48,312 nucleotides of DNA from Candidatus Giovannonibacteria bacterium (GTDB lineage: Bacteria; Patescibacteriota; Minisyncoccia; JACPKW01; UBA11713): NCBI GenBank assembly GCA_016176285.1, contig JACOXM010000009.1:1-48312 (forward strand), read 5' to 3'. The first letter of the stretch is position 1, and each line of letters begins with the position of its first letter. Shown here piece after piece: positions 1 to 48,312 of the stretch. The notes under the pieces were generated by a model. The model was not told where the DNA came from. It ran no database searches and worked only from the letters and a program-made list of their open reading frames with translations. Position numbers and translations under genes: made by a program.

Positions 1-84
1 CTCGACATAAAGTACATCAAAAAATGGGCGAAAAAACAATCCACTTTGAAGATTTTAGAAAAGTTACTAAAAGAAGTATCATAA
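1..84 (+). CDS. 3' end of an unidentified gene (partial)
   Basis: Only the last 27 codons are inside the window, read in frame 1 and ending at TAA. The tail is rich in lysine and leucine and looks helical; its last residues read LEKLLKEVS. I do not recognise the family from so short a piece. It ends just before, and in a different frame from, the GAPDH-like fragment that follows, so the two are not one continuous reading frame in this sequence. A frameshift joining them is possible, but the tail does not resemble the GAPDH segment that would normally precede the fragment. Confidence 0.4.
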   Translation, partial: LDIKYIKKWAKKQSTLKILEKLLKEVS

Positions 85-166
85 AGTTATGGACTGGTAC
101 GACAACGAAGCCGGGTACACCGCGACTTTAGTGGAGCATGTGAGGAGGATTATAGACAATTTATGA
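83..166 (+). pseudogene. GAPDH C-terminal fragment (remnant)
   Basis: Frame 2 reads KVMDWYDNEAGYT then a short helix ending IIDNL and TGA. The WYDNE-x-GY block preceded by KVM is the signature near the C-terminus of glyceraldehyde-3-phosphate dehydrogenase, where most family members have KVMAWYDNEWGY. Only about 27 residues survive; frame 2 has stops shortly upstream (TAA at 68-70), so neither the NAD domain nor the catalytic-domain body is attached. The internal ATG at 89 would give a 25-residue peptide whose TGA overlaps the ATG of the next gene (ATGA). It may be a decayed gene end, a recombination scar, or a frameshifted true C-terminus whose body lies left of the window. The sugar-phosphate genes that follow fit a former or nearby gap gene. 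Confidence 0.55.
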
Positions 167-645
167 AATCGTTAGCAAAAATCGCGAATGTACTCTTACT
201 TCTTGTAGGTTTTCAATATGTTTTAATCGGCATTCTTGCCATTTTTGGTGCGGGACTCTTGGAGAGTCTGTTGGCTGAATATACTTTAGTGGCGCCATTG
301 CAACTCATACATAAATCCATTGATTTATATTGTGGCCCGGGAGGATTTTTTTGTGAAATAGGACCTGAGAATGAAGTAATGAGATCCAGACAAATTGAAG
401 TTGTCTTGGGAATTTTAGCTGTGGTAGGGGGGATTATTAGCACACTAGGTGCCATTGATCTTTTTCGGAATAAAAAGTTTGGATATCGCATTTGGATTTT
501 TTTTGTGATTTTATCTTTTGCGGTTGCGATTTGGAATATTGTTTGGCGAGCAGACAAGTATAGTTTTATTTCAATTAGCTGGGCAATTTTATACCTCTCG
601 GCTTACCTAGTTGTTAAAAAAACATTTTATAAATCTGCGGTATGA
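163..645 (+). CDS. Multi-pass membrane protein, unknown
   Basis: 160 residues with about four hydrophobic segments (roughly residues 7-35, 78-98, 108-128 and 134-152), so an integral membrane protein. A polar stretch between the first two contains two cysteines (CGPGGFFC) that could pair outside the membrane. No family recognised. Its ATG overlaps the TGA of the GAPDH-like fragment, and its own TGA overlaps the ATG of rpiB, so its translation is likely coupled on both sides. No Shine-Dalgarno site is needed or seen. It is the first of several small membrane ORFs inserted in this sugar-phosphate cluster. Confidence 0.7.
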   Translation: MKSLAKIANVLLLLVGFQYVLIGILAIFGAGLLESLLAEYTLVAPLQLIHKSIDLYCGPGGFFCEIGPENEVMRSRQIEVVLGILAVVGGIISTLGAIDLFRNKKFGYRIWIFFVILSFAVAIWNIVWRADKYSFISISWAILYLSAYLVVKKTFYKSAV

Positions 646-1127
646 AAATCTATATCGGTTCTGACCACGCGGGGTTTGAATTAAAAGAAAAACTTAAGGA
701 ATTTTTAAAGGAAAAAAATTATGCTGTTGAAGATAAGGGTGTTTTTGAGTTAAATCCGGGAGATGATTATCCGGATTTTGTGCGGACGGTTGCGAGAGCG
801 GTGTCCGGGGATTTAGTAAGTTTTGGAATAATAATCGGAGGATCAGGACAGGGCGAGGCTATAGTCGCAAATCGCCAGAAAGGAGTTCGGGCGGTTGTTT
901 TCTACGGGCCGCGCGCGCCGATTGCGGACGCTGACGTGAACGGCAGAAAATCAGACGATCCTTTTGAAATCGTAAAGCTTGCCCGTATGCACAACAATGC
1001 AAATATTCTTTCTTTGGGCGCGCGTTTTGTAACGGAGGAAGAAGCCCAAAAAGCCGTGGAAATTTTTCTCGAAACGGAATTCGAGGGCGGAAGGCATCAG
1101 GAACGGCTCGAAAAAATAGACGGGTAG
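642..1127 (+). CDS. rpiB: Ribose-5-phosphate isomerase B
   Basis: Cytosolic RpiB/LacAB-family isomerase that interconverts ribose 5-phosphate and ribulose 5-phosphate in the non-oxidative pentose phosphate pathway. Seen: N-terminal GSDHAGFELK (substrate and phosphate-binding strand), the GGSGQGEAIVANR loop, and the RMHNNANILSLGAR block with the conserved histidine. The usual E. coli-type catalytic cysteine loop (CGTGIG) is replaced by GGSGQGE, as in the actinobacterial subtype where a glutamate acts as base; that assignment is family knowledge. 161 residues, a normal length. The ATG overlaps the preceding TGA by four bases. Downstream rpe and transketolase genes support the pathway role. Confidence 0.93.
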   Translation: MKIYIGSDHAGFELKEKLKEFLKEKNYAVEDKGVFELNPGDDYPDFVRTVARAVSGDLVSFGIIIGGSGQGEAIVANRQKGVRAVVFYGPRAPIADADVNGRKSDDPFEIVKLARMHNNANILSLGARFVTEEEAQKAVEIFLETEFEGGRHQERLEKIDG

Positions 1128-1145
1128 ATTTGCGTGTGGTATCTT

Positions 1146-1151
1146 TATAAT
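1146..1151 (+). promoter_or_regulatory. Candidate -10 box for pyrG
   Basis: A perfect TATAAT lies 13 bases before the pyrG ATG, in the 37-base gap after rpiB. No good -35 is seen at 16-18 bases upstream. If used, the leader would be about six bases. Confidence 0.45.
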
Positions 1152-1164
1152 AGCTTTCTAAAAT

Positions 1165-2802
1165 ATGGCTTCTAACCCAAGGTTTATCTTTGTAATTGGC
1201 GGAGTAATGTCCGGCATCGGTAAAGGTATTGCGAGCGCATCTACTGCGAGGATTTTGAAGTCCAAGGGATACAGGACAACTTGCATTAAAATAGACCCGT
1301 ATTTAAATGTAGACGCTGGCACGATGAATCCGATTGAGCACGGTGAAGTTTTTGTAACTGAAGACGGAAAAGAAACGGACCAGGACATTGGAAATTACGA
1401 AAGATTTCTCGATGAAGATGTCCCCTCCTTGAATTATATGACTTCCGGCTCCGTTTATCTTTCCGTGATAGAACGAGAGAGAGCGCTTAAATATGACGGG
1501 GCGTGTGTTCAAATCGTTCCGCACATTCCGGAAGAAGTTATTAGAAGACTCAATTTAGCGGCCAAAAAATCCAAGGCTGATTTTGTTTTAGTGGAGGTTG
1601 GAGGAACAGCGGGGGAATATGAAAACCTGGTTTTTTTGGAAGCGGCAAGAATGATGCATTTAAAATCTCCAAAGAGCATACTTTTTATGCTAATCAGTTA
1701 TTTTCCGATCCCTTCCAAAATCGGAGAAATGAAAACAAAACCGACCCAACATGCCGTAAGAGCATTAAACTCTGCGGGAATACAGCCTGATTTTATAATA
1801 GCGAGATCGCTTATTCCGCTCGATGAGCCGCGCAAGAAAAAGCTTTCTGTTTTCTGCAACGTAAATGCGGACGATATAATTTCAGCACCCGATATAGATA
1901 ATATATACCAAGTCCCAATTAATTTTGAGAAGGAAAAGCTCGGTGCGAAGATACTTAAAAAATTTGGCCTTCGCGAAAGCAAGGAAGACATGAGGGAATG
2001 GGGGAAAATGGTAAAGAGGGCTCTTTTTTCAAAAAAAGAAGTGAAGATAGGCATAGTAGGAAAGTATTTTGGCACTGGAAAATTTACGCTCTCAGATTCA
2101 TATATTTCAGTAATTGAAGCAGTTAAGCATTCCGCTTGGCATTTCGGGAGAAATCCGAAGATATTTTGGCTTGATGCGGAACTATATGAAAGGAATCCTG
2201 AAAAAATCAAAGAGGAGCTTTCGCAAATCGACGGAATAATAGTTCCCGGCGGTTTCGGATCTAGGGGGGTTGAAGGAAAAATAAAAGCGATTAGTTACGC
2301 GAGGAAAATAAAAAAGCCGTTTCTGGGGCTTTGTTACGGCATGCAGTTAGCCGTCGTGGAGTTCGCAAGGAATGTTGCGGGGATGAATGGTGCAAACAGC
2401 ACGGAGGTGAACAGTAAAACAAAATATCCCGTTATAGATCTAATGGCGGAGCAGAAGGAAAAAGTTTTTTCGGGAAATATGGGCGGAACGATGCGGCTCG
2501 GTGCATATGGCTGCAGGCTAAAAGATAAAACAATAGCAAAACGGGCATACGGCACCAGGACTATACACGAAAGGCACCGCCATAGATATGAATTCAATAA
2601 CGCCCTTCAGAATATTCTAGAATCAAAAGGACTGGTTGTTTCCGGAGTTAATCCGGAATCGGGACTCGTCGAAATAGTTGAATTAAAAGATCATCCTTTT
2701 TTTGTAGGAACGCAATTTCATCCGGAATTTAAATCGCGTCCGCTCCACCCGCACCCCTTATTCCATGAATTCATTAAAGCTTGCCTGAGCTCCCGGAAGT
2801 AG
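1165..2802 (+). CDS. pyrG: CTP synthase
   Basis: Converts UTP to CTP using ATP and glutamine; last step of de novo CTP synthesis, cytosolic. 545 residues, the full family length. The N-terminal synthetase domain opens with FVIGGVMSGIGKGIASAS (the P-loop-like ATP site) and contains KIDPYLNVDAGTMNP and EHGEVFVTEDG. The C-terminal class I glutamine amidotransferase domain has GGFGSRG, the nucleophile loop GLCYGMQ and the HPEFKSRP histidine/glutamate site. Its last 22 bases overlap the start of mutM in another frame. No clear ribosome-binding site. Confidence 0.97.
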   Translation: MASNPRFIFVIGGVMSGIGKGIASASTARILKSKGYRTTCIKIDPYLNVDAGTMNPIEHGEVFVTEDGKETDQDIGNYERFLDEDVPSLNYMTSGSVYLSVIERERALKYDGACVQIVPHIPEEVIRRLNLAAKKSKADFVLVEVGGTAGEYENLVFLEAARMMHLKSPKSILFMLISYFPIPSKIGEMKTKPTQHAVRALNSAGIQPDFIIARSLIPLDEPRKKKLSVFCNVNADDIISAPDIDNIYQVPINFEKEKLGAKILKKFGLRESKEDMREWGKMVKRALFSKKEVKIGIVGKYFGTGKFTLSDSYISVIEAVKHSAWHFGRNPKIFWLDAELYERNPEKIKEELSQIDGIIVPGGFGSRGVEGKIKAISYARKIKKPFLGLCYGMQLAVVEFARNVAGMNGANSTEVNSKTKYPVIDLMAEQKEKVFSGNMGGTMRLGAYGCRLKDKTIAKRAYGTRTIHERHRHRYEFNNALQNILESKGLVVSGVNPESGLVEIVELKDHPFFVGTQFHPEFKSRPLHPHPLFHEFIKACLSSRK

Positions 2803-3542
2803 AAATCACAAAAAGAAAACTCAAACCGCTTTTAGCTGGAAAGCGGATTTTAAACCTTGGGAATAAAAAAATTTTAAAGTTAGAAAGAAGAGGAAAGGCA
2901 ATTTTGATATATTTATCCGGCGATTATATTTTGGCTTTTCACCAAAGAATGAGCGGGAAGATATTGGTTACAGACCCAGGTTTTACCGATAGCCACGTCA
3001 GATATAGATATCATCTTTCTTCGGGAAAAGATTTAATTTTTCATGATGTGCGAAAATTTGGGATAAAATGGTATGGTCCAGAAAAGAAAATTTTAAGAGA
3101 TAAATATTTTTCAAAGCTTGGCTTAGATCCTCTCGAAATAAATTTTATGAAATTTGAAAAGCATTTAAGGATGCATAGGGGAATGGTAAAGGCACTTTTA
3201 TTAAGGCAGGATGTTTTGGCGGGCGTTGGAAATATAATCGCGGATGAAAGTTTATGGAAAGCAAGGATTCATCCCCGGGAAAAAATCGAGAATTTTTCTA
3301 AGGAGGAGTTGAAGCGATTATATGATGCGATACGATTTATATTAAAAAAATCTATTATGCTTGGTGGTTCGACTATGCGCAATTGGCTTCATCCGGACAG
3401 TACAACCGGCGGATATTTCAAAAAACGCTTGATATACCAAAGGAAGGGGAAAAAATGCCGAAGGTGCGGTACAATAATAACAAGAGTAAAAGTTGCAGGA
3501 AGAGGTACTTTTATTTGTACTACATGCCAAAAATTGAAGTAA
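2781..3542 (+). CDS. mutM: Formamidopyrimidine-DNA glycosylase
   Basis: Bifunctional base-excision repair enzyme (Fpg) removing oxidised purines such as 8-oxoguanine and nicking the abasic site. The start is TTG: it gives the invariant N-terminus PELPEVE after the initiator, where Pro2 is the catalytic nucleophile and Glu3 the general acid, so this start is firmly fixed. It overlaps pyrG by 22 bases. Other marks: the GVGNIIADE helix-two-turn-helix loop and a C-terminal zinc finger CRRC...CTTC. At 253 residues it is somewhat shorter than usual (about 270-290), with the loss between strands of the N-terminal domain, after residue about 25. The 3' end overlaps rpe by 19 bases. Confidence 0.93.
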   Translation: MPELPEVEITKRKLKPLLAGKRILNLGNKKILKLERRGKAILIYLSGDYILAFHQRMSGKILVTDPGFTDSHVRYRYHLSSGKDLIFHDVRKFGIKWYGPEKKILRDKYFSKLGLDPLEINFMKFEKHLRMHRGMVKALLLRQDVLAGVGNIIADESLWKARIHPREKIENFSKEELKRLYDAIRFILKKSIMLGGSTMRNWLHPDSTTGGYFKKRLIYQRKGKKCRRCGTIITRVKVAGRGTFICTTCQKLK

Positions 3543-4159
3543 TTCCGGCGATAAACGCTGAAAATTTTGAAGATGTAAAAAAGAAGATCAAACTTATTGA
3601 ACCTTACTGCGAATGGGTGCACTTGGATATTGCCGACGGAACATTTACTCCGAATACCCTTTGGCATAATGCCGAAGATTTGTTGAGCTTCGATACGCCA
3701 CTTAAAATAGAGATGCATCTTATGATTGCCGATATGGATATAAGATGGGGAGAGTGGATTTTGCCGAATGTAAATAGAATTATTTTTCACAAAGAAGTGG
3801 CGCATGATCCGCTTTTCGTTTTGGAGAAAATAAAAAAATCTAAAAAAGAGGCGGGGGTGGCAATTCGTCCGGATACGGACTGGATGGAGCTCAAAGATTT
3901 TTTTGAAAATGCGGACCTCGTCCAGGTTTTGGCGGTGAATCCGGGATTAGCCGGGCAGGCATTTAAGCCCGAGATTTTGGATAAAGTTAAGCACATCAGA
4001 CAATACAATTCCAGAGTTATAATAGAAGTGGATGGGGGAATAAATTTGGAAACCGGAAAACAATGTGCCGAAGCTGGAGCGAATATTCTTGTCTCGGCAA
4101 ATTATATTTTTGGATCGGAAGATATTAGCGGAGCAATTAATAATTTAAAAAATATATGA
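3524..4159 (+). CDS. rpe: Ribulose-phosphate 3-epimerase
   Basis: TIM-barrel epimerase interconverting ribulose 5-phosphate and xylulose 5-phosphate. 211 residues from the ATG at 3524, which gives MPKIEVIPAI, the expected first strand; the frame is open further upstream but that part lies over mutM. Metal and catalytic positions are present: HLDIADG, EMHLMI and EVDGGIN. VNPGLAGQ matches the phosphate-loop motif VNPGFGGQ. The usual first-strand Ser (PSILSAD) is replaced (PAINAEN), so this is a divergent member. It overlaps mutM by 19 bases and ends in an ATGA overlap with the next ORF. Its last codons form one copy of a 25-bp direct repeat. Confidence 0.85.
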   Translation: MPKIEVIPAINAENFEDVKKKIKLIEPYCEWVHLDIADGTFTPNTLWHNAEDLLSFDTPLKIEMHLMIADMDIRWGEWILPNVNRIIFHKEVAHDPLFVLEKIKKSKKEAGVAIRPDTDWMELKDFFENADLVQVLAVNPGLAGQAFKPEILDKVKHIRQYNSRVIIEVDGGINLETGKQCAEAGANILVSANYIFGSEDISGAINNLKNI

Positions 4160-4160
4160 A
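4136..4160 (+). repeat. Direct repeat A, copy 1
   Basis: An exact 25-base match to 4489-4513. It covers the last codons of rpe (encoding INNLKNI and stop) and the ATG of the following small membrane ORF. Spacing between copies is 353 bases. Confidence 0.9.
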
Positions 4161-4347
4161 AAAATCATATTTCTATATAATCTTAGGAATAATATTTCTC
4201 TTAGTTCCTGTTTATCAATACATTACATTTAAGCCAGATATAACTTTTTCCTACGGACCTGGTTTCGAATTTTTTTCCTGGCAAATAATTTTTTGGCCAC
4301 TAGGATTAATAAGTTTAATACTAGCTTATTTAGAATGGAAAAAATAA
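4156..4347 (+). CDS. Small two-helix membrane protein, unknown
   Basis: 63 residues with two hydrophobic segments (about residues 5-22 and 41-60) joined by an aromatic-rich loop, ending in a basic tail (EWKK). No family recognised. The ATG overlaps the TGA of rpe. Its TAA is followed with no gap by the ATG of the next small gene. It sits inside the duplicated cassette 4136-4855: repeat A covers its start and repeat B follows its end. Confidence 0.6.
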   Translation: MKKSYFYIILGIIFLLVPVYQYITFKPDITFSYGPGFEFFSWQIIFWPLGLISLILAYLEWKK

Positions 4348-4512
4348 ATGACACATCTATACGACGACCTGCCAAAAGCTAAAGCATTCAGGCGGGCAGG
4401 CAAAATGAGAGAAAGTATTCAAGATGCTAAGATATTAGCGGCGGCACTTAATGATCCAAGAAATCAGAAGAGAATTAATATTAAGGTGATTAATAATTTA
4501 AAAAATATATGA
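4348..4512 (+). CDS. Small soluble protein, 54 aa, unknown
   Basis: Begins MTHLYDDLPKAKAFRR and ends INNLKNI followed by TGA. It is charged with no hydrophobic segment, so probably cytosolic. It starts directly after the TAA of the upstream ORF, and its own TGA overlaps the next ATG (ATGA). Its first 60 bases recur with 7 mismatches at 4784-4843 just before the transketolase, and its last bases repeat the end of rpe. Function unknown; it may be a genuine small protein or a coupling leader. The conserved reading frame in both copies favours translation. Confidence 0.5.
   Translation: MTHLYDDLPKAKAFRRAGKMRESIQDAKILAAALNDPRNQKRINIKVINNLKNI
4361..4396 (+). repeat. Direct repeat B, copy 1
   Basis: An exact 36-base match to 4797-4832, encoding DDLPKAKAFRR within the 54-residue ORF. 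Similarity extends on both sides, so that 4348-4407 and 4784-4843 align with 7 differences in 60 bases. Confidence 0.92.
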
Positions 4513-4513
4513 A
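4489..4513 (+). repeat. Direct repeat A, copy 2
   Basis: An exact 25-base match to 4136-4160. Here it covers the last codons of the 54-residue ORF and the ATG of the next membrane ORF, in the same reading-frame relationship as copy 1. Confidence 0.9.
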
Positions 4514-4769
4514 TCCGAGAAAATGGCCATATCTTTTGGTTGGAGGAATAATGGGATTAATCGCAGTTTTTTTTATTGAATTATTAACTCTGGGGGAAGC
4601 TATTGAAGCATCAAATAATCTAAAACCTTTAAATTTGATTTTTGAAATCCTTTTTTACACTAATCCCTTTATTTTGCAAATCTTGGGGATAATTTTGGGT
4701 GTTTTATCAGGTTGGATCGTATACAGAATAAGATTTAGAAAAATTATTAAACATCAGGAAAGAATTTAA
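4509..4769 (+). CDS. Small two-helix membrane protein, unknown
   Basis: 86 residues with hydrophobic segments at about residues 8-28 and 50-72 and a basic C-terminus (RIRFRKIIKHQ) expected to stay in the cytoplasm. No family recognised, and no clear sequence similarity to the other small membrane ORF of the cassette despite the same position between repeats A and B. The ATG overlaps the preceding TGA. Confidence 0.6.
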   Translation: MNPRKWPYLLVGGIMGLIAVFFIELLTLGEAIEASNNLKPLNLIFEILFYTNPFILQILGIILGVLSGWIVYRIRFRKIIKHQERI

Positions 4770-4783
4770 TATATCTATTTGAT

Positions 4784-4855
4784 ATGATACATATCCACGA
4801 CGACCTGCCAAAAGCTAAAGCATTCAGGCGGGTAAGCAAAATAAAATTTATATGA
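4784..4855 (+). pseudogene. Truncated copy of the 54-aa gene
   Basis: A 23-codon reading frame (MIHIHDDLPKAKAFRR, then a short tail and TGA) that copies the N-terminal third of the gene at 4348. After the repeat it diverges and stops. The TGA overlaps the ATG of the transketolase gene, keeping the ATGA coupling seen in the full copy. It may be a degenerate duplicate or a working leader peptide that delivers ribosomes to the transketolase start. Confidence 0.55.
4797..4832 (+). repeat. Direct repeat B, copy 2
   Basis: An exact 36-base match to 4361-4396, lying 20 bases before the transketolase start codon. Confidence 0.92.
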
Positions 4856-5658
4856 GCCACCTGCACGAAGATAAAATAAAATTTCTCGAGCAAAAAGCGA
4901 ACGACATTCGGGAGTCTATTATTGAAATGTTAGTCGAGGCGGGATCGGGGCATACGGCCGGGCCTTTGGGCATGGCTGATATTTTCACCGCTTTTTATTT
5001 TCATATTTTAAATCACAATCCCCGAAATCCGCTTTGGGAAGAGCGCGATCGGTTGGTTTTATCGAATGGACATATCTGCCCCGTGCAATATGCGGCGCTT
5101 GCGCACGCCGGATATTTTCCCATGGAAGAATTAAAGACTCTCCGAAAATTCGGCACGCGTTTGCAAGGGCATCCGCACAAGGGAGCACTTCCAGGAATTG
5201 AAGTTTCGTCGGGCCCTCTAGGTTCCGGCCTGGGACAGGCGGCTGGAATTGCGTTTGCCGCGAGAATGGACGGGCGAAAATTTCAAACTTATTGCTTCAT
5301 GGGCGACGGAGAGCAGGATTGTGGGATTATTTGGGAGTCAGCGATGTTTATCGGAAAAAACAAACTTTCGAATCTCACTGCGATAATCGATAGAAACAAT
5401 ATTCAGATAGACGGGATGACGGAGGATATAATGCCGCTCGAACCATTGAGGGAAAAGTATGAATCATTCGGCTGGCATGTTCTGGAAATAAACGGGCACA
5501 ACTTTGAGGAAATTATCGATGCCGTCGAGGAAGCAAAAGCAATTTACGAAAAGCCTACTATGATAATCGCGCATACGATTCCCGGAAAGGGAATCAAGGA
5601 AATAGAATTCGATTACAAGCGCACGCTTGGAGGTAAAATTTCTTCAGAACACCAATGA
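4852..5658 (+). CDS. tktN: Transketolase, N-terminal subunit
   Basis: Thiamine-diphosphate-binding half of a split transketolase, moving two-carbon units between pentose and hexose phosphates. 268 residues. Seen: GSGHTAGPLGMADI near residue 30, the HGH-like LSNGHICPVQYA, GHPHKG, SSGPLGSGLGQAAGIA, and the ThDP/metal motif starting GDGEQDCG and ending at IIDRNN. The C-terminal subunit is at 5894, separated by a small membrane ORF that overlaps both. The ATG overlaps the TGA of the truncated leader copy. The two-gene arrangement is common in CPR bacteria and archaea; the inserted ORF is not something I know as standard. Confidence 0.93.
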   Translation: MSHLHEDKIKFLEQKANDIRESIIEMLVEAGSGHTAGPLGMADIFTAFYFHILNHNPRNPLWEERDRLVLSNGHICPVQYAALAHAGYFPMEELKTLRKFGTRLQGHPHKGALPGIEVSSGPLGSGLGQAAGIAFAARMDGRKFQTYCFMGDGEQDCGIIWESAMFIGKNKLSNLTAIIDRNNIQIDGMTEDIMPLEPLREKYESFGWHVLEINGHNFEEIIDAVEEAKAIYEKPTMIIAHTIPGKGIKEIEFDYKRTLGGKISSEHQ

Positions 5659-5921
5659 AACCGAAAAAGGGAGAGATTATAGTTGGATTTATTCCCGCCT
5701 TTATCATCATCGCGATAATATTTACGAGCGGTGTGGCGGGGTTTTTTTATACCAAAGAACTCGAAAAAAGCGAATACTTTCTGGAGCTTAATGCGGATAG
5801 AGATAACGAGTATGCGACAATGCTTCGCCAAAAGCGGGATAAAGAAAATATTAAGAGATGTCTTGAAGATAAATTGAATGATAGTATTGAATTATGCCAA
5901 TCAATCCAAACGCAAAATTAG
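5655..5921 (+). CDS. Single-pass membrane protein, unknown
   Basis: 88 residues: a short basic N-terminus (MKPKKGE), one strong hydrophobic segment at about residues 8-31, then a charged, probably helical tail with two cysteines. No family recognised. It overlaps tktN by four bases (ATGA) and the C-terminal transketolase gene by 28 bases, so it is translationally locked between the two halves of one enzyme. By position it could tether or regulate that enzyme, but nothing in the sequence shows this. Confidence 0.6.
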   Translation: MKPKKGEIIVGFIPAFIIIAIIFTSGVAGFFYTKELEKSEYFLELNADRDNEYATMLRQKRDKENIKRCLEDKLNDSIELCQSIQTQN

Positions 5922-6898
5922 TTTCGAATGTCCTTGATTTAAAATCGGTGGAGCAGGTGCCGACCAGAAAAGGTTACGGGGAGGGGTTGTTTGAAGCGGG
6001 GGAGAAGGATGAAAGAATCGTTGCATTGTGTGCGGATCTTACGGAGTCGACACAGATGCATTTGTTTGCGAAAAAATTTCCTAAGCGATTCATCGAAATA
6101 GGAGTAGCTGAGCAAAATCTTGCGGCAGTTGCTGCGGGGCTCGCGAACTACGGCAAAATTCCATTTATTTCGAGCTATGCTATGTTTTCTCCGGGAAGGA
6201 ATTGGGAGCAGATTAGGACGACGATTTGTTACAACGACGTTCCCGTGAAAATCGCGGGCTCGCATTCGGGAGTTTCCGTAGGTCCGGATGGAGCTACCCA
6301 CCAGGCGATAGAGGATATCGCGATAACGCGTGTAATTCCTAATATGGTTGTTATAGCTCCGTGTGACGCGAATGAGGCAAAGAAAGCGACTTTGGCCGCG
6401 GCAGAATTAAATTCACCTGTTTATTTACGCTTCACGCGCGAGAAGACTCCCGTCTGCACTACCATTGAAACCCCTTTCCAGATCGGACGGGCAGAAATAT
6501 TTTTTGAGAGCAAAAAAGAAAAGCCTGACGTTGCCATTATTTCATCCGGACCGCTGACGCACAACGCATTGCTTGCCGCGAATGATTTGGAAAAAGACGG
6601 AATGGGTGTAATTGTCGTAAACAGCCACACAATCAAACCTTTGGACGAAAAAATAATTATTGAAACCGCGCGCAAGGCTGGTGCGATAGTAACTGTGGAG
6701 GAACACCAAATTGCGGGGGGCATGGGCTCGGCTGTCGCGGAACTTCTTTCTAGAAATTATCCGGTTCCGATTGAATTTGTAGGTGTGCATGATCGCTTTG
6801 GCGAGTCCGGCGTACCCGGTGAGCTCATCACGGCGTTTGGAATGGGAGTCTCTGATATCAAAAAAGCATCAATTCTAGCTAATAAAAGGAAGAGTTAA
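5894..6898 (+). CDS. tktC: Transketolase, C-terminal subunit
   Basis: 334 residues covering the pyrimidine-binding and C-terminal domains of transketolase. RKGYGEGL opens the Pyr domain; the ThDP-activating glutamate lies in GVAEQNLAAVAAGLA; the C-terminal domain contains DVAIISSGPLTHNAL and VVNSHTIKPLD. It partners with the subunit at 4852 to form the active site at their interface. ATG at 5894 lies within the preceding membrane ORF. It is the last gene of this tightly overlapped run; a 174-base gap follows. Confidence 0.93.
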   Translation: MPINPNAKLVSNVLDLKSVEQVPTRKGYGEGLFEAGEKDERIVALCADLTESTQMHLFAKKFPKRFIEIGVAEQNLAAVAAGLANYGKIPFISSYAMFSPGRNWEQIRTTICYNDVPVKIAGSHSGVSVGPDGATHQAIEDIAITRVIPNMVVIAPCDANEAKKATLAAAELNSPVYLRFTREKTPVCTTIETPFQIGRAEIFFESKKEKPDVAIISSGPLTHNALLAANDLEKDGMGVIVVNSHTIKPLDEKIIIETARKAGAIVTVEEHQIAGGMGSAVAELLSRNYPVPIEFVGVHDRFGESGVPGELITAFGMGVSDIKKASILANKRKS

Positions 6899-6952
6899 GT
6901 ATACCTTATTAAGGTTTTAACTTTGAAAAAATCTGAAAAGATTTATTTTAAC

Positions 6953-6980
6953 TTGTCCACAATAAAAAATTTCTTATACT
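6953..6980 (+). promoter_or_regulatory. Candidate promoter (TTGTCC-16-TATACT)
   Basis: TTGTCC at 6953-6958, a 16-base spacer and TATACT at 6975-6980, in the AT-rich gap before the surface-protein gene. A second possible -10, TATAAT, is at 6994-6999. Downstream, a GC-rich palindromic patch (GGGCGCCGG, about 7038-7046) followed by eight T residues resembles a weak terminator or attenuator in the leader. Nothing else is recognised in this gap. Confidence 0.5.
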
Positions 6981-7072
6981 GATTTTTAAGAGCTATAATA
7001 ACCAAAGGGAAATATGAATCGGTTTGGCTCGTATGTCGGGCGCCGGTTTTTTTTATTGGAAAAATTAAAAAT

Positions 7073-7957
7073 GTGAAAAAAATAAAAACAAAAAATAACG
7101 ATATATTGAAACATTTTTTTGAGGAGGATATTGCCGTGGGCACTGAAAGAGTTTCTTCAAAAGATGCGTGGTTTGCGATTGCCCTCGCCTTTATTATTTC
7201 TCTGGGTGTTATAACAAACGCGGCAAGCAATGCGAGCTTTGTATTGGACTGTGAGGGCTGCGGGGGCGCTTGGACGCATGCGGCGATAAACGGGCAGTTG
7301 CAAGAGAAAGTTTTAAATTTCTCCGAAGAATTACCCGCAACGGTTTACGCGTTAACAGACGTCGTTAACATTTATGGAGGCCTTACAACATTCTTTCTAG
7401 GTTTTCTTTCTTCGATTTTGATTTTAGGTCTTTTTGGACAAGATCAACTTAAAACAAAGAGGAGGCGTACAAAATCCAAAAAGAGCGCAGGCTTTATTTC
7501 AACAGGGCTATTATATATACCCGTGCTTACGCTCGCTCTGATAGGGGCGAGCTTTTATCCAGTTTCTGCGTCTGGGCCTTTTTCTCCGGTATCTTTGCCC
7601 ATTGAAGTTCCTAGGATAGGAGCAACTTTGGAATATGTGGATAGCGGGGCATCCATTGAAGTTAGTAATCCTGCAATAAATGAGATTTGGAGGACCGGGG
7701 AAGATAGGACAATAAGCTGGTCTGTTTCTGGGTTTGGTGCTAAAAATTTAAAAATTTATTTTTATAATATTTCGGAGGATGAAACAGTGCTGGTAAAAGA
7801 ATACTCTAGTAAAACCGCTCCTCAGGCGAGATCTTTTGATCTTCGTGTGCCGTCGAATCTTACTTCGGGAAATTATATAGTCATAGTTTGCGACGCTGTA
7901 AAAAATATTTGTTCCCAAGGCTCGCCATTTTTTATTGAAGGTGGTGTTGGGGCGTGA
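7073..7957 (+). CDS. Membrane protein with C-terminal Kre9/KNH-like beta domain
   Basis: 294 residues from a GTG start; the ATG two bases earlier runs straight into TGA, and no later start keeps the N-terminus. Three hydrophobic segments at about 33-53, 96-122 and 142-166, with a cysteine pair (CEGCGG) after the first. The last 95 residues form a domain with NPAINEIWRTGEDRTISW, an aromatic strand KIYFYN, and SGNYIVIVCD, matching the Ser/Thr-rich Kre9/KNH-type cell-surface domain found in many bacterial envelope proteins. That domain should lie outside the cell. The gene ends in a GTGA overlap with the sugar kinase. Role unknown. Confidence 0.65.
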   Translation: MKKIKTKNNDILKHFFEEDIAVGTERVSSKDAWFAIALAFIISLGVITNAASNASFVLDCEGCGGAWTHAAINGQLQEKVLNFSEELPATVYALTDVVNIYGGLTTFFLGFLSSILILGLFGQDQLKTKRRRTKSKKSAGFISTGLLYIPVLTLALIGASFYPVSASGPFSPVSLPIEVPRIGATLEYVDSGASIEVSNPAINEIWRTGEDRTISWSVSGFGAKNLKIYFYNISEDETVLVKEYSSKTAPQARSFDLRVPSNLTSGNYIVIVCDAVKNICSQGSPFFIEGGVGA

Positions 7958-8958
7958 GTATGCCAAGGGAATATAATTTTGTCGCGATCGGCGATACTGT
8001 AACCGACGCATTTATCCGGCTTAAAAATCCTGCTGCCCACGTGGATATTGATAGGGGCTCGCGGGAAATTTGCATGCGTTTTGCCGACAAAATTCCTTAC
8101 GAAGATGTCATTATTGTGCCAGCGGTGGGTAATCCGGCAAATGCTGCCGCTTCTGCTGCGCGCCTAGGGCTAAAATCAGCACTTGTAACTAACCTTGGTG
8201 AGGATTATTTTGGGGAAGAGTGTTTCCAGGCGTTGAAGCGCGAAAATATCGCAACGGAATTTATTCAAATCAACCACAACAAAAAAACTAATTATCACTA
8301 CGTTCTCTGGTACGAAGACGACCGTACTATCTTAATCAAGCACGAAAAATATGATTATAAACTTCCGGATATTAATGATCCGGGATGGATTTATTTTTCT
8401 TCGCTTGCAGAGCATTCGCTCCCTTTCCACGAGGTAATTGAAAAATATTTGGCGGTGCGGCCGAAAATAAAATTAGCTTTTCAGCCGAACACGTTTCAAA
8501 TAAAATTCGGCGCAAAAAATCTTGCCGGAATATATAAGCGCACGGACTTGTTCATTTCGAATAAAGAAGAAGCGGAAAGAATTTTGGAAATCGGGGAAAA
8601 TAAACGCGATATCAAAGAACTTCTTGATGGCATCGCACTTTTAGGCCCTAAAATAGTTGTAATTACGGATGGGCCGAAAGGAGCGTATGCCTTGGGAGAA
8701 GGCGAGTATTGGTTTATGCCGCCATATCCCGATCCGAAGCCGCCTTATGAGAGAACTGGCGCGGGCGATGCTTTTTCCTCTACTTTTACTGCCGCCCTCG
8801 CTTTAGGCAAAACCATTCCCGAAGCTCTTTCTTGGGCGCCGATTAATTCAATGTCAGTCGTGCAATATGTGGGAGCGAGAGAAGGACTTTTGTCGCGTGA
8901 AAAATTGGAAAAATATTTAGAAGAAGCCCCGGCGGATTATAAACCAAAAAAAATATGA
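7954..8958 (+). CDS. PfkB-family carbohydrate kinase
   Basis: Ribokinase-fold kinase phosphorylating a sugar or related alcohol with ATP; the substrate cannot be read from the sequence. 334 residues from GTG at 7954 (GTGA overlap); an ATG at 7960 is an equally good start. Seen: FVAIGDTVTDAF at the N-terminus, the GNPANAAASAARLG substrate loop (usually GG-x-x-N), GPKGAYAL before the large ATP loop, and the catalytic anion-hole motif ERTGAGDAFSS (DTGAGD family signature). It overlaps the aldolase gene by four bases, suggesting a linked step; a phosphofructokinase-like role is possible but unproven. Confidence 0.85.
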   Translation: MSMPREYNFVAIGDTVTDAFIRLKNPAAHVDIDRGSREICMRFADKIPYEDVIIVPAVGNPANAAASAARLGLKSALVTNLGEDYFGEECFQALKRENIATEFIQINHNKKTNYHYVLWYEDDRTILIKHEKYDYKLPDINDPGWIYFSSLAEHSLPFHEVIEKYLAVRPKIKLAFQPNTFQIKFGAKNLAGIYKRTDLFISNKEEAERILEIGENKRDIKELLDGIALLGPKIVVITDGPKGAYALGEGEYWFMPPYPDPKPPYERTGAGDAFSSTFTAALALGKTIPEALSWAPINSMSVVQYVGAREGLLSREKLEKYLEEAPADYKPKKI

Positions 8959-9815
8959 ATCTCACGGAAATATTAAAACGTGCACAAAACGAGAAGTGGT
9001 CTACGGGCCATTTCAACTTTTCCGAATCCGATCAGGTGCGCGCAGTTTGCGAGGCGGCGGCCGAATTGCGTTCTGTGGCCATTCTCGGTACGTCAGAAGG
9101 AGAGGCGGGGCACATAGGATATTTGGAAGCTGTTGCGCTTCGCGATGCATTTAGAAAGGAATTCGGAATTCCTATTTTTTTGAATTCGGACCACCACAAA
9201 AGTGTAGACAGCGCAAAAAAAGCAGTTGATGCTGGGTACGATTCAATTCACATCGATCTTTCGGCCGAACCGTACGATCAGAATATTGCGGGAACCAAGG
9301 CTATTGTTGAATACGCCCATTCTAAGTTGAGCGAAGTTAATGTAGAAGGGGAGTTGGGCTATTTGCGCGGAGAATCTAAAATTCAAAATGAAAAAATTGA
9401 GGTGAGCGAGGCTGATTACACGGATCCGAACAAAGCCGCCGAATTCATAGCGGCAACCGGTATTAATCGTCTCGCTATTGCTGTTGGCAACATCCACGGC
9501 ATATCTAAAGATGAACCCAATTTAGATATTGATCGAATAATTAAAATTCGCGCGGCGGTACCTACGGAAGTCGCGTTGGTTTTGCATGCGGGCTCTGGGA
9601 TTCCCGATATGCAAATTAAAGCTGCCATTACGGCTGGCATCGCGAATGTCCATATTAATACGGATATTCGCGTCGCTTATGCAAAGGCGCTTCGCGATGA
9701 GCTTCAAAAATCTGATGAAACCACGCCGTATAAATTTGATTCGCCTGCGCGGGAAGCGTTGAAGGAAGTTATCAAACAAAAGCTTACTTTATTTGGTGCC
9801 GTGAATTTGTTTTAA
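8955..9815 (+). CDS. fba: Class II fructose-bisphosphate aldolase
   Basis: Zinc-dependent aldolase cleaving or forming fructose 1,6-bisphosphate. 286 residues. Metal and active-site signatures: FLNSDHHKSVDSAKKAVDAG (acid aspartate and first zinc histidine), VEGELGYLRGE (glutamate), GNIHG (histidine), VLHAGSGIP (histidine and phosphate loop), and the final phosphate-binding strand HINTDIR. Tagatose- or other ketose-bisphosphate specificity cannot be excluded within this family. The ATG overlaps the kinase TGA. Confidence 0.9.
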   Translation: MNLTEILKRAQNEKWSTGHFNFSESDQVRAVCEAAAELRSVAILGTSEGEAGHIGYLEAVALRDAFRKEFGIPIFLNSDHHKSVDSAKKAVDAGYDSIHIDLSAEPYDQNIAGTKAIVEYAHSKLSEVNVEGELGYLRGESKIQNEKIEVSEADYTDPNKAAEFIAATGINRLAIAVGNIHGISKDEPNLDIDRIIKIRAAVPTEVALVLHAGSGIPDMQIKAAITAGIANVHINTDIRVAYAKALRDELQKSDETTPYKFDSPAREALKEVIKQKLTLFGAVNLF

Positions 9816-9824
9816 TATAAAGAT

Positions 9825-10796
9825 ATGCCAAAAATTTTTGTTACTAGAAAAATCCCTGAAGCTGGGATAAATAAGCTTCATGATGCCGGTTTCGAGGTTG
9901 AAATGAACCCCGTGGATAAAGTTCTTTCAAAAGAAGAGCTCCTTCATTATTTGAAAGATGGCGAGTATGATGCGGTACTGTCTTTATTGACGGACAAAAT
10001 TGACGCAGATGTTCTCAAGGGGGCGGGCCAGAAATGCAAAATTTTTGCGAACTACGCTGTTGGGTTTGACAATGTTGATTTAATTGAAGCAAAAAAGATC
10101 GGAATAATGATAACGAATACCCCGGGGGTTGTGAGTAATACTGTAGCGGAGCATACTTTTGCGTTGATGCTCGCGATTGCACACCGTGTTTCCGAGGGAG
10201 ATAGATTTTCACGTGCGGGTAAATACCACGGATGGGAGCCAATGATGCTTTTAGGAACCGACCTTTCCGGAAAAACTCTCGGCGTAATCGGTCTTGGGCA
10301 TATCGGATCCAGAGTTGCGTATTATGGTAAAAAAGGTTTTGACATGAACGTAATTTATTACGATATAAAAAGGAATAATGAATTCGAAAAAGAGATTGGG
10401 GCGATTTTTTCCGAAACTCCGGAAGACGTGCTAAAAAAATCTGATTTTGTTTCGATTCATGTCCCGCTCATGGATTCGACAAAACATTTAATAAATGCCG
10501 ACCGGCTGAAGATGATGAAGCGTGATGCATATCTGGTAAATACTTCGAGGGGCCCGATAATAGACGAAAAAGCTTTGGCGGATGCTCTAAGAAATAAAAT
10601 AATTAGGGGAGCCGCCATTGATGTTTTTGAGCATGAGCCGGCAATTGAGCCTGAATTAATGAAATTGGAGAATGTCATATTGACGCCGCATATCGCGTCC
10701 GCAACCGAGGAAGCTCGGGATAAAATGGCCGTGCTCGCCGCGGAAAATATTATTGCGGCGCTTGAAGGAAAGAGGCCGCCGAATCTTGTTGAATAG
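9825..10796 (+). CDS. D-isomer-specific 2-hydroxyacid dehydrogenase
   Basis: NAD(P)-dependent reductase of the glyoxylate/hydroxypyruvate or D-lactate/phosphoglycerate dehydrogenase superfamily. 323 residues. Rossmann motif GLGHIGSRVA near residue 155, NTPGVVSNTVAEHTFALML before it, and the catalytic triad arginine (VNTSRGPIID), glutamate (DVFEHEP) and histidine (TPHIASAT). Following the aldolase by nine bases, it may serve redox balance in fermentation, but substrate preference cannot be told from sequence alone. Confidence 0.88.
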   Translation: MPKIFVTRKIPEAGINKLHDAGFEVEMNPVDKVLSKEELLHYLKDGEYDAVLSLLTDKIDADVLKGAGQKCKIFANYAVGFDNVDLIEAKKIGIMITNTPGVVSNTVAEHTFALMLAIAHRVSEGDRFSRAGKYHGWEPMMLLGTDLSGKTLGVIGLGHIGSRVAYYGKKGFDMNVIYYDIKRNNEFEKEIGAIFSETPEDVLKKSDFVSIHVPLMDSTKHLINADRLKMMKRDAYLVNTSRGPIIDEKALADALRNKIIRGAAIDVFEHEPAIEPELMKLENVILTPHIASATEEARDKMAVLAAENIIAALEGKRPPNLVE

Positions 10797-10836
10797 CAGG
10801 TTGATTAAAAACAGAATATGTGATTAACTTATATCC

Positions 10837-11517
10837 ATGCTTTCGATTAATGCTGAAAAGCGCGAAATTAAAGGAAAAAAAGTAAAAAAACTTAGAGAAT
10901 CCGGAAAAATTCCTGGGATTGTTTATGGCGCCGGAGAAAAAGAAATACTGCTAGAAATACCGGAAAGGGAATTTGAAAAAGTTTTTCGCGAAGCTGGGGA
11001 GTCCAGTTTAGTTGAACTTAAAATCGAGGGAAGTAATAAAAATGTGCTTATACATGATGTTTCGTTTGACCCGATAAAAGACCGCCCGGTTCACGTAGAT
11101 TTCCTGCAGGTAAGGATGGATAAGCTGATTAAGGCTACGGTGGAACTTTCGTTTGATGGTGAATCTCCCGCGGTAAAGCTTGGCGGAATTCTTGTGAAGG
11201 TTGTGCGTGAACTAGAGATTGAAGCCTTGCCGAAAGACTTGCCGCCGTCCATAAATGTGGATATTTCAAAACTCCTGAATTTTGGAGATAAATTTTCAGT
11301 ATCAGATTTGGAGTTGCCTAAAGGGGTCAAAGTGCATGCATCGGCTGATGAAGCCCTGGCCTTAGTTGTGGCGCCGAAAACAGAAGAGGAGTTGAAAGCG
11401 GAGGAAACAATCGAAGCGAAAACAATCGAGTCAATAGAGGTTGTGGGTAAAAAGAAGGAAGAAAAAGCTGAAGAAGGCGAGGCAGAAGGAGAAAAAGCCG
11501 AAGGAAAGGAGAGCTAG
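10837..11517 (+). CDS. rplY: 50S ribosomal protein L25 (TL5/CTC type)
   Basis: 226 residues. The N-terminal 5S-rRNA-binding domain has EKREIKGKKVKKLRESGKIP and IVYGAG; the second domain has VHVDFLQV and the LPKDLPPSINVDIS block of the long TL5/CTC form. The last 35 residues are a low-complexity Glu/Lys/Ala tail. It binds 5S rRNA in the large subunit. It follows a 40-base gap with no convincing promoter. Confidence 0.92.
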   Translation: MLSINAEKREIKGKKVKKLRESGKIPGIVYGAGEKEILLEIPEREFEKVFREAGESSLVELKIEGSNKNVLIHDVSFDPIKDRPVHVDFLQVRMDKLIKATVELSFDGESPAVKLGGILVKVVRELEIEALPKDLPPSINVDISKLLNFGDKFSVSDLELPKGVKVHASADEALALVVAPKTEEELKAEETIEAKTIESIEVVGKKKEEKAEEGEAEGEKAEGKES

Positions 11518-11529
11518 ATAATAAACGTC

Positions 11530-11538
11530 TGCTATAAT
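11530..11538 (+). promoter_or_regulatory. Extended -10 promoter, leaderless type
   Basis: TGC immediately followed by TATAAT (11533-11538), with only six bases before the ATG of the murein hydrolase gene. Transcription from about seven bases downstream of the box would begin at or next to the start codon. No -35 match is seen. Confidence 0.65.
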
Positions 11539-11544
11539 AGAACT

Positions 11545-12846
11545 ATGAAATATATATGGTTGGCATTGTTGCTTTTTCCTTTTTATTTTATTTTTGCGCA
11601 AACGCTTGATCCTTCGGCCGTTGTTGATAGAAGGGCACAGCTCGAAAATGAACTCCAGAATTTGGAAAAAGAAATAGAAGGGTACCGCGGTCAGATTCAG
11701 TCAAAACAAAAGGAGGCGCAGAGCCTTGAGCGGGACATTTCTTTAATTGATTCGCAAATTAAAAAATCCCAGCTGGAAATTAGGGCGAGAAATATAAGCA
11801 TTTCAAAGCTTCAAACTGCAATCGGAGAAAAAAATCAAACGATATCAGTTCTGGAAGAAAAAATCGAGAAAGAAAAAGCTTCGCTGGGGGAACTCATCAG
11901 AAATCTTTATGAGCTTGATCAGACCACTTTAGTGGAGGTTTTGTTTTCATATGATAATCTTTCGGACTTTTTTGTTCAGTCGGACACATTCGACACGATA
12001 CAGGAATCTCTGCAAAGATCTTTCGATGAAATAAGGACAAATAAAACAAAAACCGAAACAGAACGGGATGATTTGGAAGACAGGAAAGCTCAGGAAGTAC
12101 AGCTCAAAACTTTGCAGGAAATTGAAAAAAAGCGCGTGCAGGAAAGGGAAGCTGAAAAGAAAAAAATTCTGGCCGACACAAGGGGACAGGAAAAAAATTA
12201 CAAAAAAATAATGGATGCGCGTTCAAAAAATGCCGCGGCCATCAGGTCCGAATTATTCGTATTGAACGGTTCAGGGGCTATTCCTTTTGAAAAGGCGCTG
12301 GATTACGCCCAAAAAGTTGAAAGAGGTACTGGGGTAAGGGCGGCTTTTCTCTTAGGCATTATTGCTGAGGAATCAAATTTGGGAGCAAATGTTGGAACTG
12401 GAAACTGGAAAACAGATCTTTCGCATGCCAGATGTGCAAAGCAGAGGGACACTTTTCAGGATATTACGTCTCGCCTTGGATTAAATCCCGATAAAATGCC
12501 CGTATCAAAAAGAGCTTGGTATGGATATTGCGGAGGCGCAATGGGTCCAGCTCAATTTATCCCTACAACCTGGATATTGTATGAGGATGCTGTTTCGGCG
12601 ATAACCGGGCATAACCCACCTAATCCGTGGGACCCGTATGACGCGTTTACTGCTTCAGGGCTTTTACTAAGAGATAATGGCGCCGCAGCTGGAACATATA
12701 GCGCCGAACACACTGCAGCTTTGAAATATTTAGCTGGTGGTAATTGGAAAAATCCGGCATATCGTTTTTACGGAGACGATGTGATGGCGCTTGCACAAAA
12801 ATATCAGGACCAGATCAATATATTGTCGAGCGTAGCCAAGAGGTGA
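11545..12846 (+). CDS. Coiled-coil peptidoglycan hydrolase with MltB-like transglycosylase domain
   Basis: 433 residues. Residues 1-19 are a signal peptide (hydrophobic, ending IFAQ). Residues about 25-120 and 155-230 are long coiled coils rich in Glu, Lys and Gln, as in EnvC/PcsB-type division hydrolases. Residues about 250-433 form a lytic transglycosylase domain: the catalytic glutamate lies in IIAEESNLGANVG, followed by the substrate-groove block GGAMGPAQFIPTTW and NPWDPYDAFTASG, typical of MltB-like enzymes. It is expected to act outside the membrane on septal or remodelled peptidoglycan. Its start is fixed by the leaderless promoter six bases upstream. Confidence 0.85.
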   Translation: MKYIWLALLLFPFYFIFAQTLDPSAVVDRRAQLENELQNLEKEIEGYRGQIQSKQKEAQSLERDISLIDSQIKKSQLEIRARNISISKLQTAIGEKNQTISVLEEKIEKEKASLGELIRNLYELDQTTLVEVLFSYDNLSDFFVQSDTFDTIQESLQRSFDEIRTNKTKTETERDDLEDRKAQEVQLKTLQEIEKKRVQEREAEKKKILADTRGQEKNYKKIMDARSKNAAAIRSELFVLNGSGAIPFEKALDYAQKVERGTGVRAAFLLGIIAEESNLGANVGTGNWKTDLSHARCAKQRDTFQDITSRLGLNPDKMPVSKRAWYGYCGGAMGPAQFIPTTWILYEDAVSAITGHNPPNPWDPYDAFTASGLLLRDNGAAAGTYSAEHTAALKYLAGGNWKNPAYRFYGDDVMALAQKYQDQINILSSVAKR

Positions 12847-12848
12847 TC

Positions 12849-13379
12849 ATGAAATTTATTTTGACGAGGCATTGCGAGACTGATTGGAATAAGCAGGGCC
12901 TGCTTCAGGGTTGGACGGATATAGGTATTAATGAAGCGGGCTGGGTGCAGGCTGAAGAACTCGCAAAGAATCTTGCCCAATTAAAATTTAAATTTAATAA
13001 AGTTGTGTCTTCCGATTTAAAGCGCTCCGTAGAAACAGCTTCGGTTTTAAGCTCGTATTTAAAAATTCCTGTTTTACAGGATCGCCGCTTGAGAGAATGT
13101 GGCTTTGGAGAATTCGAGGGGAAGCCCAGGGAGAAAGTTTCTGAAAAATATAGTGAGGTAAGCTATGATTTTGAACCTTTTGGAGGCGAAAGTAGGGATC
13201 AGGTCTTAAGAAGGCACTTAGCTCTGCTTGATGATTTGAGTTTTGATCAGGGTGAAGAGAAAGACCAGAATTATACTTTGCTTGTAGGTCATGGGACGGG
13301 ATTGAACACGGTACTTCATCACTTAAAAAAAGGTCCTCTTTTGCGAGGAGAATATGCCTTGATAGATTATCCCGTCTGA
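12849..13379 (+). CDS. Histidine phosphatase family protein
   Basis: 176 residues from ATG at 12849. The phosphohistidine motif is [10 protein letters not shown] (RHG/RHC type) and the second catalytic histidine is in [19 protein letters not shown] supplies the conserved arginine and [11 protein letters not shown] the acid region. The fold fits phosphoglycerate-mutase-like phosphatases (CobC/GpmB type); substrate unknown. The frame is open upstream but this ATG gives the canonical start of the fold. It starts two bases after the hydrolase stop, and AGGTGA overlapping that stop may act as a ribosome-binding site. Its last 13 bases overlap the convergent prfA gene. Confidence 0.85.
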
Positions 13380-14095
13380 ACTTTTTGGAAAGCGCTTATC
13401 ATCGCCTCGATCTCTCCGTTCAAAAGCCTTTCGATGTTGTGCCAGGATTTTTTTATTCTGTGATCCGTTATTCTATCTTGCATAAAATTGTAAGTGCGGA
13501 TTTTTTCGGAGCGGTCGCCTGTTCCGATTTGTTCCTTCCTGTCTCTTGAGAGCGACTCGGATTCTTTTCTCTTTTTTTCATCAAGAAGTTTCGCGCGCAA
13601 AATAGACATGGCTTTTTCCCTGTTTTTATGCTGCTGCCTTTCTTCGCGGGACGATACGACTATTCCGGACGGCTTATGCAGAATCCGCACGGCTGTCTCG
13701 ACTTTATTTACATTTTGTCCGCCGTGGCCCCCAGCCCTCGAGAAAGTTACTTCAAGATCGGAATCTTTTACTTCAATATCCTGCGGTTTTGCTTCGGGTA
13801 AAATTACAACGGAAACCGTTGATGTGTGTACGCGGCCGGATTTTTCTGTTTTGGGAACTCTTTGGACACGGTGCACACCGGATTCGTATTTCATTTTTGA
13901 GTAAACTCCCGCTCCGGTTATTTCGGCAACAACGCTTTTATAGCCCTCCAAGTCGCTTTTAGATTCGTCTAAAATTTTAAAACCCCAGCCTTCGCGTGCC
14001 GAATAACCCTGGTACATACGGAGTAATTGTTTGGCGAACAAAGAAGCCTCATTTCCGCCGGCCCCGGCCCTGATTTCCAATATTACAGTTTCCAC
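13367..14095 (-). CDS. prfA: Peptide chain release factor 1, lacking domain 1
   Basis: Recognises UAA/UAG in the A site and triggers peptide release. Seen: [32 protein letters not shown] with the PxT codon-reading motif (PKT, residues 81-83; RF1 type rather than the RF2 SPF), and [11 protein letters not shown] with the catalytic GGQ (125-127). 242 residues versus about 360 in the family: the N-terminal helical domain 1 (about 105 residues) is absent. The GTG start lies four bases after the rpmE stop, so there is no room for that domain here. The C-terminal part after GGQ is complete. Confidence 0.9.
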
Positions 14096-14098
14096 GGT

Positions 14099-14320
14099 TT
14101 AAACTTTACGCTTTACGTTTTTCTTTGCGGCACGTGCCTTAAACCGCTCAACTCTTCCGGCCGCGTCAATTAATTTGCCTTTTCCGGTAAAAAATGGATG
14201 GCATGCCGAACAAACTTCGACTTCGATGCTTTCTTTTACGGAGCCGACAACCATCTGATTACCACAGGCGCATTTGATTTTAGCCTTCGGAAAGTATTTT
14301 GGGTGAATTTCAGCTTTCAT
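14099..14320 (-). CDS. rpmE: 50S ribosomal protein L31
   Basis: 73 residues from the ATG at 14320, giving the standard start [11 protein letters not shown]; longer in-frame extensions would add a non-homologous hydrophobic leader. It is a zinc-binding (C+) L31: CACGN and CSACHPFF supply the four cysteines. The basic C-terminus (KKNVKRKV) contacts rRNA. It is transcribed with prfA, which starts four bases after its stop; rpmE-prfA adjacency is common in bacteria. Confidence 0.93.
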
Positions 14321-14328
14321 ACCGAAAT

Positions 14329-14337
14329 ATACTAACA
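14329..14337 (-). promoter_or_regulatory. Extended -10 candidate for rpmE-prfA
   Basis: On the minus strand, TGT followed by TAGTAT lies eight bases before the rpmE ATG, predicting a leaderless or nearly leaderless mRNA. TAGTAT is a weak -10 match, so the evidence is mainly position and the TG extension. Confidence 0.4.
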
Positions 14338-14361
14338 GAAAATAAAATTTAAGAAAAGGGG

Positions 14362-14390
14362 TTGCGCTAACTTCCATTAAATATTACACT
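14362..14390 (+). promoter_or_regulatory. Promoter of rpsB-tsf (TTGCGC-17-TACACT)
   Basis: TTGCGC at 14362-14367, a 17-base spacer and TACACT at 14385-14390. The ATG of rpsB is nine bases after the -10 box, so the leader would be only a few bases. It faces the rpmE promoter within an 79-base divergent gap. Confidence 0.65.
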
Positions 14391-14399
14391 ATTCCCCAT

Positions 14400-15122
14400 A
14401 TGGCAGAAATTTTAGCGAAGGGCGACAACCCAGAACTCGAGACAATGTTTTCGCTGGGCGTTCAGTTCGGCTATTCAAGGTCCCGACGCCACCCTAAAAT
14501 GGCGGCATATATACATGGTATAAAAAATAATATAGAAATATTCGATTTGGAGATGACCTCGGAAGCATTGGATAAAGCCAAAGTTTTTTTGAAGAAATTG
14601 GGGGAGAGCAGAAAAAATATTCTGTTCGTCGGCACCAAACCTTCAAGCCGGGCGGCTGTCGAAAAATATGCGAAATCCGTACAGGCGAGCTATGTTGCGG
14701 GAAGGTGGATTGGAGGTACCCTCACAAACGCTAAAATAATCAGGGACAGAATAAAATATTTCGAAGACCTTAAGAGAAAAAAGGAAACCGGCGAGCTTGA
14801 GAAATACACTAAAAAAGAAAAATTGAGAATTACAAGGGAAATAAAAACACTCGAAGAAAAATTTTCCGGAATTGAAAATTTGAAGAACGATTTAGGCGCC
14901 GTGATAATGGTTGACCCTAGGGAGGAGAAAACCGCGTTTGCGGAGGCGAAGAAAGTTTTAGTGCCGATAATTGCCATTCTATCTTCGGATAATAATCCTT
15001 CCGGCATCGCGTATCCCATTCCCGCAAACGATTCCGCTTCCACGAGCATAGAATATTTATTAAGGAAACTTGCTGAGGGATATAGAGAGGGTTTGATGGC
15101 TCCTGATCAAAAAAATGTCTAA
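14400..15122 (+). CDS. rpsB: 30S ribosomal protein S2
   Basis: 240 residues. Signatures: GVQFGYSRSRRHPKMAAYI at the N-terminus, ILFVGTKPSSRAAVEKYA, the YVAGRWIGGTLTN strand, and the C-terminal IAILSSDNNPSGIAYPIPAND. It binds late on the small subunit and supports S1 and mRNA docking in other bacteria. It overlaps tsf by eight bases. The rpsB-tsf order is conserved in bacteria. Confidence 0.96.
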   Translation: MAEILAKGDNPELETMFSLGVQFGYSRSRRHPKMAAYIHGIKNNIEIFDLEMTSEALDKAKVFLKKLGESRKNILFVGTKPSSRAAVEKYAKSVQASYVAGRWIGGTLTNAKIIRDRIKYFEDLKRKKETGELEKYTKKEKLRITREIKTLEEKFSGIENLKNDLGAVIMVDPREEKTAFAEAKKVLVPIIAILSSDNNPSGIAYPIPANDSASTSIEYLLRKLAEGYREGLMAPDQKNV

Positions 15123-15567
15123 CGTTTCCAAAGAAGCAATTCAAGAATTAAGAATAAAAACCGGCGTTTCTGTTATGGCGGTAAAAAAAGCGCTCGATAA
15201 GGCTGACGGCGATATGGCCAAGGCAGAAGTGTTTCTTAAGGAAGAATCACTTTTGATCGCTTCAAAAAAAGCTGATAGGGAAACAAGGGCTGGAATAATT
15301 CAGAGCTATGTGCACGCTGGAAGAATCGGGGTTATCGTAAAATTAAAATGCGAAACTGATTTTGTAGCCAAGAATCCGGAATTCCAGAATTTTTCAAAAG
15401 ATATCGCGATGCAGGTCGCGGCTTCTGAATCAACCCGAACGGAAGAATTATTGAAAGAGCCGTACATAAAAAATACCTCGCTTACAATTTCCGACTATTT
15501 GAAAGAGGCGATTGGAAAGTTCGGCGAAAATATTGAGATTTCGGATTTTAAAAAATTAGAGTTGTAA
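15115..15567 (+). CDS. tsf: Elongation factor Ts (short form)
   Basis: Nucleotide exchange factor for EF-Tu. 150 residues: the N-terminal UBA-like domain (IQELRIKTGVSVMAVKKALD), the invariant CETDFVAKN, and a single reduced core subdomain. E. coli EF-Ts has 283 residues; short versions with one core domain are known from CPR, cyanobacterial and thermophile lineages. The ATG lies inside the end of rpsB. Confidence 0.93.
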   Translation: MSNVSKEAIQELRIKTGVSVMAVKKALDKADGDMAKAEVFLKEESLLIASKKADRETRAGIIQSYVHAGRIGVIVKLKCETDFVAKNPEFQNFSKDIAMQVAASESTRTEELLKEPYIKNTSLTISDYLKEAIGKFGENIEISDFKKLEL

Positions 15568-15572
15568 GATAT

Positions 15573-15980
15573 ATGGTTTTTTTCTATCCAGCGCTTTTCG
15601 GGATATCGTTTCTGGGAATCTTTCTATTATCTTATAGGCATTTCAAGGAGGCTATGACAATTTCCGACGAAGATTTGGCGCTCAAGATAAACTCAACAGA
15701 ATCCGTACGCTCTCAAACCTGGAAAAAATATATCAGTCCGGTTTTAGTGAAATTAAAAAATTATTTTTCTCCGCCATTTTGGAAATATTTGGATTTACTC
15801 GTAAACAGCGCAAGGCGCTCTGTTATTAAGCTCGAAGCAAGATTAAAATGGCTTTCGGATAATATACGTGGAACGCACATAAATCTCGAAGTTCCCGAAA
15901 AATCGGAATATTGGCAGAATCTAAACGGCGCGAAGAACGGCAACGGCAACGGAAACGGAAAAAACGGAAAGAAAGAGTAG
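15573..15980 (+). CDS. Single-pass membrane protein with Asn/Gly tail, unknown
   Basis: 135 residues: one hydrophobic segment at about residues 2-22, a basic amphipathic middle region, and a low-complexity C-terminus of alternating Asn and Gly encoded by a short (AACGGM) tandem run at about 15935-15960. No family recognised. It lies five bases after tsf and just before tRNA-Thr, and is probably read with rpsB-tsf. Confidence 0.6.
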   Translation: MVFFYPALFGISFLGIFLLSYRHFKEAMTISDEDLALKINSTESVRSQTWKKYISPVLVKLKNYFSPPFWKYLDLLVNSARRSVIKLEARLKWLSDNIRGTHINLEVPEKSEYWQNLNGAKNGNGNGNGKNGKKE

Positions 15981-15987
15981 ATATTCT

Positions 15988-16062
15988 GCCACCTTAGCTC
16001 AGCGGCAGAGCAACGGTTTTGTAAACCGTAGGTCCTCGGTTCGAATCCGAGAGGTGGCTCCA
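15988..16062 (+). tRNA. tRNA-Thr (anticodon UGU)
   Basis: A full cloverleaf: acceptor GCCACCT pairs with AGGTGGC, the D arm is GCTC-AGCGGCA-GAGC, the anticodon stem ACGGT/ACCGT encloses loop TTTGTAA with anticodon TGT, and the T arm TCGG-type stem encloses TTCGAAT. CCA is encoded (16060-16062). Confidence 0.95.
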
Positions 16063-16065
16063 AGA

Positions 16066-16632
16066 TTAGACTTCTTCTTTTTTATATAACAGTGCGTAAA
16101 TAATCCCTACGGCTAAAGCTCCATACAAATTTAACAGAAGATCGTTTGCGGTGTCGGGGCCGTCGCCGAGTCTTACCTGTCTTTTATGGTAAAAGGCATC
16201 CTCCAAATATTCTTCGATTTCATACAAGGAGCCAAAAAAGGAAGTTAGGGAGAGCGCTATTATGATAATAAATATTATCGAGGTTTTCCCAGCTAGTAAT
16301 TTTACAGAAACTGCGAGTGCCAATGCCATAACCGCCGCTCCGCCTAAAAAATGCGCCATTTGGTCATACCAGGCGATGCTTCCATAAAAGTGACTTATAT
16401 CACCCAACGCATCAACCCAAAGGCCAACAGCGCTTATAGAATAAGGGAATGATGGAAGAATTTCGCCCCTTTTTCTGAAAAAGTAATATATAAGTTCAAT
16501 TACCAATAAGGAGGATACGGAAGTTACGAGGAGACCTAACCACGAAAAATCGAGAGTAAAGTTAAGAAATCCTGCCAGATTGAGGATTTCGAACAGTATC
16601 AAAATCAGGATTAGCGTTCTCGATAAAATCAT
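16066..16632 (-). CDS. Multi-pass membrane protein, DUF2238/YjdF-like
   Basis: 188 residues with about five to six hydrophobic segments. Conserved-looking polar motifs in the second half are WYDQMAHFLGG, SLYEIEEYLED and RQVRLGDGPDTANDLLLN; a D-x-x-x-H pair, an E-x-x-E pair and D-x-x-x-D in membrane proteins of this layout resemble the DUF2238/YjdF family. Function of that family is not established. It is divergent from murB, with 22 bases between the two ATG codons and one shared -10 box. Confidence 0.6.
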   Translation of the reverse strand: MILSRTLILILILFEILNLAGFLNFTLDFSWLGLLVTSVSSLLVIELIYYFFRKRGEILPSFPYSISAVGLWVDALGDISHFYGSIAWYDQMAHFLGGAAVMALALAVSVKLLAGKTSIIFIIIIALSLTSFFGSLYEIEEYLEDAFYHKRQVRLGDGPDTANDLLLNLYGALAVGIIYALLYKKEEV

Positions 16633-16639
16633 TACTTCT

Positions 16640-16647
16640 AGTATAAT
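16640..16647. promoter_or_regulatory. Shared divergent -10 box
   Basis: The eight bases AGTATAAT contain TATAAT on the plus strand (16642-16647), seven bases before the murB ATG, and TATACT on the minus strand (16645-16640), also seven bases before the ATG of the membrane protein gene. One near-palindromic box thus appears to serve both genes, each with a leaderless mRNA. Confidence 0.6.
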
Positions 16648-16654
16648 TACATCA

Positions 16655-17572
16655 ATGCGTTTTGAGAAAGGAAAATTAATAAAGGATCTTACAACCCTTG
16701 GAATAGGCGGGAGGGCGAAACTTTTTGCAACCGTTCATAGTGAAAAAGAACTCGAAGAAGTTTTTGAAAAAGCGGATAGCCTTTCGTGGTTTGTTATAGG
16801 TTCGGGCTCGAATGTTGTTGGGCCGGATGGGGGCTTTGACGGACTTATTATAAAAATCAACATAAATCAATTCAAAAATTCCAGGAGCGGAATAATTGTC
16901 GGCGGAGGAAATAATCTTTTGGCATTTATCAAAAAAATAAATAGCTTAGGGTATCGGGGAATGGAAAAAATGGCAGGAATTCCCGGCACGATTGCCGGCG
17001 CTATTTACGGGAATGCTGGCGCTTACGGGCAGGAAATAAAAGATAATATTACTCGGGTGAGGATTTTTGATGGAAAACATTTTAGATGGATTTCGAGAAA
17101 AGTATGCGAGTTCGGCTATAGGTCGAGCATTTTTAAGAAAAATAAGAATTGGATAATAGTCGGGGCGGAGTTTAAATTAGAAAAGGGAGACCCAGAAAAA
17201 CTCGAGGTAGCTTCGCGGGAGACTATGCGATTAAGGTATAAAAAATACAAGCGCGGCATATTATGCCCCGGAAGTTTTTTTAAAAATATTGTTTTGGGGG
17301 ACCTTGGGTCATTATCGCGAAAAAAATTACTTTCAAGAATAGACCAATCAAAAATAAATCATGGGAAGCTTCCAACAGGTTATCTTCTCGAGGAGGTCGG
17401 GGCCAAGGGAATGAGTTCGGGAAAAATTTTTGTTTCAGAGCATCACGGGAACCTTATTTTCAATAATGGCGGAGGAAGGGCGAAGGATATTAAAATCCTC
17501 GCAAAAAAATTAAAAGAAAAAGTTTTTAGAAAATTCGGCATAATGCTCGAGGAGGAGGTGCAATATTTATGA
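16655..17572 (+). CDS. murB: UDP-N-acetylenolpyruvoylglucosamine reductase
   Basis: FAD- and NADPH-dependent reductase forming UDP-MurNAc, an early cytosolic step of peptidoglycan synthesis. 305 residues from ATG at 16655; upstream in-frame codons lie over the divergent gene and are rejected. Seen: TLGIGGRAKLF, WFVIGSGSNVV (FAD binding), GIPGTIAGAIYGNAGAYGQE, and the CPGSFFKN block with the catalytic serine, plus a C-terminal glutamate in HHGNLIFNNG context. It ends in a four-base overlap with nth. Confidence 0.94.
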   Translation: MRFEKGKLIKDLTTLGIGGRAKLFATVHSEKELEEVFEKADSLSWFVIGSGSNVVGPDGGFDGLIIKININQFKNSRSGIIVGGGNNLLAFIKKINSLGYRGMEKMAGIPGTIAGAIYGNAGAYGQEIKDNITRVRIFDGKHFRWISRKVCEFGYRSSIFKKNKNWIIVGAEFKLEKGDPEKLEVASRETMRLRYKKYKRGILCPGSFFKNIVLGDLGSLSRKKLLSRIDQSKINHGKLPTGYLLEEVGAKGMSSGKIFVSEHHGNLIFNNGGGRAKDIKILAKKLKEKVFRKFGIMLEEEVQYL

Positions 17573-18192
17573 CAAAAAAGGAGCTTGCTCGGAAAATAAT
17601 ACAGGAGTTAAAAAAATTTCATCCGAATGCAAAAATTGCCCTGAATTACAGAAACAATATTCAGCTTTTGGTTGCGGTAATATTGTCCGCGCAGTGTACG
17701 GATAAAAAAGTAAACGAGGTTACGGCAAGTCTTTTTAAAAAGTACAAAACCGCAGGAGATTTTGCGAAAGCAGATTTGAAAACTTTTGAAAAAGAAATTT
17801 ATCAAACTGGATTTTATCACGCAAAAGCCCGAAACATAATTGCTGCGGCGAAAATGATAAAAAAAGAATTCGGCGGCGTTTTGCCGAAAACCATGAAAGA
17901 AATTTTGAAACTGTCCGGAGTCGCGAGAAAAACTGCAAACGTTGTTTTGGGAAATGCATACGGGGTTGTAGAAGGGATTGCCGTTGATACCCATGTAAAG
18001 CGTCTTTCGAAAATGCTCGGCCTCACGGATGAAACCGACCCCGTAAAAATAGAGCGTGATTTGATGCAAATTATTCCCAAAAAAGATTGGTTTAAATTCA
18101 CATATATGCTGATTGACTACGGCAGAAAATACTGCCCTGCGAGACCGCATAATCATCTTGCCTGCCCGCTCGCAAAGATCACTGTGATATAA
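17569..18192 (+). CDS. nth: Endonuclease III, iron-sulfur cluster motif degenerate
   Basis: Base-excision repair glycosylase/AP lyase for oxidised pyrimidines. 207 residues, helix-hairpin-helix fold. LSGVARKTANVV carries catalytic Lys121 and GIAVDTHVKRLS catalytic Asp140. The C-terminal 4Fe-4S loop, normally Cys-x6-Cys-x2-Cys-x5-Cys, keeps only Cys189 and Cys199; the second and fourth positions read His196 and Thr205. The cluster is therefore probably absent or altered. It overlaps murB by four bases, and its stop codon overlaps the -10 box of the next gene. Confidence 0.9.
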   Translation: MTKKELARKIIQELKKFHPNAKIALNYRNNIQLLVAVILSAQCTDKKVNEVTASLFKKYKTAGDFAKADLKTFEKEIYQTGFYHAKARNIIAAAKMIKKEFGGVLPKTMKEILKLSGVARKTANVVLGNAYGVVEGIAVDTHVKRLSKMLGLTDETDPVKIERDLMQIIPKKDWFKFTYMLIDYGRKYCPARPHNHLACPLAKITVI

Positions 18193-18193
18193 T
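18185..18193 (+). promoter_or_regulatory. Extended -10 promoter, leaderless type
   Basis: TGA followed by TATAAT (18188-18193), seven bases before the ATG of the cysteine desulfurase gene. The box overlaps the nth stop codon. No -35 is seen. Confidence 0.6.
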
Positions 18194-18200
18194 CGAAATC

Positions 18201-19334
18201 ATGAAGCGGATTTATTTAGATTATGCGGCGGCGACTCCGATAAATCCTGAAGCAAAAAAAGCTATGGAGGAATTTTATGATGGAACCTTTGGAAATGCGT
18301 CCGGATTATATCAAGAAGGAAGGGAAGCCAAAAAAGCGCTTGATGCGTCGAGGGCAAGCATAGCTAGGATTATAAACGCAAAGCCGAATGAAATTATTTT
18401 TACCTCGGGCGGAACCGAATCGAATAATTTGGCGATTTTTGGAGCTTTTGGAAGAACAAAAAATTCGGGCCATATTATTACGTCAGCCTTCGAACACAGA
18501 TCCGTATTGGAACCGATAAAGGAGCTCGGCAGGCAGGGTGTCGACGTTACTTATTTGAAAGTCAGCCCGGATGGATTTGTAAATCCAGAAGATGTAAAAA
18601 AAGAATTGCGTCCCGATACCGCGCTTGTAAGCATTATGTTCGTCAATAACGAGATAGGAACGATACAGCCTATTCGCGAAATTTCGAAAATTATTAAGGA
18701 GCATCAGACTTTATTTCATACGGATGCTTGTCAGGCCGCGGCTTATCTCGATTTCAATATAGACTCGCTTGGGGTTGATATGGCAAGTTTTTCCGGAGCG
18801 AAAATTTACGGGCCGAAGGGGGTCGGGTTCCTTTATAAAAGAAAGGGGGTGCGTCTGGCCTCTCAAATTTTGGGCGGTCCGCAGGAAATGGGATATCGAT
18901 CTGGGACGGAGGCGCTTTCGCAGATTGTAGGAATGGCGAGAGCCCTTGAAATCGCGGCAAATAAGAGGGAAAAAGAAGCTCTCCGTTTGGAAGAGCTCCG
19001 AAACTTTTTTGCCGAAGAAGTTGTAAGAAAAATACCTGACGCCCAAATCAACGGCGCTATGCAAAATAGAATCCCTTCGAATTTAAGCGTATCTTTTCCC
19101 GGAACGCGTTCAGAGCAATTGATTTTGGCGCTCGACGAGAAGGGCATTGCGGTTTCTTCCGGTTCCGCCTGCGATTCCAAATTAGAGGATCTGCCGCACG
19201 TTATTGCCGCGCTTGGGAGAAGTCCCGAGATAGCAAGAAGTGTCATCAGGTTTAGTTTCGGCGTCAACACGGAAAAAAGCGATATTGATTATCTATTGGA
19301 AGCGCTTCGTGCAATTTTATTAGCCAGTAAGTAA
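18201..19334 (+). CDS. Cysteine desulfurase (IscS/NifS family)
   Basis: PLP enzyme taking sulfur from cysteine for iron-sulfur clusters and tRNA thiolation. 377 residues. Seen: YLDYAAATPINPEA, FTSGGTESNNLAI, HRSVLEP, MFVNNEIGTIQP, the PLP lysine in FSGAKIYGPKGVG (the usual His before Lys is Ala), and the active-site cysteine loop VSSGSACDS. No scaffold gene iscU is adjacent. The mnmA gene at 38237 would be one natural user of the sulfur. Confidence 0.92.
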   Translation: MKRIYLDYAAATPINPEAKKAMEEFYDGTFGNASGLYQEGREAKKALDASRASIARIINAKPNEIIFTSGGTESNNLAIFGAFGRTKNSGHIITSAFEHRSVLEPIKELGRQGVDVTYLKVSPDGFVNPEDVKKELRPDTALVSIMFVNNEIGTIQPIREISKIIKEHQTLFHTDACQAAAYLDFNIDSLGVDMASFSGAKIYGPKGVGFLYKRKGVRLASQILGGPQEMGYRSGTEALSQIVGMARALEIAANKREKEALRLEELRNFFAEEVVRKIPDAQINGAMQNRIPSNLSVSFPGTRSEQLILALDEKGIAVSSGSACDSKLEDLPHVIAALGRSPEIARSVIRFSFGVNTEKSDIDYLLEALRAILLASK

Positions 19335-19342
19335 ATATTAAT

Positions 19343-19930
19343 ATGAGAGAAGTAAAGCCTTTAAAATATAAATCATTAGACGGACTTTCAGAAAAGCAGT
19401 TGGGCGAGCATCACGATGTGCTCTACGCCGGATACGTAAAAAAAATCGACGAAATAGAAGATAAATTAAATAGCACGGATTTATCTTCGGCGAATGCGAC
19501 ATTTTCAGATTTACGTGAATTAAAAATGGAGGAGACGTTTGCCCTAAACGGCGTAAAGCTTCATGAGGGTTATTTCGATAATATGGCCCCAGGCGGCGCT
19601 AAGGGATCTTCGAAAAAAATTCTTGAAATGATTGAAAGGGATTTCGGATCATATGAAAATTGGGAAAAACAATTTAAGGCATTGGGTCTCGCGGCAAGAG
19701 GATGGGTTGTATTATCATATGACCTTGATGAGAAAAAATTAAAAAATATTTTATGCGACTCGCATAACCAAGGTGGCGTATGGAATAGTGTGGCACTTCT
19801 TATAATGGATGTTTATGAGCACGCGTATTTTATTGATTACGCCACAGGCCGCAAATCTTATATAGAATCTTTTTTCAAAAATATTGACTGGGAATATGTT
19901 GAAAAAGTAATAGGGAGATTTCAGATTTAA
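19343..19930 (+). CDS. sod: Superoxide dismutase (Fe/Mn family)
   Basis: 195 residues. Metal ligands can be placed as His23 (LGEHHDVLY), His74 (KLHEGYFDNM), Asp156 and His160 (MDVYEHAYFIDY). Tyr31, the gateway tyrosine, is present. The paired histidines that normally follow the first ligand (second-sphere His30/His31 in E. coli FeSOD) are Leu and Tyr here, and the family GSGW block reads AARGW. This is a divergent but plausible enzyme that removes superoxide; iron or manganese preference cannot be told. It is cytosolic, with no signal peptide. Confidence 0.87.
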   Translation: MREVKPLKYKSLDGLSEKQLGEHHDVLYAGYVKKIDEIEDKLNSTDLSSANATFSDLRELKMEETFALNGVKLHEGYFDNMAPGGAKGSSKKILEMIERDFGSYENWEKQFKALGLAARGWVVLSYDLDEKKLKNILCDSHNQGGVWNSVALLIMDVYEHAYFIDYATGRKSYIESFFKNIDWEYVEKVIGRFQI

Positions 19931-19941
19931 ATCAGGCTGAA

Positions 19942-20973
19942 ATGAGAGGGCTTGCTATCTTCTCAATGATATTACTCGCGGTTGGGGTTTTTTTTGGTTT
20001 CTCGTTTTTTTTAAATAACGACAAAACGATGGAGGTTTTTGTGATGCAAGATGATGTTAGTGCGGAAAATGCCACTACTTCAGAGAAAATTCTACCGAGC
20101 GAGACTAAGGAAGAAATAAAAGAAGACGCTCCCGGAACCGTCATCAAAGAAAAGAGAGTTCCTTTACTTCCCACGATAGCGCCGACGCCAAAACCTTCTG
20201 TTTCTCCAACACCGCCACCTCCTATTGCTATTCCTAAGGTAAAGAGCGGCGATATATATGAGCATGCCCTACAGGCCGTGTTGAATGTTTTTTGCTACGA
20301 TCACCGGACGGGCTCATATATTTTAGGTTCGGCGGCTGTGGTTCACCCAGACGGTTACGTCTTAACTAATGGACATCTCGCCGAACATTTTCTTGATCCC
20401 GAAACAGAATGCATCTTGAGAAGAGGTTCCCCTGCGTCAAATTTCGCTAAGGCGAAAGTTGTTTGGCTCCCGGACCAGTCAAAAAAAATTGGAAAGACGG
20501 AAATACCGGAGCAAGATATAGCGGTTTTGAAAATTACGGAACTAATTAACGGAAGTAATTTGCCGCCAGCTTTTAATTATTTCAGATTAAATCCTGATTA
20601 TTCTATCGCTCCGAACCAAACTTTTTATTCCCTGAATTATCCAACGGAATTTTTAGGAGCAGAAACGGCAGTTAAAAATGCGAATCTTGTTTTTTCTTTG
20701 GGAAAAGTGGAAAGCCTTGTCAGCGTAAATGATGACACTTCCAATGCGGAGGGCGCTTATTTAACCGGAGAGGTTTCGGTACAACACGGTTCCTCCGGAG
20801 GAATATTTCTTGATATGGAGAAGGGAGAGATTGTCGGGCTTTTTGTCGGTTTAACTGATGCGAAAACAACATCGGGAAGAAAACAGTTTATATTCTTGGC
20901 TTCATACTTGGACCTGATATCGAGAAATGAAAAGGGGATGGGCTTTCTCGATTTTCTGAATTCGAAGCCTTAA
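19942..20973 (+). CDS. Membrane-anchored trypsin-like serine protease
   Basis: 343 residues. One membrane segment at about residues 4-24, a charged region, then a Pro/Thr/Ser-rich linker at 73-98 and a chymotrypsin-fold domain. Catalytic triad by motif: His145 (LTNGHLAE), Asp192 (QDIAVLKI), Ser285 (QHGSSGGIF). No PDZ domain. The protease domain should be outside the membrane. It lies just upstream of an HtrA-like gene with the same topology, so the two may form an envelope quality-control set. Confidence 0.82.
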   Translation: MRGLAIFSMILLAVGVFFGFSFFLNNDKTMEVFVMQDDVSAENATTSEKILPSETKEEIKEDAPGTVIKEKRVPLLPTIAPTPKPSVSPTPPPPIAIPKVKSGDIYEHALQAVLNVFCYDHRTGSYILGSAAVVHPDGYVLTNGHLAEHFLDPETECILRRGSPASNFAKAKVVWLPDQSKKIGKTEIPEQDIAVLKITELINGSNLPPAFNYFRLNPDYSIAPNQTFYSLNYPTEFLGAETAVKNANLVFSLGKVESLVSVNDDTSNAEGAYLTGEVSVQHGSSGGIFLDMEKGEIVGLFVGLTDAKTTSGRKQFIFLASYLDLISRNEKGMGFLDFLNSKP

Positions 20974-20985
20974 AATATTTTTGCC

Positions 20986-22170
20986 ATGGATAATATATCA
21001 AAAAAACAAATTATTTTACTTGTCTTGTTGGTGTCTTTCGTGACTTCGATATTGACTGGTGTTGCGTCCGTTGTTTTGTTTACCCAAGGTGCTGGAAAGC
21101 CAGCGGAAGTGCTTGACAATCCGCCCAGAAATGTTGAACAAGCCATCATAAAAATAGTGGACAATGTTTCGCCGGCTGTGGTAAGCGTTATTGCAACAAA
21201 AGATGTGCCTGTCATTGAACAATATTACACGAGTCCGTTTGAGGGGGATGATTCGTTTGGAGGATTTTTCCCCGATTTCTCGGTGCCTCGTTACAGGCAA
21301 AAGGGCACAGAAAGGAAGCAGGTAAGCGCGGGAACCGGTTTTTTCGTTTCGGAAGACGGATCAATTATAACGAACCGCCATGTGGTGGAAGACAGGGTGG
21401 CAGATTATTCCGTCATAATGAATGACGGCAAAAAATTAAATGCAAAAGTTCTCGCGCGTGACCCGGTAAAGGATATAGCTGTTTTAAAAGTAGACGGTAG
21501 CGACTATAAATATATTCAGCTGGGGGATTCTGGTAGTTTGAAGGTTGGGCAGACTGTTGTAGCCATAGGAAATGCGCTTGGAGAATTTCAAAATACGGTT
21601 TCCGTCGGAGTGATATCCGGACTGTCGCGGACGATTACGGCTTCCGGGGAATCCGGACCGGAAGTGCTCGGGCAGGTTATACAAACTGATGCGGCAATAA
21701 ATCCGGGAAACTCCGGAGGGCCATTGCTTGATATAACCGGGCGAGCCATTGGAATAAATAGCGCGGTCGCTAGCGGAGCTGAAAATATCGGTTTTGCGAT
21801 TCCTGTGAGCGGCGTCGAAAAAGCAATCAGCGACATCAAAGCTTTCGGAAAAATTAGATACCCTTTTCTCGGAGTTCGCTACATTGTAGTAAATCCTGCG
21901 GTTAAGGAAAGTAAAAAACTTACCGTTGATTATGGAGTATTGGTTTCCAGTTCGAATAGCGGCGAAGGCGTTGTTTCGAATTCACCAGCGGCTAAGGCGG
22001 GAGTAAAAGAGGGCGATATTATCCTTGAAATTGATGGAAAGAGGGTTGATCAGAATAATACTCTCGCGGATCAAATTTCATCAAAAAAAATCAGCGATAA
22101 AATTAAATTAAAAATTTTACGCAATAACAAAGAAATATTCCTCGAAGCTGCTCTTGAGGAAAGGTCATAA
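20986..22170 (+). CDS. HtrA/DegP-like serine protease with PDZ domain
   Basis: 394 residues. N-terminal membrane segment at about 8-32; protease domain with His132 (ITNRHVVED), Asp163 (KDIAVLKV) and Ser243 (NPGNSGGPLLD); C-terminal PDZ domain from about 300 with SPAAKAGVKEGDIILEIDGK. Typical layout of a membrane-anchored envelope protease acting on misfolded exported proteins. It starts 12 bases after the other protease gene and precedes clpC. Confidence 0.93.
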   Translation: MDNISKKQIILLVLLVSFVTSILTGVASVVLFTQGAGKPAEVLDNPPRNVEQAIIKIVDNVSPAVVSVIATKDVPVIEQYYTSPFEGDDSFGGFFPDFSVPRYRQKGTERKQVSAGTGFFVSEDGSIITNRHVVEDRVADYSVIMNDGKKLNAKVLARDPVKDIAVLKVDGSDYKYIQLGDSGSLKVGQTVVAIGNALGEFQNTVSVGVISGLSRTITASGESGPEVLGQVIQTDAAINPGNSGGPLLDITGRAIGINSAVASGAENIGFAIPVSGVEKAISDIKAFGKIRYPFLGVRYIVVNPAVKESKKLTVDYGVLVSSSNSGEGVVSNSPAAKAGVKEGDIILEIDGKRVDQNNTLADQISSKKISDKIKLKILRNNKEIFLEAALEERS

Positions 22171-22182
22171 AAAGAATATAAT
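22154..22182 (+). promoter_or_regulatory. Promoter of clpC (TTGAGG-17-TATAAT)
   Basis: TTGAGG at 22154-22159, a 17-base spacer and a perfect TATAAT at 22177-22182; the clpC ATG is 11 bases beyond the box. The -35 lies inside the end of the HtrA-like gene. No CtsR or CIRCE-type operator was seen. Confidence 0.65.
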
Positions 22183-22193
22183 AAATTATAACC

Positions 22194-24869
22194 ATGCCTC
22201 CATTTCATAATTTTACGGTTAAAGCTCAAGAGGCGATTAGACGCGCCCATGAGCTTGCAATAGAACGAGGACAAAACCAAATCGAGCCTATGCATCTTTT
22301 GGTGGCTTTGGTATTGCAGGATGAAGGATTAGTTGTTTCCATTTTAGACAAACTCGAAGTTGATATAGCTCTTCTAACCGATTCTATTTTGGATGCGCTT
22401 GATGGACAGGCGCGCACGAATTTAATGATCTCTCCCAATCAGATTTATTTAACCCCGGAACTTGGGCGAACGCTCGAAGAAGCACATAAAATTGCCACAT
22501 CACTTAAGGATGAATATATTTCATCCGAGCATTTGTTTTTAGGAATACTAGAAGTGAATTCTCCCGCCAAGGAAACTCTTTTGAAATTCAGAATCGAGAA
22601 AGAAAAAGTTATGAGAGTATTAACGGAGCTTCGCGGGAAAGAAAGAGTATTGGAGGCGGATACGGATTTGAAACTCCAAGTTTTAGAGAGATACGCGAGA
22701 AATTTAACGCGTCTAGCGAGGCAGGACAAACTTGATCCAGTAATCGGCAGGGAGGACGAAATTAAACGCTTGATGCAAATTCTTACGAGGCGGACAAAAA
22801 ATAATCCGGTTTTGATTGGGGAGGCTGGCGTAGGCAAAACTGCAATCGTAGAGGGGCTCGCGTCGCGCATAGCGCGCGGAGATGTGCCCGATATTTTAAA
22901 AGACAAGGAATTAATTTCGCTTGATCTTGCGGCGCTCGTGGCAGGCACGAAATACCGTGGGGAATTCGAGGAGAGATTGAAATCCGTTATGAGGGAGCTG
23001 GAACGCGCCGGAGGGAGGGTAATTCTTTTTATAGATGAGCTTCACACGATAGTAGGTGCGGGAGCGGCCGAAGGCGCGATAGATGCTTCGAATATTTTAA
23101 AGCCCGCGCTTTCCAAGGGGGAGCTTCACGCGATTGGCGCGACTACATTGAAGGAATACCAGAAATATATCGAAAGGGATCCGGCATTAGCTAGGCGTTT
23201 TCAGCCGGTTTTCGTAGAGGAGCCCTCCCTTTCTGATACGATAAGCATTTTGCGCGGATTAAAAGAAAAATACGAGCTTCACCACGGCATTCATATAACG
23301 GAGGATGCAATTCAGGCAGCCGTGAATCTTTCTTCGAGATATCTTTCGGACAGATTTCTTCCGGATAAAGCGGTTGACCTTGTGGACGAGGCGGCTTCAG
23401 CCTTGCGTCTGGAACTTGATTCCATGCCGAACGAACTTGAAAAAGCAAGAAAGGGAATCATGAAACTCGAGATCGAAAAAGAAGCGCTTAAAAAGGAAAA
23501 TAATCTCATATCCAAAAACAAAATTAAAAGTTTGCAGAAAGAAGTGGAGGATCTAAAAGAAAAATCCCATGATTTGGAAATGCGCTGGAAGAGCGAGAAG
23601 GAAACCATAGACAATATAAGAAAGATTAAAAAAGATATGGAGGTTTTGCGTTCCGAATCTTTAGTGGCGGAGAGAAAAGGGGAACTCACTAAAGTTGCGG
23701 AGATAAATTATGGCCGAATTCCTGAAAATGAAAAAAGACTTTTCGCGGAAGAGACCCGATTAAAGAAGCTCCAGAAAACGAGAAGAATTTTAAAGGAAGA
23801 AGTCCGCGCGGAAGATATTGCGGACGTGGTTTCGCGTTGGACCGGCATTCCGGTAACCAGAATGCTTGAAGAAGAAGCAAGGAAACTTTTGCGAATGGAG
23901 GGAGAGCTTATGAAACGCGTTGTCGGCCAGGATGAGGCTATTTCGAAAATTGCGAATGCCGTCAGAAGATCGAGGGCGGGGATTTCCGATGAAGACAGGC
24001 CGATAGGCTCTTTCATGTTTTTGGGGCCCACCGGTGTCGGCAAGACGGAGCTCGCGCGAACGCTCGCGGAATTTATGTTCAATGATGAAAAGGCGCTTAT
24101 AAGGGTTGATATGTCTGAATATATGGAAAGGCACGCGGTTTCGAAATTTATCGGATCGCCCCCGGGATATGTTGGGTACGAAGAAGGTGGACAGCTTACG
24201 GAGATGATAAGACACCGCCCTTATTCGGTTATTCTTTTTGATGAAATCGAAAAGGCGCACCCGGAAGTATTTAATGTCATGCTGCAGATTTTGGATAACG
24301 GAAGATTAACCGACGCGAAAGGAAGGCATGTTAATTTCCGAAACTCAATAATAGTTATGACTTCAAATGTCGGTTCGGAATTTGTTCACGAAATGGAAAA
24401 ATTAGGGTTTGAAATGGATGAAAGCGCGTTCACGATTAAAGAAAGGCGCGAAGATGAGCTGAAGGATAAGATTAGGAAGTCTTTGGAAAGAAGATTCAGG
24501 CCAGAATTTTTAAACAGGCTCGATGAAATAATTATTTTCAACACTCTTTCCAGAGAAAATTTGAAATCCATCGTTGGGATACAGCTTTTGCGCATGAAAA
24601 GCCGGCTTCTTGGAAAAAATATTGATATTGATTTAACGCCTGCCGCTAAAGATTTTCTGGCTGATAAGGGATACGATCCGCATTACGGAGCGCGCCCATT
24701 GAAGCGTTTTATAGAATCAAAAATATTGAATCCACTCGCGGAGAAGCTTGTTCGGGGAGATATTAAGAGCGCCGACAGGGTATTGGTGGATTTGAAGGGC
24801 AAGGAGCTCGTGCTGGAAATCATATCGCCAAGAAAAAAGGCCAAAAAAATGGCCGCAGTCGTTTCCTAA
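22194..24869 (+). CDS. clpC: ATP-dependent Clp protease ATP-binding subunit (ClpC/ClpB type)
   Basis: Hexameric AAA+ unfoldase. 891 residues: Clp N-domain repeats at about 1-145, first AAA module with Walker A GEAGVGKTAIVEG and Walker B ILFIDELH, a coiled-coil middle region at about 410-520, second AAA module with GPTGVGKTELART and VILFDEIEKAH, and a C-terminal D2-small domain. The middle region (KARKGIMKLEIEKEALKKE and on) is longer than the short ClpC M-domain, so a ClpB-like disaggregase is possible. No ClpP gene is in the window. Confidence 0.9.
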   Translation: MPPFHNFTVKAQEAIRRAHELAIERGQNQIEPMHLLVALVLQDEGLVVSILDKLEVDIALLTDSILDALDGQARTNLMISPNQIYLTPELGRTLEEAHKIATSLKDEYISSEHLFLGILEVNSPAKETLLKFRIEKEKVMRVLTELRGKERVLEADTDLKLQVLERYARNLTRLARQDKLDPVIGREDEIKRLMQILTRRTKNNPVLIGEAGVGKTAIVEGLASRIARGDVPDILKDKELISLDLAALVAGTKYRGEFEERLKSVMRELERAGGRVILFIDELHTIVGAGAAEGAIDASNILKPALSKGELHAIGATTLKEYQKYIERDPALARRFQPVFVEEPSLSDTISILRGLKEKYELHHGIHITEDAIQAAVNLSSRYLSDRFLPDKAVDLVDEAASALRLELDSMPNELEKARKGIMKLEIEKEALKKENNLISKNKIKSLQKEVEDLKEKSHDLEMRWKSEKETIDNIRKIKKDMEVLRSESLVAERKGELTKVAEINYGRIPENEKRLFAEETRLKKLQKTRRILKEEVRAEDIADVVSRWTGIPVTRMLEEEARKLLRMEGELMKRVVGQDEAISKIANAVRRSRAGISDEDRPIGSFMFLGPTGVGKTELARTLAEFMFNDEKALIRVDMSEYMERHAVSKFIGSPPGYVGYEEGGQLTEMIRHRPYSVILFDEIEKAHPEVFNVMLQILDNGRLTDAKGRHVNFRNSIIVMTSNVGSEFVHEMEKLGFEMDESAFTIKERREDELKDKIRKSLERRFRPEFLNRLDEIIIFNTLSRENLKSIVGIQLLRMKSRLLGKNIDIDLTPAAKDFLADKGYDPHYGARPLKRFIESKILNPLAEKLVRGDIKSADRVLVDLKGKELVLEIISPRKKAKKMAAVVS

Positions 24870-25044
24870 CCTGATCCTATCTCGATCTAAACTGAAAAAA
24901 TGATACATATATTATGCTATCGCAGATTTTTTGCATCATTTTTCTGGTGTATATTAAATCCTAAAAATTGCATATACTTTATCTATATATAGCTATACGA
25001 ACTATGTCAAAGCAAGGTGCGACAATCTGCAAGAAATAGAGATT
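24870..25044. other. AT-rich intergenic gap between clpC and glycosyltransferase
   Basis: 175 bases with very high A+T. A 9-bp inverted repeat (arms at about 24895-24904 and 24935-24943, loop about 30) could be a weak terminator. TATACT (24973-24978), TTGCAT (24968-24973) and further TATA-like runs make promoter calls ambiguous. An 11-codon ORF at 25003-25038 is too short to support. No RNA gene recognised. Confidence 0.4.
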
Positions 25045-26181
25045 ATGAAAATAGCATTTATCCATAGCGACAAAAAAATAGGCACCGGCGCTCATTTCAT
25101 TAACGATCTAATTGCTTGTAAATTGCGGGAAAGGGGAACGGAAGTGAATAGCTTTTATCCGCAATTTTTACTGACAGACACCCCCGTTCATTTTAAGGGC
25201 ATTAACAACATTCTCTTTTTTTATTCATTATTGGAAAAACGCGAGGATATATTGCGCCATGATATTATTCAGGGGACAACCTATACACCGCTCGCCTTTC
25301 TTCGTTTTTCCAAACCGGTGGTATCGCATTTCGGTTCAACCTCCATTGGTTTTTTAAAAGCTGTTCCAAAAACAAATCATTTGGAAAATGGGTGCAGTGA
25401 TATTTTTCTGCGCTTAAAACAATTTGGAGTGGTCCGCGAACTTAATATAAAAACCCGCCGACCGCTTAATGATATTGCCTCCATTGAACAGTATGCCGCT
25501 GAACGCGCTGATTATATTATTGCCACATCCGATGTAGTAAAAAAAGATTTAATAAGTGTCGGGATTGCGGCTGAAAAAATTGAGATTATTCATAATGCGA
25601 TTGAGGACTACTGGTTTGAAACGCCAAATAATAATCCACAGAGCGAACCAAGTATCGTTTTTCTTGGCAGAATAGGAGAGGACCCATTCACGCTGAAGCT
25701 AAAAGGTGTTGATCGGCTCATCTGGCTTTTTGAGCGATTTCCTGAAGTTAAAAAATTTTCGGTAGTAATGTCGAAGAATAAAAAGTTGGTGCAATGGATG
25801 AAAAACAAGATTCCAAATCACTCCATTATTGCAAACGCGGTTAAGGATAGTATTCCTTCCTTGTTAAATCCTTATGCCAGAGGAATTGTGTTATTAACCT
25901 CGCGTTATGAGGGTTTTTCACTTAGTCTAATTGAAGCAATGTCGCAAGGACTGGTACCGATAAGTTTTCCTGTAGGCGTAGCCCCGGAAATTATTCGCAA
26001 TGGCGAGAACGGATTTGTGGTTAGCACAATTGAAGAAGCTAAAGAAAAAATAAATCTTTTGCTAAGCGATGTAAATTTACGGCATCGTTTAGCTCTATCC
26101 GCTAAAGAAACCGCGAAGCAATTTAAATCCGATACGATGATTGAAAAAACACTAGATCTGTATAAAAGAATTTTAAAATGA
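25045..26181 (+). CDS. Glycosyltransferase family 4-like protein
   Basis: 378 residues with a GT-B layout. The C-terminal donor domain carries EIIHNAIEDYWF, VFLGRIGEDPF and the E-x7-E signature in YEGFSLSLIEAMSQG, then PVGVAPEIIRNGENGFVV. The N-terminal acceptor domain begins MKIAFIHSDKKIGTGAHF. Probably transfers a sugar from a nucleotide donor to an envelope lipid or polysaccharide on the cytoplasmic face; acceptor unknown. It ends in a four-base overlap with the next membrane protein gene. Confidence 0.85.
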   Translation: MKIAFIHSDKKIGTGAHFINDLIACKLRERGTEVNSFYPQFLLTDTPVHFKGINNILFFYSLLEKREDILRHDIIQGTTYTPLAFLRFSKPVVSHFGSTSIGFLKAVPKTNHLENGCSDIFLRLKQFGVVRELNIKTRRPLNDIASIEQYAAERADYIIATSDVVKKDLISVGIAAEKIEIIHNAIEDYWFETPNNNPQSEPSIVFLGRIGEDPFTLKLKGVDRLIWLFERFPEVKKFSVVMSKNKKLVQWMKNKIPNHSIIANAVKDSIPSLLNPYARGIVLLTSRYEGFSLSLIEAMSQGLVPISFPVGVAPEIIRNGENGFVVSTIEEAKEKINLLLSDVNLRHRLALSAKETAKQFKSDTMIEKTLDLYKRILK

Positions 26182-26741
26182 ACACTGCGCTATATGAGAA
26201 AAATAACATAATACGAGACTTAGGAATAATTATCCTTAGTATTGTCGTTGCTATTATTATTGCAAAAACTGGCGTGCTAGCAAACATACTGACAAGTACT
26301 CAAGAGATGGAGATATTAGGTAGTTTGATCGCCGGAATGTTTTTTGTTTCCATATTCACCGCCGCACCAGCGGGTGTAGTGCTTTTTGAAATCGCCGCCG
26401 CCAATTCAATCTGGGAGGTGGCTTTGTTCGGCGGAATTGGCGCGCTCGCCGGCGATCTCCTTATTTTTCGATTTATCAGAGACAGTCTGTCCGAAGACAT
26501 TCATTGGCTTATCAGAAAGACCAAGCAAGAGAGGTTCTTCTCTATTTTTCGACTCAAGATGTTCAGATGGATTGCGCCTTTTATCGGAGCATTGATTGTC
26601 GCATCTCCGTTGCCCGACGAGGTCGGTCTTGCTATGATGGGACTTTTCAAAATGAAGATGTTGGTGTTTGTGCCGATATCCTTCAGCCTCAACTTTTTGG
26701 GCATATTGATCATCGGCTTGTTCGCTAAGGGAATGTTATGA
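26178..26741 (+). CDS. Multi-pass membrane protein, possibly VTT/YqaA-like
   Basis: 187 residues with about four to five hydrophobic segments (near 15-33, 45-62, 66-92, 128-146 and 158-182). The motif SPLPDEVGLAMMG near residue 145 and a glycine-rich FGGIGALAGD loop recall small DedA/VTT-domain membrane proteins, but the match is only by eye. It is coupled to the glycosyltransferase by an ATGA overlap, so it may act in the same envelope pathway. Confidence 0.5.
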   Translation: MNTALYEKNNIIRDLGIIILSIVVAIIIAKTGVLANILTSTQEMEILGSLIAGMFFVSIFTAAPAGVVLFEIAAANSIWEVALFGGIGALAGDLLIFRFIRDSLSEDIHWLIRKTKQERFFSIFRLKMFRWIAPFIGALIVASPLPDEVGLAMMGLFKMKMLVFVPISFSLNFLGILIIGLFAKGML

Positions 26742-26773
26742 GAATTAAGGTTGAGGTTTGAATATCTCCTTTC

Positions 26774-26861
26774 TGGTGCGTGGGGGAGGATTCGAACCTC
26801 CGTAGCCCGTAAGGGCGCTTGGTTTACAGCCAAGTGCATTTGGCCACTCTGCCACCCACGC
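26774..26861 (-). tRNA. tRNA-Tyr (anticodon GUA)
   Basis: Class II tRNA with a long variable arm. Acceptor GCGTGGG pairs with CCCACGC, discriminator A, CCA encoded (26774-26776). The anticodon stem CTTGG/CCAAG encloses CTGTAAA with anticodon GTA. The T arm contains GGTTCGAATCC. It lies on the strand opposite to its neighbours. Confidence 0.95.
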
Positions 26862-26887
26862 TTTCTAAAAAAGATAACAGTTTTCTC

Positions 26888-26915
26888 TTGAATTTTCAAT
26901 ATATTCTGTTAAGAT
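26888..26915 (+). promoter_or_regulatory. Candidate promoter of the atp operon (TTGAAT-16-TAAGAT)
   Basis: TTGAAT at 26888-26893, a 16-base spacer and TAAGAT at 26910-26915 preceded by TGT (extended -10). The atpB ATG is nine bases after the box. An AGG just before the ATG is the only ribosome-binding-like element. Confidence 0.5.
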
Positions 26916-26924
26916 GTGGGCAGG

Positions 26925-27668
26925 ATGCACGAGATATCCATAAAAGCTGAAGAGCTTTTTTATTTTTTGGGCTTACCCGTCACGAATGCATTACTGCTTG
27001 CTGTCGTGGTTGGTATTACCCTGATTTCTTTGGCTCTGTATATAAAATTTAAAAAGAAATTAAGTTTAGTGCCGTCGGGCATTCAGAACTTCATTGAGCT
27101 TCTCCTTGAGGAGCTTCTCTCTCTGATGGATTCCGTTCTTGGCTCGAGGCATCTTTCCGAAAAATACCTGCCGCTTATCGCAACGGTGTTTATTTTTATT
27201 TTGACCTCAAATTGGTTCGGCCTTTTGCCTGTCGTTGGCGCTGTGGGCTTAAAAGAGCACGGGAGCAATGTTTTGCTGCCTATTTTCAGGTCTCCCGCGA
27301 GCGATTTGAACTTTACAATCGCGCTTGCGGCAATATCAATTATGGGGGTAAATATATTTGGAACTCTTGCCCTGGGTGTTAAAAAACATTTTTCAAAATT
27401 TTTTACCTTAAGGGATCCGGTCTTTTCTTTTGTGGGGGTCCTTGAATTTATTTCAGAATTTATTAAAATAATCTCATTCTCGTTCAGGCTTTTCGGGAAT
27501 GTGTTCGCGGGGGAGGTGCTTCTCGTGATTGTCGGATTCCTGGTTCCTTATGTCATACCCTTACCTTTCCTTTTTTTGGAAATTTTTGTAGGTTTTATAC
27601 AGGCTTTCATTTTTTCAATGCTGACTTTGGTTTTTATATCAATGGCAGTGAAAGAAGAGGCGCATTAA
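26925..27668 (+). CDS. atpB: ATP synthase F0 subunit a
   Basis: Membrane stator subunit forming the proton half-channels. 247 residues from ATG at 26925 (MHEISIKAEE); a GTG nine bases earlier is possible but lies against the -10 box. Five or so membrane helices; the essential arginine of helix 5 is in SFSFRLFGNVFAGE, followed by the C-terminal helix FVGFIQAFIFSMLTLVF. First gene of the atpBEFHAGDC operon; no atpI upstream. Confidence 0.94.
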   Translation: MHEISIKAEELFYFLGLPVTNALLLAVVVGITLISLALYIKFKKKLSLVPSGIQNFIELLLEELLSLMDSVLGSRHLSEKYLPLIATVFIFILTSNWFGLLPVVGAVGLKEHGSNVLLPIFRSPASDLNFTIALAAISIMGVNIFGTLALGVKKHFSKFFTLRDPVFSFVGVLEFISEFIKIISFSFRLFGNVFAGEVLLVIVGFLVPYVIPLPFLFLEIFVGFIQAFIFSMLTLVFISMAVKEEAH

Positions 27669-27710
27669 TTATTAGTTAAAAGGTCGTAGAAATTAAAAGA
27701 TAGAAAAATT

Positions 27711-27944
27711 ATGGAAAATCCAGAAGTAGTTAGATTAATAGCGATAGCGTTTGTTATGGGAATTGGAACTATTTTCCCCGCAATAGCGATTGGGAAAATC
27801 GGTGAGAGGGGAGCTGATTCAATAGGACGAAATCCCGAAGCCGCTCCTAAAGTCCAAACAGCGATGATATTGGCAATTGCCTTTGCCGAAGCAATCGCGA
27901 TTTACGCGCTCGTCGTCTCGCTAATCTTAAAATTCGTAGAGTAA
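27711..27944 (+). CDS. atpE: ATP synthase F0 subunit c
   Basis: 77-residue hairpin of two membrane helices that forms the rotor ring. The ion-carrying carboxylate is Glu60 (AFAEAIAIYALV) and the polar loop is RNPEA. The residue after Glu60 is Ala, not the Ser/Thr pair of sodium-binding rings, so proton coupling is likely. The first helix has few of the usual glycine repeats and contains a proline (IFPAIAIG). A 42-base gap separates it from atpB. Confidence 0.94.
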   Translation: MENPEVVRLIAIAFVMGIGTIFPAIAIGKIGERGADSIGRNPEAAPKVQTAMILAIAFAEAIAIYALVVSLILKFVE

Positions 27945-27946
27945 CA

Positions 27947-28453
27947 ATGGCAGAGCTTCTTTCCCAGTTGGGGATAAATTTTAAGCTCCTTTTAAGCCAA
28001 GGGGTAAATTTTTTAGCGGTTTTAGCGGTTCTGACCTTTTTCATTTATAGGCCGCTATTAAAAATATTAAATGAACGTAGGCAGAAAATAGAATTTGGCT
28101 TAAAGGGGGCGAAGGAAGCGGAAAAGAAGCTCGCGGAAATAGAGGCCATTAAGCTTCAAAAATTGCGCGAAAGCGAGGAAAAAGCTTTTAGTTTAATAAA
28201 AGACGCTGAAGAAAAAGCCGGAAAAAGAGAGGGAGAAATTATCAGTGAAGCCAATAAAAAAGCGGATGAACTTCTCGAGAAGGCCGCGGAAGTGGAAGAG
28301 CATAGAAAGGTGGAAGCTCTCAGCAAATTATCCCAGGAGGCAAAGACTTTAATTAGGGCGGCGCTTGGGAAAATGGTTTTACTTAAGCCGGAGCAAATAG
28401 ACGAATCATTACTGGAAGAAGCTGTGCGCGAAATAAAAAAGCAGAAAATATGA
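27947..28453 (+). CDS. atpF: ATP synthase F0 subunit b
   Basis: 168 residues: a membrane helix at about 15-35 followed by a long charged coiled coil (RRQKIEFGLKGAKEAEKKLA onward) that makes the peripheral stalk and reaches subunit delta. It starts two bases after atpE and overlaps atpH by four bases. Confidence 0.93.
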   Translation: MAELLSQLGINFKLLLSQGVNFLAVLAVLTFFIYRPLLKILNERRQKIEFGLKGAKEAEKKLAEIEAIKLQKLRESEEKAFSLIKDAEEKAGKREGEIISEANKKADELLEKAAEVEEHRKVEALSKLSQEAKTLIRAALGKMVLLKPEQIDESLLEEAVREIKKQKI

Positions 28454-28827
28454 AATACTCGCCGGAGTCATACGCAAAAGCTTTTTTGGACGCCCTGTCC
28501 CGTATGGATAAAAAGGATGAAGGAAAGCTCATAAAAAAATTCATTTCAGTTTTGGCTAAAAATGGGGATCTTGGCAATTTTGAAAAAATCTCCATTGCGA
28601 TTAAAAAGATTATTACAAAAAGGGGGAATGGAAAATTCATTGATCTGGAACTTGCGAGGCCGATGAATAAAAAGCTGATGGACGCCACCCTAAAAAATTT
28701 TTCGGATAAAGATCACGTGGAAATAAAATATCGTCCGGATCTTTTGGCGGGATGCAGGATTCTAATGGACGGAGAAAGAGAGCTAGATTATTCATTTAAA
28801 AGAAGATTGAAGAATTTATTTTCGTAA
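28450..28827 (+). CDS. atpH: ATP synthase F1 subunit delta (short)
   Basis: 125 residues versus about 175-180 in most bacteria. The N-terminal helical part starts YSPESYAKAFLDAL, and the C-terminal strand DLLAGCRILMDGERELDYS is the family's most conserved segment. The helical domain is abbreviated. Connects the b-stalk to the top of F1. ATGA overlap with atpF; its TAA abuts the atpA ATG. Confidence 0.87.
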   Translation: MKYSPESYAKAFLDALSRMDKKDEGKLIKKFISVLAKNGDLGNFEKISIAIKKIITKRGNGKFIDLELARPMNKKLMDATLKNFSDKDHVEIKYRPDLLAGCRILMDGERELDYSFKRRLKNLFS

Positions 28828-30363
28828 ATGGTGTACGAAATTTTAGAAAAATTAAAGAAAGAAATTGAAACCTTCAAGAGCGAAGGAGATTTTAGCGAGG
28901 TGGGGATTGTCTCTGAAGTTGGGGACGGAATATTGCGTATTACCGGCCTTGAAAAGGCCCTAGCGCAGGAAATTTTGACCGTTGAAACCCCGGATTCGGA
29001 AATTCCGGCAGTCGCATTCAATCTTGAGGAAAATTTTATAGGCGCTGTTATTTTAGGAGAGACAAGAGGTGTTAAAGTCGGTGCGCGCGTAAAGAAAACG
29101 GGAAGAATTCTTTCGCTTAAAGCGGGGGACGAGCTTTTGGGGCGGGTGTTAAGCCCCTTGGGGGAGCCGCTTGATGGAAAAGGAGTTATTTTTAAAAATC
29201 CAGAAAAAGCTAAGGATTATTTCTTAGAGAGAAGAGCCCCCTCGGTTATAGAGAGGGAGGGCGTTAATACGCCCTTGCACACGGGAATAAAATCGATAGA
29301 TGCAATGATTCCGATAGGAAGGGGGCAAAGAGAGCTCATAATCGGAGACAGGCAAACCGGAAAAACTTCAATTGCGCTCGACGCGATATTAAACCAGCAA
29401 TCGAGGGGCGAGGCGGAAAATCCTGTCGTTTCAATTTATGTGGCAATCGGCCAGAAAAATTCTAAAATTGCAAAAATTGTAAAAATGCTTGAGGAGAATG
29501 GAGCAATGAAAAACACTATCGTCGTATCCGCTCCGGCTTCTTCGCCTGCGGCGCTTCAGTATTTGGCTCCTTCCGCCGGATGCGCGATTGGAGAATTTTT
29601 TATGGATAGCGGAAGGGATGCCCTGGTCATCTATGATGATCTTTCTAAACATGCCGATGCGTATCGCGAGCTTTCACTCCTCTTAAGGCGTCCGCCTGGA
29701 CGCGAAGCTTATCCCGGAGATATTTTTTATCTGCATTCCAGGCTTTTGGAGCGCGCAGCTAAATTATCCAAAGAAAAAGGGGGAGGATCGTTGACGGCTC
29801 TTCCTATTATCGAAACAAAGCTCGGCGACGTCTCTGCTTATATTCCTACGAATGTTATTTCCATAACTGATGGGCAGATTTATCTTGAGTCAGGGCTGTT
29901 TTACCAGGGCATTAGGCCTGCGGTGAATGTCGGTCTTTCGGTATCTAGGGTAGGTTCCGCGGCTCAGACAAAGGCAATGAAAAAGGTTGCGGGAAAACTG
30001 CGTTTGGAACTTGCTCAATTCAGGGAACTTCAGGCATTCGTGCAGTTTTCTTCGGATCTCGATCCGGACACGCGAAAAAAAATAAAACGCGGCGAACTTT
30101 TAACTGAAATTTTAAAGCAATCCGACGGGGAGCCGGTGCCGTTTGAAAAAGCGGTATGCGTGTTATTCGTAGCTTTATCTGGCGTGGTTGATGACATGCC
30201 TCTTACTGAAGCGAGAAATTTTATTTCGGGACTTATGGAACGGCTAGAGAAGCTTCACCGCGAGGATATCTTGGAAGAAATTAAGAAGTCGAGGGATTTC
30301 AGTAATGAGGTGCAGGAGAAACTGAAATCCGCAGCGGAACTTTTCAAATCAACCCCCAAGTAA
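28828..30363 (+). CDS. atpA: ATP synthase F1 subunit alpha
   Basis: 511 residues, full length. Walker [15 protein letters not shown], the regulatory nucleotide site, [20 protein letters not shown], and the arginine-finger region [16 protein letters not shown]. Non-catalytic nucleotide-binding subunit alternating with beta. No gap after atpH (TAAATG). Confidence 0.97.
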
Positions 30364-30364
30364 A

Positions 30365-32664
<2,300 letters not shown>

Positions 32665-32665
32665 C

Positions 32666-32905
32666 ATGAAAATAAAAATTTTTTCATTAAAGGGCATAGA
32701 ATTCGAAGGGGAGGCCAAATCATTTAATGTGAAAACCAAAGTCGGGGAAATTACCGTAATGGATAACCACAGGCCGTTGATAACTTCTCTCGTTAAGGGA
32801 GTTGCAAAAATCGGGCTTGCTGGGGAGGAAATTAAAGAAATAGAGATAAATTCGGGCTTCCTTGAAATGGACGATAATAATAATTTAAGCGTTCTCGCGG
32901 AGTGA
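32666..32905 (+). CDS. atpC: ATP synthase F1 subunit epsilon, lacking C-terminal domain
   Basis: 79 residues, only the N-terminal beta-sandwich (VGEITVMDNHRPLITSL is the VGExTIxxxHxPL core). The usual C-terminal two-helix domain that can inhibit ATP hydrolysis is missing. It still couples gamma to the c-ring. Its stop overlaps the GTG of the next gene. Confidence 0.92.
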   Translation: MKIKIFSLKGIEFEGEAKSFNVKTKVGEITVMDNHRPLITSLVKGVAKIGLAGEEIKEIEINSGFLEMDDNNNLSVLAE

Positions 32906-33339
32906 AAAGGCAAATTTCAAAAAAAATAAAAAAAGATCATTATCATTCCTCGGCGGCGATCGTTTGGTGTTTTGATGCAAGGTTTTCAGGGTTGCTTGAA
33001 AAGCATATCTCGAAGAAGAAATTATATTTCCCGGATATAATCAAAATCGCCGGGGGAGCAAAAGCGCTCGCGACGCCGGAAAATAAAAACGAGCGCGATT
33101 ACATCCTTTCGCAAATAGAAAAATCTTTCAAATTGCATCATCCCAAGGAAATTTATTTGATGGTTCACGCAAATTGCGGGGCGTACGGAAAAAATTTTAT
33201 AGATGAAAAAAGTGAAAAGAAGTTTTATTTGGCGGAACTAGAGAAGGCGGAGAAGAATTTGAAAAACTTTCTTTCGAGAAAAAAAATAGAGGCCAGAGTG
33301 GTCAAGTGTTTTGCTGATTTCGAGGGAATTTCTTTTTAG
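32902..33339 (+). CDS. Beta-carbonic-anhydrase-like protein
   Basis: 145 residues from a GTG start (GTGA overlap with atpC). It has the beta-carbonic anhydrase zinc site C-x-D-x-R (Cys23, Asp25, Arg27 in WCFDARF) and H-x-x-C (His89, Cys92 in MVHANCGAYG), separated as expected. It is shorter than classical enzymes (about 190-220) and lacks much of the C-terminal part. It likely binds zinc; CO2 hydration is inferred, not shown. Position as the last coupled gene of the ATP synthase operon suggests a link with pH or bicarbonate. Confidence 0.75.
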   Translation: MKRQISKKIKKDHYHSSAAIVWCFDARFSGLLEKHISKKKLYFPDIIKIAGGAKALATPENKNERDYILSQIEKSFKLHHPKEIYLMVHANCGAYGKNFIDEKSEKKFYLAELEKAEKNLKNFLSRKKIEARVVKCFADFEGISF

Positions 33340-33374
33340 TTAATTAATATGCTAAATTTAAGTTTGTCCGGTAG

Positions 33375-33447
33375 GCCAGAGTAGCTCAGTCGGTAGAGCA
33401 CTCCCATGGTAAGGGAAAGGTCGCCGGTTCAATTCCGGCCTCTGGCT
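33375..33447 (+). tRNA. tRNA-Thr (anticodon GGU)
   Basis: Acceptor GCCAGAG pairs with CTCTGGC; D arm GCTC/GAGC; anticodon loop ATGGTAA gives GGT; T arm GCCGG/CCGGC with loop TTCAATT. The anticodon stem CTCCC/GGGAA has a C-A mismatch at its first pair. CCA is not encoded (the bases after the discriminator are CAG). Confidence 0.9.
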
Positions 33448-33470
33448 CAGTTATTAAATAAAAAATATTT

Positions 33471-33632
33471 ATGTCACAAGATAATTTAATCAGATTCCAG
33501 TGTACTACTTGCAAGCGATATAATTATTATTCGACGAAAAATAAAAAGAAAGTCGAACGTAAACTTGCTTTCAATAAGTTTTGCAAGTGGTGCAGGAAGA
33601 AGACACCTCACAAAGAGACAAAAATCAGTTAG
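33471..33632 (+). CDS. rpmG: 50S ribosomal protein L33
   Basis: 53 residues. Zinc-binding form with CTTC and CKWC motifs, YNYYSTKNKKK and the C-terminal KFCKWCRKKTPHKE block are diagnostic. It follows tRNA-Thr by 23 bases, an arrangement common in bacteria. Its TAG overlaps the -10 box of the next gene. Confidence 0.93.
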   Translation: MSQDNLIRFQCTTCKRYNYYSTKNKKKVERKLAFNKFCKWCRKKTPHKETKIS

Positions 33633-33635
33633 AAT
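33630..33635 (+). promoter_or_regulatory. -10 box, leaderless type
   Basis: TAGAAT overlapping the rpmG stop codon, six bases before the ATG of the phosphatidyltransferase gene. No TG extension or clear -35, so support is positional. Confidence 0.4.
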
Positions 33636-33641
33636 TAATTC

Positions 33642-34370
33642 ATGCCTTCACTTGGCGTCTTTTTCTCCGCGGTGGTAATTGGATATTTCATCATCCCGTT
33701 TTTTTTGTCCAAAGAAAATATACGGCTTTATCTTTCTCATACCACGAGCTCCGAATCTGCTTGGCGCGACGGGCTTCTCAAATTTATTACGGATCGAATG
33801 CGGCGAATCACTCCAAATTTCGTGAGTTTGGTTGGTATGATTTTAGTTCTTCTCCTCGCGTACTTATTTGAAAATGAATATAACTACGGGTTAATTTTTT
33901 TCGTAACGCTTCTTGCCGGATTCAGCGATATGCTTGACGGGTCGCTTGCGAGAAACACAAATCGGGTTACGAGATTAGGAACGGTTTTAGATGTCCTGCG
34001 CGATGTAATTCTAGCCGTTGTCGTTAGCGCTTATTTAATATTAGATAATTTGCTTTCAGGAGAATTATTTTTCTGGTTCATGGCTGGCTGGATTATATTG
34101 GGGGCGGTCCGCAGCCTTGAATTTAAAGTTTCTTCAGACAGAATTTTCGCATTAGAGGAAGATTATAAATTTGTGCTTGATAGATTGCGGCTTTTCCTTT
34201 ATATCGCGGGCATCCTTGTTTTAATTTTGACTCCTTTATTCCAAAGCTTAAGGACGCTTGGCGAAACCTTAATAATAACTTCCGTTGTGATTTCGTGGAT
34301 GTCCCTCGCGTTCCATTCCGCCCATTTGCGCATTCTGCGCGAAGAAAGCCTAGAACGACGCAGAATGTAA
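33642..34370 (+). CDS. CDP-alcohol phosphatidyltransferase family protein
   Basis: 242 residues with about six membrane segments. It carries the complete CDP-alcohol motif D-x2-D-G-x2-A-R-x8-G-x3-D-x3-D: Asp96, Asp99, Gly100, Ala103, Arg104, Gly113, Asp117, Asp121. The enzyme joins a CDP-activated lipid to an alcohol phosphate (PgsA- or CdsA-dependent phospholipid synthesis) in the membrane; which alcohol cannot be said. The N-terminus is longer than in PgsA, with an extra membrane helix. Confidence 0.88.
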   Translation: MPSLGVFFSAVVIGYFIIPFFLSKENIRLYLSHTTSSESAWRDGLLKFITDRMRRITPNFVSLVGMILVLLLAYLFENEYNYGLIFFVTLLAGFSDMLDGSLARNTNRVTRLGTVLDVLRDVILAVVVSAYLILDNLLSGELFFWFMAGWIILGAVRSLEFKVSSDRIFALEEDYKFVLDRLRLFLYIAGILVLILTPLFQSLRTLGETLIITSVVISWMSLAFHSAHLRILREESLERRRM

Positions 34371-34475
34371 ATCCGCGAATTTGGCGGTGTGTCTAGGATT
34401 CGAAATTTTTAATACAAGGCTGTTAAAGGGTTTTCTTTGGCTTGGGCAGTTTAACTTAGGTATCTCGGTCTAAAG

Positions 34476-35174
34476 TTATAGAATGCCCCCTGTGAGATTT
34501 ATGGGTTTTGCGCCGGCAATGTGCATGGGCTCTCTAACGTCGAGGTCATCATATTTTTGAACGTGAGATTTTGTGCGAAATGCAATACTCATCACGCCTA
34601 TCACCTTGTTGTTTCCTGCGTCTATGAGCGGGCAACCGCTATTTCCAGGGTTACTGATAGCATCAACGATAAACCAATTTCGTGGGTGGGCGGGGTCAAC
34701 GCCATCTTGCTTTATATTGCTGATAATAGCTCGATTTACAATAAGTGTGATGCCGAAGCCATCATTCATAAGTTGAGCAGCGTATGGGAAGCCGATAAAA
34801 TAAACCTCTTGGCCAACTTCAACTTTTTCAGAATCGTTGAATCCCAGCGGCTTAAGCAGGGTGTTCTCATAGCCAGAAATTTGAAAAAGAGCAAAATCAT
34901 TTTTGTCATCTTTCCTAATAAAATTTAGCGGTAACCAAGTGTAGCTTTCCAAGCCATTCGATTCTTGTTTACTCATAACCATTCCCATAAGTTTCGATTG
35001 AAACTGAGGTGGGGTTTGATTATAAATATGTGCGGCGGTTAAAATTTTTCCGTCGCCAGAAACGCAAAAACCACTTCCAGTAATTGTCATCTGATTTGGA
35101 GCAGGACTAAAGCCTATCGCAATAATAGAACTACGGACTTTTTTAATTTTATCGCTTAACTTTTGTTTAAACAT
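34476..35174 (-). CDS. Cytosolic trypsin-like serine protease
   Basis: 232 residues. Chymotrypsin-fold triad by motif: His49 (LTAAHIYN), Asp93 (KNDFALFQI), Ser179 (NPGNSGCPLID). No signal peptide or membrane segment, so it probably acts in the cytoplasm, unlike the two anchored proteases at 19942 and 20986. No PDZ domain. It overlaps the upstream gene by 19 bases, making a two-gene unit on the strand opposite to its neighbours, between tRNA-Thr/rpmG and tRNA-Trp. A role as a conflict or stress effector is conceivable by context only. Confidence 0.82.
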   Translation of the reverse strand: MFKQKLSDKIKKVRSSIIAIGFSPAPNQMTITGSGFCVSGDGKILTAAHIYNQTPPQFQSKLMGMVMSKQESNGLESYTWLPLNFIRKDDKNDFALFQISGYENTLLKPLGFNDSEKVEVGQEVYFIGFPYAAQLMNDGFGITLIVNRAIISNIKQDGVDPAHPRNWFIVDAISNPGNSGCPLIDAGNNKVIGVMSIAFRTKSHVQKYDDLDVREPMHIAGAKPINLTGGIL

Positions 35175-35641
35175 TGAAGTGTTTTAGTCGATTTTATAAT
35201 CGCTTTATCTTTCGTCCCGAGAGAAAAGTTTCTCCCCGCCGCTTTTACTACCAAGGCTTCGACGCATTGATTTAAATCGGCCGGCCTTTCCAGAACTGAT
35301 TCTGCAAGACGCATTTCGTGGTTGTTTGAGGTGTATATGTACCAAGAAGACATACCATCTACTGATTCACCACATCTCTCAGCTATGATAAAAAACCGCA
35401 GAGATGTACCCGAGACTAAATCCTTGGCCGTAATCGTGATTGGGGTGCATAGATCACTAATTTGGCTTGCGAAATCTGACTTAAGGGTTTGGGTATATGC
35501 CCACGACGTAGTGCCGCTTGATTCAGCTTTAATGCTGGGGGTGGTTATAGCATGTTGGGAATACGAAGTAATCGACGTGTTGGAATCGGGTATAAGTACA
35601 TCATTGCTCGTAAAATTTATTATGATTTCTTTTTGTTCCAT
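35156..35641 (-). CDS. Unknown protein coupled to the cytosolic protease
   Basis: 161 residues, mixed alpha/beta composition with a Ser/Thr-rich N-terminal half (residues 1-60) and two cysteines at 64 and 90. No signal peptide or membrane segment. I do not recognise a domain. It is the first gene of the minus-strand pair and overlaps the protease gene by 19 bases, so its product is a likely partner, substrate or regulator. A weak TAAGAT lies 11 bases before its ATG on the minus strand. Confidence 0.6.
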   Translation of the reverse strand: MEQKEIIINFTSNDVLIPDSNTSITSYSQHAITTPSIKAESSGTTSWAYTQTLKSDFASQISDLCTPITITAKDLVSGTSLRFFIIAERCGESVDGMSSWYIYTSNNHEMRLAESVLERPADLNQCVEALVVKAAGRNFSLGTKDKAIIKSTKTLQCLNKS

Positions 35642-35745
35642 TCCTTTATTTTATCTTAAAAGTTAAAAACGTAAACTGACTTTTTACTGTCTCGGTCTCG
35701 CTATTGCCCCAATAAAGGCGATCCCTCGATAAAAAATGTTGTCTG

Positions 35746-35816
35746 CGGGGGCACAAGGATTCGAACCTTGATCAGTGGTTTTGGAGACCACCATTCTGCC
35801 ATTGAACTATGCCCCC
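35746..35816 (-). tRNA. tRNA-Trp (anticodon CCA)
   Basis: Acceptor GGGGGCA pairs with TGCCCCC, discriminator G; the anticodon stem GTGGT/ACCAC encloses CTCCAAA with anticodon CCA; the T arm has GGTTCGAATCC. The 3' CCA is not encoded. Confidence 0.94.
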
Positions 35817-35919
35817 GGATTCGATTTCGATTATTTCAAGATTCTACTATAAAAATAAAATATAAAAAATAGGGGCATTTTTTATATATCTATGCGTTTT
35901 ATCAGGGGTCAGTCACGAG

Positions 35920-35996
35920 GGAAAACTTGCGTGAAGCGGTAGACTCGATCTATCCTCTCTGTGGAACTAAAGAGGAGCCTTCGGGCGCTTTTAAAT
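35920..35996 (+). ncRNA. Structured leader or small RNA with terminator-like hairpin
   Basis: In the 203-base gap before pcm. Three possible hairpins: GGTAGA/TCTATC (35938-35943 with 35949-35954, loop CTCGA); CTCT/AGAG (35955-35958 with 35971-35974); and a GCC-TTCG-GGC tetraloop hairpin (35977-35986) whose lower stem would use 35971-35975 and the T run after 35988. Hairpins two and three compete for the same bases, as in attenuators, and TTTTAAATTTT follows. An AT-rich TATAAA-like box lies near 35870. No known riboswitch or RNA family recognised. Confidence 0.35.
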
Positions 35997-36000
35997 TTTG

Positions 36001-36009
36001 TGCTAAAAT
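36001..36009 (+). promoter_or_regulatory. Extended -10 promoter for pcm
   Basis: TGC followed by TAAAAT (36004-36009), ten bases before the pcm ATG, directly after the terminator-like hairpin. Same TGC-TANAAT form as upstream of alaS and the murein hydrolase gene. Confidence 0.5.
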
Positions 36010-36019
36010 TTATTTTACT

Positions 36020-36670
36020 ATGCAGGAAAAACAAATTGGAATGCGGGCGTTGGTTTCGAGCCTCGAAAAAAGGGGTGTATTAAAAAGCGAGCAGATCATT
36101 GAGGCTTTATTGAAGGTGGACCGCAAGGATTTTATTCCAAAAGAGCGTCAGGACCAGGCTTATACGGATGAGGCTCTGCCAATTGGAAGCGGGCAGACGA
36201 TCTCCCAACCTTATACCGTGGCCTTTATGCTCGAATTATTAGAACCCAAAAAAACGGAAATTATTATGGATGTGGGGTCAGGTTCCGGGTGGACGGCAGC
36301 GATCCTCGCGGAAATAGTCGGTCTTGAGGGGGAAATTTATGCATTTGAAAGAATCCCTGAACTGTGTGAGTTTGGAAAAAATAATTTAAAAAAATACCCA
36401 ATGATCTCCGGCAGAGTTTCTTTTTTCTGCCGCGACGCATCCTCCGGACCGGATGTCCCTCCGTCAGGGGGTTTCGATGGAATAATCGCGGCGGCGGCGC
36501 TCGATGAGGTGCCTCCCATATGGAGGAAAATTTTAAAAATCGGCGGGAGGCTCATTTATCCGAGAGACGGATCTGTTATCAAGGAAATCAAGGAATCGGA
36601 GGAAGAATTTGAAAAATGCGAATATGAAGGATTTGCTTTTGTGCCGTATATAAAAGATGAAAATTTCTAA
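36020..36670 (+). CDS. pcm: Protein-L-isoaspartate O-methyltransferase
   Basis: SAM-dependent repair enzyme that methylates isoaspartyl residues in damaged proteins. 216 residues from ATG at 36020; upstream in-frame codons run through the structured leader and are rejected. Seen: the substrate loop PIGSGQTISQPYTVAFML, SAM motif I MDVGSGSGWTAAILA, and GGRLIYP. The post-I and following motifs are in order. It overlaps mltG by 14 bases. Confidence 0.92.
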   Translation: MQEKQIGMRALVSSLEKRGVLKSEQIIEALLKVDRKDFIPKERQDQAYTDEALPIGSGQTISQPYTVAFMLELLEPKKTEIIMDVGSGSGWTAAILAEIVGLEGEIYAFERIPELCEFGKNNLKKYPMISGRVSFFCRDASSGPDVPPSGGFDGIIAAAALDEVPPIWRKILKIGGRLIYPRDGSVIKEIKESEEEFEKCEYEGFAFVPYIKDENF

Positions 36671-37397
36671 TATTCTGAAAATATTTATTTTTATTTTTAT
36701 AGCGGCTATATTGGCCGGAACTTATTTGGTTTTAACAAGAAAGCCCGTAATAAGGATTGCCGAAACCGTAAGGGTTACAATTCCGGAAGGATATAACGTG
36801 AGGCAAATTGCCGCGGCGCTTGAGGATGCCGGGCTTTTCAGTTCGGAGGATTTTTTAGCCAAGGCAGAGATAGAGGAAGGATTTCTTTTTCCGGACACTT
36901 ATGAATTTTATAAGGAAACCACGCCGACAAATGTCATTAATAAAATGAAAGAAAATTTCAGCGACAAAGTGCTTTCTAGGATAGAAAAAGTCTTGAGGGA
37001 AAAAGACAAGAAGCTTAGCGAAATAATAATTATGTCATCCATTTTAGAAAAAGAGGCAGCTTTGGAAAAAGATTGGAAAATAATTTCCGGAATACTATGG
37101 AAAAGAATAGACGCAAAAATGCCCCTGCAGGTAGACGCGAGCTTGACTTATGTCACGGGAAAACCGTCGTCCGATCTCACGGACGGGGATTTAGCCATGG
37201 ATTCACCTTACAATACTTATAAAAATTTGGGTCTGCCCGCGAGCGCGATTTCAAACCCTGGGCTTGGAGCAATCGAAGCCGCCCTAAATCCCGAAAAAAC
37301 TTCTTATTGGTTTTATCTTTCGGACAAGGAGGGCGAAATACATTACGCGAAAACTTTTGAAGAGCATAAGCTTAACAAAAATAAATACTTGAGGTAG
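36657..37397 (+). CDS. mltG: Endolytic murein transglycosylase (YceG family)
   Basis: Membrane-anchored enzyme that cleaves nascent glycan strands to end their elongation. 246 residues versus about 340 in E. coli. One membrane segment at about 7-27, a short LysM-like region (TIPEGYNVRQIAAAL), then the catalytic domain with LFPDTYEF, the EKE motif at 131-133 containing the catalytic glutamate, and SPYNTYKNLGLPASAISNPG. The region between the LysM-like part and the catalytic domain is shortened. Confidence 0.92.
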   Translation: MKISNILKIFIFIFIAAILAGTYLVLTRKPVIRIAETVRVTIPEGYNVRQIAAALEDAGLFSSEDFLAKAEIEEGFLFPDTYEFYKETTPTNVINKMKENFSDKVLSRIEKVLREKDKKLSEIIIMSSILEKEAALEKDWKIISGILWKRIDAKMPLQVDASLTYVTGKPSSDLTDGDLAMDSPYNTYKNLGLPASAISNPGLGAIEAALNPEKTSYWFYLSDKEGEIHYAKTFEEHKLNKNKYLR

Positions 37398-37428
37398 GAT
37401 TAATTAAATCTTGAACATTGGAGGAACT

Positions 37429-37716
37429 ATGAATAAAGGGACGTTAAAAGAGTCGCTAGTAATTGATGCTATGGATCGGCCACTACGTCTTGATCCGAAA
37501 ATTAGTATGTTGCAAAAGAGGGTTGAGGGCCAGAAAAAGACAATCGAAACTCTCCGGCGCACATCCGCTAAGCGAAAAAAAGTAGCGCGGCTACTCTTTA
37601 AAAAAATCCAAATACTTATGCTTGCAAATAGTGAGATACCGAGCCTAAAACGCGTGATAGAACAGTTGCGAGATTTGCAATACGGCCATAGGATGGAGCC
37701 GGGAGACGGAACGTAG
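37429..37716 (+). CDS. Small basic helical protein, unknown, SD-led
   Basis: 95 residues from ATG at 37429, chosen because GGAGGA at 37420-37425 is ideally spaced before it; an in-frame TTG at 37411 lies upstream of that site. The product is very basic, with predicted helices and coiled-coil character (LQKRVEGQKKTIETLRR, KRKKVARLLFKKIQIL). No family recognised; nucleic-acid binding is a guess from charge. It is a stand-alone gene followed by a strong hairpin terminator. Confidence 0.65.
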   Translation: MNKGTLKESLVIDAMDRPLRLDPKISMLQKRVEGQKKTIETLRRTSAKRKKVARLLFKKIQILMLANSEIPSLKRVIEQLRDLQYGHRMEPGDGT

Positions 37717-37728
37717 GGCTCAAGTCAA

Positions 37729-37755
37729 GGACGGTGGAAAACCTACCGCCCTTTT
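37729..37755 (+). terminator. Intrinsic terminator
   Basis: GGACGGTGG, loop AAAA, CCTACCGCCC (8-9 pairs with one mismatch and one bulge) followed by TTTT. It separates the SD-led small gene from the convergent PEBP gene and could act on both strands. Confidence 0.75.
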
Positions 37756-38194
37756 AAATTTTCTGATATAGCCCCATCAGTTCGGCGGAGGCGAGTATGT
37801 GTCCGGACATTTCTTTTTCAATATCTTCCTTCAAGGCATTTTTATCCAAATCTAAAATTTTATCCAGTGCGTATAATTTAAAAAAGTATCGATGTTTGCC
37901 GGAGGGCGGGCAGGGGCCGCCATAGCCTATTTTTCCAAAACTCGTGATGCCTTCCGTCGCTTTGTCGGGAATTTCTCCCTCCGGGATTCCGGGCGTTTTC
38001 GGGTCCATATTAAAAATTGTCCAGTGCGTCCAAATGGGGTGCACGGCGTCAGGATCGTCTACAATCAGCGCAAGACTTTTTGCGCTTTCAGGTACGTCCG
38101 AAAAAATAAGCGCAGGGCTTACATTTTCGCCTTGGCATGTATAAGCAGTCGGAATTTCCCCGTTATGGGCAAATGATGTTGATTCAATTTTCAT
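37754..38194 (-). CDS. YbhB/YbcL-family (PEBP) protein
   Basis: Phosphatidylethanolamine-binding-protein-like fold; bacterial members have no settled function. 146 residues from the ATG at 38194 (MKIESTSFAHNG, the usual family start). Seen: YTCQGENVSPAL, LIVDDPDAVHPIWTHW, the GYGGPCPPSGKHRYFFKLYAL ligand-loop region (given as the family core). An upstream in-frame ATG at 38254 would add a 20-residue hydrophobic leader, which could be a signal peptide, but it overlaps the start of mnmA by 18 bases. Confidence 0.87.
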   Translation of the reverse strand: MKIESTSFAHNGEIPTAYTCQGENVSPALIFSDVPESAKSLALIVDDPDAVHPIWTHWTIFNMDPKTPGIPEGEIPDKATEGITSFGKIGYGGPCPPSGKHRYFFKLYALDKILDLDKNALKEDIEKEMSGHILASAELMGLYQKI

Positions 38195-38236
38195 ATAACT
38201 TGCCTTAAATATTAAAATAAATAATAATAGCGCCCA

Positions 38237-39304
38237 ATGAATAGAGATAACCAAAAAAAGGTTTTTGTGGCAATGTCAGGCGGGGTTGACAGCTCTGTCG
38301 CCGCTTTTCTATTGAAGGATCAAGAATATAACGTTACAGGCGCCCATATGGTTTGCTGGGATGGGTGCGAAAACAATGAGGACCGCCACGATGCCGAGAG
38401 GGTGGCCTTAAAACTTGGGATCCCGTTCCATGTATTTGATTTTCGCAAGGAATATAAGGAGAGAGTTTTCGATTATATGATTGGCGAATATTCAAAGGGG
38501 AGGACGCCAAACCCAGATGCTGTTTGTAACAGTGAAATTAAATTCGGAATATTTCTAAAAAAAGCTCACGAGATGGGAGCGGATTTTATCGCGACCGGGC
38601 ACTACGTGCGCAAGGAAGCTAAGCTTCCACTTGGAAGCTTAGCTTCTATGTTGTTGGAAGCGAGAGATAAATCAAAGGATCAGAGTTATTTCCTTTGCAG
38701 GCTTACTCAAGAGCAAATAAAATATTCTCTTTTTCCGATAGGCGATTATTTGAAAAGCGAAGTTCGTGAAATTGCCGCAGGCGCCGGTCTTATCACTGCC
38801 TCAAAAAAAGATTCCCAGGGGCTCTGCTTTGTGGGGAAGGTTGATTTTCAAGATTTTTTACGCGGCTATATTCCAAAGAAAGAGGGAAAGATAATTAACT
38901 CCAAGGGAGAATTATTGGGCAAGCATGACGGCTCCCATTTTTTTACTCCGGGACAGAGGCATGGCATAAAATTAGGAGGCTTTAAGGAGCCTTTATATGT
39001 TGCCGAGACGCACCACGGGGACAATACGGTTTTGGTTGCCGAAGGCAAGGAAGATCAGATTTTATATAAAAAAGAAATTTATGCTTCTGAAATAAATTGG
39101 ATTTCTGGGGAAGCTCCGGAATTTCCTTTTGAATGCGAGGCAAGGATCCGATATAGGCAGCCGCTTCAAGAAGCAAAAATCTTAATTCAAGATTCCCTAT
39201 TCTTAATTCGTTTCAAAAAGCCCCAGCGTGGTGTAGCCCCCGGGCAATTCGCGGCGTTTTATAAAGAAGGAGAACTTCTCGGCGGGGGAATTATAGAAAG
39301 CTGA
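38237..39304 (+). CDS. mnmA: tRNA-specific 2-thiouridylase
   Basis: Thiolates U34 of Lys, Glu and Gln tRNAs using ATP and persulfide sulfur. 355 residues. PP-loop SGGVDSS at 14-20; catalytic cysteine in TPNPDAVCNSEIKF and its partner in SQGLCFVG; FTPGQRHGIK and the C-terminal beta barrel follow. Between FIATGHYVR and KDQSYFLCRL the chain has an extra stretch, KEAKLPLGSLASMLLE, encoded by a perfect palindrome (38615-38646) while the frame stays open. The cysteine desulfurase at 18201 may supply its sulfur. Confidence 0.94.
   Translation: MNRDNQKKVFVAMSGGVDSSVAAFLLKDQEYNVTGAHMVCWDGCENNEDRHDAERVALKLGIPFHVFDFRKEYKERVFDYMIGEYSKGRTPNPDAVCNSEIKFGIFLKKAHEMGADFIATGHYVRKEAKLPLGSLASMLLEARDKSKDQSYFLCRLTQEQIKYSLFPIGDYLKSEVREIAAGAGLITASKKDSQGLCFVGKVDFQDFLRGYIPKKEGKIINSKGELLGKHDGSHFFTPGQRHGIKLGGFKEPLYVAETHHGDNTVLVAEGKEDQILYKKEIYASEINWISGEAPEFPFECEARIRYRQPLQEAKILIQDSLFLIRFKKPQRGVAPGQFAAFYKEGELLGGGIIES
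38615..38646. repeat. Perfect 14-bp inverted repeat inside mnmA
   Basis: Arms GAAGCTAAGCTTCC (38615-38628) and GGAAGCTTAGCTTC (38633-38646) are exact reverse complements with a four-base loop ACTT. They lie in a non-conserved loop of MnmA, keep the reading frame, and look like a small palindromic insertion element. No second full copy was found in this window. Confidence 0.9.
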
Positions 39305-39306
39305 CA

Positions 39307-39334
39307 TTGGTTGAAAAACTGCCCGATATATAAT
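39307..39334 (+). promoter_or_regulatory. Candidate promoter (TTGGTT-16-TATAAT)
   Basis: TTGGTT at 39307-39312, a 16-base spacer and a perfect TATAAT at 39329-39334, followed by a leader of about 30 bases that holds the GGAGGAGG ribosome-binding site (39353-39360) of the small gene at 39370. Confidence 0.6.
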
Positions 39335-39369
39335 ATACTCACTAAAATTTACGGAGGAGGTTTTTTAAC

Positions 39370-39648
39370 ATGGTTGAAGATGATAAACCAAAGTCTCCAA
39401 GTAAATGGAGGCCGACCCTCGATGAGAGTGAGTTTGAAAGGCTCTATGGTGGGCGAAAGCTTGCGCCCAGAGAGGAGCGAACCATCCGGCTGGACACGGT
39501 CCATACGTACAGCTTTGAAGACTGCTGCGAAGCTGTCGGATGGGATCCCGGATGGGTTCGGGGGCAGCTGCTTAAGTGGAAAAAGAAACTCGAAGAAACA
39601 CCCGAAGCATCATCGCCGAAAAAAAGACAAAAAAAGAGAGTGAGGTAA
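39370..39648 (+). CDS. Small protein with HTH-like segment, unknown, SD-led
   Basis: 92 residues. The start is set by the strong GGAGGAGG nine bases upstream. Residues about 46-72 (SFEDCCEAVGWDPGWVRGQL in the centre) look like a helix-turn-helix, with a turn at GWDP, and the C-terminus is very basic (KKRQKKRVR). It may be a small DNA-binding regulator, by eye only. A second reading frame over the same DNA (39311-39643) is also open but lacks a ribosome-binding site. Own promoter and following hairpin make it a single-gene unit. Confidence 0.6.
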   Translation: MVEDDKPKSPSKWRPTLDESEFERLYGGRKLAPREERTIRLDTVHTYSFEDCCEAVGWDPGWVRGQLLKWKKKLEETPEASSPKKRQKKRVR

Positions 39649-39661
39649 GTATAGTGGAAGA

Positions 39662-39689
39662 GAGGCCGTTTGGGTAACCAAGCGGCCTC
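39662..39689 (+). terminator. Hairpin terminator
   Basis: GAGGCCGTTTGG, loop GTAA, CCAAGCGGCCTC: 12 pairs including one G-T, followed by ATTTAAATT rather than a pure T run. It ends the SD-led small gene and lies just before the alaS promoter. Confidence 0.65.
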
Positions 39690-39699
39690 ATTTAAATTA

Positions 39700-39708
39700 T
39701 GCTAAAAT
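39700..39708 (+). promoter_or_regulatory. Extended -10 promoter of alaS, leaderless type
   Basis: TGC followed by TAAAAT (39703-39708), six bases before the alaS ATG. No -35 is seen because the hairpin occupies that region. Confidence 0.6.
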
Positions 39709-39714
39709 AGTTTT

Positions 39715-41409
39715 ATGTCTGCGGAAGAATTGCGTAAAAAATTTCTGGAATTTTTCAAATCAAAAGGGCACGCGGTTGTGCCGTCTTCTTCGCTTTTGCC
39801 CGATGATCCGTCGGTACTTTTGACGACTGCGGGAATGCAGCAGTTTAAGAAATATTATACGGGCGAGGCCGATGCAATGCGCGATTTCGGATCAAAAAAT
39901 ACGGCTTCCGTCCAGAAATCATTCAGGACTTCCGATATAGATGAAGTAGGGGATGATTCCCACCTGACTTTTTTTGAGATGCTCGGCAATTTTTCTTTCA
40001 GCGGTTATTTCAAAAAAGAATCTATACAATACGCAGACGAATTTATTACAAAGGAACTCGGGGTGCCGATTTCTTTTGTAACTATTTTCGGAGGGACGGC
40101 CGAAGTTCCGAAAGATGAAGAATCCCGTGAGATTTGGAAATCTTTGGGCATTTCGGACATAAGGGAGATGGGGATGGAGGATAATTTTTGGGGGCCAACC
40201 GGAAACGAGGGGCCGTGCGGACCAACGACGGAAATATATTGCGAAAACAAAGCTGGTGGACGGGCGGAGATTTGGAATGTGGTCTTTAATGAATACTATA
40301 AAAAAGACGGCCGCTTGCAAAAATTAAAAAATTCGGGGGTTGATACGGGTATGGGTTTGGAACGGCTCGCGATGATCGTGCAAAATAAAAAAAATATTTT
40401 CGAGACAGATTTATTTTCTTCACTTATGGAAATTCTTCCTGCGGAGATGGATATTAAAACAAAAAGAATTGCCGCAGATCATTCGCGGGCAATATCTTTT
40501 TTGGTTTCCGACGGAGTTGCGCCCTCGAACAAGGAAGCTGGATATGTTTTAAGGAGGCTCATGCGGCGCCTCATAAGTTACGGCACCGGAAAAGAAAGCC
40601 AGTTATTCAAGGAGATTGTTGCCAATTACGGCGGTTTTTATCCCGAGCTTAATCTGGAAAAAATCCTCCCCGTTTTTAATCAGGAAAATGAAAAATTTTC
40701 TCGGACTTTGAGTTCGGGAATTAAGGAACTTTCTAAATTTCAAAGCATCGATGCAAAGGCTGCATTTAAACTTTATGAAAGCTATGGGCTACCTTTCGAA
40801 GTAATCAAGGAATATGAAGACGGGGAGCGCGCAAAAAATTTGACTCGCGAGGCTTTTGAGGATGAATTTAGAAAACATCAGGAAATTTCGCGCGCCGGAC
40901 AGGAGAAAAAATTTGGCGGGCATGGACTTCTACTGGATACCGGAGAATTGAAAGCAAAAGATGCCGAAGAGCTAAAAAAAGTTACGCGGCTTCACACGGC
41001 GACACATCTTCTTCAGGCGGCCTTGAGAAAAGTATTAGGGGATGAGGTGTCGCAGAAAGGTTCCGATATAACTTCCGAAAGGACGCGCTTTGATTTCAGT
41101 TTTCCGAGAAAATTAACTCCGGAGGAAATAAAAAAAGTCGAGGAACTGGTAAATTCCGTTATTTCCGAAGGTTTCAATGTTCAAGTCGAAGAAATGGATT
41201 TGGAAGAAGCCAAGAAAAGCGGAGCTCTTTATTTTTTCAAAGAAAAATATCCTTCGCGCGTCAAAGTATACAGCGTTGGGTCATTTTCAAAAGAGCTTTG
41301 CGGCGGTCCTCACGTTCCAAACACATCGGAAGTCGGGAAATTTGCTATAATAAAAGAAGAGGGAATCGCTTCCGGCGTGCGAAGGATACGCGCGGAGGTA
41401 ATGCCATAA
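39715..41409 (+). CDS. alaS: Alanyl-tRNA synthetase, short form
   Basis: 564 residues versus about 875 in E. coli. Class II catalytic core at 1-240 with TFFEMLGNFSFSGYF (motif 2 region), GPTGNEGPCGPTTEIY and motif 3 GVDTGMGLERL; tRNA-recognition helical region to about 400; editing domain with zinc-type ligands His427/His431 (LHTATHLL) and Cys529/His533 (ELCGGPHVPNTSE). The N-terminal catalytic region is also trimmed and the whole C-terminal C-Ala oligomerisation domain is missing. The stop overlaps the next ATG by one base. Confidence 0.94.
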   Translation: MSAEELRKKFLEFFKSKGHAVVPSSSLLPDDPSVLLTTAGMQQFKKYYTGEADAMRDFGSKNTASVQKSFRTSDIDEVGDDSHLTFFEMLGNFSFSGYFKKESIQYADEFITKELGVPISFVTIFGGTAEVPKDEESREIWKSLGISDIREMGMEDNFWGPTGNEGPCGPTTEIYCENKAGGRAEIWNVVFNEYYKKDGRLQKLKNSGVDTGMGLERLAMIVQNKKNIFETDLFSSLMEILPAEMDIKTKRIAADHSRAISFLVSDGVAPSNKEAGYVLRRLMRRLISYGTGKESQLFKEIVANYGGFYPELNLEKILPVFNQENEKFSRTLSSGIKELSKFQSIDAKAAFKLYESYGLPFEVIKEYEDGERAKNLTREAFEDEFRKHQEISRAGQEKKFGGHGLLLDTGELKAKDAEELKKVTRLHTATHLLQAALRKVLGDEVSQKGSDITSERTRFDFSFPRKLTPEEIKKVEELVNSVISEGFNVQVEEMDLEEAKKSGALYFFKEKYPSRVKVYSVGSFSKELCGGPHVPNTSEVGKFAIIKEEGIASGVRRIRAEVMP

Positions 41410-42599
41410 TGATTTTTTCGAAAAAAAAAGAATCAAAAAATATATTGGTTGTGGATATCGGAAGCTCTTCCGTAAATTATTTTGTTTTTGCGTCTAAACC
41501 TAATAATGAAATAACGGAATTTTCCGGCATTATCCATTCCCGCCTCCCGCTCCTTGAAAATCCAGAGTTTAAGCATATTGAACGCCATGTCAAGAAGGCG
41601 CTCGGCGAGGCTTCACAGGAACTTCAAAAGAAAAATAAAAATGTGAAACTCGATGCGATATATGTAGTCGTTTCCGCCCCTTGGTATTTATGCGAAACAA
41701 AATTTGTTAAAATTTCGCGACGCGAAAAATTTAAAATCACGAGCGATTTATTAAACAAACTTATGGCGGAAGAAATTGAATTATTTAAAAGAAAATCATC
41801 GGAGAAATTTTCTACTAAGTATGAGGAGGTGGAAATTGTGGAGTATGAGTCAATGCGATTCATCGTTAATGGGTATCCGATAAAAAATCCCTTCGGAAAA
41901 AAAGTTCAGGAACTGGAAGTTTCCATATATTTAAGCGCCGTCCTCAGGAGCTTTAAGGGCGACCTCGAAGATATTTTGAGACATTTTTTCGGGGGAGTTG
42001 AAATAAAAATTGTCACCGAACCCTACCCGCTTTTTCTGATATTATCGGAAATATTGAATACGGACGAAGGATTTATTGTTGTTGATGTTGGCGGGGAAGT
42101 TACGGAAGTATATCTTGTTCAAAAGGGGATTTTAGAAAATGTAAAAACTTTTATATGGGGCGGAAATCTGGTTGTGAGGAGGCTTGCCTCGCTTTTGGAC
42201 TTGAATCTAGGTGAAGCATCTTCTCTTTTCAAGTTAAGCAGTAATGGCGAGCTTAAGCCGGATACTAACGGAAAAATTACCAAAGCCGTAGAGGGGATTT
42301 GTTCGCAGTGGCAAAATTTACTTGCCCAGTCGCTCTCGGGTCTAAGGAAAAACTCACCATTGCCGCAGACCCTTGTCTTATTGGGAGGGGTTGCGGGAAG
42401 CGAGGTGTTGAAGGGATGCGCGAACTCGACCGACTTCGCATCATTTACAATTTTAGGAAAGCCTTTTAATATTGTAACTTTCAAGCCTGAAAATTTTGAC
42501 GGAAGGGTGCCTCTGGCCGGGATCGACCGTAAAGATCCTCAAATGACGCTCCCATTATTATTAGCTTTAAGCGCTTCAAAATATGCCTGGAAAAAATAA
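41409..42599 (+). CDS. Actin-like ATPase, FtsA/PilM type
   Basis: 396 residues from ATG at 41409, which gives the actin-fold start NILVVDIGSSSVNYFVF (phosphate 1). The phosphate 2 loop is GFIVVDVGGEVTEVYLV near residue 220, and LVLLGGVAGSEVL near 345 fits the adenosine motif. The insert between residues 60 and 190 is compatible with the extra subdomain of FtsA/PilM proteins. Which of the two it is cannot be decided; the next gene codes for a single-pass membrane partner, which favours a PilM-like scaffold. It overlaps that gene by 17 bases. Confidence 0.65.
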   Translation: MIFSKKKESKNILVVDIGSSSVNYFVFASKPNNEITEFSGIIHSRLPLLENPEFKHIERHVKKALGEASQELQKKNKNVKLDAIYVVVSAPWYLCETKFVKISRREKFKITSDLLNKLMAEEIELFKRKSSEKFSTKYEEVEIVEYESMRFIVNGYPIKNPFGKKVQELEVSIYLSAVLRSFKGDLEDILRHFFGGVEIKIVTEPYPLFLILSEILNTDEGFIVVDVGGEVTEVYLVQKGILENVKTFIWGGNLVVRRLASLLDLNLGEASSLFKLSSNGELKPDTNGKITKAVEGICSQWQNLLAQSLSGLRKNSPLPQTLVLLGGVAGSEVLKGCANSTDFASFTILGKPFNIVTFKPENFDGRVPLAGIDRKDPQMTLPLLLALSASKYAWKK

Positions 42600-43893
42600 A
42601 ATAGAAAAAGATCCCGCTTCAGGGAAGCCGGTCTTGAGGGATATAGTTTCCAAAAAGCCGCGACCTGCCCTGCCGCCGAGAATTACAAAGCAAGTTTTCC
42701 CCGAAACCCCGATAACCATAAGGAAGGAGGAGAAGAAAAAAATTCCTTTCAAAATTAAAATTGGAAAATGGTTTTATATTGCGGGGGTCATTGTTATAAC
42801 TTTTTTTATAGCAGCCCTGGCCACTAGAGCTTTTTCCCGTGCGGAAATTATTTTAACTCCGCGGCAGGAATTCATTGATGCGGAGGAGGCGTTGGGCGCG
42901 TCCGCGGACTCTATCGAGGATTTATCCCTGGAGGCAGTTACCTTGGAAGATGAAATAACGGAATCCGGCCCTACGGAAACTTCAAAAGACGGGGAAGGTA
43001 AATCTTCCGGGCAGGTTATTATTTATAATGCTTTCTCCCAAACGCCGCAGGTGCTCGTAGCAAATACGCGGCTGGAATCGTCTGGGAAAATTTTTCGCAT
43101 AAAAAACCAGGTAAAAATTCCTGCGGCAACAAGCCAGAATGGAAAGTTGATTCCCGGAAGCATTGAAACTACGATTTATGCGGAGAAGCCTGGGCCGGAT
43201 TATAATATCGGGCTTGCTGATTTTACTATTCCCGGATTTAGGGGAACGCCGAAGTATGAAAAGTTTTATGCCAGGTCAAAAACTGCAATAGGCGGGGGTT
43301 TTTCCGGCGCTTCAAAGATTGTGACCCCGGACAGCGTGGAAGCTCTTATGACCAAGGCGCAAGAGAGCTTAAAAAATAAATTGAGGGAGAAAATCGCTCG
43401 CGATCTTCCGAGGGGAATTTTTCTTCCCGAGGGTGCCGTCGAAATTAAAATGGAACTTCTAGAGGTGGACCCGCCAATTAACTCCCAAGCAGATAATTTT
43501 AAGATCAAAGCTAGGGGAACGCTTCGGGCCTTGGTGCTTGAAAGGGAAGAAATTTCGAAAGTTCTTTCGGATAAGTATTTAAACCTGAAAGAATCGGAGA
43601 AAACGGATATTGCGAACTTGGAAAAGCTTGATGTGCGGATTTCCGGGCTGGATTTTGAAAATAAAAAAATGAACGTCAAGATTTCCGGAAAAGCTCATTT
43701 TGTATGGCTGATAGACGAGGATTCCCTGAAAAATGATCTTTTAGGAGCGTCAAAGGGGATTAGGGAACAGGTCTTTAGAAACTACTCCGGGATTGAGCGC
43801 GCCGAGATAGACTTCAGTCCGGGTTGGTGGAGGTTTTTCCCGAAAGACAAGCAAAAAATTGAAATAACCACTATTTTAAAAGAGAACCCTTGA
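42583..43893 (+). CDS. Single-pass membrane protein with large extracytoplasmic part
   Basis: 436 residues: a basic, proline-containing cytosolic region at 1-60, one membrane helix at about 62-81, then 350 residues outside. The outer part has beta-rich segments (VIIYNAFSQTPQVLVANTRL, TIYAEKPGPDYNIGLADFTI) resembling domains annotated in CPR genomes as baseplate-J/gp47-like; the match is by eye. Coupled to an actin-like ATPase gene, it has the topology of a PilN-like or divisome partner. Confidence 0.55.
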   Translation: MPGKNKIEKDPASGKPVLRDIVSKKPRPALPPRITKQVFPETPITIRKEEKKKIPFKIKIGKWFYIAGVIVITFFIAALATRAFSRAEIILTPRQEFIDAEEALGASADSIEDLSLEAVTLEDEITESGPTETSKDGEGKSSGQVIIYNAFSQTPQVLVANTRLESSGKIFRIKNQVKIPAATSQNGKLIPGSIETTIYAEKPGPDYNIGLADFTIPGFRGTPKYEKFYARSKTAIGGGFSGASKIVTPDSVEALMTKAQESLKNKLREKIARDLPRGIFLPEGAVEIKMELLEVDPPINSQADNFKIKARGTLRALVLEREEISKVLSDKYLNLKESEKTDIANLEKLDVRISGLDFENKKMNVKISGKAHFVWLIDEDSLKNDLLGASKGIREQVFRNYSGIERAEIDFSPGWWRFFPKDKQKIEITTILKENP

Positions 43894-43918
43894 CGTTTTT
43901 ATATGCAGGAATTACAAT
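43890..43918 (+). promoter_or_regulatory. Promoter of the infA-rpsI operon (TTGACG-17-TACAAT)
   Basis: TTGACG at 43890-43895, a 17-base spacer and TACAAT at 43913-43918; both hexamers match consensus at five of six positions. The infA ATG is 16 bases beyond, giving a leader of about ten bases. It overlaps the end of the upstream gene. Confidence 0.75.
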
Positions 43919-43934
43919 GTAATGGCAGCTTTTG

Positions 43935-44153
43935 ATGTCGGAAAATAAGAATAAAATTATTATTCAGGGACAGGTCCAGGAAGCTCTGCCAAACGCCACC
44001 TTCAAAGTGATATTGGATGACGGCAGAGAAATCCTAGCGCATCTCGCAGGCAAGATGCGTCTTTTTTACATAAGGGTGTTAGTTGGGGATAAGGTTAAAG
44101 TGGAACTTTCCCCCTACGATGGAACAAAGGGACGCATAATCCAACGGCTATAA
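43935..44153 (+). CDS. infA: Translation initiation factor IF-1
   Basis: 72 residues, OB-fold: [30 protein letters not shown], and [13 protein letters not shown] are diagnostic. Binds the 30S A site during initiation. ATG at 43935 is used; a TTG just before it would add only one residue. First gene of the translation operon. Confidence 0.94.
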
Positions 44154-44155
44154 TT

Positions 44156-44269
44156 ATGAAAGTAAGAGCTTCGGTAAAGAAAATTTGCAATTCATGCAAA
44201 GTAGTTCGCAGGCGCGGACGCTTATACGTAATATGTGCGAATAAAAAGCATAAACAAAGACAAGGATAA
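44156..44269 (+). CDS. rpmJ: 50S ribosomal protein L36
   Basis: 37 residues, [20 protein letters not shown] with the zinc-binding cysteines and histidine (C-x2-C ... C ... H) and a basic C-terminus ending KHKQRQG. It starts two bases after infA; infA-rpmJ-rpsM is the conserved order. Confidence 0.96.
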
Positions 44270-44281
44270 ATATTAAATATT

Positions 44282-44665
44282 ATGAGGATTGCCGGCACAA
44301 ATATTCCTGACAACAAGCGCTTGGAAATAGCGCTTACTTATATTTATGGAATCGGCAGGACTTCAGCGGCGAGAATTTTAGATAAGGCCGGAGTTCCGCC
44401 CGAGAAACATTCAAAAGATTTAAAGGGTGAAGAAATTAATAGGTTGCGCGAGGAGCTCGAAAAAAATTACAAAGTCGAGGGTGAATTAAGAAGAGAAATT
44501 ATTTTACATATTAAGCGCTTGAGGGATATCGGTTCATATCGTGGAATGAGACATTCTAGGGGACTTCCGGCGCGGGGGCAGAGGACAAAAACAAATTCCA
44601 GAACGCGCAGGGGAAATGTACGCAAGACCATGGGTTCGGGGAAGAGGAAATTAGATAAGAAATAA
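44282..44665 (+). CDS. rpsM: 30S ribosomal protein S13
   Basis: 127 residues. [32 protein letters not shown] and the C-terminal [20 protein letters not shown] block identify it. Head protein of the small subunit contacting the P-site tRNA through its basic tail. Confidence 0.97.
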
Positions 44666-44669
44666 AGAT

Positions 44670-45098
44670 ATGGGTAAGAAAAGAATTATTCAAAAAGCGG
44701 ATACGCAGGCAGACAATTCAAGGGCGCACGCCGCTAAGCTTCCAAAAAAGAAACTAGAGTTCGGAGTTTTGAATATTCTTTCGACATACAATAATACTGT
44801 TATTTCTTTGACTGACAAGGAAGGAAACGTAATACTTTCTTCATCGTGCGGAGCCTTAGGGTTTAAGGGTGCTAGAAAGGGAACACCTTATGCCGCGTCG
44901 AAGGTATCAGAGCTCATAGCGGAAAAAGCAAAATTAATCGGCTTGAAAGAAGTGGGAATTAAAGTCAGGGGAATCGGCTCTGGAAGGGAGTCCGCGATAC
45001 GCACATTTGCTTCCAAGGGTTTTGAAATCAGGTCAATAAAAGATTTGACCCCGGTGCCCCATAACGGGCCGAAGCCCCCTAAACCAAGAAGAGTGTAA
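44670..45098 (+). CDS. rpsK: 30S ribosomal protein S11
   Basis: 142 residues. NILSTYNNTVISLTDKEGNV, CGALGFKGARKGTPYAA and the C-terminal DLTPVPHNGPKPPKPRRV match the family; the normally conserved cysteine in HNGC is proline here. Platform protein of the small subunit. Confidence 0.97.
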   Translation: MGKKRIIQKADTQADNSRAHAAKLPKKKLEFGVLNILSTYNNTVISLTDKEGNVILSSSCGALGFKGARKGTPYAASKVSELIAEKAKLIGLKEVGIKVRGIGSGRESAIRTFASKGFEIRSIKDLTPVPHNGPKPPKPRRV

Positions 45099-45102
45099 AG
45101 AT

Positions 45103-45714
45103 ATGAGAATTTCATGTAAAATTTGCAGGCGTTTTGGAGTATCAATATGCGGCAGAGAAAAATGCGCCTTTAAAAGAAAACCTTATCCGCCGGGCGAGCA
45201 CGGAAAATCTTCGAAATATCCGAGAAATGTTTCCGAATACGGAGTGCAGTTGAAGGAAAAACAGAAACTGAAGTTTTTTTATAATCTTCGCGAAACTCAA
45301 TTTAGCAATTATGTAAGGGAGGCGGAAAAGAGATCCGGCGACAGCGCAGAGAATCTCATGGCAATTCTAGAATTAAGGCTTGATAACGCTGTTTATCGCT
45401 TGGGCTTTGCAAACTCAAGAACACAGGCGCGCCAAGCCGTGGGTCATGGGCATTTTCATGTTAATGGACGGCGGGTTAACATTCCTTCGTTCCGGCTGAA
45501 GAAGGGCGACAAGATATCGGTCAAGCCGCAAAGCGTAGGAAGGGGCATTTTCAAGGATATGGATATTTATCTAAAAAAATACAACCCGCCGGGCTGGCTT
45601 TTGTTAGACAAAGAAAAGAAAGAGGGGGAGGTTTCCCGTTTGCCGAAGATGAATGAAGACAGCCTCGCCTCGCACGTAAATTTGAAATCCATAATAGAAT
45701 TTTATTCGAGGTAA
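45103..45714 (+). CDS. rpsD: 30S ribosomal protein S4
   Basis: 203 residues. The N-terminus keeps a zinc-type cysteine cluster (CKICRRFG and CGREKC); the S4 RNA-binding domain contains LDNAVYRLGFANSRTQARQ and GHFHVNGRRVNIPS. Primary 16S rRNA-binding protein. It follows rpsK by four bases. Confidence 0.96.
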   Translation: MRISCKICRRFGVSICGREKCAFKRKPYPPGEHGKSSKYPRNVSEYGVQLKEKQKLKFFYNLRETQFSNYVREAEKRSGDSAENLMAILELRLDNAVYRLGFANSRTQARQAVGHGHFHVNGRRVNIPSFRLKKGDKISVKPQSVGRGIFKDMDIYLKKYNPPGWLLLDKEKKEGEVSRLPKMNEDSLASHVNLKSIIEFYSR

Positions 45715-45746
45715 TTTTTATTAGTTTAATGGTTAATGATTGAGTT

Positions 45747-46727
45747 ATGAACTATACCATTTCAATACCTTCACGAATCAGGACGGTTTCGGAGGAGGAA
45801 AATAAAGGAGTTTATGAAATCGATGCGCTGCACCCGGGTTATGGGCATACCATTGGAAACAGTTTACGCAGAGTGCTCTTGTCATCTCTTCCAGGGACAG
45901 CGATAACGCGGGTAAAAATTCAGGGAGTTTCCCATGAGTTTTCCGCGATTACGGACGTAAAAGAAGACGTAATATCTTTAGTGCTCAATTTGAAGCAGGT
46001 TCGTCTTTTGATGCACACTGACGAGCCGCAAAAAATAACCCTTTCGGCGAAAGGAATAAAAAAGGTAACCGCTGGCGATTTCGAAGCGCCGACGCAGGTG
46101 GAAATTATGAACAAGGATCTGGAGATTGCAAATTTAACTTCTAAAACTTCCGAACTGAACATCGAAGCGACAGTTGAAAGGGGGCTTGGGTATGTTCCGA
46201 GGGAAGTGCTTGAAAAAGAGAAAGTTGATGTCGGTACGCTTACAATTGACGCGATTTTTACACCGATAAGAAAAGTAAATTATGAAGTGGAAAACATGCG
46301 CGTAGGCGACAGGACGGACTACAATAGGTTGAGAATTTCGATACAAACGGACGGAACGATCGCACCCAGAAAAGCTATAGAGGATAGCGTAAATATTATA
46401 ATTAAACAGCTTCAATCTTTGATTTTTATTGAGCCAAGCCTCGCGCTGGAAGAAAGAGAGGGTGTCGCGCTTGAAGCCCAGCCTGCAATGCAAAGTTCGG
46501 TTGGCAGCGATGAGTCTTCATCGGAAGATCCTCTCAAGGTACATATCGAAGACCTTGAACTTTCGGCAAGAACACAAAACGCGCTTTCGGGCGCCAGTAT
46601 TCGTACTGTTGGCGGGCTTGTTAAGAAAACGCGTGAAGATCTTTTGAATATGCCGGGGGTTGGTTCGAAGGCGGTTGAGGAAATTGAAGAAGCTTTGTCG
46701 AGATTAGGTTTGTCGCTAAAAGTTTAA
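45747..46727 (+). CDS. rpoA: RNA polymerase subunit alpha
   Basis: 326 residues. The N-terminal assembly domain has LHPGYGHTIGNSLRRVLLSS; the C-terminal domain (about 260-326) has the helix-hairpin-helix LNMPGVGSKAVEEIEEAL used for promoter UP elements and activators. Both domains and the linker are complete. Placed between rpsD and rplQ as in most bacteria. Confidence 0.97.
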   Translation: MNYTISIPSRIRTVSEEENKGVYEIDALHPGYGHTIGNSLRRVLLSSLPGTAITRVKIQGVSHEFSAITDVKEDVISLVLNLKQVRLLMHTDEPQKITLSAKGIKKVTAGDFEAPTQVEIMNKDLEIANLTSKTSELNIEATVERGLGYVPREVLEKEKVDVGTLTIDAIFTPIRKVNYEVENMRVGDRTDYNRLRISIQTDGTIAPRKAIEDSVNIIIKQLQSLIFIEPSLALEEREGVALEAQPAMQSSVGSDESSSEDPLKVHIEDLELSARTQNALSGASIRTVGGLVKKTREDLLNMPGVGSKAVEEIEEALSRLGLSLKV

Positions 46728-46729
46728 AC

Positions 46730-47080
46730 ATGAGGCACCAAAAGAAGGGAAGGAAATTTGGCAGGGTAAGGAAAGTCAGGCGGGCGCTAGTTAAGTCCCT
46801 TCTGCATTCTTTGGTTATGCGTGAAAAAATAAAAACTACTGAAGCGAAGGCGAAAGAAATCCGCCCGATGATGGAAAAACTTGTAACCAAGTCAAGAAAA
46901 GGAAACATTGCTTCAGCGAGAGAAATTATAAAAGTGATCCCCGACAAAAGGGCGGCGAAAAAGTTAATTTCAATTATCGCGCCGAAGTATGCCGATCGCC
47001 GCGGGGGGTATACCAGAATTATCAAATTAGGAAAAAGAAAATCTGATCAGGCCCCGATGGTTCTGATCGAGTTTGTATAA
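46730..47080 (+). CDS. rplQ: 50S ribosomal protein L17
   Basis: 116 residues. MRHQKKGRKFGR, ALVKSLLHSLVMREKIKTTE and GGYTRIIKLGKRKSDQAPM are diagnostic. Two bases after rpoA. Confidence 0.96.
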   Translation: MRHQKKGRKFGRVRKVRRALVKSLLHSLVMREKIKTTEAKAKEIRPMMEKLVTKSRKGNIASAREIIKVIPDKRAAKKLISIIAPKYADRRGGYTRIIKLGKRKSDQAPMVLIEFV

Positions 47081-47081
47081 C

Positions 47082-47426
47082 ATGAAAGAAGAAATTACTT
47101 TAGATGTAAAAGGAAAGTCGTTGGGACGCGCCGCTTCGGAAGCCGCTGTTTTGCTTCGTGGAAAAAATCTGCCTGACTTTGAGCCGAGAATACGTCCCAC
47201 GAGGCATCTTACGATAAAAAATGTTAAAGGCCTTAGCATTCATCCTACAAAGTTCAGGACTAAAGTTTATAAGGATTATTCGGGCTATCCCGGCGGGCTT
47301 AAGGAAAGAAGCCTGAAAGAGCTTTGGCAGAAAAACCCCAGGGAAGTTTTTAAAAGAGCAGTATGGGGAATGCTCCCGAAGAACAGATCGAGGAAACACA
47401 TTATTAGCAACCTTAAATTTGAGTGA
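47082..47426 (+). CDS. rplM: 50S ribosomal protein L13 (short)
   Basis: 114 residues from ATG at 47082, about 28 fewer than the usual 142. The core is present (DVKGKSLGRAASEAAVLLRG, VYKDYSGYPGGLKERS, AVWGMLPKNRSRK); the N-terminal strand before the DAKGKxLGR block is abbreviated and the C-terminus is trimmed. Its TGA overlaps the rpsI ATG. Confidence 0.94.
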   Translation: MKEEITLDVKGKSLGRAASEAAVLLRGKNLPDFEPRIRPTRHLTIKNVKGLSIHPTKFRTKVYKDYSGYPGGLKERSLKELWQKNPREVFKRAVWGMLPKNRSRKHIISNLKFE

Positions 47427-47911
47427 TGCCTCCAAAGAAAAAAATTAGAGTTAAAGATTCGAAAAAGACAAAGGCGGAAGCGAGGGCAAAATCGGCCGAA
47501 AAAATTATAGCCGTGCCCGAGGGAAAATATGTAGAAGCCGTCGGGAGAAGGAAAACTTCCGTTGCGAGAGTCAGGATTTATCCCGGTACTCCTTTTGCGT
47601 TTGCTGTAAATCACAAACCGCATGAAGAATATTTCCCGACTTTCGAACTACGCAGTATTGTCGAAGCGCCGGTTTCCAAAACGAATTATCCAAAGAAATT
47701 TTCGGTGAGTGTGAGGGTAAACGGCGGGGGAATACATTCACAGGCGGAAGCTGTGCGGCACGGGATTTCCCGCGTGCTTGAAAAAATTGACCCCGTTCTC
47801 CGGAAGACTTTAAAGCCGCTAGGGTTCTTGAAACGAGACCCGAGGGCAAAAGAACGCCGCAAATTCGGCTTGAAGAAAGCCCGCAAAGCCCCGCAATGGG
47901 CGAAAAGGTAA
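47426..47911 (+). CDS. rpsI: 30S ribosomal protein S9
   Basis: 161 residues; the family is usually about 130. The core starts YVEAVGRRKTSVARVRIYPG; GGGIHSQAEAVRHGISR and the C-terminal KKARKAPQWAKR, whose tail reaches the P-site tRNA, are present. The extra 35 N-terminal residues are Lys/Ala-rich. ATG at 47426 overlaps the rplM stop. Last gene of the operon before a strong hairpin. Confidence 0.95.
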   Translation: MPPKKKIRVKDSKKTKAEARAKSAEKIIAVPEGKYVEAVGRRKTSVARVRIYPGTPFAFAVNHKPHEEYFPTFELRSIVEAPVSKTNYPKKFSVSVRVNGGGIHSQAEAVRHGISRVLEKIDPVLRKTLKPLGFLKRDPRAKERRKFGLKKARKAPQWAKR

Positions 47912-47927
47912 ACGAAATTCAGATTTG

Positions 47928-47955
47928 CAAAATAGCACCGTGCGGTGCTATTTTG
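47928..47955. terminator. Strong hairpin terminator of the translation operon
   Basis: CAAAATAGCACC, loop GTGC, GGTGCTATTTTG: 12 perfect pairs, with the T-rich end of the right arm (ATTTTG) serving as the U tract. The symmetry means it could stop transcription in either direction. Confidence 0.8.
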
Positions 47956-47982
47956 TATTAAAAGCTTTCATGGGAGGATTTT

Positions 47983-48231
47983 ATGGCCGTTTACTTTTAT
48001 GTGAGAGTGGATGAAATACTGGTTCCTTTGGAGTTTGGGATTTCGGCAGGGAGTTTGGTTTTTCGGGCGAGTATCGGTAAGGGGCAGCCGGGAGAAAAAG
48101 AGATTTGTGGTTTTCTTGATGGACTTCGCCGAGATCTTGTCAGCTTTCAGCACGAAGTCTACGAAAGAAACACTGACAAGGTGGGCGTGAATCTTGTCGA
48201 CGTCGTCCGGATTCAGCTCATTAAAAAGTAA
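47983..48231 (+). CDS. Small protein, 82 aa, unknown, SD-led
   Basis: Starts after a clear GGGAGG (47972-47977) five bases from the ATG. The product is a mixed beta/alpha protein without membrane segment or cysteine pair (one Cys), with strands such as VYFYVRVDEILVPLEF and a final NLVDVVRIQLIKK. No family recognised. It stands alone after the ribosomal-operon terminator, like the small genes at 37429 and 39370. Confidence 0.6.
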   Translation: MAVYFYVRVDEILVPLEFGISAGSLVFRASIGKGQPGEKEICGFLDGLRRDLVSFQHEVYERNTDKVGVNLVDVVRIQLIKK

Positions 48232-48257
48232 CTCGCATCATGGCTGGCAATTCTACA

Positions 48258-48286
48258 TTGCGGGCCTTTTAATTTTCTGATACACT
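48258..48286 (+). promoter_or_regulatory. Promoter of the next gene (TTGCGG-17-TACACT)
   Basis: TTGCGG at 48258-48263, a 17-base spacer and TACACT at 48281-48286 preceded by TGA (extended -10). It reads out of the window; the gene itself is not included. Confidence 0.65.
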
Positions 48287-48305
48287 GTTTAGTAAATTTG
48301 TTCGC

Positions 48306-48312
48306 AAGGAGG
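48306..48312 (+). promoter_or_regulatory. Shine-Dalgarno site at window end
   Basis: AAGGAGG is a full match to the anti-SD core and ends exactly at the window edge; the start codon should lie within about ten bases beyond. Confidence 0.65.

Follow-up and report, generated by a model that had tools for sequence, protein, structure and literature searches.

The IS200/IS605 family carries a Y1 HUH transposase, and its characterised members act on single-strand hairpins. Palindromic elements of Rickettsia, which were reportedly described by Ogata in 2000 and 2002, have to our knowledge been assigned no mobilising enzyme since their description in 2000. They are reported to be approximately 150 bp long and to interrupt unrelated protein genes without shifting the frame, each contributing a conserved peptide (reviewed in PMC10969869), and some of their families, RPE-4 and RPE-6, are CGTC-tagged (PMC3733652). 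Intragenic GTAG- and CGTC-tagged palindromic repeats include REPs inside uvr genes and tRNA synthetase genes, where linkers or loops are believed to accommodate them (Di Nocera 2013, PMC3733652). REPs and REPINs go together with RAYT (TnpA-REP) genes, as set out in excerpts of Nunvar (2010, PMC2817692), Bertels and Rainey (2011, PMC3116915) and Quentin (2018, PMC6006769); an excerpt of the last also describes in-frame internal REPs in RAYT genes of subclass 2.4. Patescibacteria (CPR) lie outside the treatment given in these excerpts. An earlier note on the present locus knew of no such element in CPR, and our search of open-licence papers likewise found no report for this phylum.

In this work we focused on a palindrome in the mnmA gene of a Candidatus Giovannonibacteria genome, located in a 48,312-nt stretch of DNA (the window). 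The palindrome, GAAGCTAAGCTTCCACTTGGAAGCTTAGCTTC, is codon-aligned within mnmA and has perfect arms of 15 bp separated by 2 nt (Table 1). The earlier note had placed an exact inverted repeat at this position correctly, but with arms of 14 bp and a 4-base loop. It had also described hairpin and reading frame as intact. The ORF scores 423.5 bits against the MnmA equivalog (NCBIfam NF001138, cut-off 284), and its product is related to solved MnmA structures (E 2e-87). On these matches the host gene is identified as a full-length MnmA.

Table 1. Position of the palindromic element and of its half-units in the window
Feature	Coordinates	Strand	Remarks
mnmA, tRNA 2-thiouridine(34) synthase, gene carrying the insertion	38237..39304	+	intact frame, 355 aa
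Palindromic element, doubled form	38615..38646	.	encodes EAKLPLGSLAS; other genes and genomes carry the same form
Left half-unit GGAAGCTAAGCTTCC, core of single hairpin ACTTGGAAGCTNAGCTTCCAAGT	38614..38628	.	identical core adjoins Y1 genes of G006 (L174), G007 (L176) and G179 (L224)
Right half-unit ACTTGGAAGCTTAGCTTC, hairpin core inverted plus ACTTGG foot	38629..38646	.	from sequence; RAYT-flanking hairpins share the ACTTGG/CCAAGT feet

The palindrome encodes residues 127-137 of MnmA, the preceding K being outside it. A structural model (mean pLDDT 91) predicts that the insert forms the tip of a beta-hairpin whose strands are 124-128 and 137-141. As the earlier note had expected, homologues have a variable loop there, of 15-43 residues in the relatives. 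Comparison of mnmA with and without the element showed differing symmetrical versions in the host genome (G000), G001, G005 and G190 (L035/L104), and none in G002, G003, G004 and G006, where the loop has 15-19 aa. The same loop carries a much longer extra segment with no clear hairpin in mnmA of G046 (L102).

The palindrome is not a chance occurrence, because 38 hairpins with arms of at least 12 bp were found in the host genome as against 0 in one Markov-generated genome replicate, and because the reversed-pattern controls were empty (0 matches in the first three whole-genome pattern searches). RNA of the palindrome region is predicted to fold with -29.8 kcal/mol (z -4.5), and a hairpin of such stability within the ORF might regulate translation of mnmA or stability of its mRNA. 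This role, the first part of which the earlier note had considered, is extremely unlikely as the main explanation, since the element lies in many unrelated genes and is absent from mnmA of close relatives, and since similar hairpins exist outside genes too.

Searches for the palindrome in the genome and its relatives showed that it recurs in unrelated genes of many genomes. With at most 3 mismatches it was present in 10 of 188 relatives (reversed control, 0). A 21-base degenerate form, compared with the genomes of approximately 85,000 species, gave 43 sites in 42 stretches, all in Patescibacteria-type MAGs, and the groups of the named matching records all belong to the Patescibacteria (Giovannoni-, Yanofsky-, Niyogi-, Kaiser-, Falkow-, Zambryski-, Uhrbacteria and others). 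Its occurrence is concentrated in the class of the window, because in an even sample of the phylum 3 of 380 genomes matched, one of them the window's own and one a chance match; the match in the distant member G534 was set aside as chance since it is not palindromic. The largest number of copies in one genome was 18, near-identical to each other, in G188 (CSMAG_1921). The degenerate pattern had no match in the viral contigs searched, and these thus give no sign of phage carriage. Uniqueness in the host genome was also rejected: the mnmA variant is present in one copy, the degenerate form adds three, and the single-unit form more.

The host genes include mnmA, tsaD, xerC-like, leuS, uvrC, cysS, valS, trmD, lepA, gatA, pyruvate kinase, ksgA-like, ileS and argS, the names other than mnmA having been read from translations. 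Fifty of the 60 distinct doubled copies lie inside ORFs of 120 aa or more, and 47 of these 50 are in phase 0; where all three phases are open, phase 0 is used in 19/19 cases. ORFs were called by length and not by annotation, and the phase counts assume independent copies, although homologous sites are among them. Most of the genomes surveyed are MAGs. Non-coding copies of the hairpin exist. In one stretch (L030, around 1628-1683) the element lies in the middle of an extended perfect palindrome (caatttctttcA...Tgaaagaaattg), which may be a terminator formed around it.

The copies read mostly in one phase and give turn-rich peptides, EAxLPxGSxAS for the doubled form and xLGSxASK or xLEAxLPS for the single unit. 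Such a phase preference, with similar peptides in many enzymes, would be expected if EAKLPLGSLAS were a functional module spread as coding sequence. The substitutions argue otherwise. Pairing percentages are partly built into the selection of the copies, and only the columns that the search pattern did not constrain count as evidence; in the three column pairs of this kind, 127 of 129 cells pair. Changes on both sides were seen in 8/15 pairs, with 79 such cells as compared to 18.7 in shuffles. DNA pairing, and not the peptide, is conserved, because one paired change replaces two residues together, for instance from EAKLP-GSLAS to EAELP-GSSAS (K to E with L to S, elsewhere both to R). The host proteins are moreover unrelated and some copies are non-coding, so that we regard a protein module as very unlikely. 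The mere relic of a protein loop that the earlier note had offered is similarly unsupported as main explanation. The outcome that the earlier note had named as refuting its observation, a unique palindrome whose loop is kept as protein without DNA symmetry, clearly did not come about: copies recur in many genes and genomes, and paired substitutions that alter amino acids maintain the DNA symmetry.

The basic unit of the family is a 23-nt hairpin, ACTTGG-N11-CCAAGT, which is often doubled; the mnmA palindrome is a doubled form of variant GAAGCTAAGCTTC. In the host genome, read in stretches covering all but 6.5 kb for the hairpin census, hairpins of type ACTTGGAAACCGAGTTTCCAAGT lie in gatA, lepA, trmD, argS and ileS. 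The same genome has a Y1 gene (C14:9383-10024, a 213-aa ORF; L151) whose product scores 32.4 bits against PF01797 (L151:9386-10024, cut-off 23) and has conserved PNHYH and YVNLN motifs. Three hairpins accompany this gene, just downstream (9348), inside and in frame (9556) and just upstream (10039), and they are of the same variant as the copies in gatA, lepA, trmD and ileS. Two or more similar hairpins were found at 51/88 Y1 loci, as compared to 1/225 host-genome windows (that of ileS) and 0/30 mnmA loci. In related Y1 proteins the hairpin-encoded peptide (e.g. HKLGSLASKSS) occurs internally, at up to two positions. A Y1 gene is present in each of the 19 distinct carriers tested, as against 11 of 20 other genomes, and hairpin distance correlates with protein distance (Mantel r 0.61, p = 0.0002, 40 loci). 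The outward flanks of the hairpins (n = 214) contain no conserved tetranucleotide. GTAG and CGTC foot tags were rejected, with GTAG in only 6 flanks, CTAC in 1, and CGTC and GACG in 0/214 each.

The variants were then compared genome by genome. Counting ACTTGG-N11-CCAAGT in 19 genomes revealed 3 to 25 copies in 17 of them; with the reversed pattern only G573 gave matches (2 per strand versus 4). Reading of the copy contexts in nine genomes yielded 46 single copies away from transposase genes, 43 of them in ORFs. Twenty-four of the 46 lie within one mismatch of a Y1 hairpin of their own genome, whereas 10,000 reassignments averaged 5.0 such copies and never gave more than 22 (p = 0.0001), and the same kind of test on doubled copies from 20 genomes gave p = 0.0007. 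A doubled copy matches its own Y1 hairpin exactly in G000, G005, G129, G179, G191 and G368, and none does in many others. The mnmA copy itself (GCTAAGC) does not match the hairpin at the only Y1 gene detected in its genome (ACCGAGT); Y1 genes with its variant are found in the three relatives listed in Table 1. Among further carriers of the doubled element, G569, G571, G573 and G574 showed no match to a Y1 hairpin, and the sole near match, in G575, is probably G129 again. No cognate transposase was found for the 18 copies of G188, in which the CPR Y1 profile detected nothing and PF01797 gave weak hits only. Carriers without a matching Y1 hairpin might have lost the transposase, or their MAGs might be incomplete.

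The mnmA palindrome is in our judgement quite likely a doubled copy of a non-autonomous REP-like element of small Y1 (HUH, IS200-like), RAYT-like transposases of Patescibacteria, and a small transposase acting on single strands has probably dispersed the hairpin family. The Y1 transposase would act on single-stranded DNA, where it would recognise the hairpin variant proper to it and copy or transfer this to new positions. As these genomes are gene-dense, most such positions would fall inside genes. Selection would then retain the copies that keep the frame, are free of stops and lie in exposed loops. These would be translated, mostly in a single phase, into a small turn-rich peptide and tolerated as a short harmless loop; in MnmA, too, the insertion would be neutral.

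Symmetry could also arise and persist purely through replication errors (template switching, quasi-palindrome correction) and gene conversion, the transposase being incidental. The near-perfect symmetry of doubled copies, even where homologous copies differ, would fit such a process, as would the tandem repeats gathered in the same loops of relatives and the copies lacking a matching Y1 gene in several genomes. Local errors, however, cannot put the same 23-34-nt sequence into distant unrelated genes, nor can they account for the match to the hairpins flanking Y1 genes, and we find this explanation unlikely. The comparisons of sequence indicate a real, dispersed REP-like family of Patescibacteria, located mainly in protein genes and with a strongly linked candidate transposase. 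They also favour the suggestion of the earlier note of an inserted and possibly mobile palindromic element, as in Rickettsia.

Compared to the REP/RAYT system as it appears in the excerpts cited above, the CPR hairpins are similar in that they are short and occur as singles and as inverted doublets, and in that a Y1 HUH gene is flanked by copies of its own hairpin, with which the protein co-varies. They differ from it by the lack of a GT(A/G)G foot and, REPs being predominantly extragenic there, by their mostly intragenic position (50/60 doubled and 43/46 single copies in ORFs). The host Y1 protein also stays below the cut-off for RAYT, with 25.9 bits against the NCBIfam REP_Tyr_transpos equivalog (cut-off 80). 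They share with the repeats of PMC3733652 the presence of palindromes inside protein genes, but those repeats are mainly intergenic and GTAG/CGTC-tagged, whereas the CPR copies are untagged and show a strong phase bias. The in-frame palindromes in unrelated protein genes also recall the Rickettsia elements, a likeness drawn from their description, although the CPR unit has 23 nt and not approximately 150 bp, has no CGTC in any of the 214 flanks and is linked to a candidate transposase. With IS200/IS605 the family shares a Y1 HUH transposase, but its hairpins are dispersed away from the transposase gene. In-frame REPs in RAYT and other genes of other bacteria are already known, like the Rickettsia elements (PMC6006769, PMC3733652, PMC10969869), and the distinctive features of the CPR family are the absence of GTAG/CGTC tags, the mostly intragenic position and the genome-specific variants at identical sites.

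These variants were seen in argS, glyS, trmD, tsaD and mnmA, where different genomes share the borders of the hairpin and differ in its symmetrical interior. The tsaD copies of G046 and G129, which belong to one genus, show three paired differences, and the G129 version equals the hairpin by its own Y1 gene. Both repeated insertion at a tolerant site and rewriting in place fit such data. In the second case, a form of the transposase explanation and not exclusive of it, the insertions would be old, vertically inherited and orthologous, with interiors that follow the resident transposase. The identical borders and the frequent match to the resident Y1 hairpin agree with this concerted evolution, but the present data fit repeated insertion equally, and other sites are filled in one genome and empty in relatives: ileS is short in G006, lepA is short in G005 and the tsaD site is empty in G068. 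We therefore consider concerted evolution possible but rather doubtful. An empty site exact at the nucleotide level, from which a target-site duplication as in MITEs could be read, was not found in the same-genus pairs for leuS (G179/G080) and tsaD (G046/G129) or in relatives of G188 for valS, where the loops were too divergent or also filled. Only tentatively can it be proposed that resident Y1 transposases keep rewriting hairpins inside essential genes, so that the orthologous sites of each lineage carry the variant of its own transposase; if true, concerted evolution would act on coding sequence and change protein loops by pairs of residues.

Streamlined CPR genomes bear repeat families that alter loops of essential enzymes, and the altered loops bear on annotation, alignments and structural work for these proteins. 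A route of selfish DNA into working proteins becomes testable here, since the in-frame palindromes share genomes with, and often match, hairpins that flank a transposase gene.

Other repeats were observed in similar positions. Unrelated in-frame palindromes, e.g. ATGCGACGTCCGTACGGACGTCGCAT or GGCTCTAAG...CTTAGAGCC, are located in the mnmA loops of G040 (L085) and G007 (L081) and in valS of G557 (L304), pointing to several such element families. The host genome contains two more in-frame coding palindromes of other sequence, at C13:38297-38333 (TTTACCCCCACACCAAAATTTTTGGTGTGGGGGTAAA) and C2:19385-19418 (TCGAAAATAAAGCCGACTTCGGCTTTATTTTCGA). In-frame short direct repeats, e.g. AAATCCGAAATCCG and ACACAACACACAAC, are present in the mnmA loops of relatives among other Patescibacteria (L080, L088, L096 and L101).
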